DNA of 64,000 bases from Geodermatophilus sp. DSM 45219 (lineage in GTDB: Bacteria > Actinomycetota > Actinomycetes > Mycobacteriales > Geodermatophilaceae): the NCBI RefSeq assembly GCF_900104025.1, contig NZ_FNIQ01000003.1:558001-622000 (forward strand), in the 5' to 3' direction. The notes beneath the pieces are model-generated. The model was not told the DNA's origin and ran no database searches. It saw nothing but the letters and a program-made list of their open reading frames with translations. Numbering within the stretch: position 1 is the first letter of the stretch; every line of letters begins with the position of its first letter. Of the stretch, positions 1 to 64,000 are shown piece after piece. Made by a program: the position numbers and the translations under genes.

Positions 1-193
1 AGGCGCACCAGAGGTCGCGTCCGCAGCCAGAGGATCCTGCACTCGGTCGTGCTGGCAGCCATGGCGGCCTCCTGTCGTCCGGCGGTCCCCGCTGGGCCGC
101 TCGGATGCCGACCCTGGGGTGCGCACCTGTGGAGATGCTGGGTGCCAGGTGCCGGTTCCCTCGGGATCCGCACGGGTCGGCGAGGATGGGGCC
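1..193. other. left edge, no gene recognised
   Basis: No reading frame here has a recognisable protein. It is probably the upstream region of the methyltransferase that starts at 194. A GAGG-type ribosome binding site lies about ten bases before that ATG. Confidence 0.4.
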
Positions 194-799
194 ATGGTCG
201 AGCAGAGCGCGTGGGTGCGGATGACCCAGCAGGACCCCGGCCACTCGGCCGCCTACGTCCAGCGGTTCCGGGACCTCGCGGCGCAGGGCTTCGACCTCGC
301 CGGCGAGGCGCGGCTGGTCGACGCGATGCTGCCGCGCGGCTCCCGGGTGCTGGACGCCGGCTGCGGCCCGGGCCGGACCGGCGGCTGGCTGGCCCGCGCC
401 GGGCACTCCGTCGTCGGGGTGGACGTCGACCCCGTGCTGATCGCTGCCGCGGAGGAGGACCACCCCGGGCCGCGGTGGCTCGTCGGGGACCTCGCCGAGC
501 TGGACCTGCCCGCGCTGGGCATCACCGAGCCCTTCGACGTCGTGGTCTCCGCCGGGAACGTGATGGCCTTCCTGGCGCCGGGCACGCGGGTCGCCGTCCT
601 GCGGCGGCTGCGCGCCCACGTCGCGCCCGACGGGCGGGCGGTGGTCGGCTTCGGCGCCGGCCGCGGCTACGCCTTCGACGAGTTCCGGGACGACGCCCGC
701 GCGGCCGGCTGGGCCGAGGACCTGCTGCTGTCGACCTGGGACCTGCGCCCGTTCACGCCGAAGTCCGACTTCCTGGTCGCCGTCCTGCGCCCCGCCTGA
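194..799 (+). CDS. class I SAM-dependent methyltransferase
   Basis: A 201-residue protein with a Rossmann-type methyltransferase fold. Motif I, VLDAGCGPGRTGGWLA, is near residue 50 and is followed by the acidic VVGVDVDP strand that binds the SAM ribose. The later PFDVVVSAGNVMAFL segment fits motif IV. It probably methylates a small molecule, but nothing shows the substrate. The ATG at 194 was chosen because GAGG precedes it and the homologous fold starts soon after; an upstream in-frame start at 119 would add an unconserved, Cys-containing extension. It stands alone, convergent with the regulator downstream. Confidence 0.75.
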   Translation: MVEQSAWVRMTQQDPGHSAAYVQRFRDLAAQGFDLAGEARLVDAMLPRGSRVLDAGCGPGRTGGWLARAGHSVVGVDVDPVLIAAAEEDHPGPRWLVGDLAELDLPALGITEPFDVVVSAGNVMAFLAPGTRVAVLRRLRAHVAPDGRAVVGFGAGRGYAFDEFRDDARAAGWAEDLLLSTWDLRPFTPKSDFLVAVLRPA

Positions 800-840
800 C
801 CGAGGACCGCCCCGCCCCGCTCCGCCGCGCTGACCCGCCG

Positions 841-908
841 TGATCATGGGGGTCTTGCCGCCTACCGCAACGAGTCGCCGCGTGTCACGTGCGACACCGC
901 CATGATCA
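841..908. repeat. 68-bp element with terminal inverted repeat
   Basis: The element begins with TGATCATGG (841-849) and ends with its exact reverse complement CCATGATCA (900-908). Internal dyads include GTGTC/GACAC (882-886, 893-897). It lies between convergent genes, so it may be a bidirectional terminator. It could also be a small MITE-like dispersed element; no second copy is seen in this window. Confidence 0.5.
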
Positions 909-928
909 ACTCAGGGAGGGGTCGGCGG

Positions 929-2116
929 TCAGCGGTCGCCCGCGCCGAGTGCGAGGGTCAGCTCCAGCACCGCCTGCGGGTCCTCCAGGCGGTCGCCGTA
1001 GAGGTCGCGCAGCTGGCCCATGCGGTAGCGGACGGTCTGCGGGTGCACGAACAGCTCGGCGGCGACCTTCTCCCGCCGGCCGTGGTGCAGCAGCCACGAG
1101 CGCAGCGTCTCCACCAGCTTCTCCCGCGGACCGGGGCCCAGCCCGTCGAGCGGGGCGAGCACCTGTGCGCGCAGGTCGGCCAGCGCCTCGCCGTCGGCAC
1201 GCAGCACCAGCTCGGCCAGCCGCAGCTCGGTGTCCACCGGCAGCTCGCCGTCGGGGTGCAGGTCCAGCTGCAGCGCCCGCAGGGCCCGCGAGTAGGAGGA
1301 CCGGGCCTGCTGCCAGGGCCGGGGCGGGCCGACGACGGCCTGCCGCCCGGTCAGCGCCCGGAGCAGCTGGGTGCGGGCGTAGCCGTCGGCGTCCGGCACC
1401 AGCAGCACCGCCCGCTCGGTCCCGGACTCCGGGCCGGGCAGCTCCTCGCCGGCCTGCAGGGTGCGGACGTCGAGCACCCCGAGCGCCCCGCGGGCGCGGT
1501 CCTCCGGCAGCAGGACGGCGGTCAGCGTGCGGGGCGGCGTCCAGTCCGCGCGCTCCGCGGCGGTGGTGAGGTCGTACGGGGGCGCGCCGGTGAGCAGCAG
1601 CTCGGCCAGCCGCTCCAGGTGCCGCCGGCGCAGCCGCCCGCTGCTGTCGAGGTGGTCGGCGTGCCCGGAGGCGCTGGCGGCCGACAGCTGGTCGATGTAG
1701 GCGAACACCAGCTCGGCGAAACGGGCCAGCGACCCGGCGGGCATGCCGGCCGCCACCGCCGTCTCGCTCATGTGCCGCCAGGCCACCCGGGCGCCCACCC
1801 GGTAGGCGGCCAGCAGCGCGTCCATGGTGCGGCCGGTGCGCGCCTCGCCGCGACCGAGCAGGTAGGCGCCCTCCAGGGCCGGGCCGATGGGCCGGCTGGG
1901 GTCCGCGCCCCCCGCCGAGGTGGCGAGCTCCAGGAACCCGCCCAGGGCCAGCTGGACGGCGTTCTCGATCTTGCGGCCCATGGGCCCGGTGAACGCCTCG
2001 GCGTAGCTGGGCACCTCGACGACGATCGCCGCGACGGTCTGCCCGGCCACGGCCGGCAGCTCGGCGAGCATCGCGGTGGCGACCTCGGGGGGGAAGGTGT
2101 CCTGCTCCGGTGCCAC
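929..2116 (-). CDS. PucR/CdaR-family transcriptional regulator
   Basis: A 395-residue protein from the GTG at 2116. The C-terminal 55 residues (KVAAELFVHPQTVRYRMGQL) are the helix-turn-helix typical of PucR/CdaR regulators. The middle resembles the degenerate GGDEF-like CdaR domain and the N-terminal half is a helical sensor domain. The start at 2116 has GGAGAGG upstream and leaves about 106 bp for promoters; an in-frame GTG at 2197 would leave only 25 bp. It is divergent from the reductase/desaturase pair and probably controls it in response to a lipid-related or redox signal. That role is inferred from position only. Confidence 0.8.
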   Translation of the reverse strand: MAPEQDTFPPEVATAMLAELPAVAGQTVAAIVVEVPSYAEAFTGPMGRKIENAVQLALGGFLELATSAGGADPSRPIGPALEGAYLLGRGEARTGRTMDALLAAYRVGARVAWRHMSETAVAAGMPAGSLARFAELVFAYIDQLSAASASGHADHLDSSGRLRRRHLERLAELLLTGAPPYDLTTAAERADWTPPRTLTAVLLPEDRARGALGVLDVRTLQAGEELPGPESGTERAVLLVPDADGYARTQLLRALTGRQAVVGPPRPWQQARSSYSRALRALQLDLHPDGELPVDTELRLAELVLRADGEALADLRAQVLAPLDGLGPGPREKLVETLRSWLLHHGRREKVAAELFVHPQTVRYRMGQLRDLYGDRLEDPQAVLELTLALGAGDR

Positions 2117-2222
2117 CGGTCCGCCGCCTCTCCGCGTGGTTTGTTCGCAGGGGACAGTATGCCGCCCCAGGTTCACGTCCAGAGCGCAAGTGATCACCCG
2201 CCAGAGCGGGAACCATCAGGTC
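2117..2222. promoter_or_regulatory. divergent promoter region, regulator / desaturase operon
   Basis: This 106-bp gap must hold the promoters of the PucR-type regulator (minus) and the reductase-desaturase operon (plus). It contains the 8-bp palindrome GTGATCAC at 2190-2197. No clear longer operator is visible. Confidence 0.4.
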
Positions 2223-3314
2223 ATGACCGCAACCGTTCCGCGCCCTTCGTCGGCCCGGCGCGCGCTGCGTGACCGGGTGATGCGCTTCGCCGAGCTCGCC
2301 ACGACGCCGCTGCTGCCCGCCGACTACCTGGACATGGTCAACCCGCTGCGCGCGGGTGCGGACCTGCGCGGTCGCATCGTCGCCGTCCACCCCGAGACCC
2401 GGGACGCCGCCACGCTGGTCATCCGCCCCGGCGCCGACTGGCAGCCGCACGTGCCCGGCCAGTGGGTGCGCATCGGCGTCGACGTCGATGGCGTCCGCAT
2501 GTGGCGCGCCTACTCGCTGACCTCGCACCTGGACCGGCCCGACGGCTGCATCGCCGTCACCGTCAAGGCGATCCCCGACGGCAAGGTCAGCAACCACCTG
2601 GTGCACCGCACCCGGCCCGGCACCCTGGTCCACCTCGACCAGGCCACCGGCGAGTTCGTGCTGCCCTCGCCGGTGCCGGGCAAGGCGCTGTTCGTCACCG
2701 CCGGCTCCGGCATCACCCCGGTGATGGGCATCCTGCGCAACCACACCGGGCTGACCGACGTCGTCGTCGTCCACTCGGCCCCGACGGCGGACGACGTCGT
2801 CTTCGGCGCGGAGCTGCGCGAGCTGGCCGCGGCCGGCCGGATCCGGCTGGTCGAGCAGCACACCGACACCGCCGGGATGCTCGACGCGGCCGCGATCGCC
2901 GACCTGGTCCCCGACCTGGCCGAGCGCGCCACCTGGGCCTGCGGCCCGGTCGGCATGCTCGAGGCCCTGGAGGAGCACTGGGACGCCGCCGGCATCGCCG
3001 ACCGGCTGTTCACCGAGCGCTTCCGGCCCACCGTCCTCGTCGCCGGCGAGGGCGGCACCGTGACCTTCACCAGGACCGGGACGTCGCTCGAGGCCGACGG
3101 GGCCACCCCGATCCTCGACGCCGCCGAGGAGGCCGGCGTCCTCATGCCGAGCGGCTGCCGGATGGGCATCTGCTTCGGCTGCGTGCTCCCGCTGCGCGAG
3201 GGCGCCGTCCGGGACCTGCGCAACGGCGAGGTCACCACGGCCGCGCCGGGCGACGGCGTCCTCGTCCAGACCTGCATCAGCGCCGCCGCCGGCGCCTGCG
3301 ACATCGACCACTGA
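2223..3314 (+). CDS. ferredoxin reductase with C-terminal 2Fe-2S domain
   Basis: A 363-residue flavoprotein reductase. The FAD-binding barrel (WRAYSLTS near residue 95) is followed by an NAD(P)H-binding domain (FVTAGSGITPVMGIL). A plant-type ferredoxin domain at the C-terminus has the cluster motif CRMGICFGC and a later TC. Such proteins pass electrons from NAD(P)H through FAD to the iron-sulfur centre and on to a membrane desaturase. The gene lies 26 bp before the desaturase, the same pairing as Rv3230c and DesA3 (Rv3229c) in M. tuberculosis, so it is almost certainly the desaturase's redox partner. Confidence 0.88.
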   Translation: MTATVPRPSSARRALRDRVMRFAELATTPLLPADYLDMVNPLRAGADLRGRIVAVHPETRDAATLVIRPGADWQPHVPGQWVRIGVDVDGVRMWRAYSLTSHLDRPDGCIAVTVKAIPDGKVSNHLVHRTRPGTLVHLDQATGEFVLPSPVPGKALFVTAGSGITPVMGILRNHTGLTDVVVVHSAPTADDVVFGAELRELAAAGRIRLVEQHTDTAGMLDAAAIADLVPDLAERATWACGPVGMLEALEEHWDAAGIADRLFTERFRPTVLVAGEGGTVTFTRTGTSLEADGATPILDAAEEAGVLMPSGCRMGICFGCVLPLREGAVRDLRNGEVTTAAPGDGVLVQTCISAAAGACDIDH

Positions 3315-3340
3315 TCCCCGAGACCCGCTGGGAGCCCCGT

Positions 3341-4570
3341 ATGACCGTGCTGCAGAAGAAGACCGACAACCCGATCGAGCACCTCACCCCCGAGGACATC
3401 GAGCTCATCGGCAAGGAGCTCGACGACATCCGCCAGAGTGTCATCGACACCCGCGGCGAGGACGACGCGCGCTACATCCGCAAGGTCATCGACGTCCACC
3501 GCAAGATCGAGCTGGGCAGCCGTGCCGTGCTGCTGGCCTCGGGCTTCGCTCCCGCCTTCGTGGTCGGGACGATCGGCCTGTCGGTCGCCAAGATCCTCGA
3601 GAACATGGAGATCGGGCACAACATCCTGCACGGCCAGTGGGACTGGATGCGGGACCCGAAGATCCACTCCACGACGTGGGAGTGGGACATGGCCAGCCCG
3701 GCCGACCAGTGGAAGCACTCGCACAACGAGCTGCACCACACGTACACGAACGTCGTCGGCAAGGACAACGACCTCGGCTACGGCATCATGCGCGTGGACG
3801 AGGACCAGCCGTGGCAGCCGTTCCACCTGGGCCAGCCGCTGTGGAGCTTCATCAACGCCTGCTTCTTCGAGTACGGGATCGCGGCCTACGACCTGGAGCT
3901 GGCCGGGACCATCGCCAAGAAGCGGACCGGGGACCCCGAGTTCCGGGCGCGCGCCAAGGCCGTGCTGCGCAAGATCGGCAAGCAGGTGCGCAAGGACTAC
4001 GTCATCCACCCGCTGCTGTCGGGGCCGAACTTCCTGCCCACGCTCGCGGCCAACTTCACGGCGAACCTGGTGCGCAACCTGTGGTCGAACTCGGTGATCC
4101 TCTGCGGGCACTTCCCCGAGGGCGTCGAGACCTTCGAGAAGAAGTCGATCGAGGGCGAGACCCGCGGTGAGTGGTACCTGCGCCAGATGCTCGGCTCGGC
4201 CAACATCTCCGGCTCCAAGGCCATGCACATCCTGACCGGGAACCTGTCCCACCAGATCGAGCACCACCTGTTCCCGGACCTGCCGAGCAACCGGTACGCC
4301 GAGATCGCCCCGAGGATCCGCGACCTGTTCGACCGCTACGGCCTGAACTACCACACCGCGCCGCTGCCGCAGCAGGTCGGCTCGGCCTGGCACAAGATCA
4401 TCCGGCTGTCGCTGCCGAACGGCTGGCTGGAGCTGACCAACCGCCGCAACCTGCTCCCGCAGCTCGCGGTGCTCTACAAGATGACCACGGGCAGCCCCAA
4501 GGTCCGCCGCACGCTCCAGCGGAAGCTGACCGCCGGTGTCCGCCTCTCCCGGGCGGCCGCCGCCGCCTGA
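3341..4570 (+). CDS. membrane fatty-acid (acyl-CoA) desaturase, DesA3-like
   Basis: A 409-residue integral-membrane di-iron desaturase. Three histidine clusters that ligate the iron are present: GHNILH near residue 91, HNELHH near residue 130 and HQIEHH near residue 307. Hydrophobic membrane segments lie around residues 60-85 and in the middle. The family introduces a cis double bond in stearoyl-type acyl chains using O2 and electrons from the upstream reductase, and so tunes membrane fluidity. The ATG at 3341 follows GGGAG. A perfect terminator hairpin follows the gene, so the operon ends here. Confidence 0.9.
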   Translation: MTVLQKKTDNPIEHLTPEDIELIGKELDDIRQSVIDTRGEDDARYIRKVIDVHRKIELGSRAVLLASGFAPAFVVGTIGLSVAKILENMEIGHNILHGQWDWMRDPKIHSTTWEWDMASPADQWKHSHNELHHTYTNVVGKDNDLGYGIMRVDEDQPWQPFHLGQPLWSFINACFFEYGIAAYDLELAGTIAKKRTGDPEFRARAKAVLRKIGKQVRKDYVIHPLLSGPNFLPTLAANFTANLVRNLWSNSVILCGHFPEGVETFEKKSIEGETRGEWYLRQMLGSANISGSKAMHILTGNLSHQIEHHLFPDLPSNRYAEIAPRIRDLFDRYGLNYHTAPLPQQVGSAWHKIIRLSLPNGWLELTNRRNLLPQLAVLYKMTTGSPKVRRTLQRKLTAGVRLSRAAAAA

Positions 4571-4587
4571 CCCACAGCACTGCACTT

Positions 4588-4622
4588 GAGAGGCCCAGGA
4601 CGCTCGCCGTCCTGGGCCTCTC
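4588..4622 (+). terminator. terminator of the reductase-desaturase operon
   Basis: A perfect 15-bp stem (4588-4602 with 4608-4622, arm GAGAGGCCCAGGACG) encloses the loop CTCGC, 18 bp after the desaturase stop. There is no strong T-tract, as is common in high-GC actinobacteria. Confidence 0.85.
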
Positions 4623-4736
4623 GCGTTCACCGGACCCGTCGTCGCCGGGACGGCGTCATCCCCGGCTCCCGGCCGCCGTGACCGTCGGGACGGGTCCGAC
4701 CCGGCTCGACCACGTCGACCCGGGCTCGATCGCCGA

Positions 4737-6362
4737 TCAGATGAAGCGCCCGTCGACCAATCGCTTGTTGCCCCCCTCGAACACCTGCATCGGGTATGGC
4801 GTGCGCCCGTCGGCGTACCGCGGGCCCGACAGGGGGTAGCCCCAGGCGCCCCGCTCCCAGCCCTGGGCCGCCCAGGCCGACAGGAACGGTTCGAGGACGG
4901 GGACGGCCACCCATCCGTTCGCCATGTCGGCGACGTGGCTGCGCGTGTACAGCGATCCGCCCTGGAAGTGCTGACCGCAGCCGCCGCCGCGGAGACCGCA
5001 GAACACCTCGGTGGTGGGGTAGCCGAGCGCACCCTGCTCCCAGCGTTCGAACTCGTATCCCTGCAGCACCAGGCCGCGGACGGCGGCAGCGCCGGTCGCC
5101 GGTGACCAGTAGATGGTGCCTCCCACGAAGTGCTGACCGCAGCCGCCGTTCCGCAGCCCGCAGAACGCCTCGGAGGTCGGCCCGCCGAGCGGTCCGCGTT
5201 CCCAGTGGTGGCGCTGGTAGCTGGTCCGGATCGCCGCGGGCAGGACACGCACGTCGCCCCACTTCTCGTACAGGGATCCGCCCTGGAAGTGCTGGCCGTA
5301 GGAGCCGTCGACCTGGAGGAACGGTTCGGACGTCGGGTAGCCGAGGCCGCCTTGCTCCCATCCCTGTGCCGCCCAGCGTCCGTAGCCGTCGGCCGCGACC
5401 GCGCGGGCGCCGGTCGCCGGCGACCAGTAGATCGACCCGCCCTCGAAGTGCTGGCCGCAGCCACCGCCTCGAAGGCCGCAGAACTGCCCGGACGTCGGGA
5501 AGCCGAGCCAGCCGCGCTCCCACGCCCCCGCTGCCCAGCGGGCCTCGACGGGACCACGCGGGACGGCGAAGGCGCCCGTCGGGCTCCAGTAGATGATCCC
5601 GCGCTCGAACCGCTGCAGGCAGTTGCCGTCCTGCAAGGTGCAGTCGAGGTCGGCGGTGGGGTAGCCCAGCCCCCGCTCCCACGACGCCGCCGCCCAGGCC
5701 GGGAGCGTGGCCGCGTCGACGGCCCACGCACCTGTTGCAGGAGAGGTGTAGACCGACCCACCCTCGAAGTGCTGACCGCAGCCGCCGTTCACCAGTCCGC
5801 AGAAGGTGTCCGAGGTCGGGTACCCGAGCGGGCCGTCCTCGAGGCCCCACGCCTCCCACTCACGGTAGACATCCGGGTCGGTCAGCGCTCGGGCGCCGGT
5901 GGACGGCGACCAGACGATCTGGCCGGCTGTGAAGTCCTGGTGGCAGCCACCGTCGCGCAGACCGCAGTACTCGACGTCGATGGCAGGACCGAGCACACCG
6001 GCGTCCCCGCCCAGGGCCGCGTGCTTGTCGGTGATCGGACTCGATGCTGCGCCGGTCACCGGCTCGATGGCGGCCGACGCCTCCGCCGTCCGTCCCTCGG
6101 GCCTCGGTGCCGGCTCGCTCGACCCCCTGGTCGCCGCCTCCTCCGCGGTGAGCGGCGTGCTCGTCGCCGCGGCCGCTCCCGGCCGAGGCCCTCTGTTCGG
6201 GGACGCCGGGTCCGGCAGTGAGGACGGCGGGGTGGCCTCCGCCGTGGCCGCGGCGGCCGGCGCGGTCTCGGCGCCGGCCTGTCCGGGCACCGTCAGCGCC
6301 CCGACGAGGACGGCGGCCACCAGGCCACCACGCAGCCAGCGCCTGCGCGCACGACCCGACAT
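4737..6362 (-). CDS. secreted LGFP-repeat protein
   Basis: A 541-residue exported protein. It opens with a basic n-region (MSGRARRRWLRGG), a hydrophobic core and a likely cleavage site after GQAGA. A Pro/Ala-rich linker follows to about residue 145. The rest is eight tandem LGFP-type repeats built around LGYPTS..FCGLxxGGCGQHFxGGSIYWSPxTGA. LGFP repeats occur in actinobacterial envelope proteins such as mycolyltransferase tails and are thought to anchor to the cell wall. Most repeats carry a Cys pair (CGL...GGC), suggesting one disulfide each. No catalytic domain is seen. The ATG at 6362 follows GGGGAG; an upstream start at 6449 would bury the signal peptide. Confidence 0.85.
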   Translation of the reverse strand: MSGRARRRWLRGGLVAAVLVGALTVPGQAGAETAPAAAATAEATPPSSLPDPASPNRGPRPGAAAATSTPLTAEEAATRGSSEPAPRPEGRTAEASAAIEPVTGAASSPITDKHAALGGDAGVLGPAIDVEYCGLRDGGCHQDFTAGQIVWSPSTGARALTDPDVYREWEAWGLEDGPLGYPTSDTFCGLVNGGCGQHFEGGSVYTSPATGAWAVDAATLPAWAAASWERGLGYPTADLDCTLQDGNCLQRFERGIIYWSPTGAFAVPRGPVEARWAAGAWERGWLGFPTSGQFCGLRGGGCGQHFEGGSIYWSPATGARAVAADGYGRWAAQGWEQGGLGYPTSEPFLQVDGSYGQHFQGGSLYEKWGDVRVLPAAIRTSYQRHHWERGPLGGPTSEAFCGLRNGGCGQHFVGGTIYWSPATGAAAVRGLVLQGYEFERWEQGALGYPTTEVFCGLRGGGCGQHFQGGSLYTRSHVADMANGWVAVPVLEPFLSAWAAQGWERGAWGYPLSGPRYADGRTPYPMQVFEGGNKRLVDGRFI

Positions 6363-6517
6363 CGACTCCCCGTCCCCTGCTGCCCGCCCGGTGCGAGCAG
6401 GCAGGAAGGTAGGGACCACCGGCATGCCTCCCGGCGCGACACACCGCATCCCGTCCGGCGTCCGGACCAGGAAGTCCGGTCACCGGATCGGCCGGGTCGA
6501 CGTGCCGATTCCAGGCG

Positions 6518-6533
6518 TGCTCCACGTGGAACA
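6518..6533. promoter_or_regulatory. parS-like ParB site (one mismatch)
   Basis: TGCTCCACGTGGAACA differs by one base in the left arm from the actinobacterial parS palindrome GTTCCACGTGGAAC. It is one of seven such sites in the window, about 35 kb from parAB, in a gap between genes. Confidence 0.65.
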
Positions 6534-6550
6534 AGGGCGGCACGCGCGAC

Positions 6551-6584
6551 GGAGGCCCGGGACGGTCGTCCGTCCCGGGCCTCC
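6551..6584 (-). terminator. terminator of the esterase gene
   Basis: A perfect 15-bp stem, GGAGGCCCGGGACGG (6551-6565) with its complement at 6570-6584, encloses the loop TCGT. It lies just downstream of the esterase stop on the minus strand. Confidence 0.8.
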
Positions 6585-6602
6585 GCGTCGGTCAGCGGTC
6601 GG

Positions 6603-8516
6603 TCAGGGCCGCGTCGCGGGCGAGGGGTAGTTCAGCGGGAGCAGCAGCGCCGGATCCCTGATCGGCACCTCCCACAACAGCCCTGGACCGTCCGGGTCGA
6701 TCACCTGGCCGCGACCGAGGAACGCGGCCACCTGCGACTGGCCCTGCTGCATCGCCGGCACGAACCGCGGGTCGAGCAGGAAGCCGTGCGGGTTGGACGC
6801 CGCCTGCGGCGCGCGGTCGTTGCGGTACAGGCTGGTGCGCGACCACAGGTCCCCGGCGTCGATGGTCGTGTAGGACGTCGGATTGGGCACCGTCTGGTCC
6901 CCGAAGGCGACCTGGAAGACCACCCGCTCCGGCTCGATGAGCGGCGCGAAGGTCTCCGGGCTGCCCGAGCGGGACAGCCACGTCGCCCGCGCCAGGTACT
7001 CCTGGATCTCCGCAGCCCCCTCGACGGTCAGGCTCACCGGGTCCTCACCGCGCAGCGGCATCTGCTCCTGGAAGAAGTGGCGGCTCGGGTCCTCGCTGTT
7101 GAGCAGCCCGGCTGCCCGGAGCGCCGCCGTGGTGAGCGGGCGGAAGGCCGGTGACAGCCGGGCGATCTCGGTGATCGGGCCGCCGGGCACGTTGAGCACC
7201 GAACGGGCGATCGTCGGGTCGACACCGGTGAGCATGGTCCCGTAGATGCCGCCGAAGCTCTGCCCGAAGTAGGTGACGTCCTCCCCGGAGAGCTCCGGCG
7301 TCCCGTTGCCGTCGAGGTCCGTGCCGCCCACCGCACGCGCCAGCGTCATGACGTCCGCGGCGGTCTGCCGGAGCGCGTCACGGGACGAGGCCGGTGCGGC
7401 GTCGCCGGTCGCCGAGGACCCCTCGGTGCTCTCGATGTCGCCGTCACCGTCCTGGTCGACGCCGCGACCGTAGGTCGGCAGCCGCGTCTGCCCGGTGACG
7501 GTGTCGACCAGCCACGCGCTCTCCGGACCCGAGCCGTGCCCGACCACGTTGGTCGCGATGGTCGCGATGCCGCTGCGCGCGTTGGCGGACGCCGCCAGCA
7601 GGACGTCTGCGGTCGACCGGGTGAAGCCGTGCCCGTAGACGGCCACCGGCCACCCGCCGGGCGGCGGCGTCCCCTGGGGCAGGACGGCGAGGAACGGCAG
7701 CCGCTCGTCGCCGACCGGCTTGGGGCCGTCGTCCCGGGTCGGCGTCTGCTCGATGGTGACGTCCTCGCCCAGCCAGGTCGGCGCCAGGAACGAGCCGAAC
7801 GCGAGGGTGCTCGTGGGCGGCAGCAGGGCGAGCGGCTGCGGCTCGGGCTGCGGGTCGGTCGTGCCGTTGTCCCGGGCCCAGCGCAGGGTCGTGCCGGCGA
7901 CGGGGAAGACGCCGTCCACCTGCAGACCGCGCTCCTCGATGCCGGCGACGGAGAACGCCTCACCGCTGTCGATCTGGCGGCGCAGGTCGAGCAGGCCGTC
8001 GGTGGCGCTCATCGTCGTGAAGGTCTCGTGCGTGGCCCGGTGGTCCCGGCCGCCCTGGACGCGGATGCGGTAGGTCGTGCCGGGCGCCAGCTGCTCGGCG
8101 GGGTGGGCGTAGACGGTGTTCGTCGCCGGGTCGTGGACCACCCGGTCGACCCCGGTGCGCCAGTCGCCGCGGGCCTCCTGCACCGTGATCCGCGCGGCGG
8201 CCTCCGCCGGGTCGACCGGCCCGCCGAAGCGCACCGCGATCCGCGGGTCGAGATCGAACCCGTCGAGCTCGTTGAGCTCGCTGACCAGGCCGCAGAGCAC
8301 CGGCTGTCCGCAGTCCTGGGTGGGCAAGGCGATCCGGCGTCCGGTCAGCTGTGCGGGGTCGCGGACCGTGAGGGTGTCGGAGGGGAAGACCGAGACGGGT
8401 GCCGCCTCGTCCGGTGGGCCGGCCGCCGCGGGGGTCGCGGTGACCGTGAGGGCGGCCGTCGTGGCCAGTACACCGAGGACCGTCGAGGTCGCCCGGGGCC
8501 AGCGTCGTTGCTGCAC
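6603..8516 (-). CDS. secreted alpha/beta-hydrolase (lipase/esterase-like)
   Basis: A 637-residue protein with a signal peptide (residues 1 to about 32, ending TPAAA). An N-terminal segment to about residue 170 resembles a bacterial Ig-like (SbsA-type) domain. The C-terminal half is an alpha/beta-hydrolase. The oxyanion motif YGHGF precedes the nucleophile elbow GQSFGG (Ser about 420), with acid AFGDQTVP (about 540) and histidine NPHGF (about 577). Two calcium-loop-like stretches, DQDGDGDIES and DLDGNGTPEL, sit before the nucleophile. It is likely an extracellular esterase or lipase; the substrate is unknown. It stands as a single gene. Confidence 0.8.
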   Translation of the reverse strand: MQQRRWPRATSTVLGVLATTAALTVTATPAAAGPPDEAAPVSVFPSDTLTVRDPAQLTGRRIALPTQDCGQPVLCGLVSELNELDGFDLDPRIAVRFGGPVDPAEAAARITVQEARGDWRTGVDRVVHDPATNTVYAHPAEQLAPGTTYRIRVQGGRDHRATHETFTTMSATDGLLDLRRQIDSGEAFSVAGIEERGLQVDGVFPVAGTTLRWARDNGTTDPQPEPQPLALLPPTSTLAFGSFLAPTWLGEDVTIEQTPTRDDGPKPVGDERLPFLAVLPQGTPPPGGWPVAVYGHGFTRSTADVLLAASANARSGIATIATNVVGHGSGPESAWLVDTVTGQTRLPTYGRGVDQDGDGDIESTEGSSATGDAAPASSRDALRQTAADVMTLARAVGGTDLDGNGTPELSGEDVTYFGQSFGGIYGTMLTGVDPTIARSVLNVPGGPITEIARLSPAFRPLTTAALRAAGLLNSEDPSRHFFQEQMPLRGEDPVSLTVEGAAEIQEYLARATWLSRSGSPETFAPLIEPERVVFQVAFGDQTVPNPTSYTTIDAGDLWSRTSLYRNDRAPQAASNPHGFLLDPRFVPAMQQGQSQVAAFLGRGQVIDPDGPGLLWEVPIRDPALLLPLNYPSPATRP

Positions 8517-8687
8517 GGGTTCTCCAAGCTCTGGGGGACCCCTGCGTGTCTAACCGAACGTGACCGGGGCCACAAGTTGGGTCACGGGAGCAGGTCAGCG
8601 GGCGAGCAGGACGCTCGCCGGCACGTGGTCGGCCGACTGCTGGCACAGGTGCGGCTCGGCCTGCGGGCCCGCTCGACCGGTGGACGC

Positions 8688-8724
8688 GCAGGGACCGGAG
8701 CGGTGGTCGCTCCGGGCCCTCTGC
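8688..8724 (-). terminator. terminator of dnaB
   Basis: An imperfect stem pairs CCGGAGCG (8695-8702) with CGCTCCGG (8708-8715) around a 5-base loop, extended by GCAGGG and CCCTCTGC arms with a bulge. It lies 14 bases past the dnaB stop. Confidence 0.7.
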
Positions 8725-8737
8725 GTTCACTCCTGGG

Positions 8738-11353
8738 TCAGTTGGCCATGTCCACGAAGCGGCTGTAGTGGCCCTGGAAGGCCACGGTGACGTTGGCCGT
8801 GGGCCCGTTGCGGTGCTTCACCAGCATGATGTCGGCCTCGCCGGCGCGCGGTGATTCCTTTTCATACATGTCTTCTCGGTGGATCATCATGACCATATCC
8901 GCATCTTGTTCGATCGAGCCCGATTCGCGAAGGTCGGAGAGCATTGGCTTTTTGTCCTGCCGTTGTTCTGAACCACGATTCAGCTGACTCATCGCGATGA
9001 CAGGCACTTCCAATTCCTTGGCGAGCAGCTTCAGGGCACGGGAGAACTCCGAGACCTCCTGCTGACGGCTCTCGACCCGCTTGCCCGACGTCATGAGCTG
9101 CAGGTAGTCGATGACCACGAGCTTGAGGTCGTTGCGCTGCTTGAGCCGCCGAGCCTTCGCCCGGATCTCCATCATGGTCATGTTCGGGGAGTCGTCGATG
9201 TAGAGCGGCGCATCGGCGATCTCGCCCATCCGGCGGGCCAGCTTCGACCAGTCCTCGTCGGAGAGCGTGCCGGCGCGCATGTGGTGCAGCGGCACCTTCG
9301 CCTCGGCCGACAGCAGACGCATGGTGATCTCGTGCTTGCTCATCTCGAGCGAGAAGATGGCCGCCGGCAGGTTGTGCCGCACCGTCGCCGACCGCGCGAT
9401 GTCCAGACCCAGCGTCGAGTTGTGGGTGGGGATGAAGCTGCGGCCGGCCAGGAACAGGTGGTCCTCGGCGTCGACCTCGATGCACCGCACCGGCACACTC
9501 GCGACGGCCTTGACGTCAGTGATGAACCGGACGCCGCGGGCCGTGGACGCGCGGGCACCGCGTTCCTTGTGAGCGAGCTTCTTCCGCTCCAGCCGGAACA
9601 CCTCGTCATCGGTGCTGAAGGTGAGCGTGAAACAGGTGGACGACGCCTCGCTGCGGCCCCCGACACGCTTGCGCGTCACCCGCACCCGGTGGCCGAGGCC
9701 GGCGATGAGCTCGCGGGCATCCTCCGCCAGCCGTCGATTGGTCACCGCGAACTGCACGACGCCGCTCGGCGCCACCGTGCCGTCGGTGTCCAGCAGTCCG
9801 GCCAGCAGAGCGCGGCGCTGAGCCACGGAGCCCCGTAGGTAGGCCATCGGGATGTGCTTGTCCCCGAAGACGCCCAGGGTGCGCAGCAGGCCCTGCACGG
9901 TGCCGTGGTCGTCGCGGCAGGCCTGGCACTGCGCAGAGCCCGACGAGGGGCCGCCGCAGTCGGGGCAGACCGCCTGACGGCCGACGCCACCGCTGGCCCG
10001 CAGCCGGCCGCCGCACGTCTTGCCACAGGTCTGCACCTGCGACGTCTTCGGCACGAACGGCTCACCGCACATGGGGCACGGCCGGGCAGCGACGGCCGGC
10101 CGCGCCGGGAGCCGCAGCGCGTACCGCCTGTCGACACCCGTCGGCTCGACCACCAGGCCGTCGGCCTCGATGTAGACGGCGATCTCCGGGTCGTTGCTGG
10201 TGAAGTGCGCGGCGCGGGAGGTTCCGTCACCCAGCCACACGCCCAGCGCGTACGGCGGCAGCGGGAGGTCGGCCTGCGGCAGCTCCAGGGCCGCAGCGTT
10301 GGTCACCGAGTGGTTGAGGCGGGCGTCCTGAGTGGCGCAGCGGACGGTGCGGGCGATCTCCTCCGTCGTCCGCACCTCGGCGGACGTGCGCTGGGTGCGG
10401 CAGCCGTCGTCACCGGCGGCGGCAGCCCGGGCGGACCTGCGGCTGGCGCGGGTGTCGGTCAACCACTGGTGCTGGGCATCGGCCACGATCACCGAGCCGT
10501 CGGAGAAGTGCACCTCGTAGCACGGGCGCCCGGTCATGACCTCGGTCGCGGCGACGACCGTCGTCGGCCGCCCGTCCGAACCCATCACCTGGTCGCCGAC
10601 CGCGACCTCACCCATCGTCGTCCAGCCGGTCGGCGTCGCGATCGGGGTGTCGAGGACGAGAGCCTTGCCCACGCCAGGACGAGCGGCGATGACGACCATC
10701 TGGCCGGCCTGCAGACCGTTGGTCAGCTCGTCGAGGTCGCGGATGCCGGTGGGGACGCCGCGGGCGGTGCCGCCCCGGGAGGCGATGGCGTCCAGCTCGT
10801 CCATCGTCGGCTGCAGGACGTCCTCGAGGCGCGAGTAGTCCTCGCTCATGCGCTTCTCGGTGACGTCGTAGATCTCCTGCTGCGCACGGTCGACGATGTC
10901 GTCGACGTCGCCCTTGCCGCCGGCCGCGCCGTACCCCAGCTGGACCACGCGGGTGCCGGCCTCGACCAGCCTGCGCAGCACCGCCTGCTCGGCCACGATC
11001 GCCGCGTAGTAGCCGGCGTTGGCCGCCGTCGGCGTCGACTGGATGAGGGTGTGCAGGTAGACCGCACCGCCCATCTTCGACAGCTGGTCGGTGCGGTTCA
11101 GCTCGGCGGCGACGGTGATCGCGTCGGCCGGCTCACCCCGCCCGTAGAGGTCGAGCACGCAGTCGAAGATCACCTGGTGCGCCGGGCGGTAGAAGTCCGG
11201 CCCCGCCAGCACCTCGACGACGTCGGCGATCGCGTCCTTGCTCAGCAGCATCCCGCCCAGCACCGACTGCTCCGCCGCGACGTCCTGCGGCGGCTGCCGG
11301 TCGTAGGCAGGCGCCGTCGGGGTCGGTCGGCTGAAGTCGTCGGCCACCGCCAC
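8738..11353 (-). CDS. dnaB: replicative DNA helicase DnaB, intein-containing
   Basis: This is the hexameric 5'-3' helicase of the replication fork. From the GTG at 11353 it encodes 871 residues, of which about 456 are extein, the normal DnaB length. An N-terminal primase-interacting domain (to about 170) leads to a RecA-like ATPase. Its P-loop ARPGVGK-STLG is split by a 415-residue intein at residues 231-645. Walker B (VVIDYLQLM) and the RESGSIEQD motif follow. The start at 11353 has GGAGG seven bases upstream; GTG 11371 is the alternative. Codons 8852-9022 have strikingly low GC. The gene lies downstream of rplI but is separated by a terminator and its own regulated promoter region. Confidence 0.96.
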   Translation of the reverse strand: MAVADDFSRPTPTAPAYDRQPPQDVAAEQSVLGGMLLSKDAIADVVEVLAGPDFYRPAHQVIFDCVLDLYGRGEPADAITVAAELNRTDQLSKMGGAVYLHTLIQSTPTAANAGYYAAIVAEQAVLRRLVEAGTRVVQLGYGAAGGKGDVDDIVDRAQQEIYDVTEKRMSEDYSRLEDVLQPTMDELDAIASRGGTARGVPTGIRDLDELTNGLQAGQMVVIAARPGVGKALVLDTPIATPTGWTTMGEVAVGDQVMGSDGRPTTVVAATEVMTGRPCYEVHFSDGSVIVADAQHQWLTDTRASRRSARAAAAGDDGCRTQRTSAEVRTTEEIARTVRCATQDARLNHSVTNAAALELPQADLPLPPYALGVWLGDGTSRAAHFTSNDPEIAVYIEADGLVVEPTGVDRRYALRLPARPAVAARPCPMCGEPFVPKTSQVQTCGKTCGGRLRASGGVGRQAVCPDCGGPSSGSAQCQACRDDHGTVQGLLRTLGVFGDKHIPMAYLRGSVAQRRALLAGLLDTDGTVAPSGVVQFAVTNRRLAEDARELIAGLGHRVRVTRKRVGGRSEASSTCFTLTFSTDDEVFRLERKKLAHKERGARASTARGVRFITDVKAVASVPVRCIEVDAEDHLFLAGRSFIPTHNSTLGLDIARSATVRHNLPAAIFSLEMSKHEITMRLLSAEAKVPLHHMRAGTLSDEDWSKLARRMGEIADAPLYIDDSPNMTMMEIRAKARRLKQRNDLKLVVIDYLQLMTSGKRVESRQQEVSEFSRALKLLAKELEVPVIAMSQLNRGSEQRQDKKPMLSDLRESGSIEQDADMVMMIHREDMYEKESPRAGEADIMLVKHRNGPTANVTVAFQGHYSRFVDMAN
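8852..9022 (-). other. low-GC tract inside dnaB around the second DnaB intein site
   Basis: About 57 codons here average close to 50% GC by manual count, against more than 70% on either side. Codons otherwise rare in this window (TTG, AGT, AAT, TCA, AAA, CCA, TAT) cluster while the protein stays fully conserved. The tract spans the sequence RESG/SIEQD (junction 8917/8918), the insertion site of the Synechocystis DnaB intein. It looks like a converted or recoded patch. Confidence 0.8.
9419..10663 (-). other. DnaB intein, class 3-like, with LAGLIDADG endonuclease
   Basis: An in-frame 415-residue intein sits between P-loop Lys and Ser (C-extein +1 is Ser). It starts with Ala rather than Cys or Ser and ends in THN. 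The class 3 signature is visible: Trp67 in block B (ADAQHQWLT), Cys394 in block F (VRCIEV) and Thr413 in block G (IPTHN). Class 3 inteins use the block F Cys as first nucleophile. Two LAGLIDADG-type motifs (ALGVWLGDGTS, residues 139-149; LLAGLLDTDGT, residues 286-296) mark a homing endonuclease. Between them, residues 196-249 carry four CxxC-like pairs (CPMCG, CGKTC, CPDCG, CQAC), a probable zinc-binding module. Confidence 0.9.
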
Positions 11354-11449
11354 GGGAGGTCCTCCATCCACTCACGGCGCACCCGCGCACAGGCCCCGGC
11401 GTGATCGCCGGGGCCTGGTGGGGGAGCACCAGTACGCTGCACACCTGTC

Positions 11450-11465
11450 TCGAACGTGTGTTCGA
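11450..11465. promoter_or_regulatory. LexA/SOS box upstream of dnaB
   Basis: TCGAACGTGTGTTCGA is a perfect match to the actinobacterial LexA operator TCGAAC-N4-GTTCGA. The dyad extends to TCTCGAAC/GTTCGAGA. It ends about 97 bp before the dnaB GTG at 11353, a position suited to repressing its promoter. Confidence 0.8.
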
Positions 11466-11578
11466 GACGTTCCTACCCCGGGGCACCGACAGTTCGGGCG
11501 GGCGCGGGGTGTGGAGAGGACGTTAGGAAGTGCGGACGGACCAGTCCAACACCGGTGTGGGTGCGCTTCTGCACAACT

Positions 11579-11612
11579 TGTGGACAAGTCGGTGGACACA
11601 GACGTGTCGACA
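11579..11612. promoter_or_regulatory. DnaA-box cluster upstream of dnaB
   Basis: TGTGGACAA (11579-11587) is a perfect minus-strand copy of the DnaA box TTGTCCACA. A weaker GGTGGACAC follows at 11591. ACGTGTCGACA (11602-11612) also occurs exactly in the oriC region at 47588-47598. Confidence 0.6.
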
Positions 11613-11837
11613 TGTGGAGACAGCGGGGGACGCCGTGGCGCCGTCCCCCGTATCCCGCAGTTGACCTGCGCGAAGACGACCCACCGGGTGTGGACGGGAG
11701 AAAGTCCGGAGAAATCCGGGTGTCGGCGCCCGGCGTGTCGGGGGAGCCGGCGCAGGCGTCCCAGCGGTCACACGTCCACAGGTCGCGCACACACCCGGGC
11801 CACCGGGCCCGCGCTGCCCCCGACGGCCCGCGGGACG

Positions 11838-11877
11838 CCGTGAGGGGCGCCGGACCGGAGTCCGACGCCCCTCACGG
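11838..11877 (-). terminator. terminator after rplI
   Basis: A perfect 12-bp stem (11838-11849 with 11866-11877, arm CCGTGAGGGGCG) has an inner CGGAC/GTCCG hairpin in its loop. It lies about 70 bases past the rplI stop and separates the ribosomal operon from dnaB. Confidence 0.85.
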
Positions 11878-11945
11878 GCGCTGCACAGCACCGAGCGGCC
11901 CCGTCCAGAGGCCCACCCTCAGCCCGTGGAGGGCGGGGTCCTCCT

Positions 11946-12401
11946 TCAGCCGGGGACGACCTCGATGGTCAGCTGCGCGGTGACCTCGGGGTGCACCCGC
12001 ACGGTCACGGTGTGCTGGCCGGTGGTCTTGATGCTGCTGGGCAGCTCGACCCGGCGCCGGTCGAGCTCGGGGCCACCGGCAGCGGTGACCGCGTTGACGA
12101 CGTCGGCGGTGGTGATGCGGCCGAACAGCCGGCCACCGTCACCGGCGCGCGCCGGCACCTGCACGGTCAGACCCGACAGCCGGCCGGCCACGGTCTGAGC
12201 CTCCTCGAGCGAACGCACCTCGCGGGTGGCACGCGCCCGGCGCAGCGACTCGACCTGCTTCTCGGCACCGCGGGTGGCCTTGATGGCCAGGCCGCGGGGC
12301 AGGAGGTAGTTGCGGGCGTACCCACCCTTGACCTCCACGGTGTCACCGGAGGACCCGAGACCGGTGACCTCCTGCGTCAGGATCAGCTTCTGGGTGCTCA
12401 T
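11946..12401 (-). CDS. rplI: 50S ribosomal protein bL9
   Basis: A 151-residue protein of normal L9 length. The N-terminal rRNA-binding domain carries the signature VKGGYARNYLLPRG near residues 24-37. A helical linker and the C-terminal domain follow. It binds 23S rRNA at the base of the L1 stalk. It starts 2 bp after the rpsR stop and is the last gene of rpsF-ssb-rpsR-rplI. A strong terminator follows. Confidence 0.97.
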   Translation of the reverse strand: MSTQKLILTQEVTGLGSSGDTVEVKGGYARNYLLPRGLAIKATRGAEKQVESLRRARATREVRSLEEAQTVAGRLSGLTVQVPARAGDGGRLFGRITTADVVNAVTAAGGPELDRRRVELPSSIKTTGQHTVTVRVHPEVTAQLTIEVVPG

Positions 12402-12403
12402 CG

Positions 12404-12640
12404 TCAGCGCGCCGTCGAGGTGTAGGGCAGCAGGGCCATCTCGCGGCTGTTCTTCACGGCCACGGCGACGTCCCGCTGGTGCTGGCTGCAGTTGCCGCTG
12501 ACGCGGCGGGCACGGATCTTGCCGCGGTCGGAGATGAACTTCCGCAGCAGGGTCGTGTCCTTGTAGTCGATGTAGGTCGCCTTGTCCTTGCAGAACTGGC
12601 AGACCTTCTTCTTGGGCTTGCGGACGGGGGGCTTGGCCAC
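12404..12640 (-). CDS. rpsR: 30S ribosomal protein bS18 (zinc-ribbon type)
   Basis: A 78-residue S18, partner of S6 on the small-subunit platform. It carries CQFC near residues 14-17 and a later CSQH, so it is the Cys-containing C+ form that can bind zinc. Some actinobacteria also keep a Cys-free copy for zinc starvation; none is in this window. A copy of the dispersed hairpin element lies between ssb and this gene and could modulate read-through. Confidence 0.97.
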
Positions 12641-12667
12641 CGGATTCTCCAGAGTTCAGTACGAAGG

Positions 12668-12728
12668 TGTGGCCCTCCTGCCGGGTCCCGCCGCGAGCCT
12701 GCGAGCGGTGGGGGGCAGGAGGGTCCTC
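12668..12728 (-). repeat. dispersed hairpin element, copy H
   Basis: This copy is in minus orientation, inside the rpsF operon between ssb and rpsR. Its arms CCCTCCTGCC (12673-12682) and GGCAGGAGGG (12714-12723) pair perfectly around the conserved CTCGCAGGCTCGCGGCGGG core. Inside an operon it could act as an attenuator or mRNA-stability hairpin. Confidence 0.75.
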
Positions 12729-13211
12729 TTAGAAGGGCGGCTCGTCGGACGGCGGGGCCGGGGTCGACCACGGGTCGCTGGACCCGCCGCCACCACCGAA
12801 GCCGCCACCGCCACCGCCGCCGAAGCCGCCACCGCCGCCCTCACCGCGCGAGGCCTTGGTGACCTTCGCGGTGGCGTAGCGGAGCGACGGGCCGATCTCG
12901 TCGACCTCGAGCTCGACGACGGTGCGCTTCTCGCCTTCCTTGGTCTCGAACGACCGCTGCTTGAGCCGGCCGGAGACGATCACCCGCGACCCGCGGGTCA
13001 GCGACTCGGCGACGTTCTCCGCCGCCTGCCGCCACACGTTGCAGCGCAGGAAGAGCGCCTCGCCGTCCTTCCACTCCTGCGACTGGCGGTCGAAGGTCCG
13101 CGGCGTGGAGGCCACGGTGAAGTTGGCGACCGCGGCACCGGAGGGCGTGAAACGCAGCTCCGGGTCCGACGTCAGGTTGCCGATGACGGTGATGACGGTC
13201 TCGCCGGCCAT
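12729..13211 (-). CDS. ssb: single-stranded DNA-binding protein
   Basis: A 160-residue SSB. The OB-fold domain fills about residues 1-112 ([20 protein letters not shown] near the start). A long Gly-rich flexible linker follows, and the acidic tip SDEPPF is the docking peptide for replication and repair partners. It sits between rpsF and rpsR, the standard bacterial arrangement. Its start lies 2 bp after the rpsF stop, so co-translation is likely. Confidence 0.97.
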
Positions 13212-13213
13212 GG

Positions 13214-13501
13214 TCAGTGGACCTCGGGCCGCATCAGCTTCGTGCGGAGCACCGACTCGTTGAGGTTCAGCTGCCGGTCGAGCTCGGCCACCGCGGCGGG
13301 CGTGGCCTGGATGTCGACGATGGCGTAGATGCCCTCGACCTGCTTCTTGATCTCGTAGGCCAGCCGGCGGCGGCCCCAGATCTCGGTCTTCACGGTGCCA
13401 CCGGAGTTGGTGACGACGGTGAGGAACCGGTCGAGGGAGGGAGCGATCGTGCGCTCCTCCAGGTCGGGGTCGAGGATGACCATCAGTTCGTAGTGACGCA
13501 C
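13214..13501 (-). CDS. rpsF: 30S ribosomal protein bS6
   Basis: A 95-residue S6, first gene of the operon. It begins [12 protein letters not shown] from a GTG at 13501, with AGAGGAGG upstream. An upstream in-frame start at 13615 would add 38 residues unlike any S6. The ferredoxin-like fold motif [14 protein letters not shown] is clear. S6 binds 16S rRNA together with S18, encoded two genes downstream. Confidence 0.96.
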
Positions 13502-13702
13502 GGAGAACCCCACCTCCTCTGGTCTGAGCGGCTGCAGCAGGTCTGCAGCAGGAGGGTCGTACACGCGTCGCGCGCCCCGCCGGTGACAGCCACCGGTGGA
13601 ACGCGCGTCGGTCATGCTACCAGCGCCGACGAGCCGCTCCGCCGCCGTCCACGGGCACCGGCCAACGGGACGCGGGGCGCCGCATCCGTCGGACCCCGAC
13701 CG

Positions 13703-13708
13703 TAGGCT
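13703..13708 (+). promoter_or_regulatory. -10 element of nfo, probable leaderless mRNA
   Basis: TAGGCT ends 7 bp before the GTG at 13716, so transcription probably begins at the start codon. No Shine-Dalgarno sequence is visible. Confidence 0.5.
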
Positions 13709-13715
13709 CGCCGGC

Positions 13716-14528
13716 GTGCCAGTTCACCCGATCGGCGTACACGTCGGCCCAGGCCTGACCCAGGACGGCGGGATGGACGACGGCGGCCCGCTGGCCCGTG
13801 CCGCGGAGATGGACGCCGACGGCGTGCAGTTCTTCCTCAGCGACCCGCAGGGTTGGAAGACGCCGCGGCTGTCCGCCGACCAGCAGGCGGACCTCGTCGG
13901 TGACGTGACCCTCTTCGTGCACGCGCCCTACGTCCTCAACGTGGCCTCGACGAACAACCGCATCCGCATCCCCAGCCGCAAGATGCTCGGCCAGCACGCC
14001 CAGCTCTCCGCGGCCATCGGAGCCCGCGGCATGGTGGTGCACGGCGGTCACGTCCTGGGCACTGACGACCCGGCCGCCGGCGCCGACAACTGGCGCAAGA
14101 CCTTCTCCCGGCAGGCCGACGACGGCGGTTTCCCGGTCCCCCTGCTGATCGAGAACACCGCCGGCGGCGGCAACGCGATGGCCCGCGACCTGGACGCGAT
14201 CGCGCGGCTGTGGGAGGCCGTCGGCGGGTTCGGCGCCGGGTTCGTGCTCGACACCTGCCACGCCTGGGCCGCCGGCTGGGACCTCGCGACGGCGGTGGAC
14301 GACGTCCGGGCGATCACCGGCCGCGTCGACCTGGTGCACCTGAACAACAGCCGCGACCCGCAGGGCTCCAGCCGCGACCGGCACGCGCCGCTGGCCGACG
14401 GCGAGATCCCCACCGAGCTGCTGGTCGAGGTCGCCCGGGCCGCCGACTGCCCCGTCGTCCTGGAGACCCCCGGGGACGCCGCGAGCCACGCCGAGGAGAT
14501 CACCCTGCTGCGGTCAGCCCTGGCCTGA
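13716..14528 (+). CDS. nfo: deoxyribonuclease IV (AP endonuclease)
   Basis: A 270-residue TIM-barrel AP endonuclease of the Nfo/End family. It cuts DNA 5' of abasic sites in base-excision repair. All metal-ligand motifs of the tri-zinc site are seen in order: HAPY, VVHGGH, ENTAGGG, DTCHAW, HLNNS, DRH and ETPG. The length is close to E. coli Nfo (285). The GTG at 13716 is preceded by a -10 box and not by a ribosome binding site, and the family fold starts immediately (IGVHVGPG). It is monocistronic and divergent from rpsF. Confidence 0.92.
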
Positions 14529-14538
14529 CCTCGCGGCC

Positions 14539-14554
14539 CGTTCCACGTGGAACG
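14539..14554. promoter_or_regulatory. parS site
   Basis: GTTCCACGTGGAAC (14540-14553) is a perfect copy of the parS core, just after nfo in the convergent gap before the GT87 gene. Confidence 0.85.
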
Positions 14555-14606
14555 GGATGGCTGCCGGTAATGCCTGGTGCGGGGGAGTCGGGGCCCTCGA
14601 AGGCGC

Positions 14607-16133
14607 TCAGAGCGCCGACTTCCCCGCAGTCGTCTCGTCGGGAACGCGCGGACGTCCGCGCCCCAGCGTCAGCACGTCACGCGCCCCGTCGAGCGGCCCG
14701 CCGGCGGGGTCGTCCACCCCCGGCCAGCTGGTGCGGACGACGTCGTCGTCGGGCCGCCGGACCTCCCGGACGACGAGCACCATCAGCGCCACCAGGACGG
14801 CGTCCCGCAGGAGGACGGCGAGGAAGAACCACTCGACCTCGACGCCGCGGTTCTCCGTGCCGAGGTAGTAGAGCATCGTCATGACCCACACCAGCGCCTC
14901 GCTGGCCTGCCAGACCAGCAGCGAGCGCCACCGCGGCCGGGCCAGCACCGCCAGCGGGAGCAGCCACAGGGCGTACTGCGGGCTGTAGACCTTGTTGAGC
15001 AGCAGGAAGCCGGCCACCAGCAGGAAGGCCACCTGCGCCACCCGCGGCCGCACGGGGGCGGTGAGCACCAGCCACGCGACCCCGGCGGCCAGCGCGAGCA
15101 GCAGCACGGCGACGACCGCGTTGAGCACCGACGGCGTCTCGCCCTCGGCGAGCGGCCCGTCGAGGACCCGGTTCTCCGTGGCGGTCAGCAGGACGTTCCA
15201 GATCGACTCCGGGTTGGCCGCCCGCTGGCGGCTGAAGGCGAAGAACCAGCCCCAGTTCTCCGGCGCCACCAGCGCGACCGGCACGTTGACCACCAGCCAC
15301 GCCCCGACCGCGGCGACCGCCGCCCGCAGCCAGGTCCCGAGCGCCCCGGCCCGCAGGCACAGCAGGAACAGCGCGCCCAGCACGAGCACCGGGTAGAGCT
15401 TGGCGGCCACGCCCAGCCCGAGCAGCGCGCCGGCGAGCACCGGCCGCTCCCGGGCCCACGCCCACATCCCGAGGGTGGTCAGCGCGACGGCCAGCAGGTC
15501 CCAGTTGTTGAACGCGTAGACGAGCAGGACGGGGGAGAGCGCGACCATCGCGGTGTCCCACGGCCGCCGGCCGGTCAGCGGCAGGACGGCGCGGGTGACG
15601 ACCAGCGCGCACACCGCCATCAGCAGCGCCGTCACGATCGTGTAGCTCTGCACCGGCGGGACGGCGGGCAGCACGCCCACCGCGGCCGCCAGCCCGTCGT
15701 ACCAGCCGGAGAGCAGCGCGGCGAGCGCCATCGCGGCCCCGGTCAGCACCGGGTACTCCACCCGGGCGTCGAGGTAGGGCAGCGCGCCGTCTCCCTGCCC
15801 GTAGACGCCGAACAGCGGGACCGGGTCGGAGTAGCAGAGGTGCGTGTACTGCAGCGAGCCGGTCCAGTCGCCGTCGGAGCACGGGGCCTGCTTGAGCCAG
15901 GCCAGCGCCAGCACGGTGGTGGTGAACAGCAGGCAGACCCGCAGCGGGGTCCAGAACGCCGCGCGCCCGACGACGGCGTGCCGGCCCCACGGGCCGCCCA
16001 CGGCCTCGCTGGCCTGCGCCACCACCGGGTCGCTCCACGAGGGGACGACGCGGTCGGGCCGGCGGCGGTCCGCCCCGGGAGACGCCGCCGGCCCGTCCGC
16101 TGCTGCGGACGGGCCGGTCGGGATCGTGCTCAT
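14607..16133 (-). CDS. GT87-family membrane glycosyltransferase
   Basis: A 508-residue polytopic membrane protein with about ten hydrophobic segments. It resembles the DUF2029/GT87 polyprenol-phosphate-mannose-dependent mannosyltransferases of actinobacteria. The extracytoplasmic loop after the first helix and the LYPVLVLGALFLLCL membrane helix fit that family. It lies 23 bp downstream of the penicillin-binding protein, the same pairing as Rv0050-Rv0051, so it probably acts on a lipoglycan or wall glycan. The start is the ATG at 16133; the ribosome binding site is weak, so translation may be coupled to the upstream gene. Confidence 0.8.
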   Translation of the reverse strand: MSTIPTGPSAAADGPAASPGADRRRPDRVVPSWSDPVVAQASEAVGGPWGRHAVVGRAAFWTPLRVCLLFTTTVLALAWLKQAPCSDGDWTGSLQYTHLCYSDPVPLFGVYGQGDGALPYLDARVEYPVLTGAAMALAALLSGWYDGLAAAVGVLPAVPPVQSYTIVTALLMAVCALVVTRAVLPLTGRRPWDTAMVALSPVLLVYAFNNWDLLAVALTTLGMWAWARERPVLAGALLGLGVAAKLYPVLVLGALFLLCLRAGALGTWLRAAVAAVGAWLVVNVPVALVAPENWGWFFAFSRQRAANPESIWNVLLTATENRVLDGPLAEGETPSVLNAVVAVLLLALAAGVAWLVLTAPVRPRVAQVAFLLVAGFLLLNKVYSPQYALWLLPLAVLARPRWRSLLVWQASEALVWVMTMLYYLGTENRGVEVEWFFLAVLLRDAVLVALMVLVVREVRRPDDDVVRTSWPGVDDPAGGPLDGARDVLTLGRGRPRVPDETTAGKSAL

Positions 16134-16156
16134 GCGGTCAGTCTGCCCGCCGGGGC

Positions 16157-18592
16157 TCAGCCGGTCGGCTGCTCCTCCTGGTCCTGCGCCTGGTCCTGTC
16201 CGTCCTGCCCCTCGGCCGGCCGGCCGTTGGACACGTCGGTGTCGGTCTCCTCGTCGGTCGGGTCCGTGGTGGTCGTGTCGGTTCCCGTGTCCGGGGTCTC
16301 CGGCTGGTCGACGACCGGGGGCTGCTCGACGACCGGCGGCTGCTCGACGACCGGCTCCTCCGCCTGCGGGGTCGGCTGGGTGACCACCGGGGCCGGCTCC
16401 GGCTCGGGGGCGGGCTCGGGCTCCGGCTCGGGCACGCCCACACCGGTGTCGCCGCGGATGACCGCGCGGTCGGGCAGGTCCTCCTCCGGCGTCCCCTCCA
16501 GCACGGTGTCCATGAACTCCTGCCAGATGGCGCCGGGCAGACCCGAGCCGTAGATGATCCGGCCGTTGACGTCCTCGAGCGGGTCGAGGCGGTCGGTGCC
16601 CATCCACACCGCCGTCGAGATCGACGGGGTGAACCCGACCATCCACGCGTCGGAGTTGTCCTCGCCCTGACCCTGCGTACCGGTCTTGCTGGCCACCTCG
16701 CGGCCGCCGTCGAGCGAGCGCCGCGAGTAGTCCGCGACGTCGGTCATCCCGTAGGTGGTGTCGTTGACGACGTCGGCCTCGAGGACCTGGTCGCCGGCGT
16801 CGCCGTTGTACTCCAGCAGCACCGCGCCCTGGCTGTCGGTCACCCGCGACACGAAGAACGGCTCGTGCTCGACGCCGCCGTTGGCCAGGGTGGCGAAGCC
16901 GTGCGCCTGGTCGATCGGGCGCATCTCGTACTGGCCGATGCCGATCGAGGCGCCGGCGGCCCCGGTCTCCGGGTCGGCCAGCGTGGTCTCGCCGTCGAGC
17001 ATGCTGCCGGTCTCCGGCCAGACCTCCGGCAGGCCGGTGGCCTCGAGGATGTTCTGCCGCACCCGCTCGGCGCCGACCTCGTAGGCCAGCCCGTAGTAGG
17101 TGGTGTTCAGCGAGCGGGTCATCGCCTCCCGCAGCGTGCAGGCGCCGCACGAGGCGCCGCCGGAGTTGCTGACCGGCAGGCCCGGGCGGTCGGGGAACTC
17201 CTGCGGCGAGGAGCCGTCCCGCCGGGCGTTGACGCCGATGCCGTCCTCCAGCGCGGTGGCCAGCACGTACGGCTTGACCGACGAGCCCGGCTGGCGGCGC
17301 GCCTGGGCGTAGTCGACGGCGCCGTCACCGGCGCCGATCGGCCCGCCGTAGTAGGCGCGCACGGCACCGGTCCGCGGGTCGATGGCCACGAGCGCCTCGC
17401 GCAGGTTCTCCGGCTGGCCGTCCATCACCTCGGCGACGGAGGCGATGGCGGCGTCGTGGTACCGCTTGTCCACGGTGGTGGTGATCCGCAGGCCGCCGGC
17501 CCGGATCTGCTGCTCGTCGTAGCCCTTGGCCTCGAGCTCCGCGATGGCGCGCTGGACGACCAAGCCCTCCGGCCCGCTGGGGATGCCGAGAGTGGAGTCC
17601 ATCCGCGGCTGCACGGGCGGGAAGGTCGAGGCGTCCCGCTCCTCCTGGGTCAGCCAGCCCTCCTCGACCATCGCGTCGAGCACCAGGGCCCAGCGGTCCT
17701 GCGAGCCCTCCGGGTTGGACTCCGGGTCGTAGTTCGACGGGCTGCGCACCAGGACGGCGAGCACCGCGCCCTGCTGGGCGGTCAGCTGGCTGGCCGGCAC
17801 ACCGAAGTAGGTGTTGGCCGCCGCCTCGATGCCGTAGGCGCCGCGGCCGAAGTAGATGGTGTTCAGGTAGTTCTCGAGGATCTCGTCCTTCTCGTACTGG
17901 TTGTCCAGCTTGACGGCGAGGAAGAGCTCCTGGAACTTGCGGCTGAACGTCTGGTCCGACGTCAGGAACGCGTTCTTCACGTACTGCTGGGTGATCGTCG
18001 AGCCACCCTGCGTCGAGCCGCCGGTCAGGTTGTTCCAGGCGGCGCGGACGATGCCCGTGGCCGAGATGCCGGGGTCGGTGTAGAAGTTCCGGTTCTCCGC
18101 GGCCAGGATCGCCTCGCGCGCGGGCTCGGAGACCTCGGCGAGCGGGACGTTGGTGCGGTTCTCCGCGCCCAGCCGGGCCATCTCGGTGGTGCCGTCGGCG
18201 TAGTAGACGACGGTCGTCTGCGCGTTCTGCACCGAGCTCGGGTCGGGCACCTCGGTGGTCGCGTAGACGACGCCCACGAAGACGCCGAGCAGCACGAACA
18301 TCCCGGCGACCAGGCCGAGGAGCGCCTTGAGCCGGCGACGGCGGCGCTGCTTCTTCGTCCGCACGGCCTTGCCCGCGGGGCGGGTGCCCCGGGCGGGCCC
18401 GGTGCGCGACGTCCCGGGCGCGCCCCCGCTGCGCGAGGCCGTCGTCCGTCCCCCGCGGCCCGCCGGCGGCCGGCCCCTGCCTGCCGGGGGACGGCCACCT
18501 CCGCCGCCCCCGGCGGCGGTGCGGCCGGACGGCGGACGGCGGACCGAGCCGCTGCGCGGCCCGACCGGTGAGGTCTCGTCGTGGGGAGGCAC
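16157..18592 (-). CDS. ponA: class A penicillin-binding protein (bifunctional)
   Basis: An 811-residue peptidoglycan synthase. A basic, Gly/Pro-rich cytoplasmic tail (about 95 residues) precedes one transmembrane helix. The GT51 transglycosylase domain follows (catalytic Glu in AAENRNFYT, then GGSTITQQYVKN). The transpeptidase domain has SSVK, SLN and KTGT motifs. A long Pro/Glu-rich tail with tandem VVEQPP units closes the protein. GTG 18592 has GAGAGGGG upstream; GTG 18631 would add 13 residues. It matches M. tuberculosis PonA1 (Rv0050) in position and layout, next to DUF5318 and GT87 genes. Confidence 0.93.
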   Translation of the reverse strand: MPPHDETSPVGPRSGSVRRPPSGRTAAGGGGGGRPPAGRGRPPAGRGGRTTASRSGGAPGTSRTGPARGTRPAGKAVRTKKQRRRRRLKALLGLVAGMFVLLGVFVGVVYATTEVPDPSSVQNAQTTVVYYADGTTEMARLGAENRTNVPLAEVSEPAREAILAAENRNFYTDPGISATGIVRAAWNNLTGGSTQGGSTITQQYVKNAFLTSDQTFSRKFQELFLAVKLDNQYEKDEILENYLNTIYFGRGAYGIEAAANTYFGVPASQLTAQQGAVLAVLVRSPSNYDPESNPEGSQDRWALVLDAMVEEGWLTQEERDASTFPPVQPRMDSTLGIPSGPEGLVVQRAIAELEAKGYDEQQIRAGGLRITTTVDKRYHDAAIASVAEVMDGQPENLREALVAIDPRTGAVRAYYGGPIGAGDGAVDYAQARRQPGSSVKPYVLATALEDGIGVNARRDGSSPQEFPDRPGLPVSNSGGASCGACTLREAMTRSLNTTYYGLAYEVGAERVRQNILEATGLPEVWPETGSMLDGETTLADPETGAAGASIGIGQYEMRPIDQAHGFATLANGGVEHEPFFVSRVTDSQGAVLLEYNGDAGDQVLEADVVNDTTYGMTDVADYSRRSLDGGREVASKTGTQGQGEDNSDAWMVGFTPSISTAVWMGTDRLDPLEDVNGRIIYGSGLPGAIWQEFMDTVLEGTPEEDLPDRAVIRGDTGVGVPEPEPEPAPEPEPAPVVTQPTPQAEEPVVEQPPVVEQPPVVDQPETPDTGTDTTTTDPTDEETDTDVSNGRPAEGQDGQDQAQDQEEQPTG

Positions 18593-18760
18593 GCAGGGCC
18601 CCTCTCTGGTTCGGCTGTCTCGGGCGGGCACACTGGACGGACTCGTCCGGCACCCAGGGTGGCGTGTTCAGCTGTGCGGGCGGGGAGGACCCGCGGCGCA
18701 GCAGCGCCCAGGTGTCCCAACGACCACGCGGGGTACCTGGTGTTCCGCGTGTGACGCGTC
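18593..18760. other. gap between PBP and DUF5318 genes
   Basis: No gene or clear site is seen. It probably carries the promoter of the PBP-GT87 operon. Confidence 0.35.
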
Positions 18761-19174
18761 CTACTCCGTGGCCGCCCGCCGCCGCGTGCGCCGCGGCTGA
18801 CGGCCCGGGTCCGGGTCGGCCCCCAGGACGTACGAGCAGTCCAGGTGGTTCCAGCCGCACCCGCGGCACACCTGGACGGTGTACACGGAGAACTCCTCCT
18901 GCATCCCGTCCATCCGGGCGAGCTCGGCCGGCGTCTTCGCCTGGCCGGCCGTGGGGCCCAGGTTCTCCCCGTACACGTAGCTCACCAGCGTGAGCCGCTC
19001 CTTGCGGCACACCGGACAGGCGACGTCGGTCGCCTCGCCGTGGTACCTGGCCGCCCGGGTGAGGTACGGACTGGCGTCGCAGACCTCGAAGACCCCCGTG
19101 CGGCCGGCGTACACGTCGGCGAGGACGGCTCGCCGCTGCAGCGAGTAGTCCACGACGGATCGACGTCCGGGCAC
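18761..19174 (-). CDS. DUF5318 protein, zinc-ribbon-like
   Basis: A 137-residue protein, the same length as its M. tuberculosis counterpart Rv0049, which also sits beside ponA1. Two CxxC pairs (CPVC near residue 54, [11 protein letters not shown] near residue 104) suggest one structural zinc site. The function is unknown. The GTG at 19174 gives [18 protein letters not shown]; upstream in-frame sequence runs through the divergent promoter and is not coding. Confidence 0.8.
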
Positions 19175-19269
19175 GGCGCCAATGTACGCAACGCGGCGGA
19201 CAGCGGAAGGCGTCCGGCGACGTCCGGACGCCGTCCCGGACCCCTCTGCGTGGTCGCGGACGCTGCCGT

Positions 19270-19292
19270 CGATGTATCGTCCCGATACATCG
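19270..19292. promoter_or_regulatory. operator palindrome upstream of padR
   Basis: CGATGTATCG (19270-19279) and CGATACATCG (19283-19292) form a perfect 10-bp inverted repeat with a 3-bp spacer. It lies 27 bp before the PadR start, in the gap shared with the DUF5318 gene. ATGT...ACAT ends resemble known PadR operators, so autoregulation is likely. Confidence 0.75.
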
Positions 19293-19319
19293 GAGCGTAC
19301 GACGACGAGGAGCGTGGAC

Positions 19320-19934
19320 GTGCTCGAGTTCGCCATCCTCGGCCTGCTGCACCAGTCGCCGATGCACGGCTACGAGCTGCGCAAGCAGCTCGCCCAGGTG
19401 CTCGGCGGGCTGCGCAGCATCTCCTACGGCTCGCTGTACCCCGCGCTCAAGCGGCTGCACGCCGCTGGGTACGTCACCACCGACGAGCCGGACCCGCGCG
19501 CACCGCTGCCGGCGGACGCACCACCGCTGACCGGCCGGCGGGGGAAGGTGGTCTACACGATCACCGCCGAGGGCAAGGAGCGCTTCCACGAGCTGGTCGG
19601 CCAGTCCGGCCCGGAGGCCTACGACGACGGCGGCCTGTTCGGCGTCCGCCTGGCCTTCTTCCGGCACACCGCGGCCGACGTCCGGCTGCGCGTCCTCGAG
19701 GGCCGGCGGCGCACCGTCGAACTGCAGCGCGAGGGCCTGCGGGCCTCCCTCTCCCGCACCCGCGAGCGGCTGGACCGCTACACCCTCGAGCTGCAGCGGC
19801 ACGGCCTGGAGTCGGTCGACCGCGAGGTCCGCTGGCTGGCCGAGCTCATCGACCGCGAGCTGACCGACAGCCACCAGCGTCGAGCCGACGGCGCCGAGCC
19901 CGGGGATCCGCCGGAGACGTCCCCGCGGCCCTGA
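19320..19934 (+). CDS. PadR-family transcriptional regulator
   Basis: A 204-residue PadR protein. The N-terminal winged helix begins at once ([20 protein letters not shown]) and includes [14 protein letters not shown]-terminal helical dimerisation region follows. The GTG at 19320 has GAGGAG upstream and matches the conserved start MLE(F/L)AILGLL; GTG 19314 is two codons longer. In M. tuberculosis the equivalent gene (Rv0047c) also neighbours ino1, so it may affect inositol synthesis, but only self-control is suggested by the palindrome upstream. Confidence 0.9.
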
Positions 19935-20047
19935 CCAGTTCCCCACCGACGACCGGGCGGCACAGCTCCGCGCCGGTCACCCCCGAGCGAGACCGTCCGC
20001 GGTCCGCGCCCACCGACCGCACGCGGTCTGCGAAGAAGGAGAGCTCC

Positions 20048-21127
20048 ATGGGATCCGTCAAGGTCGCCATCGTCGGCGTCGGCAACTGCGCCGCCTCGCT
20101 GGTGCAGGGTGTCCACTACTACCGCGAGGCGGACGAGACCGCGTCGGTGCCGGGCCTGATGCACGTCCGCTTCGGCGAGTACCACGTCGGTGACGTGCAG
20201 TTCGTCGCCGCGTTCGACGTGGACGCCAAGAAGGTCGGCCGGGACCTCTCCGAGGCCATCGTCGCCAGCGAGAACAACACCATCACGATCTGCGACGTCC
20301 CGCCGCTGGGCGTCACCGTGCAGCGGGGCACCACCCTCGACGGGCTCGGGAAGTACTACCGCGAGACGATCGAGGAGTCCGACGAGGAGCCGGTGGACGT
20401 CGTCGCGGCACTCCGCGAGGCGCAGGCCGACGTCCTGGTCTGCTACCTCCCGGTCGGCTCGCAGCAGGCCGCCGAGTTCTACGCCCAGTGCGCCCTGGAC
20501 GCCGGGGTCGCCTTCGTCAACGCGCTGCCGGTCTTCATCGCCGGCACGCCGGAGTGGGCCGAGAAGTTCACCGCCGCCGGTGTGCCGATCGTCGGCGACG
20601 ACATCAAGTCGCAGGTCGGCGCGACCATCACCCACCGGGTGCTGGCCAAGCTGTTCGAGGACCGCGGCGTCCAGCTCGACCGCACCATGCAGCTCAACGT
20701 CGGCGGCAACATGGACTTCAAGAACATGCTCGAGCGCGAGCGCCTGGAGTCCAAGAAGATCTCCAAGACCCAGGCGGTCACCAGCCAGGTCGACCGGGAC
20801 ATGGGCAAGGACAACGTGCACATCGGCCCGTCGGACCACGTGCCGTGGCTGTCGGACCGCAAGTGGGCCTACGTGCGCCTGGAGGGCCGCGCGTTCGGTG
20901 ACGTCCCGCTGAACCTGGAGTACAAGCTCGAGGTCTGGGACTCCCCGAACTCCGCCGGCATCATCATCGACGCCGTCCGTGCCGCGAAGATCGCCAAGGA
21001 CCGCGGCATCGGCGGCCCGATCCTGTCGGCGTCCTCCTACTTCATGAAGAGCCCGCCGGTGCAGTACAGCGACAGCGAGGCCCGCGACGCCGTGGAGGCG
21101 TTCATCCGGGGCGACGTCGAGCGCTGA
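20048..21127 (+). CDS. ino1: inositol-3-phosphate synthase
   Basis: A 359-residue NAD-dependent enzyme converting glucose 6-phosphate to myo-inositol 3-phosphate. This is the first step towards phosphatidylinositol, mannosylated lipids and mycothiol. Visible motifs include the NAD-binding [16 protein letters not shown], then [27 protein letters not shown] and [13 protein letters not shown]. The length matches the actinobacterial type. AAGGAGAG precedes the ATG. It is 113 bp downstream of padR on the same strand and is followed by a strong terminator. Confidence 0.97.
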
Positions 21128-21137
21128 GCCAGGACGA

Positions 21138-21175
21138 CGGCAGGGCCCGCTCCTCCCCGGAGGCGGGCCCTGCCG
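21138..21175 (+). terminator. terminator of ino1
   Basis: A perfect 13-bp stem, CGGCAGGGCCCGC (21138-21150) with 21163-21175, and an inner CTCC/GGAG pairing, 10 bases after the stop. Confidence 0.85.
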
Positions 21176-21182
21176 CGTCGTG

Positions 21183-21255
21183 CCGGGTGACCCCGAGCGG
21201 CCGCCCTGCAGGGACCCGCCGCGAGCGTGCGAGTGGCGTCGTGCCGGGTGGCCCC
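21183..21255 (-). repeat. dispersed hairpin element, copy K (diverged)
   Basis: Read on the minus strand it carries the family core GCTCGCGGCGGG flanked by diverged arms. It fills the short gap between ino1 and the lipoprotein gene. Confidence 0.5.
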
Positions 21256-21260
21256 TTCTC

Positions 21261-21266
21261 TACGCT
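21261..21266 (+). promoter_or_regulatory. -10 element of the lipoprotein gene, probable leaderless mRNA
   Basis: TACGCT ends 6 bp before the GTG at 21273, and no Shine-Dalgarno sequence lies between them. Confidence 0.5.
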
Positions 21267-21272
21267 GGCCGC

Positions 21273-22031
21273 GTGCCCGCCCGCCGACGTCCGCTGCTGC
21301 CCGTCCTGGGGCTGACGGTGGCCCTGCTGGCCGGGTGCGGCGGCGGGGAGGAGCGGGCGGAGGGCGCGCCGGTCACCGAGGAGGAGGCGCGGCTGCTGGC
21401 CCAGCTGCTGGCCGACAACCACGAGCGGGGCGGCGCCGACGTCGTGGTCACCGCCCCCTACGGCCCGGACACCGTGCTCACCCTGACCGGCGAGGTCGAC
21501 CTGGCCGACGGCGTCGGCCGCGCCCAGGCGGTCACCTCGTACGGCGACGGCCGGCCCGACGACACCCGCACGCTGTTCTTCACCGCCGACCAGCTGTGGT
21601 TCGGCGAGGTCCCCGGCCTGCCGGCCGCGCTCGGCGCCGCGGGGCTGCCCGAGGCCGCCTACGTGCGCCGCCCCGTGGCGCTGGGGGAGCAGGCCCCGCT
21701 GGTCGACGTCCTCACGCAGGTGGTGCTCAACCTGGCCGCCGAGGAGGCGGACGCCGCCGGCGCCTTCCAGGGTGCGGGCTACACGTGGGAGGGCGACGGC
21801 TCGATCAACGGCGAGCTGGCCGCGCGCTACGCCTCGACGGCCGGCTGGTCGGTCGCGGTCGACCGCTCCACCGACCGGCTGGTGCAGTACCGCACGCCGC
21901 TGCCGGGCCAGGGGTTCGAGGTCACCGTGACGCTGTCGGACCACGGCCCGCGCACGATCACCGTGCCGGCGGACGGGGAGTCCGTGGACGGGGCGGCGCA
22001 CCCGCAGGTGGCGGCGACCGTCGGGCTGTAG
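21273..22031 (+). CDS. lipoprotein, function unknown
   Basis: A 252-residue exported lipoprotein. A basic start (MPARRRPLLPVLG) and hydrophobic core end in the lipobox LLAGC, so Cys about residue 22 should be lipidated. The remainder is a single soluble domain with no recognisable catalytic motif. Its size and beta-rich look are reminiscent of LprG/LppX-type lipid-binding lipoproteins, but this is only a possibility. It is convergent with yqgE, with a copy of the hairpin element between. Confidence 0.7.
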   Translation: MPARRRPLLPVLGLTVALLAGCGGGEERAEGAPVTEEEARLLAQLLADNHERGGADVVVTAPYGPDTVLTLTGEVDLADGVGRAQAVTSYGDGRPDDTRTLFFTADQLWFGEVPGLPAALGAAGLPEAAYVRRPVALGEQAPLVDVLTQVVLNLAAEEADAAGAFQGAGYTWEGDGSINGELAARYASTAGWSVAVDRSTDRLVQYRTPLPGQGFEVTVTLSDHGPRTITVPADGESVDGAAHPQVAATVGL

Positions 22032-22036
22032 GGGGG

Positions 22037-22103
22037 AAGGACCACCCTTCCCCCCACGCTCAGGGGGAGAGCCCCTGGAGGGCGGCCGTTCCAGCACCTC
22101 ACC
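22037..22103 (+). repeat. dispersed hairpin element, copy A
   Basis: A full-length copy from AAGGACCACCCTTCC to GCCGTTCCAGCACCTCACC, between the convergent lipoprotein and yqgE genes. Arms CCACCCTTCC and GGAGGGCGG pair imperfectly. Confidence 0.7.
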
Positions 22104-22204
22104 CGGGCCGGGACATGCGGGAGGGGGCGGCCTCTTCCCCAGACCGCCCCCTCCCACGCTGTTCCTACCAGACGGGGCGCCCGCGCGCACCTGCCGACGC
22201 GCGG

Positions 22205-22879
22205 TCAGTTGGCCGACGGGTCGGCCGGCGCCGTCGACAGCACGGCCAGGCGCCCGGTCTGGCGGCCCATCACCCGCCGCCACAGCTCGGGGCCGGCCAG
22301 CTCGCTCAGCACGTCCTCCGGGCCGCCGGCCACGCACGCCCACGCGCCCTCGGCGACCTCGACGGCCAGCTGGCCCGGCGACCAGCCCGCGTAGCCGGCG
22401 AACACCCGCAGCCCCCGGACCCGGGCGGCCAGCTCGTCGGGGTCGGCGTCGAGGTCGACCAGGTGGACGTCGCCGGCGACCGGCCGCAGCCCGCAGTCGC
22501 CCGCCGGCGTGCCGCGGCCGGCTGCATCGCAGACGGCGAGGCACAGCGCGGTGTCGGTCTCGCACGGGCCGCCCACGTGGAACACCCCGGGGTCGACGGC
22601 GAGGTCGCACCAGCCGGGCAGCACGTCGCGGATCTCCACCTGGCTCGGCCGGCCCAGCACCACGCCCAGCGTGCCGCTGTCGTTGTGGTCCAGCACGAAG
22701 ACGACGGTGCCGGCGAACGTCGGGTCGGTGAGACTCGGCATCGCCACGAGCAGGGACCCCGGGCGGACGTCGTCCAGGCCGCCCGTCGAGAGCCCGGGGA
22801 CCGCGTCCGGACGACGGCGGCCCGTCGCGGGCCGGGCCGGCGGCCCCGACTCGGGATCGGGCGAGGACGGGGGAGTCAT
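22205..22879 (-). CDS. YqgE/AlgH family protein (DUF179)
   Basis: A 224-residue member of the YqgE/AlgH family. Conserved motifs are GSLLVAMPSLTDPTFAGTVV near the start of the fold, VLGRP, FHVGGP and FAGYAGWSPGQL. The molecular role is not established. An N-terminal, Pro-rich extension of about 40 residues is not part of the fold. The start is the ATG at 22879. It is divergent from the MFS gene. Confidence 0.88.
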   Translation of the reverse strand: MTPPSSPDPESGPPARPATGRRRPDAVPGLSTGGLDDVRPGSLLVAMPSLTDPTFAGTVVFVLDHNDSGTLGVVLGRPSQVEIRDVLPGWCDLAVDPGVFHVGGPCETDTALCLAVCDAAGRGTPAGDCGLRPVAGDVHLVDLDADPDELAARVRGLRVFAGYAGWSPGQLAVEVAEGAWACVAGGPEDVLSELAGPELWRRVMGRQTGRLAVLSTAPADPSAN

Positions 22880-22984
22880 CGCTCCCAGTGTGCCCCACCT
22901 CCGGGCGACCCGGCGGTGCAGGTGACGCGCGCACCGGGGAGCCGTGCGGCCCGTCGTCGACCCTGTGCCGAGGGGTGGCCACCA

Positions 22985-22990
22985 TAGGGT
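22985..22990 (+). promoter_or_regulatory. -10 element of the MFS gene, probable leaderless mRNA
   Basis: TAGGGT ends 6 bp before the GTG at 22997; no ribosome binding site fits between. Confidence 0.5.
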
Positions 22991-22996
22991 GACCGG

Positions 22997-24244
22997 GTGC
23001 CGCAGGCAGGGACCACCGTGCGCTCCCTGCTGGCCCGCCCCGGCTTCCGCCGGCTGCTCGCGACCCGACTGTCGGCCCAGTTCGGGGACGGCGTGCTGCA
23101 GGCCGCCCTCGCCGGCACGGTGCTGTTCAACCCGCAGCGCTCGGCCGACCCGGTCGCCGTCGCCGCGGGGTTCGCCGTCCTGCTGCTGCCGTACTCCCTC
23201 GTCGGCCCGTTCGCCGGTGTCTGGCTGGACCGCTGGAGCCGCCGCCGGGTGCTCGTGCACGCCGACCTGCTGCGCGCCGGGCTGGTCGCCGTCCTGGCCC
23301 TGCTCGTGGCCGGCGGCTCGGCGGGGCTGCCGTTCCTGCTCGCCGGGCTGGTGCTGTTCTCCGTGGCCCGGTTCGTGCTGTCGGCGCTGTCGGCGTCCCT
23401 GCCGCACACGACCGCGGACCTGGTGCCGGCCAACGCCCTGTCGACGACGGCCGGCGCGGTGGCGACCGTGGCCGGCGGGGCGGCCGCGGTCGCGGTGCAG
23501 CAGGCCGCCGGGATCGCGGGGGACGCCGGCTACGCGCTGGTGACCCTCGGCGCCGCCGGGCCGTACCTGCTGGCCGCGGCGCTGGCCGCCGGGTTCCCGC
23601 GGTACGGGCTCGGGCCGGACGAGGGCGCCGCGCGGCCGTCCGCACGCGCCGTGGTGGCGGGGATGCTGGCCGGCGTCCGGCACCTGCGGGCCCGCCCCCC
23701 GGCGGTGGCCGCGCTGGCCGTCACCACGGTGCACCGGCTCTGCTTCGGCCTGCTGACGCTGCTGACGCTGCTGTTCTCCCGAGCCGCCCCGGCAGGAGCG
23801 GGCCTGGCGGGGGTCGGGGCCACGGTCGCCGCGGGAGCCGTCGGCACGCTGCTCGCGGCGGCGGCCACGCCGGCCGCGGTGCGCCGCCTGGGCACCGCGC
23901 GCTGGGTGGCCCTGCTGCTGGCCGCCGGCGGCCCGCTGGTGGTGGCCCTGGGCCTGCCCTTCCGGCCCGGGACGATCGCGCTGGCCGGACTGGTGGTCGG
24001 GTTCCTCGGGCAGGGCGTGAAGATCTGCGTGGACGCGACCCTGCAGCAGGTGGTCGACGACGACGTCCGCGGCCGGGTGTTCTCCGTCTACGACATGCTG
24101 GTCAACGTCAGCTACGTCGCAGCCCTGCTGGCGGCGGCGCACCTGCTCCCCGCGGACGGCGTCTCGCCGCCCGCCGTGGTGGCGGTCGGCGCCGCCTACG
24201 CGCTCGCGGCCGTGTACGCCGCCCGGTCCGCGCTGCCCCGCTGA
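22997..24244 (+). CDS. MFS transporter
   Basis: A 415-residue major-facilitator protein with about twelve hydrophobic helices. The loop between helices 2 and 3 carries GVWLDRWSRRRVLVHADL, the usual MFS signature. Its overall type resembles the MFS_3/enterobactin-exporter-like group, so it is likely a proton-driven exporter of unknown substrate. It is convergent with the protease gene, only 9 bp apart. Confidence 0.85.
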   Translation: MPQAGTTVRSLLARPGFRRLLATRLSAQFGDGVLQAALAGTVLFNPQRSADPVAVAAGFAVLLLPYSLVGPFAGVWLDRWSRRRVLVHADLLRAGLVAVLALLVAGGSAGLPFLLAGLVLFSVARFVLSALSASLPHTTADLVPANALSTTAGAVATVAGGAAAVAVQQAAGIAGDAGYALVTLGAAGPYLLAAALAAGFPRYGLGPDEGAARPSARAVVAGMLAGVRHLRARPPAVAALAVTTVHRLCFGLLTLLTLLFSRAAPAGAGLAGVGATVAAGAVGTLLAAAATPAAVRRLGTARWVALLLAAGGPLVVALGLPFRPGTIALAGLVVGFLGQGVKICVDATLQQVVDDDVRGRVFSVYDMLVNVSYVAALLAAAHLLPADGVSPPAVVAVGAAYALAAVYAARSALPR

Positions 24245-24253
24245 GGGCGCGGG

Positions 24254-25249
24254 TCACAGCTCGGGGACGCAGGGCCCCTGACCCAGCCGCGCCAGGCCGG
24301 TGAGGTCGCCGGCGGCGAAGTCGGTGACGCCCGGCACGGTCTCGGGGTAGAGCAGCTGCGACTCGTCGTCGACGTGGTCCAGGCCCACCAGGTGGGCGAC
24401 CTCGTGCAGCACGATGCCCGCGGCCGTGGCCTCCCCGTCCCGCGAGTCCAGGATCCCGGGGAACTGCTCGGCGTCCAGGGACACCGTGCCGGTGACGTAG
24501 ACCCGCGGCCCCTCGCCCAGGGACACCGCCACGCTGCCGCCCCGGCCCACGATGTCGCCGGCCAGATCGGGCTCATCGGCCTCGGTCTGCCAGGCGACCA
24601 GCACCGGGGCCCAGCGGTCCCCGTAGCGCTCGGGCTGGAAGGCCTCCCGGTCGGTGGCCGGCACCTCGTCCGTCGGGCCGTCGTGCACCACGACCAGGCC
24701 AGTCACCTCGGCGATGCGGGCGAAGGCCGCGTGCACCAGCTCCTCCCCGCCCTCGGGTGCCCCGTCGGGCCGGACGGCGTAGTGGACGACGCGGCACGGG
24801 TCGTAGGCCACCGGCGTGACCCCGTCGGCCTGGAACAGCGAGAACGCGTGCGCACCGCCGCCGGCGGGCGCCGCCGGGACCGACCCGCGGGGGAACGCGC
24901 TCGCGCCGGCCCCGGGCGTCGGGCGGTCGGTCGGCGCGGCCGCGGGGGTGGTCGCGCTGCGGTCGGGGGCGAGCGCGGACGGCGGCTCGACGACCACCGG
25001 GCGGTCCCACGGCCACGGCACCGCCCCGGTCAGGAACGCGGCGCCGAGCGAACCGGCCACGACCAGGACCACGGCGAGCAGCCCGCGCAGGCCCGCGCCG
25101 CGGCGCCGGCGGGGCGGCGGTCCGGGGGCGCGCCACGGGTCGGCCGCCACCGGCAGCCCGGCCGCCTCGTCGAGCACCCACCGGGGCGTGCGCCCGCTCG
25201 GGGACGTGGGCAGGCGCGGGTCCGGATCGCCGGGTCCGTGTCCGTGCAC
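24254..25249 (-). CDS. membrane-anchored metzincin-type metalloprotease
   Basis: A 331-residue protein. A cytoplasmic, Arg/Pro-rich N-terminus (about 50 residues) precedes one hydrophobic helix (LLAVVLVVAGSLGAAFLTG). A Pro/Ala linker leads to a peptidase domain. HEVAHLVGLDH near residue 280 is the zinc-binding HExxHxxGxxH of matrixin-like metzincins. The Glu is the general base and the third His the third ligand. It should act outside the membrane. GTG 25249 has AGGAGAG just upstream. It follows the CCA-adding enzyme on the same strand by 41 bp. Confidence 0.82.
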   Translation of the reverse strand: MHGHGPGDPDPRLPTSPSGRTPRWVLDEAAGLPVAADPWRAPGPPPRRRRGAGLRGLLAVVLVVAGSLGAAFLTGAVPWPWDRPVVVEPPSALAPDRSATTPAAAPTDRPTPGAGASAFPRGSVPAAPAGGGAHAFSLFQADGVTPVAYDPCRVVHYAVRPDGAPEGGEELVHAAFARIAEVTGLVVVHDGPTDEVPATDREAFQPERYGDRWAPVLVAWQTEADEPDLAGDIVGRGGSVAVSLGEGPRVYVTGTVSLDAEQFPGILDSRDGEATAAGIVLHEVAHLVGLDHVDDESQLLYPETVPGVTDFAAGDLTGLARLGQGPCVPEL

Positions 25250-25290
25250 GTCTCTCCTGTCGGCAGCCGGGTGCTCCGGGTCGAGTCGGG

Positions 25291-26778
25291 TCAGGTCTCG
25301 TTCCGGGCGGCCCACCACGCGCGCAGCTCGGCCTCGGCCTCGTCGGGGTCCAGGGGGCCGCGCTCGAGCCGCAGGTCCTTGAGGTGCTTCCAGGCCTCGC
25401 CGACCTCCCGGCCGGGCTGGATGCCGAGGATCGCCATGATCGCGTTGCCGTCGAGGTCGGGCCGCACCCGCGCGAGGTCCTCGGCGGCCGACAGCTCGGC
25501 GATCCGCTGCTCCAGCGAGTCGTAGGTCGCCGACAGCGCGGCGGCCCGCCGCTTGTTGCGCGTCGTGCAGTCCGACCGCACCAGCTTGTGCAGCCGCGGC
25601 AGCAGGTCGCCGGCGTCGGTGACGTAGCGGCGCACCGCCGAGTCGGTCCACTCGCCGCGGCCGTAGCCGTGGAAGCGCAGGTGCAGGAAGGTCAGCCGGG
25701 CCACCGCCTCGGTGACGTCCTTGGGGTAGCGCAGCGCCTGCAGCCGCCTGCGCACCAGCTTCGCCCCGACCACCTCGTGGTGGTGGAAGGACACCCGGCC
25801 GCGCGGCTCGTGCCGACGGGTGGCCGGCTTGCCGACGTCGTGCAGCAGCGCGGCCAGCCGCAGCACCAGGTCCGGCGACTCCGCGTCCGGATCGGCCTCC
25901 TCGAGCGCGATCGCCTGGTCGAGCACGGTCAGCGAGTGGCTGTAGACGTCCTTGTGCTGGTGGTGCTCGTCGATCTCCATCCGCAGCGCGGAGAGCTCGG
26001 GCAGGACGACGTCGGCCAGCCCGGTGTCCACGAACAGCTCCAGCGCCGCCCGCGGGGAGTCCTGCAGGAGCGTCTTCGACAGCTCCAGCTGCACCCGCTC
26101 GGGGGTGATCCGGCCCAGCGCGGCGGCGAGCGAGGTCATCGCCTCGACCACCTCCTCGACCGGGGTCAGGCCGAGCTGGGCGACGAACCGGACCGCGCGC
26201 AGCATCCGCAGCGGGTCGTCGGCGAAGGAGTCCACCGCGGTCCCCGGCGTCCGCAGCCGCCGGGCCAGCAGGTCGCCCAGCCCGCCGTAGGGGTCGGTGA
26301 CGGTGCGGTCCGGACCGAGCGAGACGGCCATCGCGTTGACGGTGAAGTCGCGGCGGGCCAGGTCGTCGACGAGCGAGTCGCCCCAGGCCACCTCGGGGTT
26401 GCGCGACTCCCGGTCGTAGCGGTCGGCGCGGAAGGTGGTGATCTCCAGCCGGACGCCGTCGACCTCGGCGCCGACCGTGCCGAAGGCGATGCCGGTGTTC
26501 CACGTGGAACTGGCGACGCCGCGGAGGAGCCGCAGCACGTCGTCGGGCCGGGCGTCGGTGGTGAGGTCCAGGTCGCCGGCCACGCGCGGCTCCCCGGACC
26601 CCGCGGCCAGCAGCGCGTCGCGGACCGACCCGCCCACCAGGTGGACCTCGAACCCGGCGTCGGTGAACCGCCTGCCCAGCCGGGTCAGGACGGGGGAGAC
26701 GTCGACGAGCGCGCGCACCGTCTCCTGGACGGCGGGGGGAACGGCATCGTCACCAGGACTCGAGGGCTGACCGGACAC
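25291..26778 (-). CDS. pcnA: CCA tRNA nucleotidyltransferase
   Basis: A 495-residue enzyme that adds or repairs the 3' CCA end of tRNAs. The class II nucleotidyltransferase head has VGGSVRDALL and DLDLTTDARPDD (metal-binding Asp pair). RRDFTVNAMA and DDPLRMLRAVRF, for nucleotide and tRNA contacts, follow. A C-terminal HD-type domain (LLHDVGKPATR) is present as in Rv3907c. The GTG at 26778 precedes the fold by a short extension. A perfect parS site lies within the coding sequence. It is divergent from the Nudix gene, as in M. tuberculosis. Confidence 0.93.
   Translation of the reverse strand: MSGQPSSPGDDAVPPAVQETVRALVDVSPVLTRLGRRFTDAGFEVHLVGGSVRDALLAAGSGEPRVAGDLDLTTDARPDDVLRLLRGVASSTWNTGIAFGTVGAEVDGVRLEITTFRADRYDRESRNPEVAWGDSLVDDLARRDFTVNAMAVSLGPDRTVTDPYGGLGDLLARRLRTPGTAVDSFADDPLRMLRAVRFVAQLGLTPVEEVVEAMTSLAAALGRITPERVQLELSKTLLQDSPRAALELFVDTGLADVVLPELSALRMEIDEHHQHKDVYSHSLTVLDQAIALEEADPDAESPDLVLRLAALLHDVGKPATRRHEPRGRVSFHHHEVVGAKLVRRRLQALRYPKDVTEAVARLTFLHLRFHGYGRGEWTDSAVRRYVTDAGDLLPRLHKLVRSDCTTRNKRRAAALSATYDSLEQRIAELSAAEDLARVRPDLDGNAIMAILGIQPGREVGEAWKHLKDLRLERGPLDPDEAEAELRAWWAARNET
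26496..26511. promoter_or_regulatory. parS site inside the CCA-enzyme gene
   Basis: GTTCCACGTGGAAC (26497-26510) is perfect and lies within coding sequence (SSTWNTG codons), about 14.5 kb from parA. Confidence 0.8.
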
Positions 26779-26834
26779 GACGGTCGAGGGTAGTGGCGTG
26801 GCGGATCGACCCCGGTCCGGCTCCGCGCCCCGTC

Positions 26835-26895
26835 GGAGGACCCCGCTGGCCCCACCACCCGCACGCTCGCGGCGGGACCCCTGCAGCGCGGCCAC
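26835..26895 (+). repeat. dispersed hairpin element, copy J (partial)
   Basis: It keeps the opening GGAGGACC, the core GCACGCTCGCGGCGGGACCCCTG and a reduced CGCTG/CAGCG stem. It sits in the divergent gap between pcnA and the Nudix gene. Confidence 0.55.
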
Positions 26896-26946
26896 CATCG
26901 CTGCTCGGTCGCTGCGACGTTCCCGGAGCTGTCGCCCGACGCGCGC

Positions 26947-26952
26947 TACCCT
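26947..26952 (+). promoter_or_regulatory. -10 element of the Nudix operon, probable leaderless mRNA
   Basis: TACCCT ends 6 bp before the ATG at 26959. Confidence 0.5.
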
Positions 26953-26958
26953 CCTCGC

Positions 26959-27435
26959 ATGGCTGGGACGGGCGGACGAGGGCGCCCCGGCCGCCGGCTG
27001 CGCCGGGTCGACGAGACCTCCGCCGGGGGCCTGGTGGTGGCCGACGACCCCATCACGGGGCCGCGTGCCGCCCTCATCGGCCGCACCGACCGCCGCGGCC
27101 GGTTGCTCTGGTCGCTGCCCAAGGGCCACATCGAGGAGGGCGAGACCCCGGAGGACACCGCCGTCCGGGAGGTCGCCGAGGAGACCGGCATCATCGGCGA
27201 GGTCGTCGCCCCGCTGGGCATCATCGACTTCTGGTTCGTCGCCGACGGCCGGCGCGTGCACAAGACGGTGCACCACTTCCTGCTGCGCGCCATCGGAGGA
27301 GCCCTGTCCGACGCCGACATCGAGGTGACCGAGGTCGCCTGGGTGCCCCTCGACGAGCTCGGCGCGCGGCTCGCCTACGCCGACGAGCGGGCGCTGGTCG
27401 AGCGGGCACCCGCGCTCCTCGCCGACAGCGCGTGA
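26959..27435 (+). CDS. Nudix hydrolase (MutT4-like)
   Basis: A 158-residue Nudix enzyme. The Nudix box [23 protein letters not shown] (residues about 54-76) is intact, including the REVAEE metal site. It hydrolyses a nucleoside diphosphate derivative; the exact substrate is unknown. Position matches Rv3908 (mutT4), next to the CCA enzyme and ahead of the DUF6049 and MurJ genes. Its stop overlaps the start of the next gene (GTGA), so the two are translationally coupled. Confidence 0.9.
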
Positions 27436-29735
27436 GGCGCCGGTCGGCTGCCGGGGGCGCCGGCGGCCGGCCCGCGGTGCCGGGATCCGGCCGTCCTCCC
27501 CGGCGGACGGCGGCCGCCGCCACCCTGGCCGGGCTGCTCGTCGTCCCCACCGTGGCCCTGGCGCCGCCGGCGGCCGCCGCGACCGAGGAGCCGGCGCCGG
27601 CCGCCGACGAGCAGCCCGTGGACGTCGAGCTGACCCGGCTGGACCCCCGCACGCTCTCCCCCGGGGCCACCGTCACCGTGGCCGGCACGCTGACCAACAC
27701 CGGCACCGAGACGCTGACCGACCTGGACCTGCGGCTGCAGCGCGGCGCGCCGGTCACCACCCGCGGCGAGCTGCAGGCGGGGGACGGCGACCCCGATCCG
27801 ATGACCGCCGCGGCCACCCCGTTCCAGGACGCCGCCGCCGAGCTGCGACCGGGCGACTCGGCGCCCTTCACGCTGACCACGACCACCGACGCGCTGGCCG
27901 TCACCGGGGACGGCGTCTACCCGGTGCTGCTCAACCTCAACGGCGTCGGGCCGGACGGGGAGCGCCGCCGGGTCGGCGAGCTGGCCACCCAGCTGGTCCA
28001 GCCGCCCCTGCTGCCCGCCGTGCCGACCGGCGTCGCCTGGCTGTGGCCGCTGGTCGAGCGCACCCACCGCGATCCCTCCGGCGCGTTCCTCGACGACGGG
28101 CTGGCGCGGGAGGTCGCGGCCGGCGGCCGGCTGGACCGGGTCCTGGCCAGCCTCGAGCAGCTGCCCCGGACCGCTCCCGCGGGAGGCGGCGAGCCGGTGC
28201 CCGTCGTCCCGGTGACCCTGGCCGTCGACCCCGCGCTGGTCGAGGGGCTCGCGGTCATGGCCGACGGCCCCTACGCCGTCGCGGGCGAGGCCGGGTCGGG
28301 CACCGAGGAGGCCGCCGCCTTCCTGGACCGGCTGCGCGCCGTCGCCGCCCTCCACCCCGTCGTCGCGCTGCCCTACGGCGACGTCGACGCCGACGCGCTC
28401 ACCGCGACCGGCTTGCCGGAGGTCCTCGCCCGCAGCCTGCCCGGCACCCCCGGGGGGACGACGCAGGACGGCGCCGGCGCACCCACCGGCCCCGCGACCG
28501 GCCTGGCCGGCGTGGCCGTGCTCCGCGAGGTCCTCGGCGTCGAGCCGCGCACCGACCTGGCCTGGGCGGTCGGCGGCTCGTTGCGCGCGGAGACCCTCGG
28601 CGTGCTGGCCGACGGCGGCGTCGAGGAGGTCGTGCTGTCCCCCGCCGGCCTCACCGACGGGTCGGCGGGCCTGGGCCTGAGCGGCCCGGCCGCGGCCCGG
28701 ACGACGGTGCCCACCGCGGACGGCGCGGTCGAGGCCCTGGTCGCCGACCCCGTGCTCAGCGACGTCACGGGGGTGCCCGGCGGCCCCCGGGCCGTCGAGC
28801 AGCGGCACCTCGCGGAGCTGGCGCTGCTCGCCCTCCAGCCGGGCGGCGCCGCGGCGGGCCAGAGCGTGCTGGTGGCCCCGCCGCGGGAGGTCGACCCCGA
28901 CCCCGCCGCGGTCACCGCGGCGATGGCGCTGTCCGCCCAGCTGCCCGGGCTCCGGCCGGCCACCGTGGCCGAGCTCGGCGACGGCCCGGTCGCGGTCACC
29001 GGCGAGCTGGTCCCCCCGCCCGGGCCGGGCGGCCTGGCGCCCGCCGGGCTGGCCGACGTCGCCGCCGCGGTCGCGGTCCGCGACCAGCTGGCCGGTGCCG
29101 TGGTCGGCGATGCCGCGTCGGCCCTGGCCCCGTGGGACGCGGCGATCGCCCGCACCACGTCGTCGGCCTGGCGCGACGAGCCGACCGCGTTCGTCGAGGC
29201 CGCGGGCGACCTGCGGGCGGCGATGGGCCGGCTGCTGGAGCGGGTCACCCTGCTCTCGCCGGCCGACGGCACCTACAGCCTGGCCTCCAGCGACGCTCCG
29301 CTCGTGCTGACCGTCCGCAACGACCTCCCCTTCGCCCTGCGGGTGCAGCTGCGGCTGGAGACCCGCGGCAACGCGCTGGTGGTGGGCGACCTCGGCGACC
29401 AGGTGCTCGAGCCGGAACAGCGGACGACGCTGCAGGTCCCGACCGAGGTGCGCCAGCCCGGCCGCTTCGGCGTCGTCGCCACGCTCACCACCCCGGACGG
29501 CGCCCCGCTGGGCGACCCGGTGCAGCTGCAGGTGCAGAGCACCGCCTACGGCACGATCTCGGTGGTCATCACCCTCTGCGCGGCCGGGTTGCTGGCGCTG
29601 CTCTTCCTCCGCCGCCTGGTGCGGTTCGTGCTGCGCCGTCGCCGCGGCGGTGCCGACGGGGACGGCGACCTCCCGGGAGGCCCCGCGCCCGACGGTGCGG
29701 CGGTCCCGCTGCCGCCGACGCGGAGCCCGGTGTGA
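27432..29735 (+). CDS. DUF6049 membrane-anchored extracellular protein
   Basis: A 767-residue exported protein. The Arg-rich start and the hydrophobic [19 protein letters not shown] form a signal sequence. A large extracytoplasmic region follows, with an Ig-like N-terminal part ([20 protein letters not shown]). A C-terminal helix ([18 protein letters not shown]) with basic tail anchors it. It corresponds to Rv3909, always found just before MurJ in actinobacteria, so a link to cell-wall assembly is likely; no activity is known. The GTG at 27432 overlaps the Nudix stop by 4 bp. Confidence 0.82.
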
Positions 29736-29748
29736 GCCGGGACGCCGC

Positions 29749-31776
29749 ATGAGCGAACGCCCGGTGGAGGAGCGCCCGGTGGGGGAGGAGCAGCGCCGTC
29801 CCCTGCCCCCGGTGCCTCCGTCGTCCGCCGCGGTCCGCCGGGCCGCCGGTGGTCCCCCGCCGGCCGAGCGCGCGCGGCGGGAGGCCGCGCCGCCGGTGGA
29901 CGGTCCGCCACCGGTCGCCGGGCCGGCGACCCCGCCACCCCTGCCGCCGCCCCCCTATCCGCAGGCCCCGCCCGGCGGCCGGCCGCTGCCACCGGTCCCG
30001 CCACCGGCGCCGCGGGTCCGGGACCTGCCGCCGGTGCCGCCGCCGCGGCGGGCCTCGCGCTGGGTCCCCGGGCCCGACGACACCCAGCTCATCCCGGTGC
30101 TGCCCGCGGTGCCGCGCCCGGTCGACGAGACCGAGGAGGACGCCGAGGCCCGCGAGGGCCGCCCCGGCGCCAGCCGCGGCATCCTGCGCGCCGCCGGCAC
30201 GATGGCGGTGGCCACGCTGGTCTCCCGCATCACCGGGCTGCTGCGCACGATGGTGCTCACCGCGGCGCTGGGCGTGGGCCTGGTCGGTGACGCCTACAAC
30301 ACCTCGAACACGCTGCCCAACATCGTCTACGAGCTGCTGCTCGGCGGGGTGCTGACCTCGGTGGTGGTGCCGCTGCTGGTGCGCGCGCAGGAGCGGGACG
30401 ACGACGGCGGTGCCTCCTACGCGCAGCGGCTGGCCACCGTGGCCAGCGCCGGGCTGGTCGTCGTCACCGCCCTGGCGGTGCTGGCCGCGCCGGCGCTCAC
30501 CCGGCTCTACGGCCTGGGCGAGGACCCCGAGCAGTACCGGCTGGCCACCTGGCTGGCGCGGATCCTGCTGCTGGAGATCGTCTTCTACGGGATCGGGGCG
30601 CTGGCGCAGGCGATCCTCAACTCCCGCGGGGTGTTCGGCCCGCCGGCCTGGGCGCCGGTGCTCAACAACGTGGTCGTGATCGCCACGGGGCTGCTCTTCG
30701 TCGCGGCGAGCGGCCCCGGCGACCTGGCGCCGGCCACGATCACCCCGGGGCAGGTGTGGCTGCTCGGCGGCGGCACCACGCTGGGCATCGCCGTCCAGGC
30801 GCTGGTGCTGCTGCCGCTGCTGCGCCGCGCGGGCGTCCCGCTGCGGCCCCGCTGGGGGCTGCGGGACACCGGGCTGCGCGAGGCGGGCGGGCTGGGGCTG
30901 TGGGTGATCGGCTACGTGGCGATCAGCCAGGTGGGCGTCGTGGTGGCCACCCGGATCGCCAACGACGCCGGGCGGGACGGCGGGCTCGGGTCGCTCGGCT
31001 TCGCCAACGCCAGCCTGCTGTTCCAGATGCCCTACGGGATCATCGGCGTCGCCCTGCTGACGGCGCTGGTGCCGCGGATGAGCCGCGCCGCGGCGCGCTC
31101 CGACGTCCCCGGTGTGGTGCGCGACCTCTCCCTGGGCACCCGGCTGTCGGCCCTCGGCCTGCTGCCGGTCAGCGCGGCGCTGACCGTGCTCGGCCCGGCG
31201 ATCGCGGTGCTGGCCTTCGCCCGCGGGAACACCGGCGTCGAGGAGGCCCGCACGATCGGGGTCGCGCTGGCCGTGGGCGCCTTCGGGCTGCTGCCGATGG
31301 CGGTCACCCTGCTGCAGCTGCGGGTGTTCTACGCGATGAAGGACGCCCGCACCCCGACGCTGCTGCAGCTCGGCATGGTCGGCGTGCGGGTGCCGCTGCT
31401 GCTGCTCGTGCCGGTGGTCGTGGAACCGCGGTGGGTGGTGGCCGGCCTGATGCTGGCCACCAGCCTCACCTACCTGGCCGGCTGGGCCCTCGGCAACGTC
31501 CTGCTGCGCCGCCGTCTCGGGTCGCTGGAGGGCCGGACCACGCTGCTCCCGGTGCTCCGCGTGGCCGTCGTCGCGGTGGCCGCCGGGCTGCTGGGCCGGC
31601 TGGCGGTGTCCCTGGCCGACGACGCCCTGGGGCCGTCGGTGGCAGGGTCGCTCGGCACCGTGCTGCTCGGTACCGTGGTCATCGGCGTCGCGACCCTCGG
31701 AGGGCTCGTGTTCGCCCGCGTCCCCGAGCTGCAGGGGCCCCTCGCGGCCGTGCGGACCAGGCTGGGGCGCGGGTGA
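29749..31776 (+). CDS. murJ: lipid II flippase MurJ
   Basis: A 675-residue MurJ/MviN protein. The first 140 or so residues are a Pro-rich cytoplasmic extension. The MVF domain then begins ([19 protein letters not shown]) with about 14 membrane helices and the conserved [14 protein letters not shown] motif. It exports lipid-linked peptidoglycan precursor across the membrane. In M. tuberculosis (Rv3910) MurJ is fused to a pseudokinase; here it ends at the membrane domain and the pseudokinase is a separate gene downstream. It lies 13 bp after the DUF6049 gene. Confidence 0.92.
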
Positions 31777-31844
31777 GCAGCGCGGCGCCGCCGCCGGGGC
31801 GACCGAGCCGCCGGCACGGACGGGACAGGGGGCCGGGCGCACCG

Positions 31845-33461
31845 ATGACGTCCACGACCACCGGTCTCCCCGACCGCTACCGCCCGCTGGACGAGGTCGG
31901 CCCGACCGAGACCACCGCGACCGGGGTCATCCACTGCTGGCGAGCCAAGGACCGGATCCTCAACCGCGACGTCGCCATCCGCGTGCACACCCCCGGCGGG
32001 CCGGCCGCCCGCGAGTGGATCACCCGGGCGCTCACCGCCGGCGGGCTGGCCACGCCCGCGCTGGCGATGGTCTACGACGCCGCCGAGGGCAGCGGCGATC
32101 CGCAGACCCCCGGCGGTGCCGCCTACGTCGTCAACGAGTGGATCGAGGGCCGCACCCTCGCCGAGCGGCTGGCCGAGGGCCCGATGCCCGAGCGGGAGGC
32201 GCGCACCGTGCTGCGCCGGCTCGCCGAGGGCGTCGCCGCGGCCCACCGGGTCGGCCTGGCCGTCGGCGGCCTCACCCCGGAGACCGTCGTCCTGCGGCCC
32301 AACGGCCTGGTCGGGCTGCGCTCGGTGCCCGCCGCCAGCGGCACCGTGCAGGGGGACGTCGCCGCGCTCGGCGGGCTGCTCGAGTTCTGCCTCACCGGCC
32401 GCCGGCCGGACGGGACGGCCGGCGGGGCGACGGCCGGGATGCCGCCGGACCTGGCCGCGCTGGTCCGCCGCGCCCGCTCCACCCAGCCCGGCGCCGGGCT
32501 CTCCAGCGTCGCCGCCATGGCCGCCCTGCTCGCCGAGCGCCCGCGCACCGGGCACACCTCCGAGCCGCTGCGCGCCCCCGACGAGTCCGACAGCGGGTGG
32601 CTGCGCCGGCTGCGCGAGCGCCGGGAGGAGGACCGCGCCGGCGCCCCGGACGTCGCGGTCGACCCGGCGCCGACCCGCGACGCGTCGTCGACCCCCCACC
32701 CGCCGCTGGACGCGCGCGGCCTGCCCCCGGTGCCCGGCCGCCGGTACGACGACGACGAGGACGACGACCTGCTCCCGATGTCGGCCGGCATCGGTGGGCG
32801 GGACGAGGACCGCGGGCCGGACGACGACGCGGCGCACGCCCGCCGGCGCCGGCTGGTCGTCGTCGGCCTACCGCTGCTCGCGCTGGCGGTGGTGATCGCG
32901 CTGGCCGTCTGGCTCGGCAACGTGATCTCCCCCGACGACGTCGCCGGAGACCAGGCCCCCGCACCGACCGCGCCGTCGAGCAGCGCACCGGCCGCGGAGG
33001 ACGCCCCACCCGACGAGAGCGCCGCGCTCGCGATCGCCGGCGCGTCGGTCTACAACCCCCAGGGCGACGGCGAGCCGGAGAACCCCGACGACGTGCCGCT
33101 GTCCTTCGACGGCGACCCGGCCACCGGCTGGTCCACGGTGACCTACCGCGGGTCCCCGGCGTTCGGGAACCTCAAGGACGGCGTCGGCGTCCTGTACGAC
33201 CTCGGCTCGGAGCAGGCCCTGGCCGGGCTCGGCGTCACCGGCTCCGCGGGGGCGACCGTCGAGGTGCGCGCCGGCGACCAGCCCGACGGCGACCTCGAGT
33301 CCTATGCCGTCGTGGCGAGCGGCGCGGTGGGATCGGGAGAGCTGACCTTCGACGAGCCGGTGACCACGCGGTACGTGCTGCTGTGGGTCACCGGGCTGGT
33401 GCCCTCCGACGGCGGGTTCTCCGCCGAGATCACCGAGGTCAGCCTCACTCCGGCGGGCTAG
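31845..33461 (+). CDS. membrane pseudokinase with discoidin-like outer domain
   Basis: A 538-residue protein from the ATG at 31845; a GTG at 31773 overlapping the murJ stop (GTGA) is a possible longer start. Residues 1 to about 230 are a kinase-like fold lacking catalysis: the VAIK lysine is Arg (DVAIRVH) and the HRD/DFG motifs are lost ([17 protein letters not shown]). A disordered linker, one membrane helix (about 350) and an outer galactose-binding/discoidin-like domain follow ([13 protein letters not shown]). It is the split-off counterpart of the MviN pseudokinase domain that PknB phosphorylates in mycobacteria, so it probably regulates MurJ. Confidence 0.85.
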
Positions 33462-33480
33462 CGCGGGGGAATCCAGGACC

Positions 33481-33486
33481 TACGAT
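33481..33486 (+). promoter_or_regulatory. -10 element of trxB, probable leaderless mRNA
   Basis: TACGAT ends 7 bp before the GTG at 33494; no ribosome binding site is present. Confidence 0.55.
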
Positions 33487-33493
33487 CCTCGTT

Positions 33494-34513
33494 GTGCCGC
33501 CTGTGACGACAGACCACCCGACCCCCGGCCCCGCGGTGACGGCGGAGCACGCGGAGCCCGCGATCCCGCCCGCCGAGCACGACGGCGTCCGTGACCTGAT
33601 CATCATCGGGTCCGGACCGGCCGGGTACACCGCGGCCGTCTACGCCGCCCGCGCGAACCTCCACCCACTGGTGTTCGAGGGCTCGCAGTTCGGCGGCGCG
33701 CTGATGACGACCACCGAGGTCGAGAACTTCCCCGGCTTCCCCGAGGGCGTCCAGGGCCCGCAGCTGATGGACGACATGCGCACCCAGGCCGAGCGCTTCG
33801 GCGCCGAGCTGGTCGCCCGCGACGTCACCGAGGTCGACCTGACCGCCGAGCCGAAGACCGTCAAGGTCGGCGACGAGGTGCACCGCGCGCACGCCGTCAT
33901 CGTCGCCACCGGCTCGAAGTACCGGTACCTCGGCCTGGACAACGAGGCCCGGCTGCTCGGCCGCGGCGTCTCGGCCTGCGCCACCTGCGACGGCTTCTTC
34001 TTCCGCGACCAGGACATCGTGGTCGTCGGCGGTGGCGACTCCGCGATGGAGGAGGCCACCTTCCTCACCCGGTTCGCCAAGACGGTGACCGTGGTCCACC
34101 GGCGGGAGGAGCTGCGCGCGTCGAAGATCATGCAGAAGCGCGCGCAGGACAACGAGAAGATCCGCTGGGCCCTCGGCAAGCAGGTCACCGACGTCCTCGG
34201 CGACAGCACGGTCTCCGGCGTCCAGCTGACCGACGTCGGCACCGGCGCCACCGAGGAGCTCCCGGTGAGCGGCGTGTTCGTGGCCATCGGCCACGACCCC
34301 CGCAGCGAGCTCTTCGCCGGGCAGCTCAAGCTCGACGACGAGGGCTACGTCCAGGTGGAGCACCCGACCACCCGGACCAACATCGACGGCGTGTTCGCCT
34401 GCGGCGACGTCGTCGACCACATCTACCGCCAGGCCATCACCTCGGCCGGCACCGGCGCCGCGGCGGCCATCGACGCCGAGCGCTGGCTGGCCGAGGCCTT
34501 CGGCGAGCGCTGA
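33494..34513 (+). CDS. trxB: thioredoxin-disulfide reductase
   Basis: A 339-residue low-molecular-weight thioredoxin reductase. It has FAD-binding [19 protein letters not shown], the redox-active ACATCDG (Cys-x-x-Cys) and NADPH-binding [13 protein letters not shown]. The C-terminal FAD motif is [12 protein letters not shown]. It transfers electrons from NADPH to thioredoxin, encoded next. About 30 residues precede the fold. In many actinobacteria sigM and its anti-sigma gene lie between the pseudokinase and trxB; here they are absent. Confidence 0.95.
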
Positions 34514-34654
34514 GCCGGCGTTCGCCGGCGGCCCGGGGCGGGCATCCCGCCCCCGACGGGCATACACCGCCCACCCGGCGGGTTGTCCCCTGACAGACCC
34601 ACCCGGCCGGAGCCGCTGCGCTCCGACCGTCCACGGACCACGAGGAGAACGACC

Positions 34655-34981
34655 ATGGCAGGCAACACCGTGACGGTCACCGACGCGACCTTCGCCGACG
34701 ACGTGCTGGGCAGCGACAAGCCCGTGCTCGTCGACTTCTGGGCCGAGTGGTGCGGACCGTGCAAGATGGTCGCCCCGGTCCTCGAGGAGATCGCCTCCGA
34801 GCACGCCGACAAGCTGACGATCGCCAAGCTCAACATCGACGAGAACCCGCAGATCGCCCGCGACTACCAGGTCATGTCGATCCCGACCATGACGGTGTTC
34901 CAGGGCGGCAAGCCGGTGAAGAGCATCATCGGCGCCAAGCCGAAGGGCGCGATCCTCTCGGACCTCGCCGACTACCTCTAA
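34655..34981 (+). CDS. trxA: thioredoxin
   Basis: A 108-residue thioredoxin with the active site WCGPC (FWAEWCGPCKMVAP) and the cis-proline segment MSIPTMTVF. It reduces protein disulfides and is recycled by TrxB, encoded 141 bp upstream. The ATG at 34655 has GAGGAGAAC as ribosome binding site. A full copy of the hairpin element follows directly and probably terminates the transcript. Confidence 0.97.
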   Translation: MAGNTVTVTDATFADDVLGSDKPVLVDFWAEWCGPCKMVAPVLEEIASEHADKLTIAKLNIDENPQIARDYQVMSIPTMTVFQGGKPVKSIIGAKPKGAILSDLADYL

Positions 34982-34985
34982 GGAG

Positions 34986-35060
34986 AAGGACCACCCTCCT
35001 CCCCACGCCTCGCAGGCTCGGCGCGGGCCCCTGGAGGGTGGCCGTTCCAGCACGTCGCCC
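34986..35060 (+). repeat. dispersed hairpin element, copy B
   Basis: A full copy with a perfect 9-bp stem, CCACCCTCC (34991-34999) and GGAGGGTGG (35033-35041), followed by GCCGTTCCAGCACGTCGCC. It starts five bases after the trxA stop. Confidence 0.75.
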
Positions 35061-35137
35061 GGGGCCTCCCCCGCCACTGCGGGGGAGGCCCTCGCGCGTC
35101 TGCGGCCCCTCGCCGGGCCGGGACGGCGCCCGGGGAC

Positions 35138-35143
35138 CACAAT
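35138..35143 (+). promoter_or_regulatory. possible -10 element of cwlM
   Basis: CACAAT ends 8 bp before the ATG at 35152. A GTG at 35146 in the same frame is an alternative start. Confidence 0.35.
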
Positions 35144-35151
35144 CGGTGCCG

Positions 35152-36303
35152 ATGGGAACCGACAGCCACATGCAGCCCCTGGGCCGGGGGGACCGTGGCC
35201 CCGCCGTGGCCGACGTGCACGCCGCCCTGCGCGCCCTCACGCTGCTGCCGTCAGCGGGCGCCGCCGAGGAGGCGTCGCTGGACCAGGCGGTGTACGACCC
35301 GGCCACCGAGCTCGCCGTCCGCCACTTCCAGCAGGTGCGCGGGCTGACCGTCGACGGCCGCGTCGGTGAGGAGACCTACCGCGCGCTGTCGGAGGCCCGC
35401 TGGTCGTTGGGGGACCGGCTGCTGCACCACGACCCGGTCCGCCCCATGCGCGGGGACGACGTCACCAACCTGCAGGACCGGCTGCACGAGCTCGGCTACG
35501 ACGCCGGCCCGGTCGACGGCGTCTTCGGTCCCGAGACCGAGAGCGGCCTGCGGGCGTTCCAGCGCGACTACGGCCTGACCTCCGACGGCACCTGCGGGCC
35601 GGCCACCCTGCGGGCGCTGCGCCAGCTGGGCCGCAAGGTCACCGGCGGGCGGCCGCAGCTGCTGCGGCAGAGCGCCAGCTTCGTGGAGAGCGGCCCGCAC
35701 CTGATCGGCCGGCGGATCGTCGTCGACCCCGGCCACGGCGGCCCCGACACCGGCTTCGCCGCCGGCGAGACCACCGAGGCCGACCTGGTGCTCGACCTCG
35801 CCTCGCGCATCGAGGGCCGGCTGGCCGCCGCCGGCGCCACCGTCTACCTCACCCGCGGCCGCGACCAGGACCCCACCCCGGCGGAGCGGACGGCGTTCGC
35901 CAACGACGCCCGGGCCGACCTCTTCCTCTCCCTGCACACCGACGCGCACAGCTCCGAGCACGCCCGCGGGGTGGCCAGCTACTACTACGGCACCGGCTCG
36001 GGCGCCTCCTCCACCGTCGGCGAGCAGTTCGCGAACCTGGTCCGCCGCGAGGTCGTCGTCCGCACCGGCCTGCTCGACCTGGGCTCGCACCCGAAGACCT
36101 GGGACCTGCTGCGGATGTCCCGGATGCCCGCCGTCCGCATGGACGTCGGCTACCTGTCCCACCCGGTGGACCGGCTGCTGCTGCTCGACGCCCGGCTGCG
36201 CAGCACCGTCGCCAGCGCCGTCCTGGCCGCCGTCCAGCGGCTGTTCCTCCCGGCCGAGGCCGACCCGCCCACCGGCACCTTCGTGCTGCCCGCGAAGCGG
36301 TGA
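35152..36303 (+). CDS. cwlM: CwlM-like amidase-fold protein
   Basis: A 383-residue protein with two N-terminal peptidoglycan-binding repeats (residues about 7-70 and 95-150). The second has LGYDAGPVDGVFGPETESGL. An Amidase_3 domain follows with zinc-ligand motifs VDPGHGG, the Glu of ETTEADL and SLHTDAH. The usual catalytic Glu is replaced by Asp in MDVGYLSH. In M. tuberculosis the orthologue (Rv3915, also next to trx genes) is an essential cytoplasmic regulator of MurA controlled by PknB. No signal peptide is present here either, which fits a regulatory role rather than wall hydrolysis. Confidence 0.88.
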   Translation: MGTDSHMQPLGRGDRGPAVADVHAALRALTLLPSAGAAEEASLDQAVYDPATELAVRHFQQVRGLTVDGRVGEETYRALSEARWSLGDRLLHHDPVRPMRGDDVTNLQDRLHELGYDAGPVDGVFGPETESGLRAFQRDYGLTSDGTCGPATLRALRQLGRKVTGGRPQLLRQSASFVESGPHLIGRRIVVDPGHGGPDTGFAAGETTEADLVLDLASRIEGRLAAAGATVYLTRGRDQDPTPAERTAFANDARADLFLSLHTDAHSSEHARGVASYYYGTGSGASSTVGEQFANLVRREVVVRTGLLDLGSHPKTWDLLRMSRMPAVRMDVGYLSHPVDRLLLLDARLRSTVASAVLAAVQRLFLPAEADPPTGTFVLPAKR

Positions 36304-36341
36304 CACCGTCGGCCTACCGGCCGACACCGCGGCCAGGTGCC

Positions 36342-36405
36342 CGGAAGGACCTCGGTGCCCCCCACGCCTCGCACGCTCAGGCGGAGGGCCCCTGCACCGA
36401 CGCCG
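36342..36405 (+). repeat. dispersed hairpin element, copy C
   Basis: The arms differ from other copies but still pair perfectly: TCGGTGC (36352-36358) with GCACCGA (36394-36400). The core CTCGCACGCTC is retained and the 3' tail is lost. Confidence 0.7.
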
Positions 36406-36483
36406 ATCGGCGTGCCTCGTGTCCCCGCCGGACCCTTCCGTCACAGTGGCCGTGTCCGCGACAGGCCGGTGACGGCCGGTACC

Positions 36484-36489
36484 TACACT
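36484..36489 (+). promoter_or_regulatory. -10 element of the aminotransferase operon, probable leaderless mRNA
   Basis: TACACT ends 6 bp before the GTG at 36496, the conserved start of the protein. Confidence 0.5.
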
Positions 36490-36495
36490 CGTGAC

Positions 36496-37878
36496 GTGGC
36501 CGATCTCCCGCCCGGGACGCCCCCGGGACCCGGTGTGCACCACCCTGCGCCGCGCCACCCGCGGCTGGACCCGCTGGCGGACCGGTACGCAGCACGCACG
36601 CACGGGATGAAGACCTCGGAGATCCGCGCGCTGTTCTCCGTCGTCAGCCGGCCCGAGGTCGTCTCGCTGGCCGGCGGCATGCCGGCGGTCACGGCGCTGC
36701 CGCTGGACGCGGTCGGCTCGATGATCGGCGAGCTGGTGTCCGGGATGGGCGCCCAGACGCTGCAGTACGGCTCCGGCCAGGGTGACCCCCGGCTGCGCGA
36801 GCGCATCTGCGACGTCATGGCGCTGGAGGGCATCACCGACGCCTCGCCCAGCGAGGTCGTCGTCACCGTCGGCTCCCAGCAGGGCCTGGACCTGGTCACC
36901 CGGGTCTTCGTCGACCCGGGGGACGTCGTCCTCGCCGAGGGCCCCTCCTACGTCGGCGCGCTCGGGGTCTTCCAGGCCGCCGAGGCGCGCGTGAAGCACG
37001 TCCCGATGGACGACGACGGGCTGATCCCGGAGGCGCTGGAGCAGGCCCTCATCGAGTGCCGGGCCGCCGGCGACCGGGTGAAGTTCCTCTACACCGTGCC
37101 GAACTACCACAACCCGGCCGGCGTGACGCTGTCCGAGCCGCGGCGCCAGGCGGTCGTGGAGATCGCCGAGCGCTACGACCTGCTGGTCATCGAGGACAAC
37201 CCCTACGGCCTGCTCGGCTTCGACCGCGAGCCGATGCGCGCGCTGCGTGCCCGCGACGACCGCCGGGTCATCTACCTGGGCTCGTTCTCCAAGACGTTCT
37301 CGCCCGGCCTGCGGGTGGGCTGGGTGCTCGCGCCGCTCGCCGTCCGGGAGAAGCTGGTGCTGGCCACCGAGGCGCAGGTGCTCTGCCCGCCGTCGCTGAC
37401 CCAGTACGCCGTCGCCCGGTACCTGGACACCCAGCCCTGGCGCGAGCAGGTCAAGCACTTCGTCGAGCTGTACCGCGAGCGGCGCGACGCCACCCTGGAG
37501 TCGCTCGAGGCCCTCATGCCCCCGGGCACCACCTGGACCCGGCCGGACGGCGGCTTCTACGTGTGGCTGAAGCTGCCGCACGGCCTGGACGCCAAGCTCA
37601 TGCAGCCCCGCGCGGTCAACGCGCACGTGGCCTACGTGCCGGGCATCGGCTTCTACGCCGACGGGTCGGGCCGGGAGTTCATGCGGCTGTCCTACTGCTA
37701 CCCGGAACCGGACCAGATCCGCGAGGGGGTGCGCCGGCTGGCCCGCGTCATCGAGGCCGAGCTGGACCTGCACTCCACCTTCGACGGCGTGGACACCGGC
37801 ACCTTCCGCGCCGTGTCCGGCACCCAGCCGGGCATCGTCGGCCCGGCCAACAGCGACCGATACGAGGACCGGGCATGA
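36496..37878 (+). CDS. PLP-dependent class I aminotransferase
   Basis: A 460-residue fold-type I aminotransferase. Visible motifs are SLAGGMPAVTALP near residue 58, YGSGQGDPRLRERI, the Asn in TVPNYHNPAG, and the Schiff-base lysine in GSFSKTFSPGLRVGW. The C-terminal Arg is in FMRLSYCY. It resembles 2-aminoadipate/aromatic-type enzymes; the substrate is not known. An additional tail of about 45 residues follows the fold. Its stop overlaps the start of the Ddl-like gene (ATGA), which suggests the two enzymes work on connected substrates. Confidence 0.88.
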   Translation: MADLPPGTPPGPGVHHPAPRHPRLDPLADRYAARTHGMKTSEIRALFSVVSRPEVVSLAGGMPAVTALPLDAVGSMIGELVSGMGAQTLQYGSGQGDPRLRERICDVMALEGITDASPSEVVVTVGSQQGLDLVTRVFVDPGDVVLAEGPSYVGALGVFQAAEARVKHVPMDDDGLIPEALEQALIECRAAGDRVKFLYTVPNYHNPAGVTLSEPRRQAVVEIAERYDLLVIEDNPYGLLGFDREPMRALRARDDRRVIYLGSFSKTFSPGLRVGWVLAPLAVREKLVLATEAQVLCPPSLTQYAVARYLDTQPWREQVKHFVELYRERRDATLESLEALMPPGTTWTRPDGGFYVWLKLPHGLDAKLMQPRAVNAHVAYVPGIGFYADGSGREFMRLSYCYPEPDQIREGVRRLARVIEAELDLHSTFDGVDTGTFRAVSGTQPGIVGPANSDRYEDRA

Positions 37879-38867
37879 GCGACCCCGCCCCCGCAGCCGC
37901 CGCCGAGGCCGGGGCACCGGCCCACCTGCGCACCGTCGTCCTCGCCGGCGGGCTGAACGTCGAGCGGGAGGTCAGCCTCTCCTCCGGCACCCAGGTGGCC
38001 GAGGAGCTGGCCCGCGCCGGCGTGGAGGCCGAGCTGCGGGACGCCGACGCCGAGCTGCTGCCGGGCCTCGCGGCCGCTCCCGCCGACGCGGTGTTCATCG
38101 CCCTGCACGGCGCCACCGGTGAGGACGGCGCGCTGCGGGCGGTGCTGGACCTGGCCGGCGTCCCCTACGTCGGCTCCCCGGCCGCGGCCTGCCGGCTGGC
38201 CTGGGACAAGCCGGCCGCGAAGTCCGTCGTCCGCTCGGCCGGGGCGACCACGCCGGACTGGGTGGCGCTGCCGCACAGCACCTTCCGCGAGCTGGGCGCC
38301 GGTGCGGTGCTCGACCTCATCGTCGCCCGGCTCGGGCTGCCGCTCATGGTCAAGCCGGCCTCGGGCGGCTCCGCGCTGGGCGTGCAGAAGGTCAGCCGGG
38401 TGGAGGACCTGCCCGCCGCGATGGTCAGCTGCTTCGCCTACGGCGACACGGTGATGGTGGAGCGCTACGTAGACGGCGTGGAGCTGGCGCTCTCGGTGGT
38501 CGACCTCGGGGACGGGCCCGAGGCGCTGCCCGCGGTCGAGATCGCCCCCGAGTCCGGCGTCTTCGACTACACCGCCCGCTACACCCCCGGACTGACCGAG
38601 TACCACGTCCCGGCCCGGGTGTCGGGCGAGGTGGCGGCACGCGCGGCGGAGCTGGCGGTCCTCGTGCACCGCGCGCTCGGCCTGGCCGACCTGTCCCGCA
38701 CCGACGCGATCGTCACCCCGGACGGCGAGGTGCACTTCCTCGAGGTGAACGTCTCGCCGGGGCTGACCCAGACGTCGATGTTCCCCATGGCGGTCGAGGC
38801 GGCCGGCTCCTCGCTGGGCGACGTCCTCGCCCGGCTGCTGACCCGGCGGGCCTCCGCCGACCGATGA
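37875..38867 (+). CDS. D-alanine-D-alanine ligase-like ATP-grasp enzyme
   Basis: A 330-residue ATP-grasp protein of the Ddl family. It has GGLNVEREVSLSSG at the N-terminus and LHGATGEDGALRAVL. ATP-binding VKPASGGSALGV, and the metal-binding FLEVNVSPGLTQTS near the C-terminus, follow. It joins two amino acids, classically D-Ala with D-Ala for peptidoglycan. Whether this is the main Ddl or a paralogue with another dipeptide product cannot be told. It overlaps the aminotransferase by 4 bp and is convergent with parB. Confidence 0.85.
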   Translation: MSDPAPAAAAEAGAPAHLRTVVLAGGLNVEREVSLSSGTQVAEELARAGVEAELRDADAELLPGLAAAPADAVFIALHGATGEDGALRAVLDLAGVPYVGSPAAACRLAWDKPAAKSVVRSAGATTPDWVALPHSTFRELGAGAVLDLIVARLGLPLMVKPASGGSALGVQKVSRVEDLPAAMVSCFAYGDTVMVERYVDGVELALSVVDLGDGPEALPAVEIAPESGVFDYTARYTPGLTEYHVPARVSGEVAARAAELAVLVHRALGLADLSRTDAIVTPDGEVHFLEVNVSPGLTQTSMFPMAVEAAGSSLGDVLARLLTRRASADR

Positions 38868-38870
38868 CGG

Positions 38871-38918
38871 AGACACCGGGGCCGGTTTCGTCCTGTGACG
38901 GAACCGGCCCCGGTGTCT
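38871..38918. terminator. bidirectional terminator, ddl-like / parB
   Basis: A perfect 17-bp stem (38871-38887 with 38902-38918, arm AGACACCGGGGCCGGTT) carries a further CGTC/GACG pairing in its loop. It fills the 53-bp gap between convergent stops. Confidence 0.9.
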
Positions 38919-38920
38919 GA

Positions 38921-39955
38921 TCACTCCTCGGGACGGCGTCCGGTGACGTCCGGGGCCATCTGGCCGATGATGCGCTGCAGGTCGTCGACCGAGCCGAACT
39001 CGACGACGATGCGGCCCTTCGCCCGGCCGATCTGGATCTTCACCTTGGTCTCGAAGGCGTCCGACAGCCGGCCGGCGAGGTCCTCGACCCCCGGGGCGGT
39101 GAACCGCCGCGGCCGGCGCTTGGCCGTCGGCTCCTCGGCCACCGCGAGCGCGACCGCCTCCTCGGTGGCCCGCACCGACATGCCCTCGGCGACGATGCGC
39201 GCGGCGAGGACCTCCTGCTTCTCGGCGTCGGGCAGGCCGAGCAACGCCCGAGCGTGACCGGCGGAGATGACCCCGGCGGCCACGCGGGTCTGCACCTTCA
39301 CCGGCAGCTTGAGCAGCCGGATGGTGTTGGTGACCTGCGAGCGGCTGCGCCCGATCCGGAACGCCAGCTCCTCGTGGGTGGCGCCGAACTCCTCCAGCAG
39401 CTGCTGGTAGGCCGCCGCCTCCTCCAGCGGGTTGAGCTGGACGCGGTGGATGTTCTCCAGCAGGGCGTCACGCAGCAGGGCGTCGTCCGTGGTGTCCCGG
39501 ATGATCGCCGGGACGTACTTGAGGTCGGCGGAGCGGGCGGCGCGCAGCCGGCGCTCGCCCATGATGAGCTCGTAGCCGCCTTCCGTGCGCTCGCGCACGA
39601 CGATCGGCTGCAGCAGGCCGAACTCGCGCACCGAGTGGGTGAGCTCCTCCAGCGCCTCGTCGTCGAAGACCTGGCGGGGCTGCCTGGGGTTGGGCACGAC
39701 GTCGACCACCGCGACCTCGCGCAGCTGCGCGCCGGGGACGCCGACGGCCGCCTCGGCCTGCGCGGCGACCGTCGCCGCGGCCTGGGCGGCCGGTGGGAGC
39801 AGGTGGACCGGGGGAGCGGGCGGCGAGGCGTCCGCTTCGACGCCCTGGGCTGCGGGTCCGCCCTCAACGTCGGGCTGGACGGGTTGCTCGTCCACCGGCG
39901 CGCTCGTGGGGATCAGCGCCGCCAGGCCCCGGCCCAGACCGCCACGCTTGCTCAT
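38921..39955 (-). CDS. parB: chromosome partitioning protein ParB
   Basis: A 344-residue centromere-binding CTPase. After a short start ([16 protein letters not shown]) and a Pro/Ala-rich linker, the CTP-binding domain has [11 protein letters not shown] and the [14 protein letters not shown] region. A helix-turn-helix ([20 protein letters not shown]) binds parS. The C-terminal dimerisation domain ends the protein. It spreads from parS sites and recruits SMC. The start ATG overlaps the parA stop (ATGA). Confidence 0.96.
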
Positions 39956-41031
39956 GCCTTGTTCTCCTCGGAGGCCGGGGGGACGGGGACGGTCGCCGCG
40001 TCGGTGTCGGGGAACGCCGCACCCACGGGGGCGGCGACGGGCGCGCCGGGGGAGGGGCGCGCGGGCAGCGGCGGCAGGGCGGCGCCGCGGTGGGCCAGCT
40101 CGCGGGCGGCCTCGACGTAGCTGGTGGAGCCACGGGAGCCCGGGTCGTAGGTGACCACCGACTGGCCGTAGCCCGGGGCTTCCGAGACTCGCACGTTCCG
40201 TGGGATCACCGCGTCCAGCACCAGGCTGCCGAAGTGGTTGCGCACCTCGTCGGCCACCTGGTCGGCCAGCTTGGTCCGGCCGTCGTACATCGTCAGCAGG
40301 ATGGTCCGGACGGCGATCCCCGGGTTGAGGTGCCGGCGGACCAGGTCGATGTTGTTGAGCAACTGCCCCAGGCCCTCGAGCGCGTAGTACTCGCACTGGA
40401 TGGGGATGAGCACCTCGTCCCCGGCCACCAGGGCGTTGAGCGTGAGCAGGCCCAGGGACGGCGGGCAGTCGATGAGCACGTACTGCGGGCGCTGCTCCGG
40501 CGGGAGCGACTGCAGGTGGGTCTCGATCGCGCGGCGCAGCCGGTACTCGCGGGCCACGACGGAGACGAGTTCGATCTCCGCACCGGCCAGGTCGATCGTC
40601 GCCGGCACGCAGGTCAGCAGCGGGGAGGCCGTGGTCGGGTGGACGACGTCGGCGAGCGAGCTGTCGCCGACGAGGGCGTCGTAGACCGACGGAGTCCCCA
40701 CCGTGTGCTCCACGCCGAGGGCGGTGCTGGTGTTCCCCTGCGGATCGAGGTCGATGACCAGCGTCCGCAACCCGTACAGCGCCAGGGCGACGCCCAGGTT
40801 CACCGAGGAGGTGGTCTTGCCGACGCCGCCCTTCTGGTTGGCGATCGTGATGACCCGGATCCGGCCCGGCGCCGGGAACGGCTCCTGGTCGGCCGCGTGC
40901 AGCACCTTGGTGGCCCGCAGGGCCTCCATGGCGATGGGGCTGTCGAACTCGGCCATGCCGGTGACCGAGGCGGTGCCGGCCGACTGGTCGGCCGCGAGGC
41001 TGCTGCGCAGCCGCTGGCCCGGGTCGGTCAT
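39952..41031 (-). CDS. parA: chromosome partitioning ATPase ParA
   Basis: A 359-residue Walker-type ATPase. The deviant Walker [14 protein letters not shown] lies near residue 68, with [13 protein letters not shown] (Walker A') and [10 protein letters not shown] (Walker B). N-terminal (about 55) and C-terminal (about 45) Pro/Ala-rich tails extend the fold. It moves ParB-parS complexes after replication. Two parS sites lie just upstream of its start. Confidence 0.96.
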
Positions 41032-41053
41032 CTCAGGTCCTCCCTAGCGGCCC

Positions 41054-41067
41054 GTTCCACGTGGAAC
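41054..41067. promoter_or_regulatory. parS site upstream of parA (1)
   Basis: A perfect GTTCCACGTGGAAC in the gap between rsmG and parA. The second site lies 22 bp away, centre to centre. Confidence 0.92.
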
Positions 41068-41075
41068 ACGGCCGC

Positions 41076-41089
41076 GTTCCACGTGGAAC
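41076..41089. promoter_or_regulatory. parS site upstream of parA (2)
   Basis: A second perfect GTTCCACGTGGAAC. The pair is about two helical turns apart, so ParB dimers would sit on the same DNA face. Confidence 0.92.
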
Positions 41090-41094
41090 GCGCG

Positions 41095-41844
41095 TCATCG
41101 CGGTCCACGCGTCATGACGACAACGGTAGTGGCAGCGTCCCCCAGCTCCGCGCCGACAGCCCGGGCGTGCACGTCGCGCATCCCGGCCGCCTCGAGCTCG
41201 GGGACCAGCGACGGCAGCTCCGCGACCGCGCGCGAGCCGACGAGGGCCACCAGCTGGGCTCCCGGGCGCAGCAGGCCGCGGCACCAGGACACCAGCCGGG
41301 GGAGCGCCGCGACGGCACGCGCCGTGACGACGTCCACCGGCCCGACCGCCGACTGCACCGAGCGCTCCTCGGCGCGGCCGCGGACCACCCGCCACGGCGC
41401 GCCCAGCTCGGCGACGACCTCCTCGAGGAACTCCACCCGGCGGGCCATCGGCTCGACGAGGGTGAGGCGGAGATCCGGGCGGGCCAGCGCCAGCGGGATG
41501 CCCGGCAGGCCCGCGCCGCTCCCGACGTCCACCACCCGGGCGTCCCGGGGGACGGCGTCGGCGACGGCCGCGCTGTTGAGGACGTGCCGCTCCCACAGCC
41601 GGGGGACCTCCCGCGGGCCGATCAGCCCGCGGGTGACGCCGTCGGTGGCCAGCCGGGCGACGTAGCGCTCGGCGTCGGCGAGGCCCGCCCCGAACACCGA
41701 CCGGGCCGCCTCCGGGGCGGGTGGGACGGATGGGGCGCCCGGGTCGGGCGTGACCGCGTCGCTCACGCCGGGTGCCTCGCCGGCGCCCGTCGTCCGGGTC
41801 CGCGGCGCTGCTGTGCCCTCGGGTGAGCCCGCCAGCTCGCTCAC
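41095..41844 (-). CDS. rsmG: 16S rRNA (guanine-N7) methyltransferase RsmG
   Basis: A 249-residue GidB/RsmG enzyme that methylates N7 of G527 (E. coli numbering) in 16S rRNA; loss gives low-level streptomycin resistance. SAM-binding VVDVGSGAGLPGIPLAL and the preceding RLWERHVLNSAAV are typical. About 45 Pro/Ala-rich residues precede the fold. The GTG start overlaps the khpB stop (GTGA). Confidence 0.94.
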   Translation of the reverse strand: MSELAGSPEGTAAPRTRTTGAGEAPGVSDAVTPDPGAPSVPPAPEAARSVFGAGLADAERYVARLATDGVTRGLIGPREVPRLWERHVLNSAAVADAVPRDARVVDVGSGAGLPGIPLALARPDLRLTLVEPMARRVEFLEEVVAELGAPWRVVRGRAEERSVQSAVGPVDVVTARAVAALPRLVSWCRGLLRPGAQLVALVGSRAVAELPSLVPELEAAGMRDVHARAVGAELGDAATTVVVMTRGPR

Positions 41845-42485
41845 CTCTCCGGCAGCACCACGACGCGGCGGTTGGGCTCCTCGCCCTCGGACTCGCTGCG
41901 CACACCCTCGACCCCGGCGATGACGTCGTGCACGACCTTGCGCTCGAAGGGGTTCATGGCCGTCAGCCGCTCGGGCTGCCGGCTCGCGGCCACCCGGCGG
42001 GCGGCCTCGCCGGCGAGCGAGGTGAGGTCGGCCCGGCGCCGCGCGCGAAACCCGCTGATGTCGAGCATCAGCCGGCTGCGGACGCCGGTGGACTGGGCGA
42101 CGGCGAGCCGGGTGAGCTCCTGCAGCGCCTCCAGCACCGCCCCGTCGGGGCCCACCAGGTCGGACAGGTCACCGCCGACGATGGCCACCGAGGCGCGGTC
42201 ACCCTCGACGTCGAGGTCGATGTCGCCGTCCACGTCGAGGATGTCGAGCAGCCGCTCGAGGTAGTCGCCGGCGACGTCGCCCTCGCGGACCAGCAGGTCG
42301 TCGGTGCCCGCGTCGCCGTCCTCGTCGGCCGGCTCCAGGGCGGCAACCGCGCCGTCGGCGTCGGGGTCGGGGAGGTCCGGCTGGGCCGGCTCGCCGGCGT
42401 CGTCCGGGACCGGGCTCAGGACCGCGCCGGAGGTGGCCTCACTGGTGGGGCCGGCCGGCTCGGTGGGGTGCTGCGGGGCGCTCAT
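41841..42485 (-). CDS. khpB: KhpB/Jag family RNA-binding protein
   Basis: A 214-residue protein with a KH domain (residues about 75-145, VAIVGGDLSDLVGPDGAVLEALQ) and an R3H domain (MNPFERKVVHDVIAG to EPNRRVVV). It lacks the N-terminal Jag_N domain and instead has an acidic, Pro/Ala-rich tail of about 65 residues, as in the mycobacterial Rv3920c type. It binds RNA, probably as a complex with KhpA, and influences cell-wall growth in other Gram-positives. It follows yidC and overlaps rsmG. Confidence 0.92.
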   Translation of the reverse strand: MSAPQHPTEPAGPTSEATSGAVLSPVPDDAGEPAQPDLPDPDADGAVAALEPADEDGDAGTDDLLVREGDVAGDYLERLLDILDVDGDIDLDVEGDRASVAIVGGDLSDLVGPDGAVLEALQELTRLAVAQSTGVRSRLMLDISGFRARRRADLTSLAGEAARRVAASRQPERLTAMNPFERKVVHDVIAGVEGVRSESEGEEPNRRVVVLPER

Positions 42486-42572
42486 GGGGTCCTCCCAGTC
42501 GTGCGGGCGTCCGGGGTCGCCCCCGGTGGTCGGTGTCCGGCGCGAGCGTCCTGGGGACGCCGGCGCGCCGGG

Positions 42573-43688
42573 TCAGCGGCGCTTGCGCTTGCCGCGGTTG
42601 GCCGGGCCCTGGCTGCCGCGCCCGGCGCCGCCGCGCGGCTGCCCGTTCGCGGCGCGGGCCGCGGCCGTCTGACCGCCGGCCGCCGTCGCCCCGGTGGGGC
42701 TGGTCCCGGCGGTGCTCGCCTCGGCGGTGCTGTCGCCGGTCGGGTCGGCGGGGTCGACGGTGGACGAAGGGGCGACGGTGCGACCGCTCTTCGGGCGGAC
42801 CGGCTTGGCGCCGGGGCGGGGGGCCAGCGTCTTGGGGTCCACGGCCGGCTTGTCGGCGTCGGCCCCGTCCTTCGATGCCCTGGCCACCGCGGCGGGGGAG
42901 CCGGGCGGCGGCATCTTGCGCAGGATGAAGAACTGCTGCCCGAGCGTCCACAGGTTGTTGGTGAACCAGTAGAGGAGGACGCCGATCGGGAAGAGGAAGC
43001 CGGAGACGAACAGGCCGATCGGCATCACGTAGAGCAGCATCTTCTGCACCATCGCGGCCTGGCCCTCGACCGGGCCGGAGCGCCGCATGATCTGCTTCTG
43101 CGTGAAGTAGGTCGTCAGGCTCATGATCAGGATGAGCAGGAACGCGACGACCCGGATCTGGGTGGTGCTGGCGATCGCCTCGATCGCGACGGCCTTGGGC
43201 CCGCTCATGAAGAACGACGACGAGATCGGCGCGCCGAAGAACGGCGCCCGCGCGGCCTCGTCGGTCAGCGCGTCGTCCCAGCTGTACAGGCCCTGGGCAT
43301 CAGGCGCCAGCCGCCGCAGCACGTGGAAGAGCGACAGGAAGATCGGGATCTGCGGGAGGATCGGCAGGCAGCCCGCGAGCGGGCTGACGTTGCGCTCCTT
43401 CTGCAGCTTCTGCATCGCCAGGGCGAGGCCCTGCCGGTCGCTGCCGTACTGCTTGCGCAGCTTGGCGAGCTCCGGCTGCAGCTCCTGCATCGCCCGCTGC
43501 GACTTGACCTGCTTGACGAACAGCGGGAACAGGATGATCCGGACGGTGACCACCAGGAAGACGATCGACAGCGCCCAGGCCAGCCCCGACAGCCCGGTGC
43601 CGGCGGCGGGGTCGTCGAAGACCCGGTCCCACACCGAGTGCCACCATCCGAGCACCAGGGAGATGCCGGTGTACAGCCAGTCAAGCAA
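42573..43688 (-). CDS. yidC: membrane protein insertase YidC
   Basis: A 371-residue YidC/Oxa1 insertase. The five-helix core runs from [19 protein letters not shown], with the groove arginine in that first conserved helix, to [16 protein letters not shown] 100-residue basic, low-complexity C-terminal tail (ending GKRKRR) probably contacts ribosomes. The start is a TTG at 43688 with AGGAGGAG well placed upstream, inside the end of yidD by 8 bp. Confidence 0.95.
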
Positions 43689-44031
43689 GGGAGGACTCCT
43701 CCTGCGGGGCCCGGCGGGGTGCCGACGGGACGGGTCGGTCGGTTCCGGGCGAGGACGTGCGGGCCGGTGGCACCAGGTCGAGTCCCCCAGGGTGCCAGGG
43801 GGCGCACTTCAGCAGCCGCCACAGCGCCAGCCCGCTGCCCCGGGCGGCCCCGTGCACGGCGATCGCCTCGGCGGCGTACGCGCTGCAGGTGGGCTGGAAG
43901 CGGCACCGCGGGGGGAACAGCGGGCTGACCGCCCGCTGGTAGAAGCCGACGGCGCCCAGCAGCGCACGCGCCACCGGACGCCGACCCCTCGACGGGACGG
44001 CCGGCTCGGTGGTGCCCGGGTCGCCGCTCAC
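43681..44031 (-). CDS. yidD: membrane protein insertion efficiency factor YidD
   Basis: A 116-residue YidD protein with the family core [21 protein letters not shown] and [26 protein letters not shown] follows. It is a small amphipathic protein at the inner face of the membrane that assists YidC. The GTG start overlaps the rnpA stop (GTGA) and its end overlaps yidC. Confidence 0.94.
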
Positions 44032-44405
44032 GGGGTGCGCACCCGCAGGAGGCGGTCCAGCCCGGCGGTGAGGTCACGCCGCAGGTCGGCCGAGGTCGCC
44101 GTCCCCGCCTCCGGCCGGGCGCGGACCACCAGGTCCGCGGTCACCGGGAGGCGGTCCAGCTGGTCGAGGACCACGGCCCGCAGCCGTCGGGTGACGCGGT
44201 GGCGGACGACGGAGTTGCCCACGGCCTTGCCCACCACGAAGCCGGCCCGTGGACCACCCACCGTCCCGGGATCACCGGGGGTCGGGGTCACGGGCCGTTC
44301 GGGGAGGTAGTGGAGCACCATGGTCGGCCGTCCGGCACGCCTGCCGGACCGGACGACCGCGGTGAACTCCGGACGCCGGCGCAGGCGTGCCTGCGCGGGC
44401 AGCAC
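44028..44405 (-). CDS. rnpA: ribonuclease P protein component
   Basis: A 125-residue basic protein that supports the RNase P RNA in tRNA 5' maturation. The RNR-type motif [21 protein letters not shown] is clear. The GTG start lies one base after the rpmH stop and the stop overlaps yidD, so the four genes rpmH-rnpA-yidD-yidC form one tightly coupled run. Confidence 0.94.
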
Positions 44406-44406
44406 C

Positions 44407-44544
44407 TCAGGCGGAGAGCTTCTCGCGACCCTTGCGCCGACGGCCGGCGATGATCGCCCGACCCGCGCGGGTGCGCATCCGCAGCCGGAAGCCGTGGGTC
44501 TTGGACCGGCGGCGGTTGTTCGGCTGGAACGTGCGCTTGCTCAC
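44407..44544 (-). CDS. rpmH: 50S ribosomal protein bL34
   Basis: A 45-residue L34 read directly from the sequence: it begins [20 protein letters not shown] from a GTG at 44544 and ends GREKLSA. GGGAG precedes the start. It is the first gene of the run divergent from dnaA, the canonical arrangement. Confidence 0.96.
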
Positions 44545-45137
44545 GAGGTACTCCCACTACACGACATCGACGGTGGCGCGCCCACCGGCCAGCGGGCGCA
44601 CGCGACAGGGACGGGTACACGGCGGGCGCCGGCTCCCCGTCCGCAGGAACTCCGCCCAGCATAGCCGAGGGAGCGCGGGGACCGGGTGCCCGGCTGGACG
44701 CCGACTGCCCATGGTCCCGCGACCGCGGGAGGGGCCGCGACCGGCGCGCCGGCCCCGACCGGCGACACGCCCGCGGGACGCGCCGTCCGACGTCCCCGGT
44801 CTCGTTGCCGGGCTGTGGACGGGGCTGTTAGCGTCGCCGTCGCCCCACTCCGGACACCGACGTCCGGCGCGGGGCCGCCCCGCTGGTGTCGACCGACCAC
44901 CACGCCCCCCGGAGAACCGCGACGACTCGCCTCTGACCTGCGGCGACGCTCCCGCCTGGCCCGTACGTCCGGGTCGGGTGCGATCCTGTCGCCGACCGTG
45001 CACAGCCTGTGGACACCGGTGTGGACACCGTGTGGCCGGATGTCCACAGCGAGGGACCGGCCGGGGGACGACGGACCCGGCGGCGAGCGGCCGCGGCGAG
45101 GGCCGACCACACACGGGGATCTGGGAGGACGAGGGCC
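44545..45137. promoter_or_regulatory. rpmH-dnaA divergent regulatory region with DnaA boxes
   Basis: There is no gene in this 593-bp gap. DnaA-box-like sequences cluster close to dnaA: TGTGGACAC at 45008-45016 and 45020-45028, and ATGTCCACA at 45040-45048. A weaker TGTGGACGG lies near 44814. They probably give DnaA control of its own gene. A minus-strand -10-like TATGCT (44658-44663) may serve rpmH. Confidence 0.7.
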
Positions 45138-46898
45138 ATGGCCGATGCCACGGTGGACCTGGCGACGGTCTGGGACCAGATCCGCGAGCGGCTGGCCACG
45201 AGCCTGTCCCCGCAGCAGAACGCGATGCTCAACCTCACCCGCCCGGTCGGGGTGTTCGAGGACACCGCGGTGCTGTCCGCCCCCAACGAGTTCACCCAGA
45301 CCGTGCTGGAGTCCCGGATGCGCCGGGTGCTGGCCGAGGCGCTGTCCGAGCACCTCGGCCGCGACATCCGCGTCGCCGTCCAGGTCGAGGACACCCCGGC
45401 CGCGCCGCCCGCCGCACCCGCCCCCGCGGCACCGACCCGCCGTCCGTGGTCGGCCGTCGAGGCGCAGCGCGCCGAGGAGGACCGCGAGACCCGGGACCGC
45501 GCCGACGACGGGCGCAGCGCGTTCGGCGTGCGCGCCGACGTCCGGCCGGCCTGGGAGGACGCCGACGCCGGCGCGCCCGAGTCGCGTCCGGCGGAGCGGG
45601 ACACCGAGGAGTGGTCCCCGACCGACTGGAGCCCACCGGCCCGGCGGAGCGGCCGCGGCACCCGCGCCGCCGAGCGCGACTGGGGCGGCACCGACCTCGA
45701 CGAGGACGGCGTCGCCGTGCTCCCGTTCGACCTGGGCACCGGCGACGACGACGGTGCCCCCGAACGGCCCGCGCCGGCGTCCCGCGGTCGCCGGGGCGGC
45801 TCGCGCGGCGGGGACGCCGTCCCGCTGTTCGGCGGCGACCGGCGGGCGCCGTCGGGAGCGCAGGACCCGGGCCTGAACCCCAAGTACGTCTTCGACAGTT
45901 TCGTCATCGGCAACAGCAACCGGTTCGCCCACGCCGCGGCGGTCGCGGTCGCCGAGGCGCCGGCCCGCGCGTACAACCCGCTGTTCATCTACGGCGACTC
46001 CGGGCTGGGGAAGACCCACCTGCTGCACGCGATCGGGCACTACGCGGCGCGGATGTTCCCCAACGTGCGGGTGCGCTACGTGAGCACCGAGGAGTTCACC
46101 AACGAGTTCATCAACCTGGTGCACTCCGGCCGGGCCGAGGACTTCCGCCGCCGCTACCGCGACATCGACTTCCTGCTCATCGACGACATCCAGTTCCTGG
46201 AGCGCGCCGAGCGGACGCAGGAGGAGTTCTTCCACACCTTCAACACGCTGCACAACGCCAGCAAGCAGATCGTCATCACCTCCGACCGGGCGCCGAAGAA
46301 GCTCACGACGCTCGAGGACCGGCTGCGCACCCGCTTCGAGTGGGGCCTCATCACCGACGTCCAGGCGCCGGACCTGGAGACCCGCATCGCGATCCTGCGC
46401 AAGAAGGCCTACGGGGAGCGGCTGCAGGTGCCCGACCCGGTGCTGGAGTTCATCGCCAGCAAGGTCCAGACCAACATCCGCGAGCTGGAGGGCGCGCTCA
46501 TCCGGGTGACCGCGTTCGCGTCGCTGAACAAGCAGCAGGTCGACCTGCCGCTGGCCGAGCTGGTGCTCAAGGACCTGATCAGCGACGAGCAGGGCCCGCA
46601 GATCACCGCGGCGATCATCATGGCCGCCACCGCCGAGTACTTCTCCGTGACGATGGAGGAGCTGCAGGGCGCCAACCGCAGCCGCACGCTGGTCAACGCC
46701 CGCCAGATCGCGATGTACCTGTGCCGGGAGCTCACCGAGCTGTCCCTGCCGCGGATCGGGGCCTCCTTCGGCGGCAAGGACCACACCACGGTCATGCACG
46801 CCGTCAAGAAGATCACCAACCTGATGAGCGAGCGGCGGGCCACGTACACCCAGGTCACCGAGCTCACCGCGAGGATCAAGAGCCGCGCGCGGCAGTAG
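45138..46898 (+). CDS. dnaA: chromosomal replication initiator DnaA
   Basis: A 586-residue initiator. Domain I fills about residues 1-90. A long, charged, disordered domain II (about 90-245) is longer than in E. coli, as is usual in actinobacteria. The AAA+ domain has Walker [13 protein letters not shown] (about 285), Walker [11 protein letters not shown] and sensor motifs. The DNA-binding domain IV ends with [16 protein letters not shown]. It binds DnaA boxes and opens oriC. The ATG at 45138 follows GGGAGGACGAGG. Confidence 0.98.
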
Positions 46899-47810
46899 TT
46901 CTGTCGTCCCACCGGACGACGCCGACTCCACGTGCCGTTCCCGACCGTCGTCGAGCCACCGGCGACGAGGGGCTTCCCGCCGCTGCCCTGGTCGCGGTGC
47001 GTCCCAGCACGCTGCTGTCTGCGCCCGATGTGGTGAGGGGCCATCCAGACGAGGGAACGGCACACGAGCCTGCGTCGCCTGGTCGTGGGCCGGAGGTCTC
47101 CCGACCGGGACACGGGCAGCGGCTCCGCGTCCCAGGAGGACGGCACCCGGCCGCGGTGTCGTCGGGAGGACGACGGTGTCGTCGGTGTTCCACGTGGAGC
47201 AGGGCGCCGTCCTGTCCACAGTCCCTGTGGGTCCGGGTGTGGGCGTCCTCCCCGCTCCGGGCGCGCTGTGCAGGTCACCCGTACCGGTGAACGCTGTCGA
47301 CTCGTGGACGAGTTGTCCCCAGTGATGTGCACAGGCTGGGGAGATCTCTCGCCGGTCCCTCACCCGCCGTCATGGCGCGCCCGGTGAGACCACAGCTGGG
47401 CACAGCCCTGGGGATTGCCGGCGACGCCGCCCTGACCTGGGCTTTTCCCGGCGGCATCGCCGCCGCACGCTGCCCACCTGCAGCGACCCGGCCCGACCCT
47501 GGGTACGGACTGGGGACGGACGCTGGGGGAACCGGGGGACAGGGGGTGGAGGGACGGCGGCCGGTGTGCGTAACCGTCGATCTGTCCACGTGTCGACACA
47601 GGAGCGCCCCTGTCCACCCACAGTCGACCAACATGTCGACTCCTGCGCTGAGCTGCGCAAACGGCCCCGATCCCCAGCTTCCACACCAGTGATGACGAGG
47701 ATGAGGGATGTAGACCGGGATTTCTCGAACCACATTCAGGGTGGGGAAGCTGCGCTGCGTGGGGCCGATCGAGCACAGCGGTTACCCCGATGTCCCCGGT
47801 AGGAGGCACG
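46899..47810. other. origin region oriC (dnaA-dnaN gap)
   Basis: This gap of about 0.9 kb has no convincing gene apart from the dnaN leader. DnaA-box-like 9-mers with one or two mismatches to TTGTCCACA occur at 47212-47220, 47313-47321 (TTGTCCCCA), 47326-47334 (reverse), 47582-47590 and 47610-47618. The least GC-rich stretch, around 47690-47740, is a candidate unwinding region. A parS-like site lies at 47187. The gap is the standard actinobacterial oriC position. Confidence 0.85.
47186..47201. promoter_or_regulatory. parS-like site in oriC (one mismatch)
   Basis: TGTTCCACGTGGAGCA differs from the perfect palindrome by one base in the right arm. Confidence 0.7.
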
Positions 47811-47864
47811 ATGAGCACCGCAACAGAGGGACACCGACGACAGCTGGGGTGGATCAGGTCATGA
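47811..47864 (+). CDS. 17-codon leader ORF coupled to dnaN
   Basis: The sequence encodes MSTATEGHRRQLGWIRS. It has the strongest ribosome binding site in the area, AGGAGG at 47801-47806, four bases before its ATG. Its TGA (47862-47864) overlaps the dnaN ATG (47861-47863) as ATGA. dnaN itself lacks a good Shine-Dalgarno sequence, so ribosomes probably translate this leader and restart on dnaN. No peptide function is suggested. Confidence 0.55.
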   Translation: MSTATEGHRRQLGWIRS

Positions 47865-49021
47865 AGTTCCGGGTGGCACGTGAGGTGCTCGCCGATGCCG
47901 TCGCGTGGACGGCGCGCAGCCTGCCGCCCCGGCCGTCGGTGCCGGTGCTGGCCGGGATCCTGCTCGAGGTCGACGGCAGCCAGCTGTCGGTGTCCGGCTT
48001 CGACTACGAGGTCTCCGCCCGCGCCGAGGTCGACGTCCAGGCGACCGAGAGCGGCCGCGTCCTGGTGCCCGGCCGGCTGCTCGCCGAGATCACCCGCGCG
48101 CTGCCCCCGCACCCGGTGGACCTCACCGCCGAGGGCCCGCGCCTGGCCATCTCGTGCGGCAACGCGCGGTTCAGCCTGCCGACGCTGCCGGTGGAGGACT
48201 ACCCGTCCCTGCCGGCCATGCCGTCCTCGGCCGGTGTGGTCGACAGCGACGTCTTCGCCGAGGCCGTCGGCCAGGTGGCGGTGGCCGCCGGGCGCGACGA
48301 CACCCTGCCGATGCTGACCGGCGTCCGGCTGGAGATCGAGGACGACCTGGTCACCCTGGCGGCGACCGACCGCTACCGCCTCGCCGTCCGCGAGTTCGCC
48401 TGGCGCCCGGACACCCCGGGCCTGACCGCGGCGGTGCTGGTGCCCGCCCGCACGCTCGCCGACGCCGCGAAGACGCTGACCAGCGGCCCGGAGATCACCC
48501 TGTCGCTGTCCTCGGGCGGCTCCGGCGAGGGCATCCTGGGCCTGTCCGGCAAGGACCGGCAGACCACCACCCGGCTGCTGGACGCCGAGTTCGTCAAGTA
48601 CCGCGCGATCATGCCCACCGAGTCGGCCGGCAACGCCACGCTCCCGGTCGGGCTGTTCACCGACGCGGCCAAGCGCGTCGCCCTGGTCGCCGAGCGGGGC
48701 ACGCCGCTGCGCTGCGAGTTCACCCCCGGTCAGGTCACCCTGCGCGCCGGTGGCACCGACGACGAGGGCCAGGCCGAGGAGCGCTGCGACGTCGAGTTCG
48801 AGGGCGATCCGCTCACCATCGGCTTCAACCCGACGTTCCTGCTGGACGGGCTGGCCGCCGTCCACACCCCGCGGGCCCGGATGGACTTCACCAGCCCGCT
48901 CAAGCCCGCCGTCCTCTCCGGGGTGCCGGAGCCGGCGGCCGACGACGACGGGGCGTCCCGCCCGGCCGAGCGCCCGGGCAGCTACCGGTACCTGATCATG
49001 CCGGTGCGACTGCCGGGCTGA
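47861..49021 (+). CDS. dnaN: DNA polymerase III beta clamp
   Basis: A 386-residue sliding clamp. The start MKFRVAREVLADAVAWTARSL matches actinobacterial clamps exactly in position. Three repeated clamp domains follow, and the end YRYLIMPVRLPG is the conserved C-terminal hydrophobic-pocket strand that receives clamp-binding peptides. It tethers polymerase to DNA. A hairpin-containing repeat copy follows the stop. Confidence 0.97.
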   Translation: MKFRVAREVLADAVAWTARSLPPRPSVPVLAGILLEVDGSQLSVSGFDYEVSARAEVDVQATESGRVLVPGRLLAEITRALPPHPVDLTAEGPRLAISCGNARFSLPTLPVEDYPSLPAMPSSAGVVDSDVFAEAVGQVAVAAGRDDTLPMLTGVRLEIEDDLVTLAATDRYRLAVREFAWRPDTPGLTAAVLVPARTLADAAKTLTSGPEITLSLSSGGSGEGILGLSGKDRQTTTRLLDAEFVKYRAIMPTESAGNATLPVGLFTDAAKRVALVAERGTPLRCEFTPGQVTLRAGGTDDEGQAEERCDVEFEGDPLTIGFNPTFLLDGLAAVHTPRARMDFTSPLKPAVLSGVPEPAADDDGASRPAERPGSYRYLIMPVRLPG

Positions 49022-49023
49022 TC

Positions 49024-49096
49024 GGAGGACCACATCGCCCCGTCCCTCGCACGATCGGGACGGGGCCGGCGGGACCCTGGACGGTGGCCGTTGCAG
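49024..49096 (+). repeat. dispersed hairpin element, copy I, probable dnaN terminator
   Basis: A diverged copy beginning GGAGGACCACAT and ending GGTGGCCGTTGCAG. It holds a perfect 10-bp stem, GCCCCGTCCC (49037-49046) with GGGACGGGGC (49057-49066), that can terminate dnaN. Confidence 0.65.
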
Positions 49097-49213
49097 AGGC
49101 TCGCCGCGCGGGCCCGTGCGGCAGCGCCGGGCCGGACCGAGCACGATGGGCGGCGGAGACGAGCCGGCCCCCGACGGGGTCCGGCCGGACACGTGCGAGG
49201 AGAGGACGGCGTC

Positions 49214-50146
<933 letters not shown>

Positions 50147-50279
50147 CGAAGGACCACCCTTCCCCCCGGGAAGGACCTCCCTGCCCCCCACCGCTCGCGG
50201 GCTCGCGGCGGGCCCCTGCAGGAAGGCCGACCGAGGCTGGCGGCGGGACCCTGAAGGGCGGCCGTTCCAGCACCTCACC
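50147..50279 (+). repeat. dispersed hairpin element, nested double copy D
   Basis: The outer copy opens GAAGGACCACCCTTCCCCCC and closes CTGAAGGGCGGCCGTTCCAG. A second copy, starting GGGAAGGACCTCCCTGCC, sits inside it, right after the run of C. It lies between gnd and recF. Confidence 0.65.
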
Positions 50280-50320
50280 GCCGGGGGGCCGGTCCGGTAC
50301 CGCACCGCGGGGACGCTGAG

Positions 50321-51508
50321 GTGTACCTGCGCCACCTGCAGCTGGGCTCCTTCCGCAACTGGGACCGGGTGGACCTGGCTCTGGGCCCGGGTCCGACGGT
50401 GTTCGTCGGCCGCAACGGCGAGGGCAAGACCAACCTGGTCGAGGCGGTCGGCTACCTGGCCACGATGGGCAGCCACCGCGTCTCCGCCGACGCCCCGCTG
50501 GTCCGGCAGGGCGCGGCCCAGGCGGTCGTCCGCGCGGCGCTGCGCCGTGAGGACCGCGAGCTCCTGGTCGAGGTCGAGATCAACCCGGGGCGGGCCAACC
50601 GCGTCCGGGTGAACCGGGCGCCGCTGCAGCGGCCCCGCGAGCTGCTCGGGCTGGTGAAGTCCGTGCTGTTCGCGCCCGAGGACCTGGTGCTGGTCCGCGG
50701 CGACCCCGGGGAGCGACGGCGCTTCCTCGACGACCTGCTGGTCAGCCGAACGCCGCGGCTGGCCGGGGTCCGCAGCGACTACGACCGGGTGCTCAAGCAG
50801 CGCAACGCCCTGCTCAAGACCGCCCGGATGGCCCGCGGCGACGCGCTGGCCACCCTCGACGTCTGGGACGGCCACCTGGTCGACCTCGGCGGGCAGCTGC
50901 TGGCCGCGCGGCTGCGGCTGGTCGCCGACCTCGCCCCGCACGTCGCCGGTGCCTACGCCGGGGTCGCCGGCAGCGACGCCGCCGTCGCGGCGCTGGGCTA
51001 CGCCAGCACCGTGCCGCTGGCCGGGGACGGCACGCCGATCGGCGAGGGGACGGCGCTGCCGGGTGCCGGCGAGCTGTCGGCGGCGCTGCGCGAGCGGGTG
51101 GCCGAGCGCCGCGGCGACGAGGTCGACCGGGGCATGACGCTGGTCGGCCCGCACCGCGACGACCTGGTGATCTCGCTGGGGTCCATGCCGGCGAAGGGGT
51201 TCGCCAGCCACGGGGAGTCCTGGTCGCTGGCGCTGGCCCTGAAGCTCGGTTGCTTCGCGCTGCTGCGGGCGGACGGCGACGAGCCGATCCTGGTGCTCGA
51301 CGACGTCTTCGCCACCCTGGACGCCGAGCGCCGCGCGGCGCTGGCCGCCGTGGCCCGCTCGGCCGAGCAGGCGCTGGTGACCGCCGCGGTGCTCGACGAC
51401 GTGCCGGCCGAGCTGCGCGGCACGGTCGTGCAGGTCGCCGGCGGGCAGGCGGTACCGCTCGACCCGGCGACCGCCGAGGATGGGACCGTGCGCGAGGAGG
51501 TGACGTGA
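50321..51508 (+). CDS. recF: DNA replication and repair protein RecF
   Basis: A 395-residue SMC-like ATPase. Walker A FVGRNGEGKTNLVEAVGYL lies near residue 29. ABC-type signature ASHGESWSLALALKL and Walker B ILVLDDVFATLD are near the C-terminus. It loads RecA at gapped DNA with RecOR. The GTG at 50321 gives the conserved MYLRHLQLGSFRNW. Its stop overlaps the dciA start (GTGA). Confidence 0.96.
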   Translation: MYLRHLQLGSFRNWDRVDLALGPGPTVFVGRNGEGKTNLVEAVGYLATMGSHRVSADAPLVRQGAAQAVVRAALRREDRELLVEVEINPGRANRVRVNRAPLQRPRELLGLVKSVLFAPEDLVLVRGDPGERRRFLDDLLVSRTPRLAGVRSDYDRVLKQRNALLKTARMARGDALATLDVWDGHLVDLGGQLLAARLRLVADLAPHVAGAYAGVAGSDAAVAALGYASTVPLAGDGTPIGEGTALPGAGELSAALRERVAERRGDEVDRGMTLVGPHRDDLVISLGSMPAKGFASHGESWSLALALKLGCFALLRADGDEPILVLDDVFATLDAERRAALAAVARSAEQALVTAAVLDDVPAELRGTVVQVAGGQAVPLDPATAEDGTVREEVT

Positions 51509-52005
51509 CCGAGGAGAGACCGGCGCGGCCGAGCGACATCGCCCGCGCGGCACTCGAGGCCGCCCGCGCGGCCTCGGCGTCCCGGCCCCGTCCCACCCGG
51601 CGGCGGATCGCCGGCCCGAAGCGCACGTGGAGCGGGCCGCGCCCCGGGGACGACGACCCGCAGCCACTGGCCCGGCTGGTCGACTCCCTGGTGAAGACCC
51701 AGGACTGGACCGAGCACACCAAGGTCGGCGCCGTCTTCGGCCGCTGGTCGGCGCTCGTCGGACCCGAGATCGCCGCGCACTGCGCCCCGCAGACCCTCAC
51801 GGAGGGCGAGCTGCTGGTCGTCGCGGAGTCCACCGCGTGGGCCACCCAGCTGCGGCTGCTGGCCCCGACGATCCTCGCCAAGCTGCACGCCTCGGTCGGC
51901 GGGGACGTCGTGACCCGGCTGCGCGTTGTCGGACCGACGGCCCCGAGCTGGAAGAAGGGCCCCCGCTCGGTCCGCGGCCGCGGACCCCGGGACACGTACG
52001 GATAG
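51505..52005 (+). CDS. dciA: DciA-family (DUF721) helicase loader
   Basis: A 166-residue protein whose C-terminal half is the DUF721 domain (WTEHTKVGAVFGRWSALVG to LRVVGPTAPSWKKGP). The N-terminal half is basic and disordered. It corresponds to Rv0004, located between recF and gyrB, which interacts with DnaB and is the ancestral loader in bacteria without DnaC. It would load the intein-containing DnaB of this window. The GTG overlaps the recF stop. Confidence 0.9.
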   Translation: MTEERPARPSDIARAALEAARAASASRPRPTRRRIAGPKRTWSGPRPGDDDPQPLARLVDSLVKTQDWTEHTKVGAVFGRWSALVGPEIAAHCAPQTLTEGELLVVAESTAWATQLRLLAPTILAKLHASVGGDVVTRLRVVGPTAPSWKKGPRSVRGRGPRDTYG

Positions 52006-52048
52006 GAGCGCCCGCCGGGTGCGGGCGCTCCGGGAGGACGATGCAGCC

Positions 52049-53020
52049 ATGAGCAGCCCGCGCGACCGAGACGGCTTCGGCGACCGGCCCGACGAGGGCA
52101 GCGGCTGGCGCGAGCCCGGCCACCTCGGCGGTGACGGCGACCGGTCCGGCGGGGCGCAGCCGCCCGCGGAGCAGCCACCGGCCGAGCAGCCGCCCGCCGA
52201 GCAGCCGCCCGCCGACCGCCCGGGCGAGAGCGCCGGCGGCGCCGGTGGCAGCAGTGCCTGGCAGCCGCCGGGCTGGGACCTCCCGCCTGCCTCGCCCGAC
52301 CGCCCGGCCGAGCAGCCGGCCGCGGGGCCGCAGACCGCGGCGGAGCAGCCCGCGCCCGGCGGCCTCTTCGGCGGCGGGCGTCCCCGCAGGCCCACCGACT
52401 TCGAGCAGGTGTTCGCCTACCAGGGCGACCCCGTCGGCGCGCAGGGCTGGGCGGTCCAGCAGGGCTGGGCGATCTCCGACGGCACCGCCCCGGAGGACGC
52501 CGTCCTCGCCGAGCTCGTGCGCACCGCGCCGGTCCGCGCGACCAGGGACCACCGGCCGGCCGGGGTGATGCGCGGCCGCTACGGCACGCTGGACCTGGTC
52601 GCCTTCGACGTCCTCTACGCCTCCGGGCGCTACGCGGTGCCGGAGTACGCGGTCACCGCCGCCCCGGTGCTGGGCGCCCTGCCGCCGCTGCGGCTGTCGC
52701 CGGCCCGCTTCTGGAAGCACCGCACCGGCGGGCTGGTGCAGGTGCCCAGCGACGACCCGGCCTTCGACGCCCGCTGGGTGCTGCTCGCCGCCGAGGACGG
52801 TCCGGCCGCCCGGGCGCTGGTCGGCGACGCCGCGGTGCGCGGGCTGCTGCTGGGCACCGACGACGGCGACGAGTTCTGGACGGCGGCGGGGGCCGACGGG
52901 GGCGGGTTGGCGGGTGGCTACCTGGCGGCCATCCGTCCCGACGGGCACCGGCCGCAGCTGATCGAGCACCACGCCCGGCTGCTCACCGCGATCGTCAGCG
53001 CGCTCGCCCCCGCCCTCTGA
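52049..53020 (+). CDS. protein of unknown function with PAEQP repeats
   Basis: A 323-residue protein I do not recognise. The first 115 residues are disordered and include four tandem 15-bp units (QPPAE-type, 52157-52216). From about residue 115 a globular domain follows (FEQVFAYQGDPVGAQGWAVQ onwards) that lacks known motifs or membrane helices. It lies 43 bp after dciA and 23 bp before an ABC exporter. A three-codon ORF, ATGCAGCCATGA at 52041-52052, overlaps its start. Confidence 0.6.
   Translation: MSSPRDRDGFGDRPDEGSGWREPGHLGGDGDRSGGAQPPAEQPPAEQPPAEQPPADRPGESAGGAGGSSAWQPPGWDLPPASPDRPAEQPAAGPQTAAEQPAPGGLFGGGRPRRPTDFEQVFAYQGDPVGAQGWAVQQGWAISDGTAPEDAVLAELVRTAPVRATRDHRPAGVMRGRYGTLDLVAFDVLYASGRYAVPEYAVTAAPVLGALPPLRLSPARFWKHRTGGLVQVPSDDPAFDARWVLLAAEDGPAARALVGDAAVRGLLLGTDDGDEFWTAAGADGGGLAGGYLAAIRPDGHRPQLIEHHARLLTAIVSALAPAL
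52157..52216 (+). repeat. four tandem 15-bp repeats
   Basis: Units of CAGCCGCCCGCCGAG (with 0-3 changes) encode QPPAE repeats in the unknown protein. It is a slippage-type microrepeat. Confidence 0.8.
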
Positions 53021-53043
53021 GCCCGGCGTCGACCGGGACCGAG

Positions 53044-54810
53044 GTGAGCACCCCCGCGGAGGCCGCGCCTCCCGCGACCCTGCGGCAGCTGCTGCCCCTG
53101 GTCCGGCCGCACCGGCGTCCGCTGGCCGCGGCCGCCGTCCTCTCGCTGGTCGCGGCGGCCGGCGCGCTGGCCCAGCCGGCCCTGGTCGCCCGGGTCATCG
53201 AGGTCGTCGGTGCCGGCGGCGAGCTGCTGCCCGCCGTCGGCCTGCTGGTCGCCGTCCTGGTGGCGTCGTCCGCGCTGGGGGCGGTGCAGGAGTACCTGCT
53301 GCAGCGCACGGCCGAGGGCGTGGTGCTCTCCACCCGGCGGACGCTGGCCGACCGGCTGCTGCGGCTGCCGGTGGCCGAGTACGACCGGCGGCGGACCGGT
53401 GACCTGATGTCGCGGGTCGGCGCGGACACCACGCTGCTGCGCGCGACGGTGACCTCCGGGGTCGTCGAGGTCGCGGGCTCGGCGGTCGTGGCCGTGGGCG
53501 CGCTCGTGGCGATGGCCCTGGTCGACGGGTGGCTGCTGCTGGTCACCGTCGGCGCGGTCGCCGCGGGCCTCGCCGTCGTCGTCTCGGTCTCCCGCGGCGT
53601 GCAGCGGCTCTCCCGGCAGGCCCAGGAGGAGGTCGGCGCGATGACCGCGGCGGTGGAGCGGGCGCTGTCGGCGGTGCGCACCATCCGGGCCAGCGGTGCG
53701 ACCGCCCGCGAGGTGGACGTCGTCGCGGCCAGCGCCGGGAGGGCGTACGAGGCCGGGGTGCGGGTGGCGCGCCTGGAGGCGCTGGTCAGCCCGGCGGGGT
53801 CGATCGCCGTGCAGGGCGCGTTCCTCGCCGTCCTGGGCCTGGGCGGCTACCGGGTGGCCACCGGCTCGATCGCCGTCGCCGACCTGGTCGCGTTCATCCT
53901 CTACCTGTTCCTGCTGGTCATGCCGCTGGGTCAGGCGATCGGCGCGTGGACCCAGCTGCAGAGCGGGCTCGGCGCGCTGGCCCGGGTGCAGGAGGTGCTC
54001 GCGCTCGAGCCGGAGGACGACGCCCGCCCGGAGCGGGGTGGGGCGGTCGTCGCCGTCCCCGCGTCCTCGCCGTCCCGGGAGGTGCCGCTGCTGGAGCTGG
54101 ACGACGTCTCGTTCGCCTACCCGGACGGCACCGAGGTGCTGCGCGGGGTCTCCCTCGCCGTGCCGGCCGGCCACCGGGTGGCCCTGGTCGGGCCGTCGGG
54201 GGCGGGCAAGTCGACGGTGCTGGCGCTGGTCGAGGGCTTCTACCCGCTGACCGGCGGGGCGGTGCGGTGGGCCGGCACCGACGTCCGCGACCTGCCGCGG
54301 GCCGGGCTGCGCGCCCGGCTGGGCTACGTCGAGCAGGAGGCGCCGGTGCTCGCGGGCTCCGTGCGCGACAACCTGCTGCTGGCCGCGCCGCGCGCCACCG
54401 ACCCCGAGCTGTGGGCGGTGCTGGCCGACGTCGGGCTGACCGACGTCGTGCAGCGCTCACCCCGCGGCCTCGACGTCCCGGTGGGGGACGACGGCGTGCT
54501 GCTGTCCGGCGGCGAGCGGCAGCGGCTGGCCATCGCCCGGTCGCTGCTGGCGCGCCCGGCACTGCTGCTGCTCGACGAGCCCACCGCCAGCCTGGACGCC
54601 CGCAACGAGGCGCTGCTGCGCGACACCCTGGCGGCCGCGGCCGCGCACCGGGCGCTGCTGGTGGTGGCCCACCGGCTGTCCACGGTGCTGGACAGCGACC
54701 GGATCGTGGTGCTCGACGGCGGCCGGGTCGTCGCCGCCGGCACCCACGAGGAGCTGGTGGAGACCAGCCCCCTCTACCGCGAGCTGGCCGCCGCCCAGCT
54801 GCTGGTGTGA
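53044..54810 (+). CDS. ABC exporter (fused membrane and ATPase domains)
   Basis: A 588-residue half-transporter that should dimerise. Six membrane helices fill about residues 20-310. The ATPase domain has Walker A GPSGAGKST (about 385), signature LSGGERQRLAIARSLL, Walker B LLLLDEPTASLD and H-loop VVAHRLS. It is of the lipid/multidrug export type; the substrate is unknown. The GTG at 53044 follows the unknown gene by 23 bp, so the two are probably co-transcribed. A long palindromic element follows. Confidence 0.9.
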   Translation: MSTPAEAAPPATLRQLLPLVRPHRRPLAAAAVLSLVAAAGALAQPALVARVIEVVGAGGELLPAVGLLVAVLVASSALGAVQEYLLQRTAEGVVLSTRRTLADRLLRLPVAEYDRRRTGDLMSRVGADTTLLRATVTSGVVEVAGSAVVAVGALVAMALVDGWLLLVTVGAVAAGLAVVVSVSRGVQRLSRQAQEEVGAMTAAVERALSAVRTIRASGATAREVDVVAASAGRAYEAGVRVARLEALVSPAGSIAVQGAFLAVLGLGGYRVATGSIAVADLVAFILYLFLLVMPLGQAIGAWTQLQSGLGALARVQEVLALEPEDDARPERGGAVVAVPASSPSREVPLLELDDVSFAYPDGTEVLRGVSLAVPAGHRVALVGPSGAGKSTVLALVEGFYPLTGGAVRWAGTDVRDLPRAGLRARLGYVEQEAPVLAGSVRDNLLLAAPRATDPELWAVLADVGLTDVVQRSPRGLDVPVGDDGVLLSGGERQRLAIARSLLARPALLLLDEPTASLDARNEALLRDTLAAAAAHRALLVVAHRLSTVLDSDRIVVLDGGRVVAAGTHEELVETSPLYRELAAAQLLV

Positions 54811-54815
54811 CGCCC

Positions 54816-54901
54816 GGTGATCAGCTGAGCTGATCCCACCGGCTCCTGGGTCACCACCGGTGGTGAGCCAGGACCGGGGACGGTGAGCTCAGCTGATCAC
54901 C
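54816..54901. repeat. 86-bp palindromic element between convergent genes
   Basis: GGTGATCAGCTGAGCT (54816-54831) is the exact reverse complement of 54886-54901. In the middle TCACCACCGGTGGTGA (54851-54866) is a perfect palindrome. It probably acts as a bidirectional terminator. Like the 841-908 element it carries TGATCA near its outer ends. Confidence 0.75.
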
Positions 54902-54914
54902 GAGGGGACGGCGT

Positions 54915-56447
54915 CTAGGCCGCGTGGGCGCGTCGCTCCCCGACCGCGGCCGCCGTCCCCTGCTCGGCCGCGCGGCAGATGTTGCGCACCATGCCGCCGA
55001 AGATGGGGCCGTGGAAGGGCTGCAGCACCCACCAGTAGAGGTTGCCGAACAGCCCGGTCGGCTTGAACGTCGCCTTCTGCCGCAGCCGGGTGCGCCCGTG
55101 CTCCTGTTCCACGTGGAACTCCAGCCAGGCGAGGCCCGGGAGCCGCATCTCGGCGCGCAGCCGAAGCAGCCGGCGCTCGTCGAGCGTCTCGACCCGCCAG
55201 AAGTCCAGGGCCTCGCCCACGTAGAGGTCCGACGGTGACCGCCGTCCGCGCCGCAGGCCCACCCCGCCGACCGCACGGTCGAGCCAGCCGCGCACCTCCC
55301 AGGCCAGCGGGAAGGAGTACCAGCCGGTGTCCCCGCCGATCCCCTCCACCACCCGCCACAGCTGCTCGGGCGTCGCGTCGGTCTCCCGCGTGCGCTCGTC
55401 GAGGTGCAGCGTGCCGCCGGCCCAGTCCGGGTCGGTCGGCAGCGGGTCGGACGGCGCCCCGGGGACCGACGCCGAGGACCACCGGGTGGCCACGGTCGCG
55501 TCCTTGACCCGCTGGATCGCCAGCCGCACCGACTCGTCGAAGGGCAGCAGTCCCTCCGGCGGGTCCGGGACGTACCGCGCGATGTCGTGCTCGGAGCACA
55601 CGACGGTGTTGCGCAGCGACTCCACCAGCGGGCGGGCGATGGACGCCGGCACCGGGGTGACCACGCCGACCCAGTGGCTGGAGAGCCCGGGGCTGAGCAC
55701 CGGGACCGGCAGGATCCGCCGCCTCGACAGCCCGGCCACCGCGGCGAAGCGCTGCATCATCTCCAGGTAGGTCATGACGTCCGGCCCGCCGATGTCGAAG
55801 CAGCGGTGCACCTCGCGCGGCAGCGTCGCGCAGCCGACCAGGTAGCGCAGCACGTCGCGGATGGCGATCGGCTGGATCCGGCTGTGCACCCAGCGCGGCG
55901 TGACCATCACCGGCAGCCGCTCGGTCAGGTAGCGCAGCATCTCGAAGGACGCCGACCCCGAGCCCAGCACCACCGCGGCCCGCAGGACGGCGGTCGGGAC
56001 GCCGGAGTGCAGCAGGATCTCGGCGACCTCCGCCCGCGAGCGCAGGTGCGGGGACAGCTCCTCGCCGTCGGGCTCGAGCCCGCCGAGGTAGACCAGCCGG
56101 CCGACCCCGGCCTCCCGCGCGGCATGGGCCATCACCCGCGCCGTCCGCCGGTCGGTCTGCTCGAACTCCTCGCCGGTGCTCAGCGCGTGGATCAGGTAGT
56201 AGACGACGTCGACGCCCTCGCAGGCGGCGGCGACCGCCTCGGCGTCGCCGGCGTCGGCCCGGGCGATCTCGACCTCTCCGGCCCACGGGTGGTCCCGCAG
56301 CCGCTCGGGCGTGCGGGTCATGACCCGCACCCTGTGCCCGGCGGCGAGGAGCTCGGGGACGAGCCGCCCGCCGATGTAGCCGGTCGCCCCGGTGACGAGG
56401 CAGGTCCGCGGGGACGGGGCGGGGGTGGTGCCGTGGGTCTCGGCCAT
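54915..56447 (-). CDS. NAD(P)-binding protein with DUF2867 domain
   Basis: A 510-residue two-domain protein. The N-terminal part is an atypical short-chain dehydrogenase with NAD(P)-binding VTGATGYIGGRLVPELLAAG near residue 19 and later YLGGLEPDGEELS. The C-terminal part (from about 350) matches DUF2867, a START-like ligand-binding fold (GWYSFPLAWEVRGWLDRAVGG). The same fusion is widespread in actinobacteria with no assigned reaction. A perfect parS site lies inside the gene. It is divergent from the permease. Confidence 0.85.
   Translation of the reverse strand: MAETHGTTPAPSPRTCLVTGATGYIGGRLVPELLAAGHRVRVMTRTPERLRDHPWAGEVEIARADAGDAEAVAAACEGVDVVYYLIHALSTGEEFEQTDRRTARVMAHAAREAGVGRLVYLGGLEPDGEELSPHLRSRAEVAEILLHSGVPTAVLRAAVVLGSGSASFEMLRYLTERLPVMVTPRWVHSRIQPIAIRDVLRYLVGCATLPREVHRCFDIGGPDVMTYLEMMQRFAAVAGLSRRRILPVPVLSPGLSSHWVGVVTPVPASIARPLVESLRNTVVCSEHDIARYVPDPPEGLLPFDESVRLAIQRVKDATVATRWSSASVPGAPSDPLPTDPDWAGGTLHLDERTRETDATPEQLWRVVEGIGGDTGWYSFPLAWEVRGWLDRAVGGVGLRRGRRSPSDLYVGEALDFWRVETLDERRLLRLRAEMRLPGLAWLEFHVEQEHGRTRLRQKATFKPTGLFGNLYWWVLQPFHGPIFGGMVRNICRAAEQGTAAAVGERRAHAA
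55105..55120. promoter_or_regulatory. parS site inside the DUF2867 gene
   Basis: GTTCCACGTGGAAC (55106-55119) is perfect and lies in codons for EFHVEQE, about 14 kb from parAB on the dnaN side of oriC. Confidence 0.8.
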
Positions 56448-56577
56448 GTCCCGAGTGTCCGGCGTGGTCGCCGCGCGCGCACGGGTCGCGTGGAGTCGCT
56501 CCACCCGCCACCATCGGGAGGGTCCCTCGACCAACGGCGGTCGCGTCCACCGGCACCAGTCGAGCAGGGGGTCCCTC

Positions 56578-60424
<3,847 letters not shown>

Positions 60425-60426
60425 GT

Positions 60427-60520
60427 CGGAGGACCCCCGTCCTCCCCACCCCTCGCAGGAGGAGGACCCCATCCCGCTCACCGCTCGCGGTGAGCCTCCG
60501 GATGGGGCCGGCCTCTGAAG
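60427..60520 (+). repeat. dispersed hairpin element, copy F, between gyrB and gyrA
   Basis: The outer stem is CCCCATCC (60467-60474) with GGATGGGG (60500-60507). The inner stem is CTCACCGC (60477-60484) with GCGGTGAG (60487-60494) around a two-base loop. A truncated second copy precedes it. It could partly terminate between the gyrase genes. Confidence 0.7.
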
Positions 60521-60554
60521 CAGCACCCGTGAACCGATCTTGAGGACCTGAACC

Positions 60555-63023
60555 GTGACCGAGACACCCGCCCGCGACCGCATCGAGCCGGTCGACCTCC
60601 AGCAGGAGATGCAGCGCAGCTACATCGACTACGCGATGTCGGTCATCGTCGGCCGCGCACTCCCCGAGGTCCGCGACGGCCTCAAGCCGGTGCACCGGCG
60701 CGTGCTGTACGCGATGTACGACCAGGGCTTCCGCCCCGACCGGAGCTACGTCAAGTGCGCCCGCGTCGTCGGCGAGGTCATGGGCAACTACCACCCGCAC
60801 GGCGACTCGGCGATCTACGACGCCCTCGTGCGGCTGGCCCAGCCGTGGGCGATGCGCTACCCCCTCATCGACGGCCAGGGCAACTTCGGCTCCCCGGGCA
60901 ACGACCCGGCGGCGGCCATGCGCTACACCGAGGCCCGGCTGACCCCGCTGGCCATGGAGATGCTGGCCAACATCGACGAGGACACCGTCGACTTCCAGCC
61001 CAACTACGACGGCAAGAACCAGGAGCCCCTGGTCCTGCCCGGGCGGATCCCGAACCTGCTGGTCAACGGCTCGGCCGGCATCGCCGTCGGCATGGCCACC
61101 AACATGCCCCCGCACAACCTGCGCGAGGTCTCGGCCGCCGTCTTCTGGGTGCTCGAGCACCCCGACGCCGAGCCCGAGGAGGCGCTGACCGCCTGCATGG
61201 AGCGGGTGAAGGGCCCCGACTTCCCGACCGCGGGCCTCATCGTCGGCCGCGAGGGCATCGAGGACGCCTACCGCACCGGCCGCGGCTCGGTGCGCATGCG
61301 GGCGGTCGTCACCGTCGAGGAGGACGCCCGGGGCCGGGTGCAGCTGGTCGTCACCGAGCTGCCCTACCAGGTCAACCCGGACAACCTGGCCGAGGCGATC
61401 GCCGAGGGGGTCAAGGACGGCCGGCTGCAGGGCATCAGCGAGATCGCCGACGAGTCCAGCGACCGGGTCGGCCGCCGGCTGGTCATCACGCTGCGCCGCG
61501 ACGCCGTGGCCAAGGTCGTGCTGAACAACCTCTACAAGCACACCCAGCTGCAGACGACGTTCGGCTGCAACATGCTCTCGATCGTCGACGGCGTCCCGCG
61601 GACGCTGCGCCTCGACGAGCTGATCCGCTACTTCGTCCTGCACCAGATCGAGGTCATCCAGCGGCGGACCCGCTACCGGCTGCGCAAGGCAGAGGAGCGC
61701 GCGCACATCCTGCGCGGTCTGGCCAAGGCGCTCGACCAGCTCGACGCGGTCATCGCCCTCATCCGGTCCAGCGAGTCCGCCGACGCGGCGCGCAGCGGCC
61801 TGATGGAGCTGCTGGACATCGACGAGATCCAGGCGACCGCGATCCTGGACATGCAGCTGCGCCGGCTGGCCGCCCTGGAGCGGCAGCGCATCCTCGACGA
61901 GCTCGGCGAGCTGGAGGCCCGCATCGCCGACCTGCAGGCGATCCTCGACTCCCCGCAGCGGCAGCGGCAGATCATCCACGACGAGCTCGCCGAGATCGTG
62001 GAGAAGTACGGCGACGACCGGCGCACGAAGTTCGTGGCCAACGACGGCGACGTCTCCATGGAGGACCTCATCGCCGAGGAGGAGGTCGTCGTCACCATCA
62101 CCCGCACCGGGTACGCCAAGCGCACCAAGAGCGACCTCTACCGGTCGCAGCGCCGCGGCGGCAAGGGCGTGATGGGTGCGGCGCTGAAGCAGGACGACAT
62201 CGTCGACCACTTCTTCGTGGGCTCCACCCACGACTGGATCCTCTTCTTCACCAACAAGGGCCGGGTCTACCGGGCCAAGGCCTACGAGCTGCCCGAGGCC
62301 AACCGCACCGCCCGCGGCGCGCACGTGGCCAACATCCTGGCCTTCCAGCCGGACGAGAAGATCGCCCAGGTCATGCAGATCAAGGACTACGGGGTCGCCC
62401 CGTACCTGGTCCTGGCCACCGCGAACGGCCAGGTGAAGAAGACCCGGCTGACCGACTTCGACTCCCCGCGCAGCGGCGGCGTCATCGCCATCAACCTGCG
62501 GGACGGCGACGAGCTGGTCGGCGCCGCGCTCATCGACCCGGAGCAGGACCTGCTGCTGGTCACCCGCAAGGCGATGTCGATCCGGTTCAAGGCCGACGAC
62601 GCCACGCTGCGGCCGATGGGCCGGGCCACCGAGGGCGTCCGCGGCATCTCGCTGTCCGACGACGACTCGCTGCTGTCGATGATGGTGGTCGAGGAGGGCG
62701 TCGACGTCCTGGTGGCCACCGAGCGCGGCTTCGCCAAGCGGACCGGGATCGAGAACTACCCGGCGCAGGGCCGCGGCGGCAAGGGCGTGCTCACCGCGGA
62801 CCCCAAGGCGCGCAAGGGCAACCTGGTCGGGGCGCTGGCGGTGCGGCTCGGTGACGAGCTGTACGCGATCACCTCCGGCGGCGGGGTGATCCGGACCCCG
62901 GTCAACGGCGTCCGGCACAACAAGGACCGCGCCACCATGGGTGTCAAGCTCATGAACTTGCCGGAAGACGTGTCGATCGTGGCGATCGCCCGTACGACGG
63001 ACAACGACGAGCCCGCCGCCTAG
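60555..63023 (+). CDS. gyrA: DNA gyrase subunit A
   Basis: An 822-residue breakage-reunion subunit. The catalytic Tyr is in [11 protein letters not shown] (about 125). The quinolone pocket reads [12 protein letters not shown], with Ser at the position that is Ala in M. tuberculosis. The C-terminal beta-pinwheel has the GyrA-box-like RRGGKGVMG. The GTG at 60555 lies 130 bp after gyrB. Confidence 0.97.
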
Positions 63024-63035
63024 TCTGTGGGTGAT

Positions 63036-63088
63036 GACGGAGGAGGCGTGGCCCACACCCCCGGTGCCGGCGCCCCGCCTCCTCCGTC
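63036..63088 (+). terminator. terminator after gyrA
   Basis: A perfect 13-bp stem, GACGGAGGAGGCG (63036-63048) with 63076-63088, and a 27-base GC-rich loop, starts 13 bases after the gyrA stop. Confidence 0.75.
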
Positions 63089-63191
63089 CCAGCCACCAGG
63101 GATCTGACCGGCGCCCGGGTGCCCCCGGCCGCACGGCGGGGACCCCGGGTGCGAGGCAGCGGCGAGGGCCGCTGGGGAACGGGAGACTCGC

Positions 63192-63899
63192 ATGAGCGAC
63201 CGGACACAGGGTTCGGTGCGCACCGGGTCCCGGGCCGGGGAGACCGCCCCGGCACAGGGGACGGCGACCGGCCAGCAGCCCGCGGCCGACGGCACCCCGT
63301 CCGTGGGGTCCACCCAGTCCATCCCCGGCGCGCACACCGCACGGACCCAGGCCGCCGCCGACGGTGCGGTCCCGGCCGAGGCCACGGCCCCGGTCCCGGG
63401 GATGCCCGCCTCCGGGACCCAGGCCGTCGTCCCGCCGGCCACCGGTGCCCAGGCGGCGACCGGGGCCGCGGCGGCGACGGGCAGCGCTGCGGCCACCGGC
63501 CCGGCGAAGGCCTCTTCGGGCAAGGCCGCCCGGGGCCCCCGCCGTGCGCGGCTGCAGCTGCGGCACATCGACACGTTCTCCGCGCTGAAGATCTCGCTGG
63601 TCCTGTCCATCGCGATGTTCTTCATCTGGATGGTCGCCGTCGGGATCCTCTACGGCGCGCTCTCCGGCCTCGGCGTCTTCGACACCCTCAACGACCTGTT
63701 CGGCCAGCTCGGCACCGCCTCGGGTGCCGACGGCGGCAGCGAGGTCATCACCCCCGGCATCGTCTTCGGCGGCGCCGCGGTCATCGGGGCCATCAACATC
63801 GTGCTGATGACCGCGCTGTGCACCGTGGCGGCGTTCATCTACAACATGTGCTCCGACCTGGTCGGGGGCCTCGAGGTCACCCTCTCCGAACGGGACTGA
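63192..63899 (+). CDS. DUF3566 membrane protein
   Basis: A 235-residue protein. The first 115 residues are Ala/Thr/Pro-rich and disordered. The DUF3566 domain follows, with two membrane helices (ISLVLSIAMFFIWMVAVGIL and a second around residues 195-220). It corresponds to Rv0007, always just after gyrA in actinobacteria; function unknown. Confidence 0.88.
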   Translation: MSDRTQGSVRTGSRAGETAPAQGTATGQQPAADGTPSVGSTQSIPGAHTARTQAAADGAVPAEATAPVPGMPASGTQAVVPPATGAQAATGAAAATGSAAATGPAKASSGKAARGPRRARLQLRHIDTFSALKISLVLSIAMFFIWMVAVGILYGALSGLGVFDTLNDLFGQLGTASGADGGSEVITPGIVFGGAAVIGAINIVLMTALCTVAAFIYNMCSDLVGGLEVTLSERD

Positions 63900-63900
63900 G

Positions 63901-63977
63901 GGCGGGCCACCCTTCCCCCCATGCCTCGCACGCGCAGGCGGAGGGCCCCTGAAGGGTGGCCGTTCCAGTACGTCACC
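63901..63977 (+). repeat. dispersed hairpin element, copy G
   Basis: A full copy with a perfect 11-bp stem, GGCCACCCTTC (63905-63915) with GAAGGGTGGCC (63951-63961), and tail GTTCCAGTACGTCACC. It begins right after the DUF3566 stop. Confidence 0.8.
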
Positions 63978-64000
63978 AGGCTCGCGCTGGGACCAGGGAC

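Follow-up and report, generated by a model that had tools for sequence, protein, structure and literature searches.

AT-rich, protein-silent patches at the intein sites of dnaB in Geodermatophilaceae and their possible origin in endonuclease attack

In dnaB genes of the Geodermatophilaceae, AT-rich patches that leave the protein unchanged and reach about 25 to 35 codons to either side cluster on the two intein sites of the gene, mostly on empty ones. They occur most often in genes whose other site is already occupied by an intein. The reading that we favor, with roughly even confidence, is that such a patch is the sign of attack on an empty intein site: recoded alleles would be harder to home into and may survive or spread in the presence of the endonuclease.

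The window, i.e. the whole stretch of 64,000 nucleotides that was analyzed, contains one such patch. The gene for the replicative helicase DnaB lies on the reverse strand (8738..11371; Pfam matches DnaB, DnaB_C and LAGLIDADG_3), and its reading frame is open throughout, encoding 877 amino acids before splicing. Sequence, translation and the LAGLIDADG_3 match delimit one resident intein of 415 amino acids (ALVLDTPI...THN; 9419..10663, reverse strand) at the P-loop site GVGK/ST. A second intein site, RESG/SIEQD, is empty (junction 8917/8918, reverse strand) and lies, as the first-pass annotation had placed it, inside the AT-rich synonymous patch (8852..9022, reverse strand). The patch, estimated there at about 50% GC, has a measured GC content of 0.497, the minimum over all 171-bp windows of the 64 kb (mean 0.742, s.d. 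0.049; minimum at starts 8849 to 8854), and the second-lowest separate dip reaches 0.579. The accompanying figure of more than 70% GC for the surroundings does not hold for the adjoining dnaB on the coding-upstream side (0.62-0.69). In the best-scoring core (8852-9016) A or T is the last base of 24 of 55 codons, compared with 52 of 823 elsewhere in the dnaB ORF. The unusual codons are thus clustered as described, and the protein is intact: the patch causes no amino acid change, and the zone protein is the commonest sequence of the family. The resident intein is about 400 bp away, as annotated, when measured from the edge of the patch; from its C-terminal extein junction (9418/9419, reverse strand) to the empty RESG/S junction the distance is 501 bp.

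A search of 112 genomes of the family gave a match in 106, and after partial genomes (G061, G081, G097 and G098) had been left out 104 loci were taken from 102 genomes. Three could not be parsed, and six of the remaining 101 were excluded as belonging to distant genera (g5-g7), leaving 95 alleles of the core genera. Among these, 22 carry an intein of 426 amino acids exactly at RESG/SIEQD, and an intein is present at the P-loop site in 41, so that the proposed tie of the patch to a second intein site and the proposed search of relatives both bore out. Close relatives of the window strain hold the RESG/S intein at the very position that is empty in the window. Patches were defined by a central GC3 of at most 0.80 (RESG/S) or 0.85 (P-loop), cut-offs that were both picked post hoc, after the values had been seen. 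By this definition RESG/S is patched in 14 of the 28 empty alleles with a P-loop intein (the other 14 have no patch), in 2 of 45 intein-free alleles and in none of the 22 occupied ones. The association with the P-loop intein, taken over empty alleles only, gives p = 7.9e-6 (Fisher), and the comparison of empty with occupied alleles p = 0.019. Across the full range of GC3 values no difference was found between empty and occupied alleles at RESG/S (Mann-Whitney p = 0.21), which is what patches in only a part of the empty alleles would produce. The P-loop site mirrors the first result, with patches in 6 of 9 empty alleles that hold a RESG/S intein and in 4 of 44 intein-free alleles (p = 6e-4). 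The contrast between empty and occupied alleles is not significant there (p = 0.14): three of the 41 occupied alleles also have a GC3 of at most 0.85, and in two of them, G048 and G049, the AT-rich codons lie mainly upstream of the intein.

The clustering is also seen in a scan of 94 family alleles with 25-codon windows, which covered the exteins, starting 200 codons ahead of the P-loop site and running to the end where available. It gave 52 AT-rich windows, of which 47 lie within 30 codons of an intein site (32 at RESG/S, 15 at the P-loop site) and the remaining five at 31-45 codons. Empty sites account for 40 of the 47 (28 of 32 at RESG/S and 12 of 15 at the P-loop site). In phylogenetically independent pairs the relation between a patch and the other intein has the right direction and is not significant at either site (median p 0.125 and 0.375), since such pairs are too few. 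This distribution bears on the idea that dnaB contains a conserved overlapping signal or is under codon constraint, an idea that has in its favor nothing beyond the local codon bias. The first-pass annotation had tied that idea to a low GC3 shared by all relatives that have no intein at the site; 43 of 45 intein-free alleles, and all 22 occupied ones, have no patch over a nearly identical protein. These patchless alleles refute an overlapping signal unless it is needed in patched hosts only, and we consider it highly improbable.

The patches are silent not only in the window. The zone amino acids are the commonest family type in 13 of the 16 alleles patched at RESG/S, and the zone variants of the patched alleles G084, G096 and G110 are also found in 21 and 2 unpatched alleles. 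No patch-specific amino acid was seen in the zone, where the residues of all 16 also occur in unpatched family alleles.

Import of DNA was considered in two forms. The earlier suggestion of conversion from a lower-GC donor found no support, the zone amino acids being of family type and close AT-rich DNA being absent from the samples of public sequence that were searched. By blastn over most of the query the best identities were 72% in phages, 78% in plasmids and 79% in 396 genomes of the phylum, and other matches were short. A core pattern matched, in viral contigs, only two DnaB genes of low GC content (0.34 and 0.37) with other proteins, and the 44 viral loci found by protein reach at most 74% identity. 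In a search with the zone protein all named hits of at least 97% among the best 120 of 7998, many of which are nameless, belong to Blastococcus, Geodermatophilus or Modestobacter, and the top named outsider among these 120 is Jiangella alba (92%). In the collections searched, an imported tract with matching donor DNA or foreign amino acids found no support. One of the plasmid matches (H21) is unannotated. The remaining form, in which the patches come from the dnaB of some lower-GC, unsampled relative within the family and were swapped by recombination around intein-induced breaks, would account for the AT-richness, for a RESG/S haplotype common to six genera and for the sharp downstream patch end in G040 and G048 (see below). 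We regard it as unlikely in view of the searches above, of P-loop patches that have no haplotype in common and of patches in other families that lie over different zone amino acids.

The occupied alleles give a further view of how intein and patch interact. All 22 core-family copies of the RESG/S intein have the first LAGLIDADG motif, and the one copy scanned, that of G049, matches Pfam Intein_splicing and LAGLIDADG_3. The preserved endonuclease motif, together with at least 20 changes of state on the family tree, makes attack on empty RESG/S sites plausible. At least three A/T-ending, patch-like codons in the outer zone occur in 6 of the 22 RESG/S-occupied alleles and in none of 43 unpatched intein-free alleles (p = 0.0009); one of 14 unpatched alleles with a P-loop intein also has them. 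The cores of the occupied alleles have on average 1.82 A/T-ending codons, close to the 1.40 of unpatched alleles and far from the 9.38 of patched ones. The six read as alleles in which an intein homed into a patched allele and overwrote only the middle. Protection by the patch, if any, is then partial or can be overcome.

Co-conversion tracts remain beside homing introns and inteins, and like the patch they are stretches around a homing site that differ from the rest of the gene; they are mentioned in PMC12007492. The source of such tracts is the donor that supplies the element, whereas here the occupied core-family alleles are without the patch core. A footprint of this kind, left by an intein with lower-GC flanks that entered RESG/S and was later lost precisely, had been put forward in the first-pass annotation. 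Location and high intein turnover agree with it, and so does G066b, an occupied allele of a distant genus with four of the six core marker codons of the patch adjoining its intein. It is nevertheless not favored, and we hold it for quite improbable: central GC3 is at or below 0.80 in none of the 22 occupied core-family alleles, and none of these has more than two of the six markers, compared to all six in 10 of the 16 patched alleles. Moreover, the occupied cores are GC-rich, their patch-like codons lie outside the core and the patched protein is of family type. As a whole, the earlier interpretation is partly supported.

The RESG/S patches share more than composition. Several markers that are insensitive to composition are common to several genera, for example GCG at +5, CGG at -15 and TCG at -2. 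When bases were reduced to purine/pyrimidine classes, which ignore transition bias, patches from different genera resembled each other more (0.654) than they resembled unpatched alleles (0.586), a difference reached in none of 2000 label shuffles within genera. This similarity indicates shared descent of the RESG/S recoding, which was either moved between genera or kept in scattered lineages; the haplotype spans six genera, and the comparison supports exchange among them as its probable route. P-loop patches gave no shared haplotype in the same test (0.554 mutual, 0.588 to unpatched alleles, the former below all 2000 shuffles), and their recoding looks separate in each lineage. A codon-permutation test of the shared haplotype was dropped in favor of the purine/pyrimidine test, since control alleles exceeded its null too.

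A tree of 93 alleles, built from dnaB outside the zones, rplI and ssb and with strong support for 26 of 90 inner branches, requires 16 changes for the 16 RESG/S patches, at least 20 for the RESG/S intein and 25 for the P-loop intein. Three near neighbors on this tree illustrate the turnover: G049 has both inteins, in G051 the only intein sits at RESG/S and the P-loop site is patched, and in G048 the arrangement is the reverse, with the P-loop intein alone and a patch at RESG/S. Along most of dnaB the three are separated by 0-4 bases per 60 bp, but near the two sites by as many as 16. The patches of G040 and G048 are present upstream of the RESG/S junction, and past about +6 to +13 the codons have the usual GC-rich form; this abrupt downstream end fits a conversion tract.

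Measured in patched alleles against the unpatched consensus, the share of synonymous differences peaks beside the insertion point at both sites. The six codons that precede the RESG/S junction have a share of 0.70 and the six that follow it 0.53; around them the values form an irregular plateau (about 0.34-0.56, -36 to +23), with some excess beyond. At the P-loop site the share is 0.67 and 0.62 before and after, falling to background from +24. The excess at four-fold sites is directed towards A and T, through transitions and transversions alike, and the GC-neutral change C>G is close to background overall. An AT direction of this kind is expected from AT-biased mutation; selection for divergence alone would not require it. 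Strand-coordinated deamination of single-stranded DNA (C>T before the break, G>A after) was rejected, as the strand switch from T-ending codons before to A-ending codons after the break is absent at both sites. The share of A-ending E/Q/K codons exceeds that of T-ending D/N/H/Y/F codons on both sides of RESG/S (0.46 versus 0.23 and 0.61 versus 0.42), and at the P-loop site the values are 0.45 versus 0.33 before and 0.17 versus 0.30 after.

Centring and AT direction would both be accounted for, with fewer assumptions about benefit, if the patches were scars of break repair. Repeated cutting and error-prone resynthesis would then raise local mutation, purifying selection would leave the synonymous changes and mutational bias would lower the GC content, with no selection for resistance required. 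Concentration of the differences beside the insertion point, the AT-directed four-fold changes of both types with C>G near background, the P-loop patches without a shared haplotype and the separate origins in other families all agree with such scars. They fit less well with RESG/S markers that are common across genera, which point to exchange and not to fresh mutation in each host, with the missing deamination-type strand switch, and with the patches of G040 and G048, which extend upstream and end within a few codons downstream. We treat repair scars as the main alternative, held tentatively. If this explanation is true, the patches offer a way to gauge, in nature, mutation near endonuclease breaks.

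According to the favored reading, recoding that hinders homing, which was also among the options of the first-pass annotation, the LAGLIDADG endonuclease would cut standard empty alleles in lineages that meet the intein, and the intein would be copied in. Alleles that have accumulated many synonymous changes would stay empty, because both their central target and their repair flanks match the donor poorly. At RESG/S a single recoded haplotype would have passed between genera, probably via short conversion tracts, and the recoding of the P-loop site, like that seen in other families, would have arisen independently; the window patch would be one such recoded allele. In the central 36 bp the median match to occupied alleles is 0.861 for patched alleles (0.861 for the window allele) and 0.972 for unpatched empties. 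Over 180 bp the values are 86.7% and 95.6%, and the longest identical runs are 28/29 bp and 50-51/78 bp; the lower identity of patched alleles is partly expected, as patches were picked for divergence. Homing endonucleases are reported to tolerate single synonymous changes (PMC3024317; PMC10643990) and to have targets of 14-40 bp (PMC3024317), a length that by itself leaves a patch of 165 bp unexplained. We infer that long silent recoding would hit both target recognition and flanking homology, and in Haloferax polB shrinking the flanking homology is described as lowering homing from about 90% to 20% (PMC3024317).

A variant of this reading, which is possible but which we hold only tentatively, is that the recoded empty allele is itself driven. 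As an uncuttable repair template it could be copied into broken alleles, and the nuclease of the intein would thereby spread short recoded tracts between species. The six-genus RESG/S haplotype, the 16 changes for 16 bearers and the abrupt stop of the patch downstream in G040 and G048 fit this proposal. If true, it would represent a natural anti-drive that rides on a gene drive.

Altered empty alleles are known from theory and from other genes. In the homing-cycle model of PMC3229294 the X' alleles are likewise empty alleles altered at the target, into which the intein homes less well. They are a term of the model, and escape is expected there to be costly to the host, with targets in conserved motifs, so that hosts can hardly escape inteins. 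The dnaB patches differ in that they consist of many synonymous changes, leave the protein motif intact and reach beyond the target; they suggest that extended silent recoding does make alleles diverge, and that this has happened on more than one occasion and at both sites of a single gene. The mcm gene of Haloferacales (PMC10643990) resembles dnaB in having neighboring intein sites in a replicative helicase, with some empty alleles that resist one intein. Resistance is attributed in that report to a proline at +1 that blocks splicing, not to recognition, whereas the dnaB patches have no patch-specific residue. The recoded alleles used with synthetic gene drives are also silent recodings of an essential target; those are engineered, whereas the dnaB patches are natural and bacterial. 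Among the titles and abstract openings of open-licence literature, outside which most subscription papers fall, we found no description of extended synonymous recoding at empty intein sites. If confirmed, the favored reading would describe a natural form of gene-drive resistance whose signature could be looked for in any genome, and the patches would document earlier attacks by the endonuclease on empty sites.

Similar recoding occurs in other families of actinobacteria. After seven loci that could not be parsed and two duplicates had been removed, 127 non-family alleles remained, and nine of these, two of them RESG/S-occupied, were excluded because the P-loop junction was not recognized. The 118 alleles counted are a non-random sample, many coming from a search with the window DnaB that favors intein-bearing alleles. 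Within this sample A/T-ending codons at RESG/S exceed the mid-gene level by a mean of 0.126 in empty alleles with a P-loop intein (n = 65) and of 0.074 in intein-free alleles (n = 46; p = 0.006), and the comparison with the seven occupied alleles is not significant (p = 0.16). Scored as present or absent, the association varies with the threshold (p = 0.010, 0.13 and 0.044 at an excess of 0.15, 0.20 and 0.25). Ten empty alleles have an excess of at least 0.25, for example those of Cellulomonas avistercoris, Janibacter hoylei, Nonomuraea pusilla and Herbidospora cretacea (L053, L048, L036 and L051), and nine of the ten carry a P-loop intein. In all of the ten but L051, RESG/S is no more than 13 codons away from the AT-richest window of the part between the P-loop site and the end. 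The zone amino acids of these patches are unlike those of the family, and they are therefore taken to have separate origins.

A search of 26 Geodermatophilus genomes with PF14890 yielded dnaB RESG/S inteins in 11 and five weak matches elsewhere, and thus no second gene for the test. The same profile fails to detect the P-loop intein of the window. The DnaBi1 (P-loop) and DnaBi2 (H4 motif) inteins of mycobacteria (PMC7360933) probably occupy the same two sites, judging from the motif names. DnaBi1 of M. smegmatis is described as having no endonuclease domain (PMC7360933), whereas the P-loop intein of the window, with 415 amino acids, has a LAGLIDADG match.

Synonymous AT-rich patches are also found at the empty P-loop site (GVGK/ST) of dnaB within the family Geodermatophilaceae, namely in the dnaB loci L189 and L197 and in further loci of the family (in genomes G028, G109, G051, G016, G004, G092, G043, G057, G029 and G080), and no haplotype is common to the P-loop patches of these loci. 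At the other intein site, RESG/S, the allele L334 (genome G540), from outside the family, has a very strong patch, with a fraction of A/T-ending codons of 0.50 as compared to 0.03 in mid-gene, and lacks an intein at either dnaB site. In L201 (G066b), from a distant genus with an occupied RESG/S site, four of the six patch marker codons adjoin the intein.

The P-loop inteins of G060, G058, G062 and G032 are shorter (293-303 aa, as compared to 403-415 aa) and probably have a reduced endonuclease region. Shorter RESG/S inserts, of 846-1065 bp, are present in L198-L202 from the distant family genera g5-g7. Weak Intein_splicing-like matches occur in long ORFs distant from dnaB (G060:C176, G060:C133, G040:C18, G044:C312 and G064:C13), which may represent Hint domains in other proteins. 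A dnaB-like match at 77.8% (L378) lies on NZ_AP024648.1, a very large (1.35 Mb) unannotated Arthrobacter replicon listed as a plasmid.
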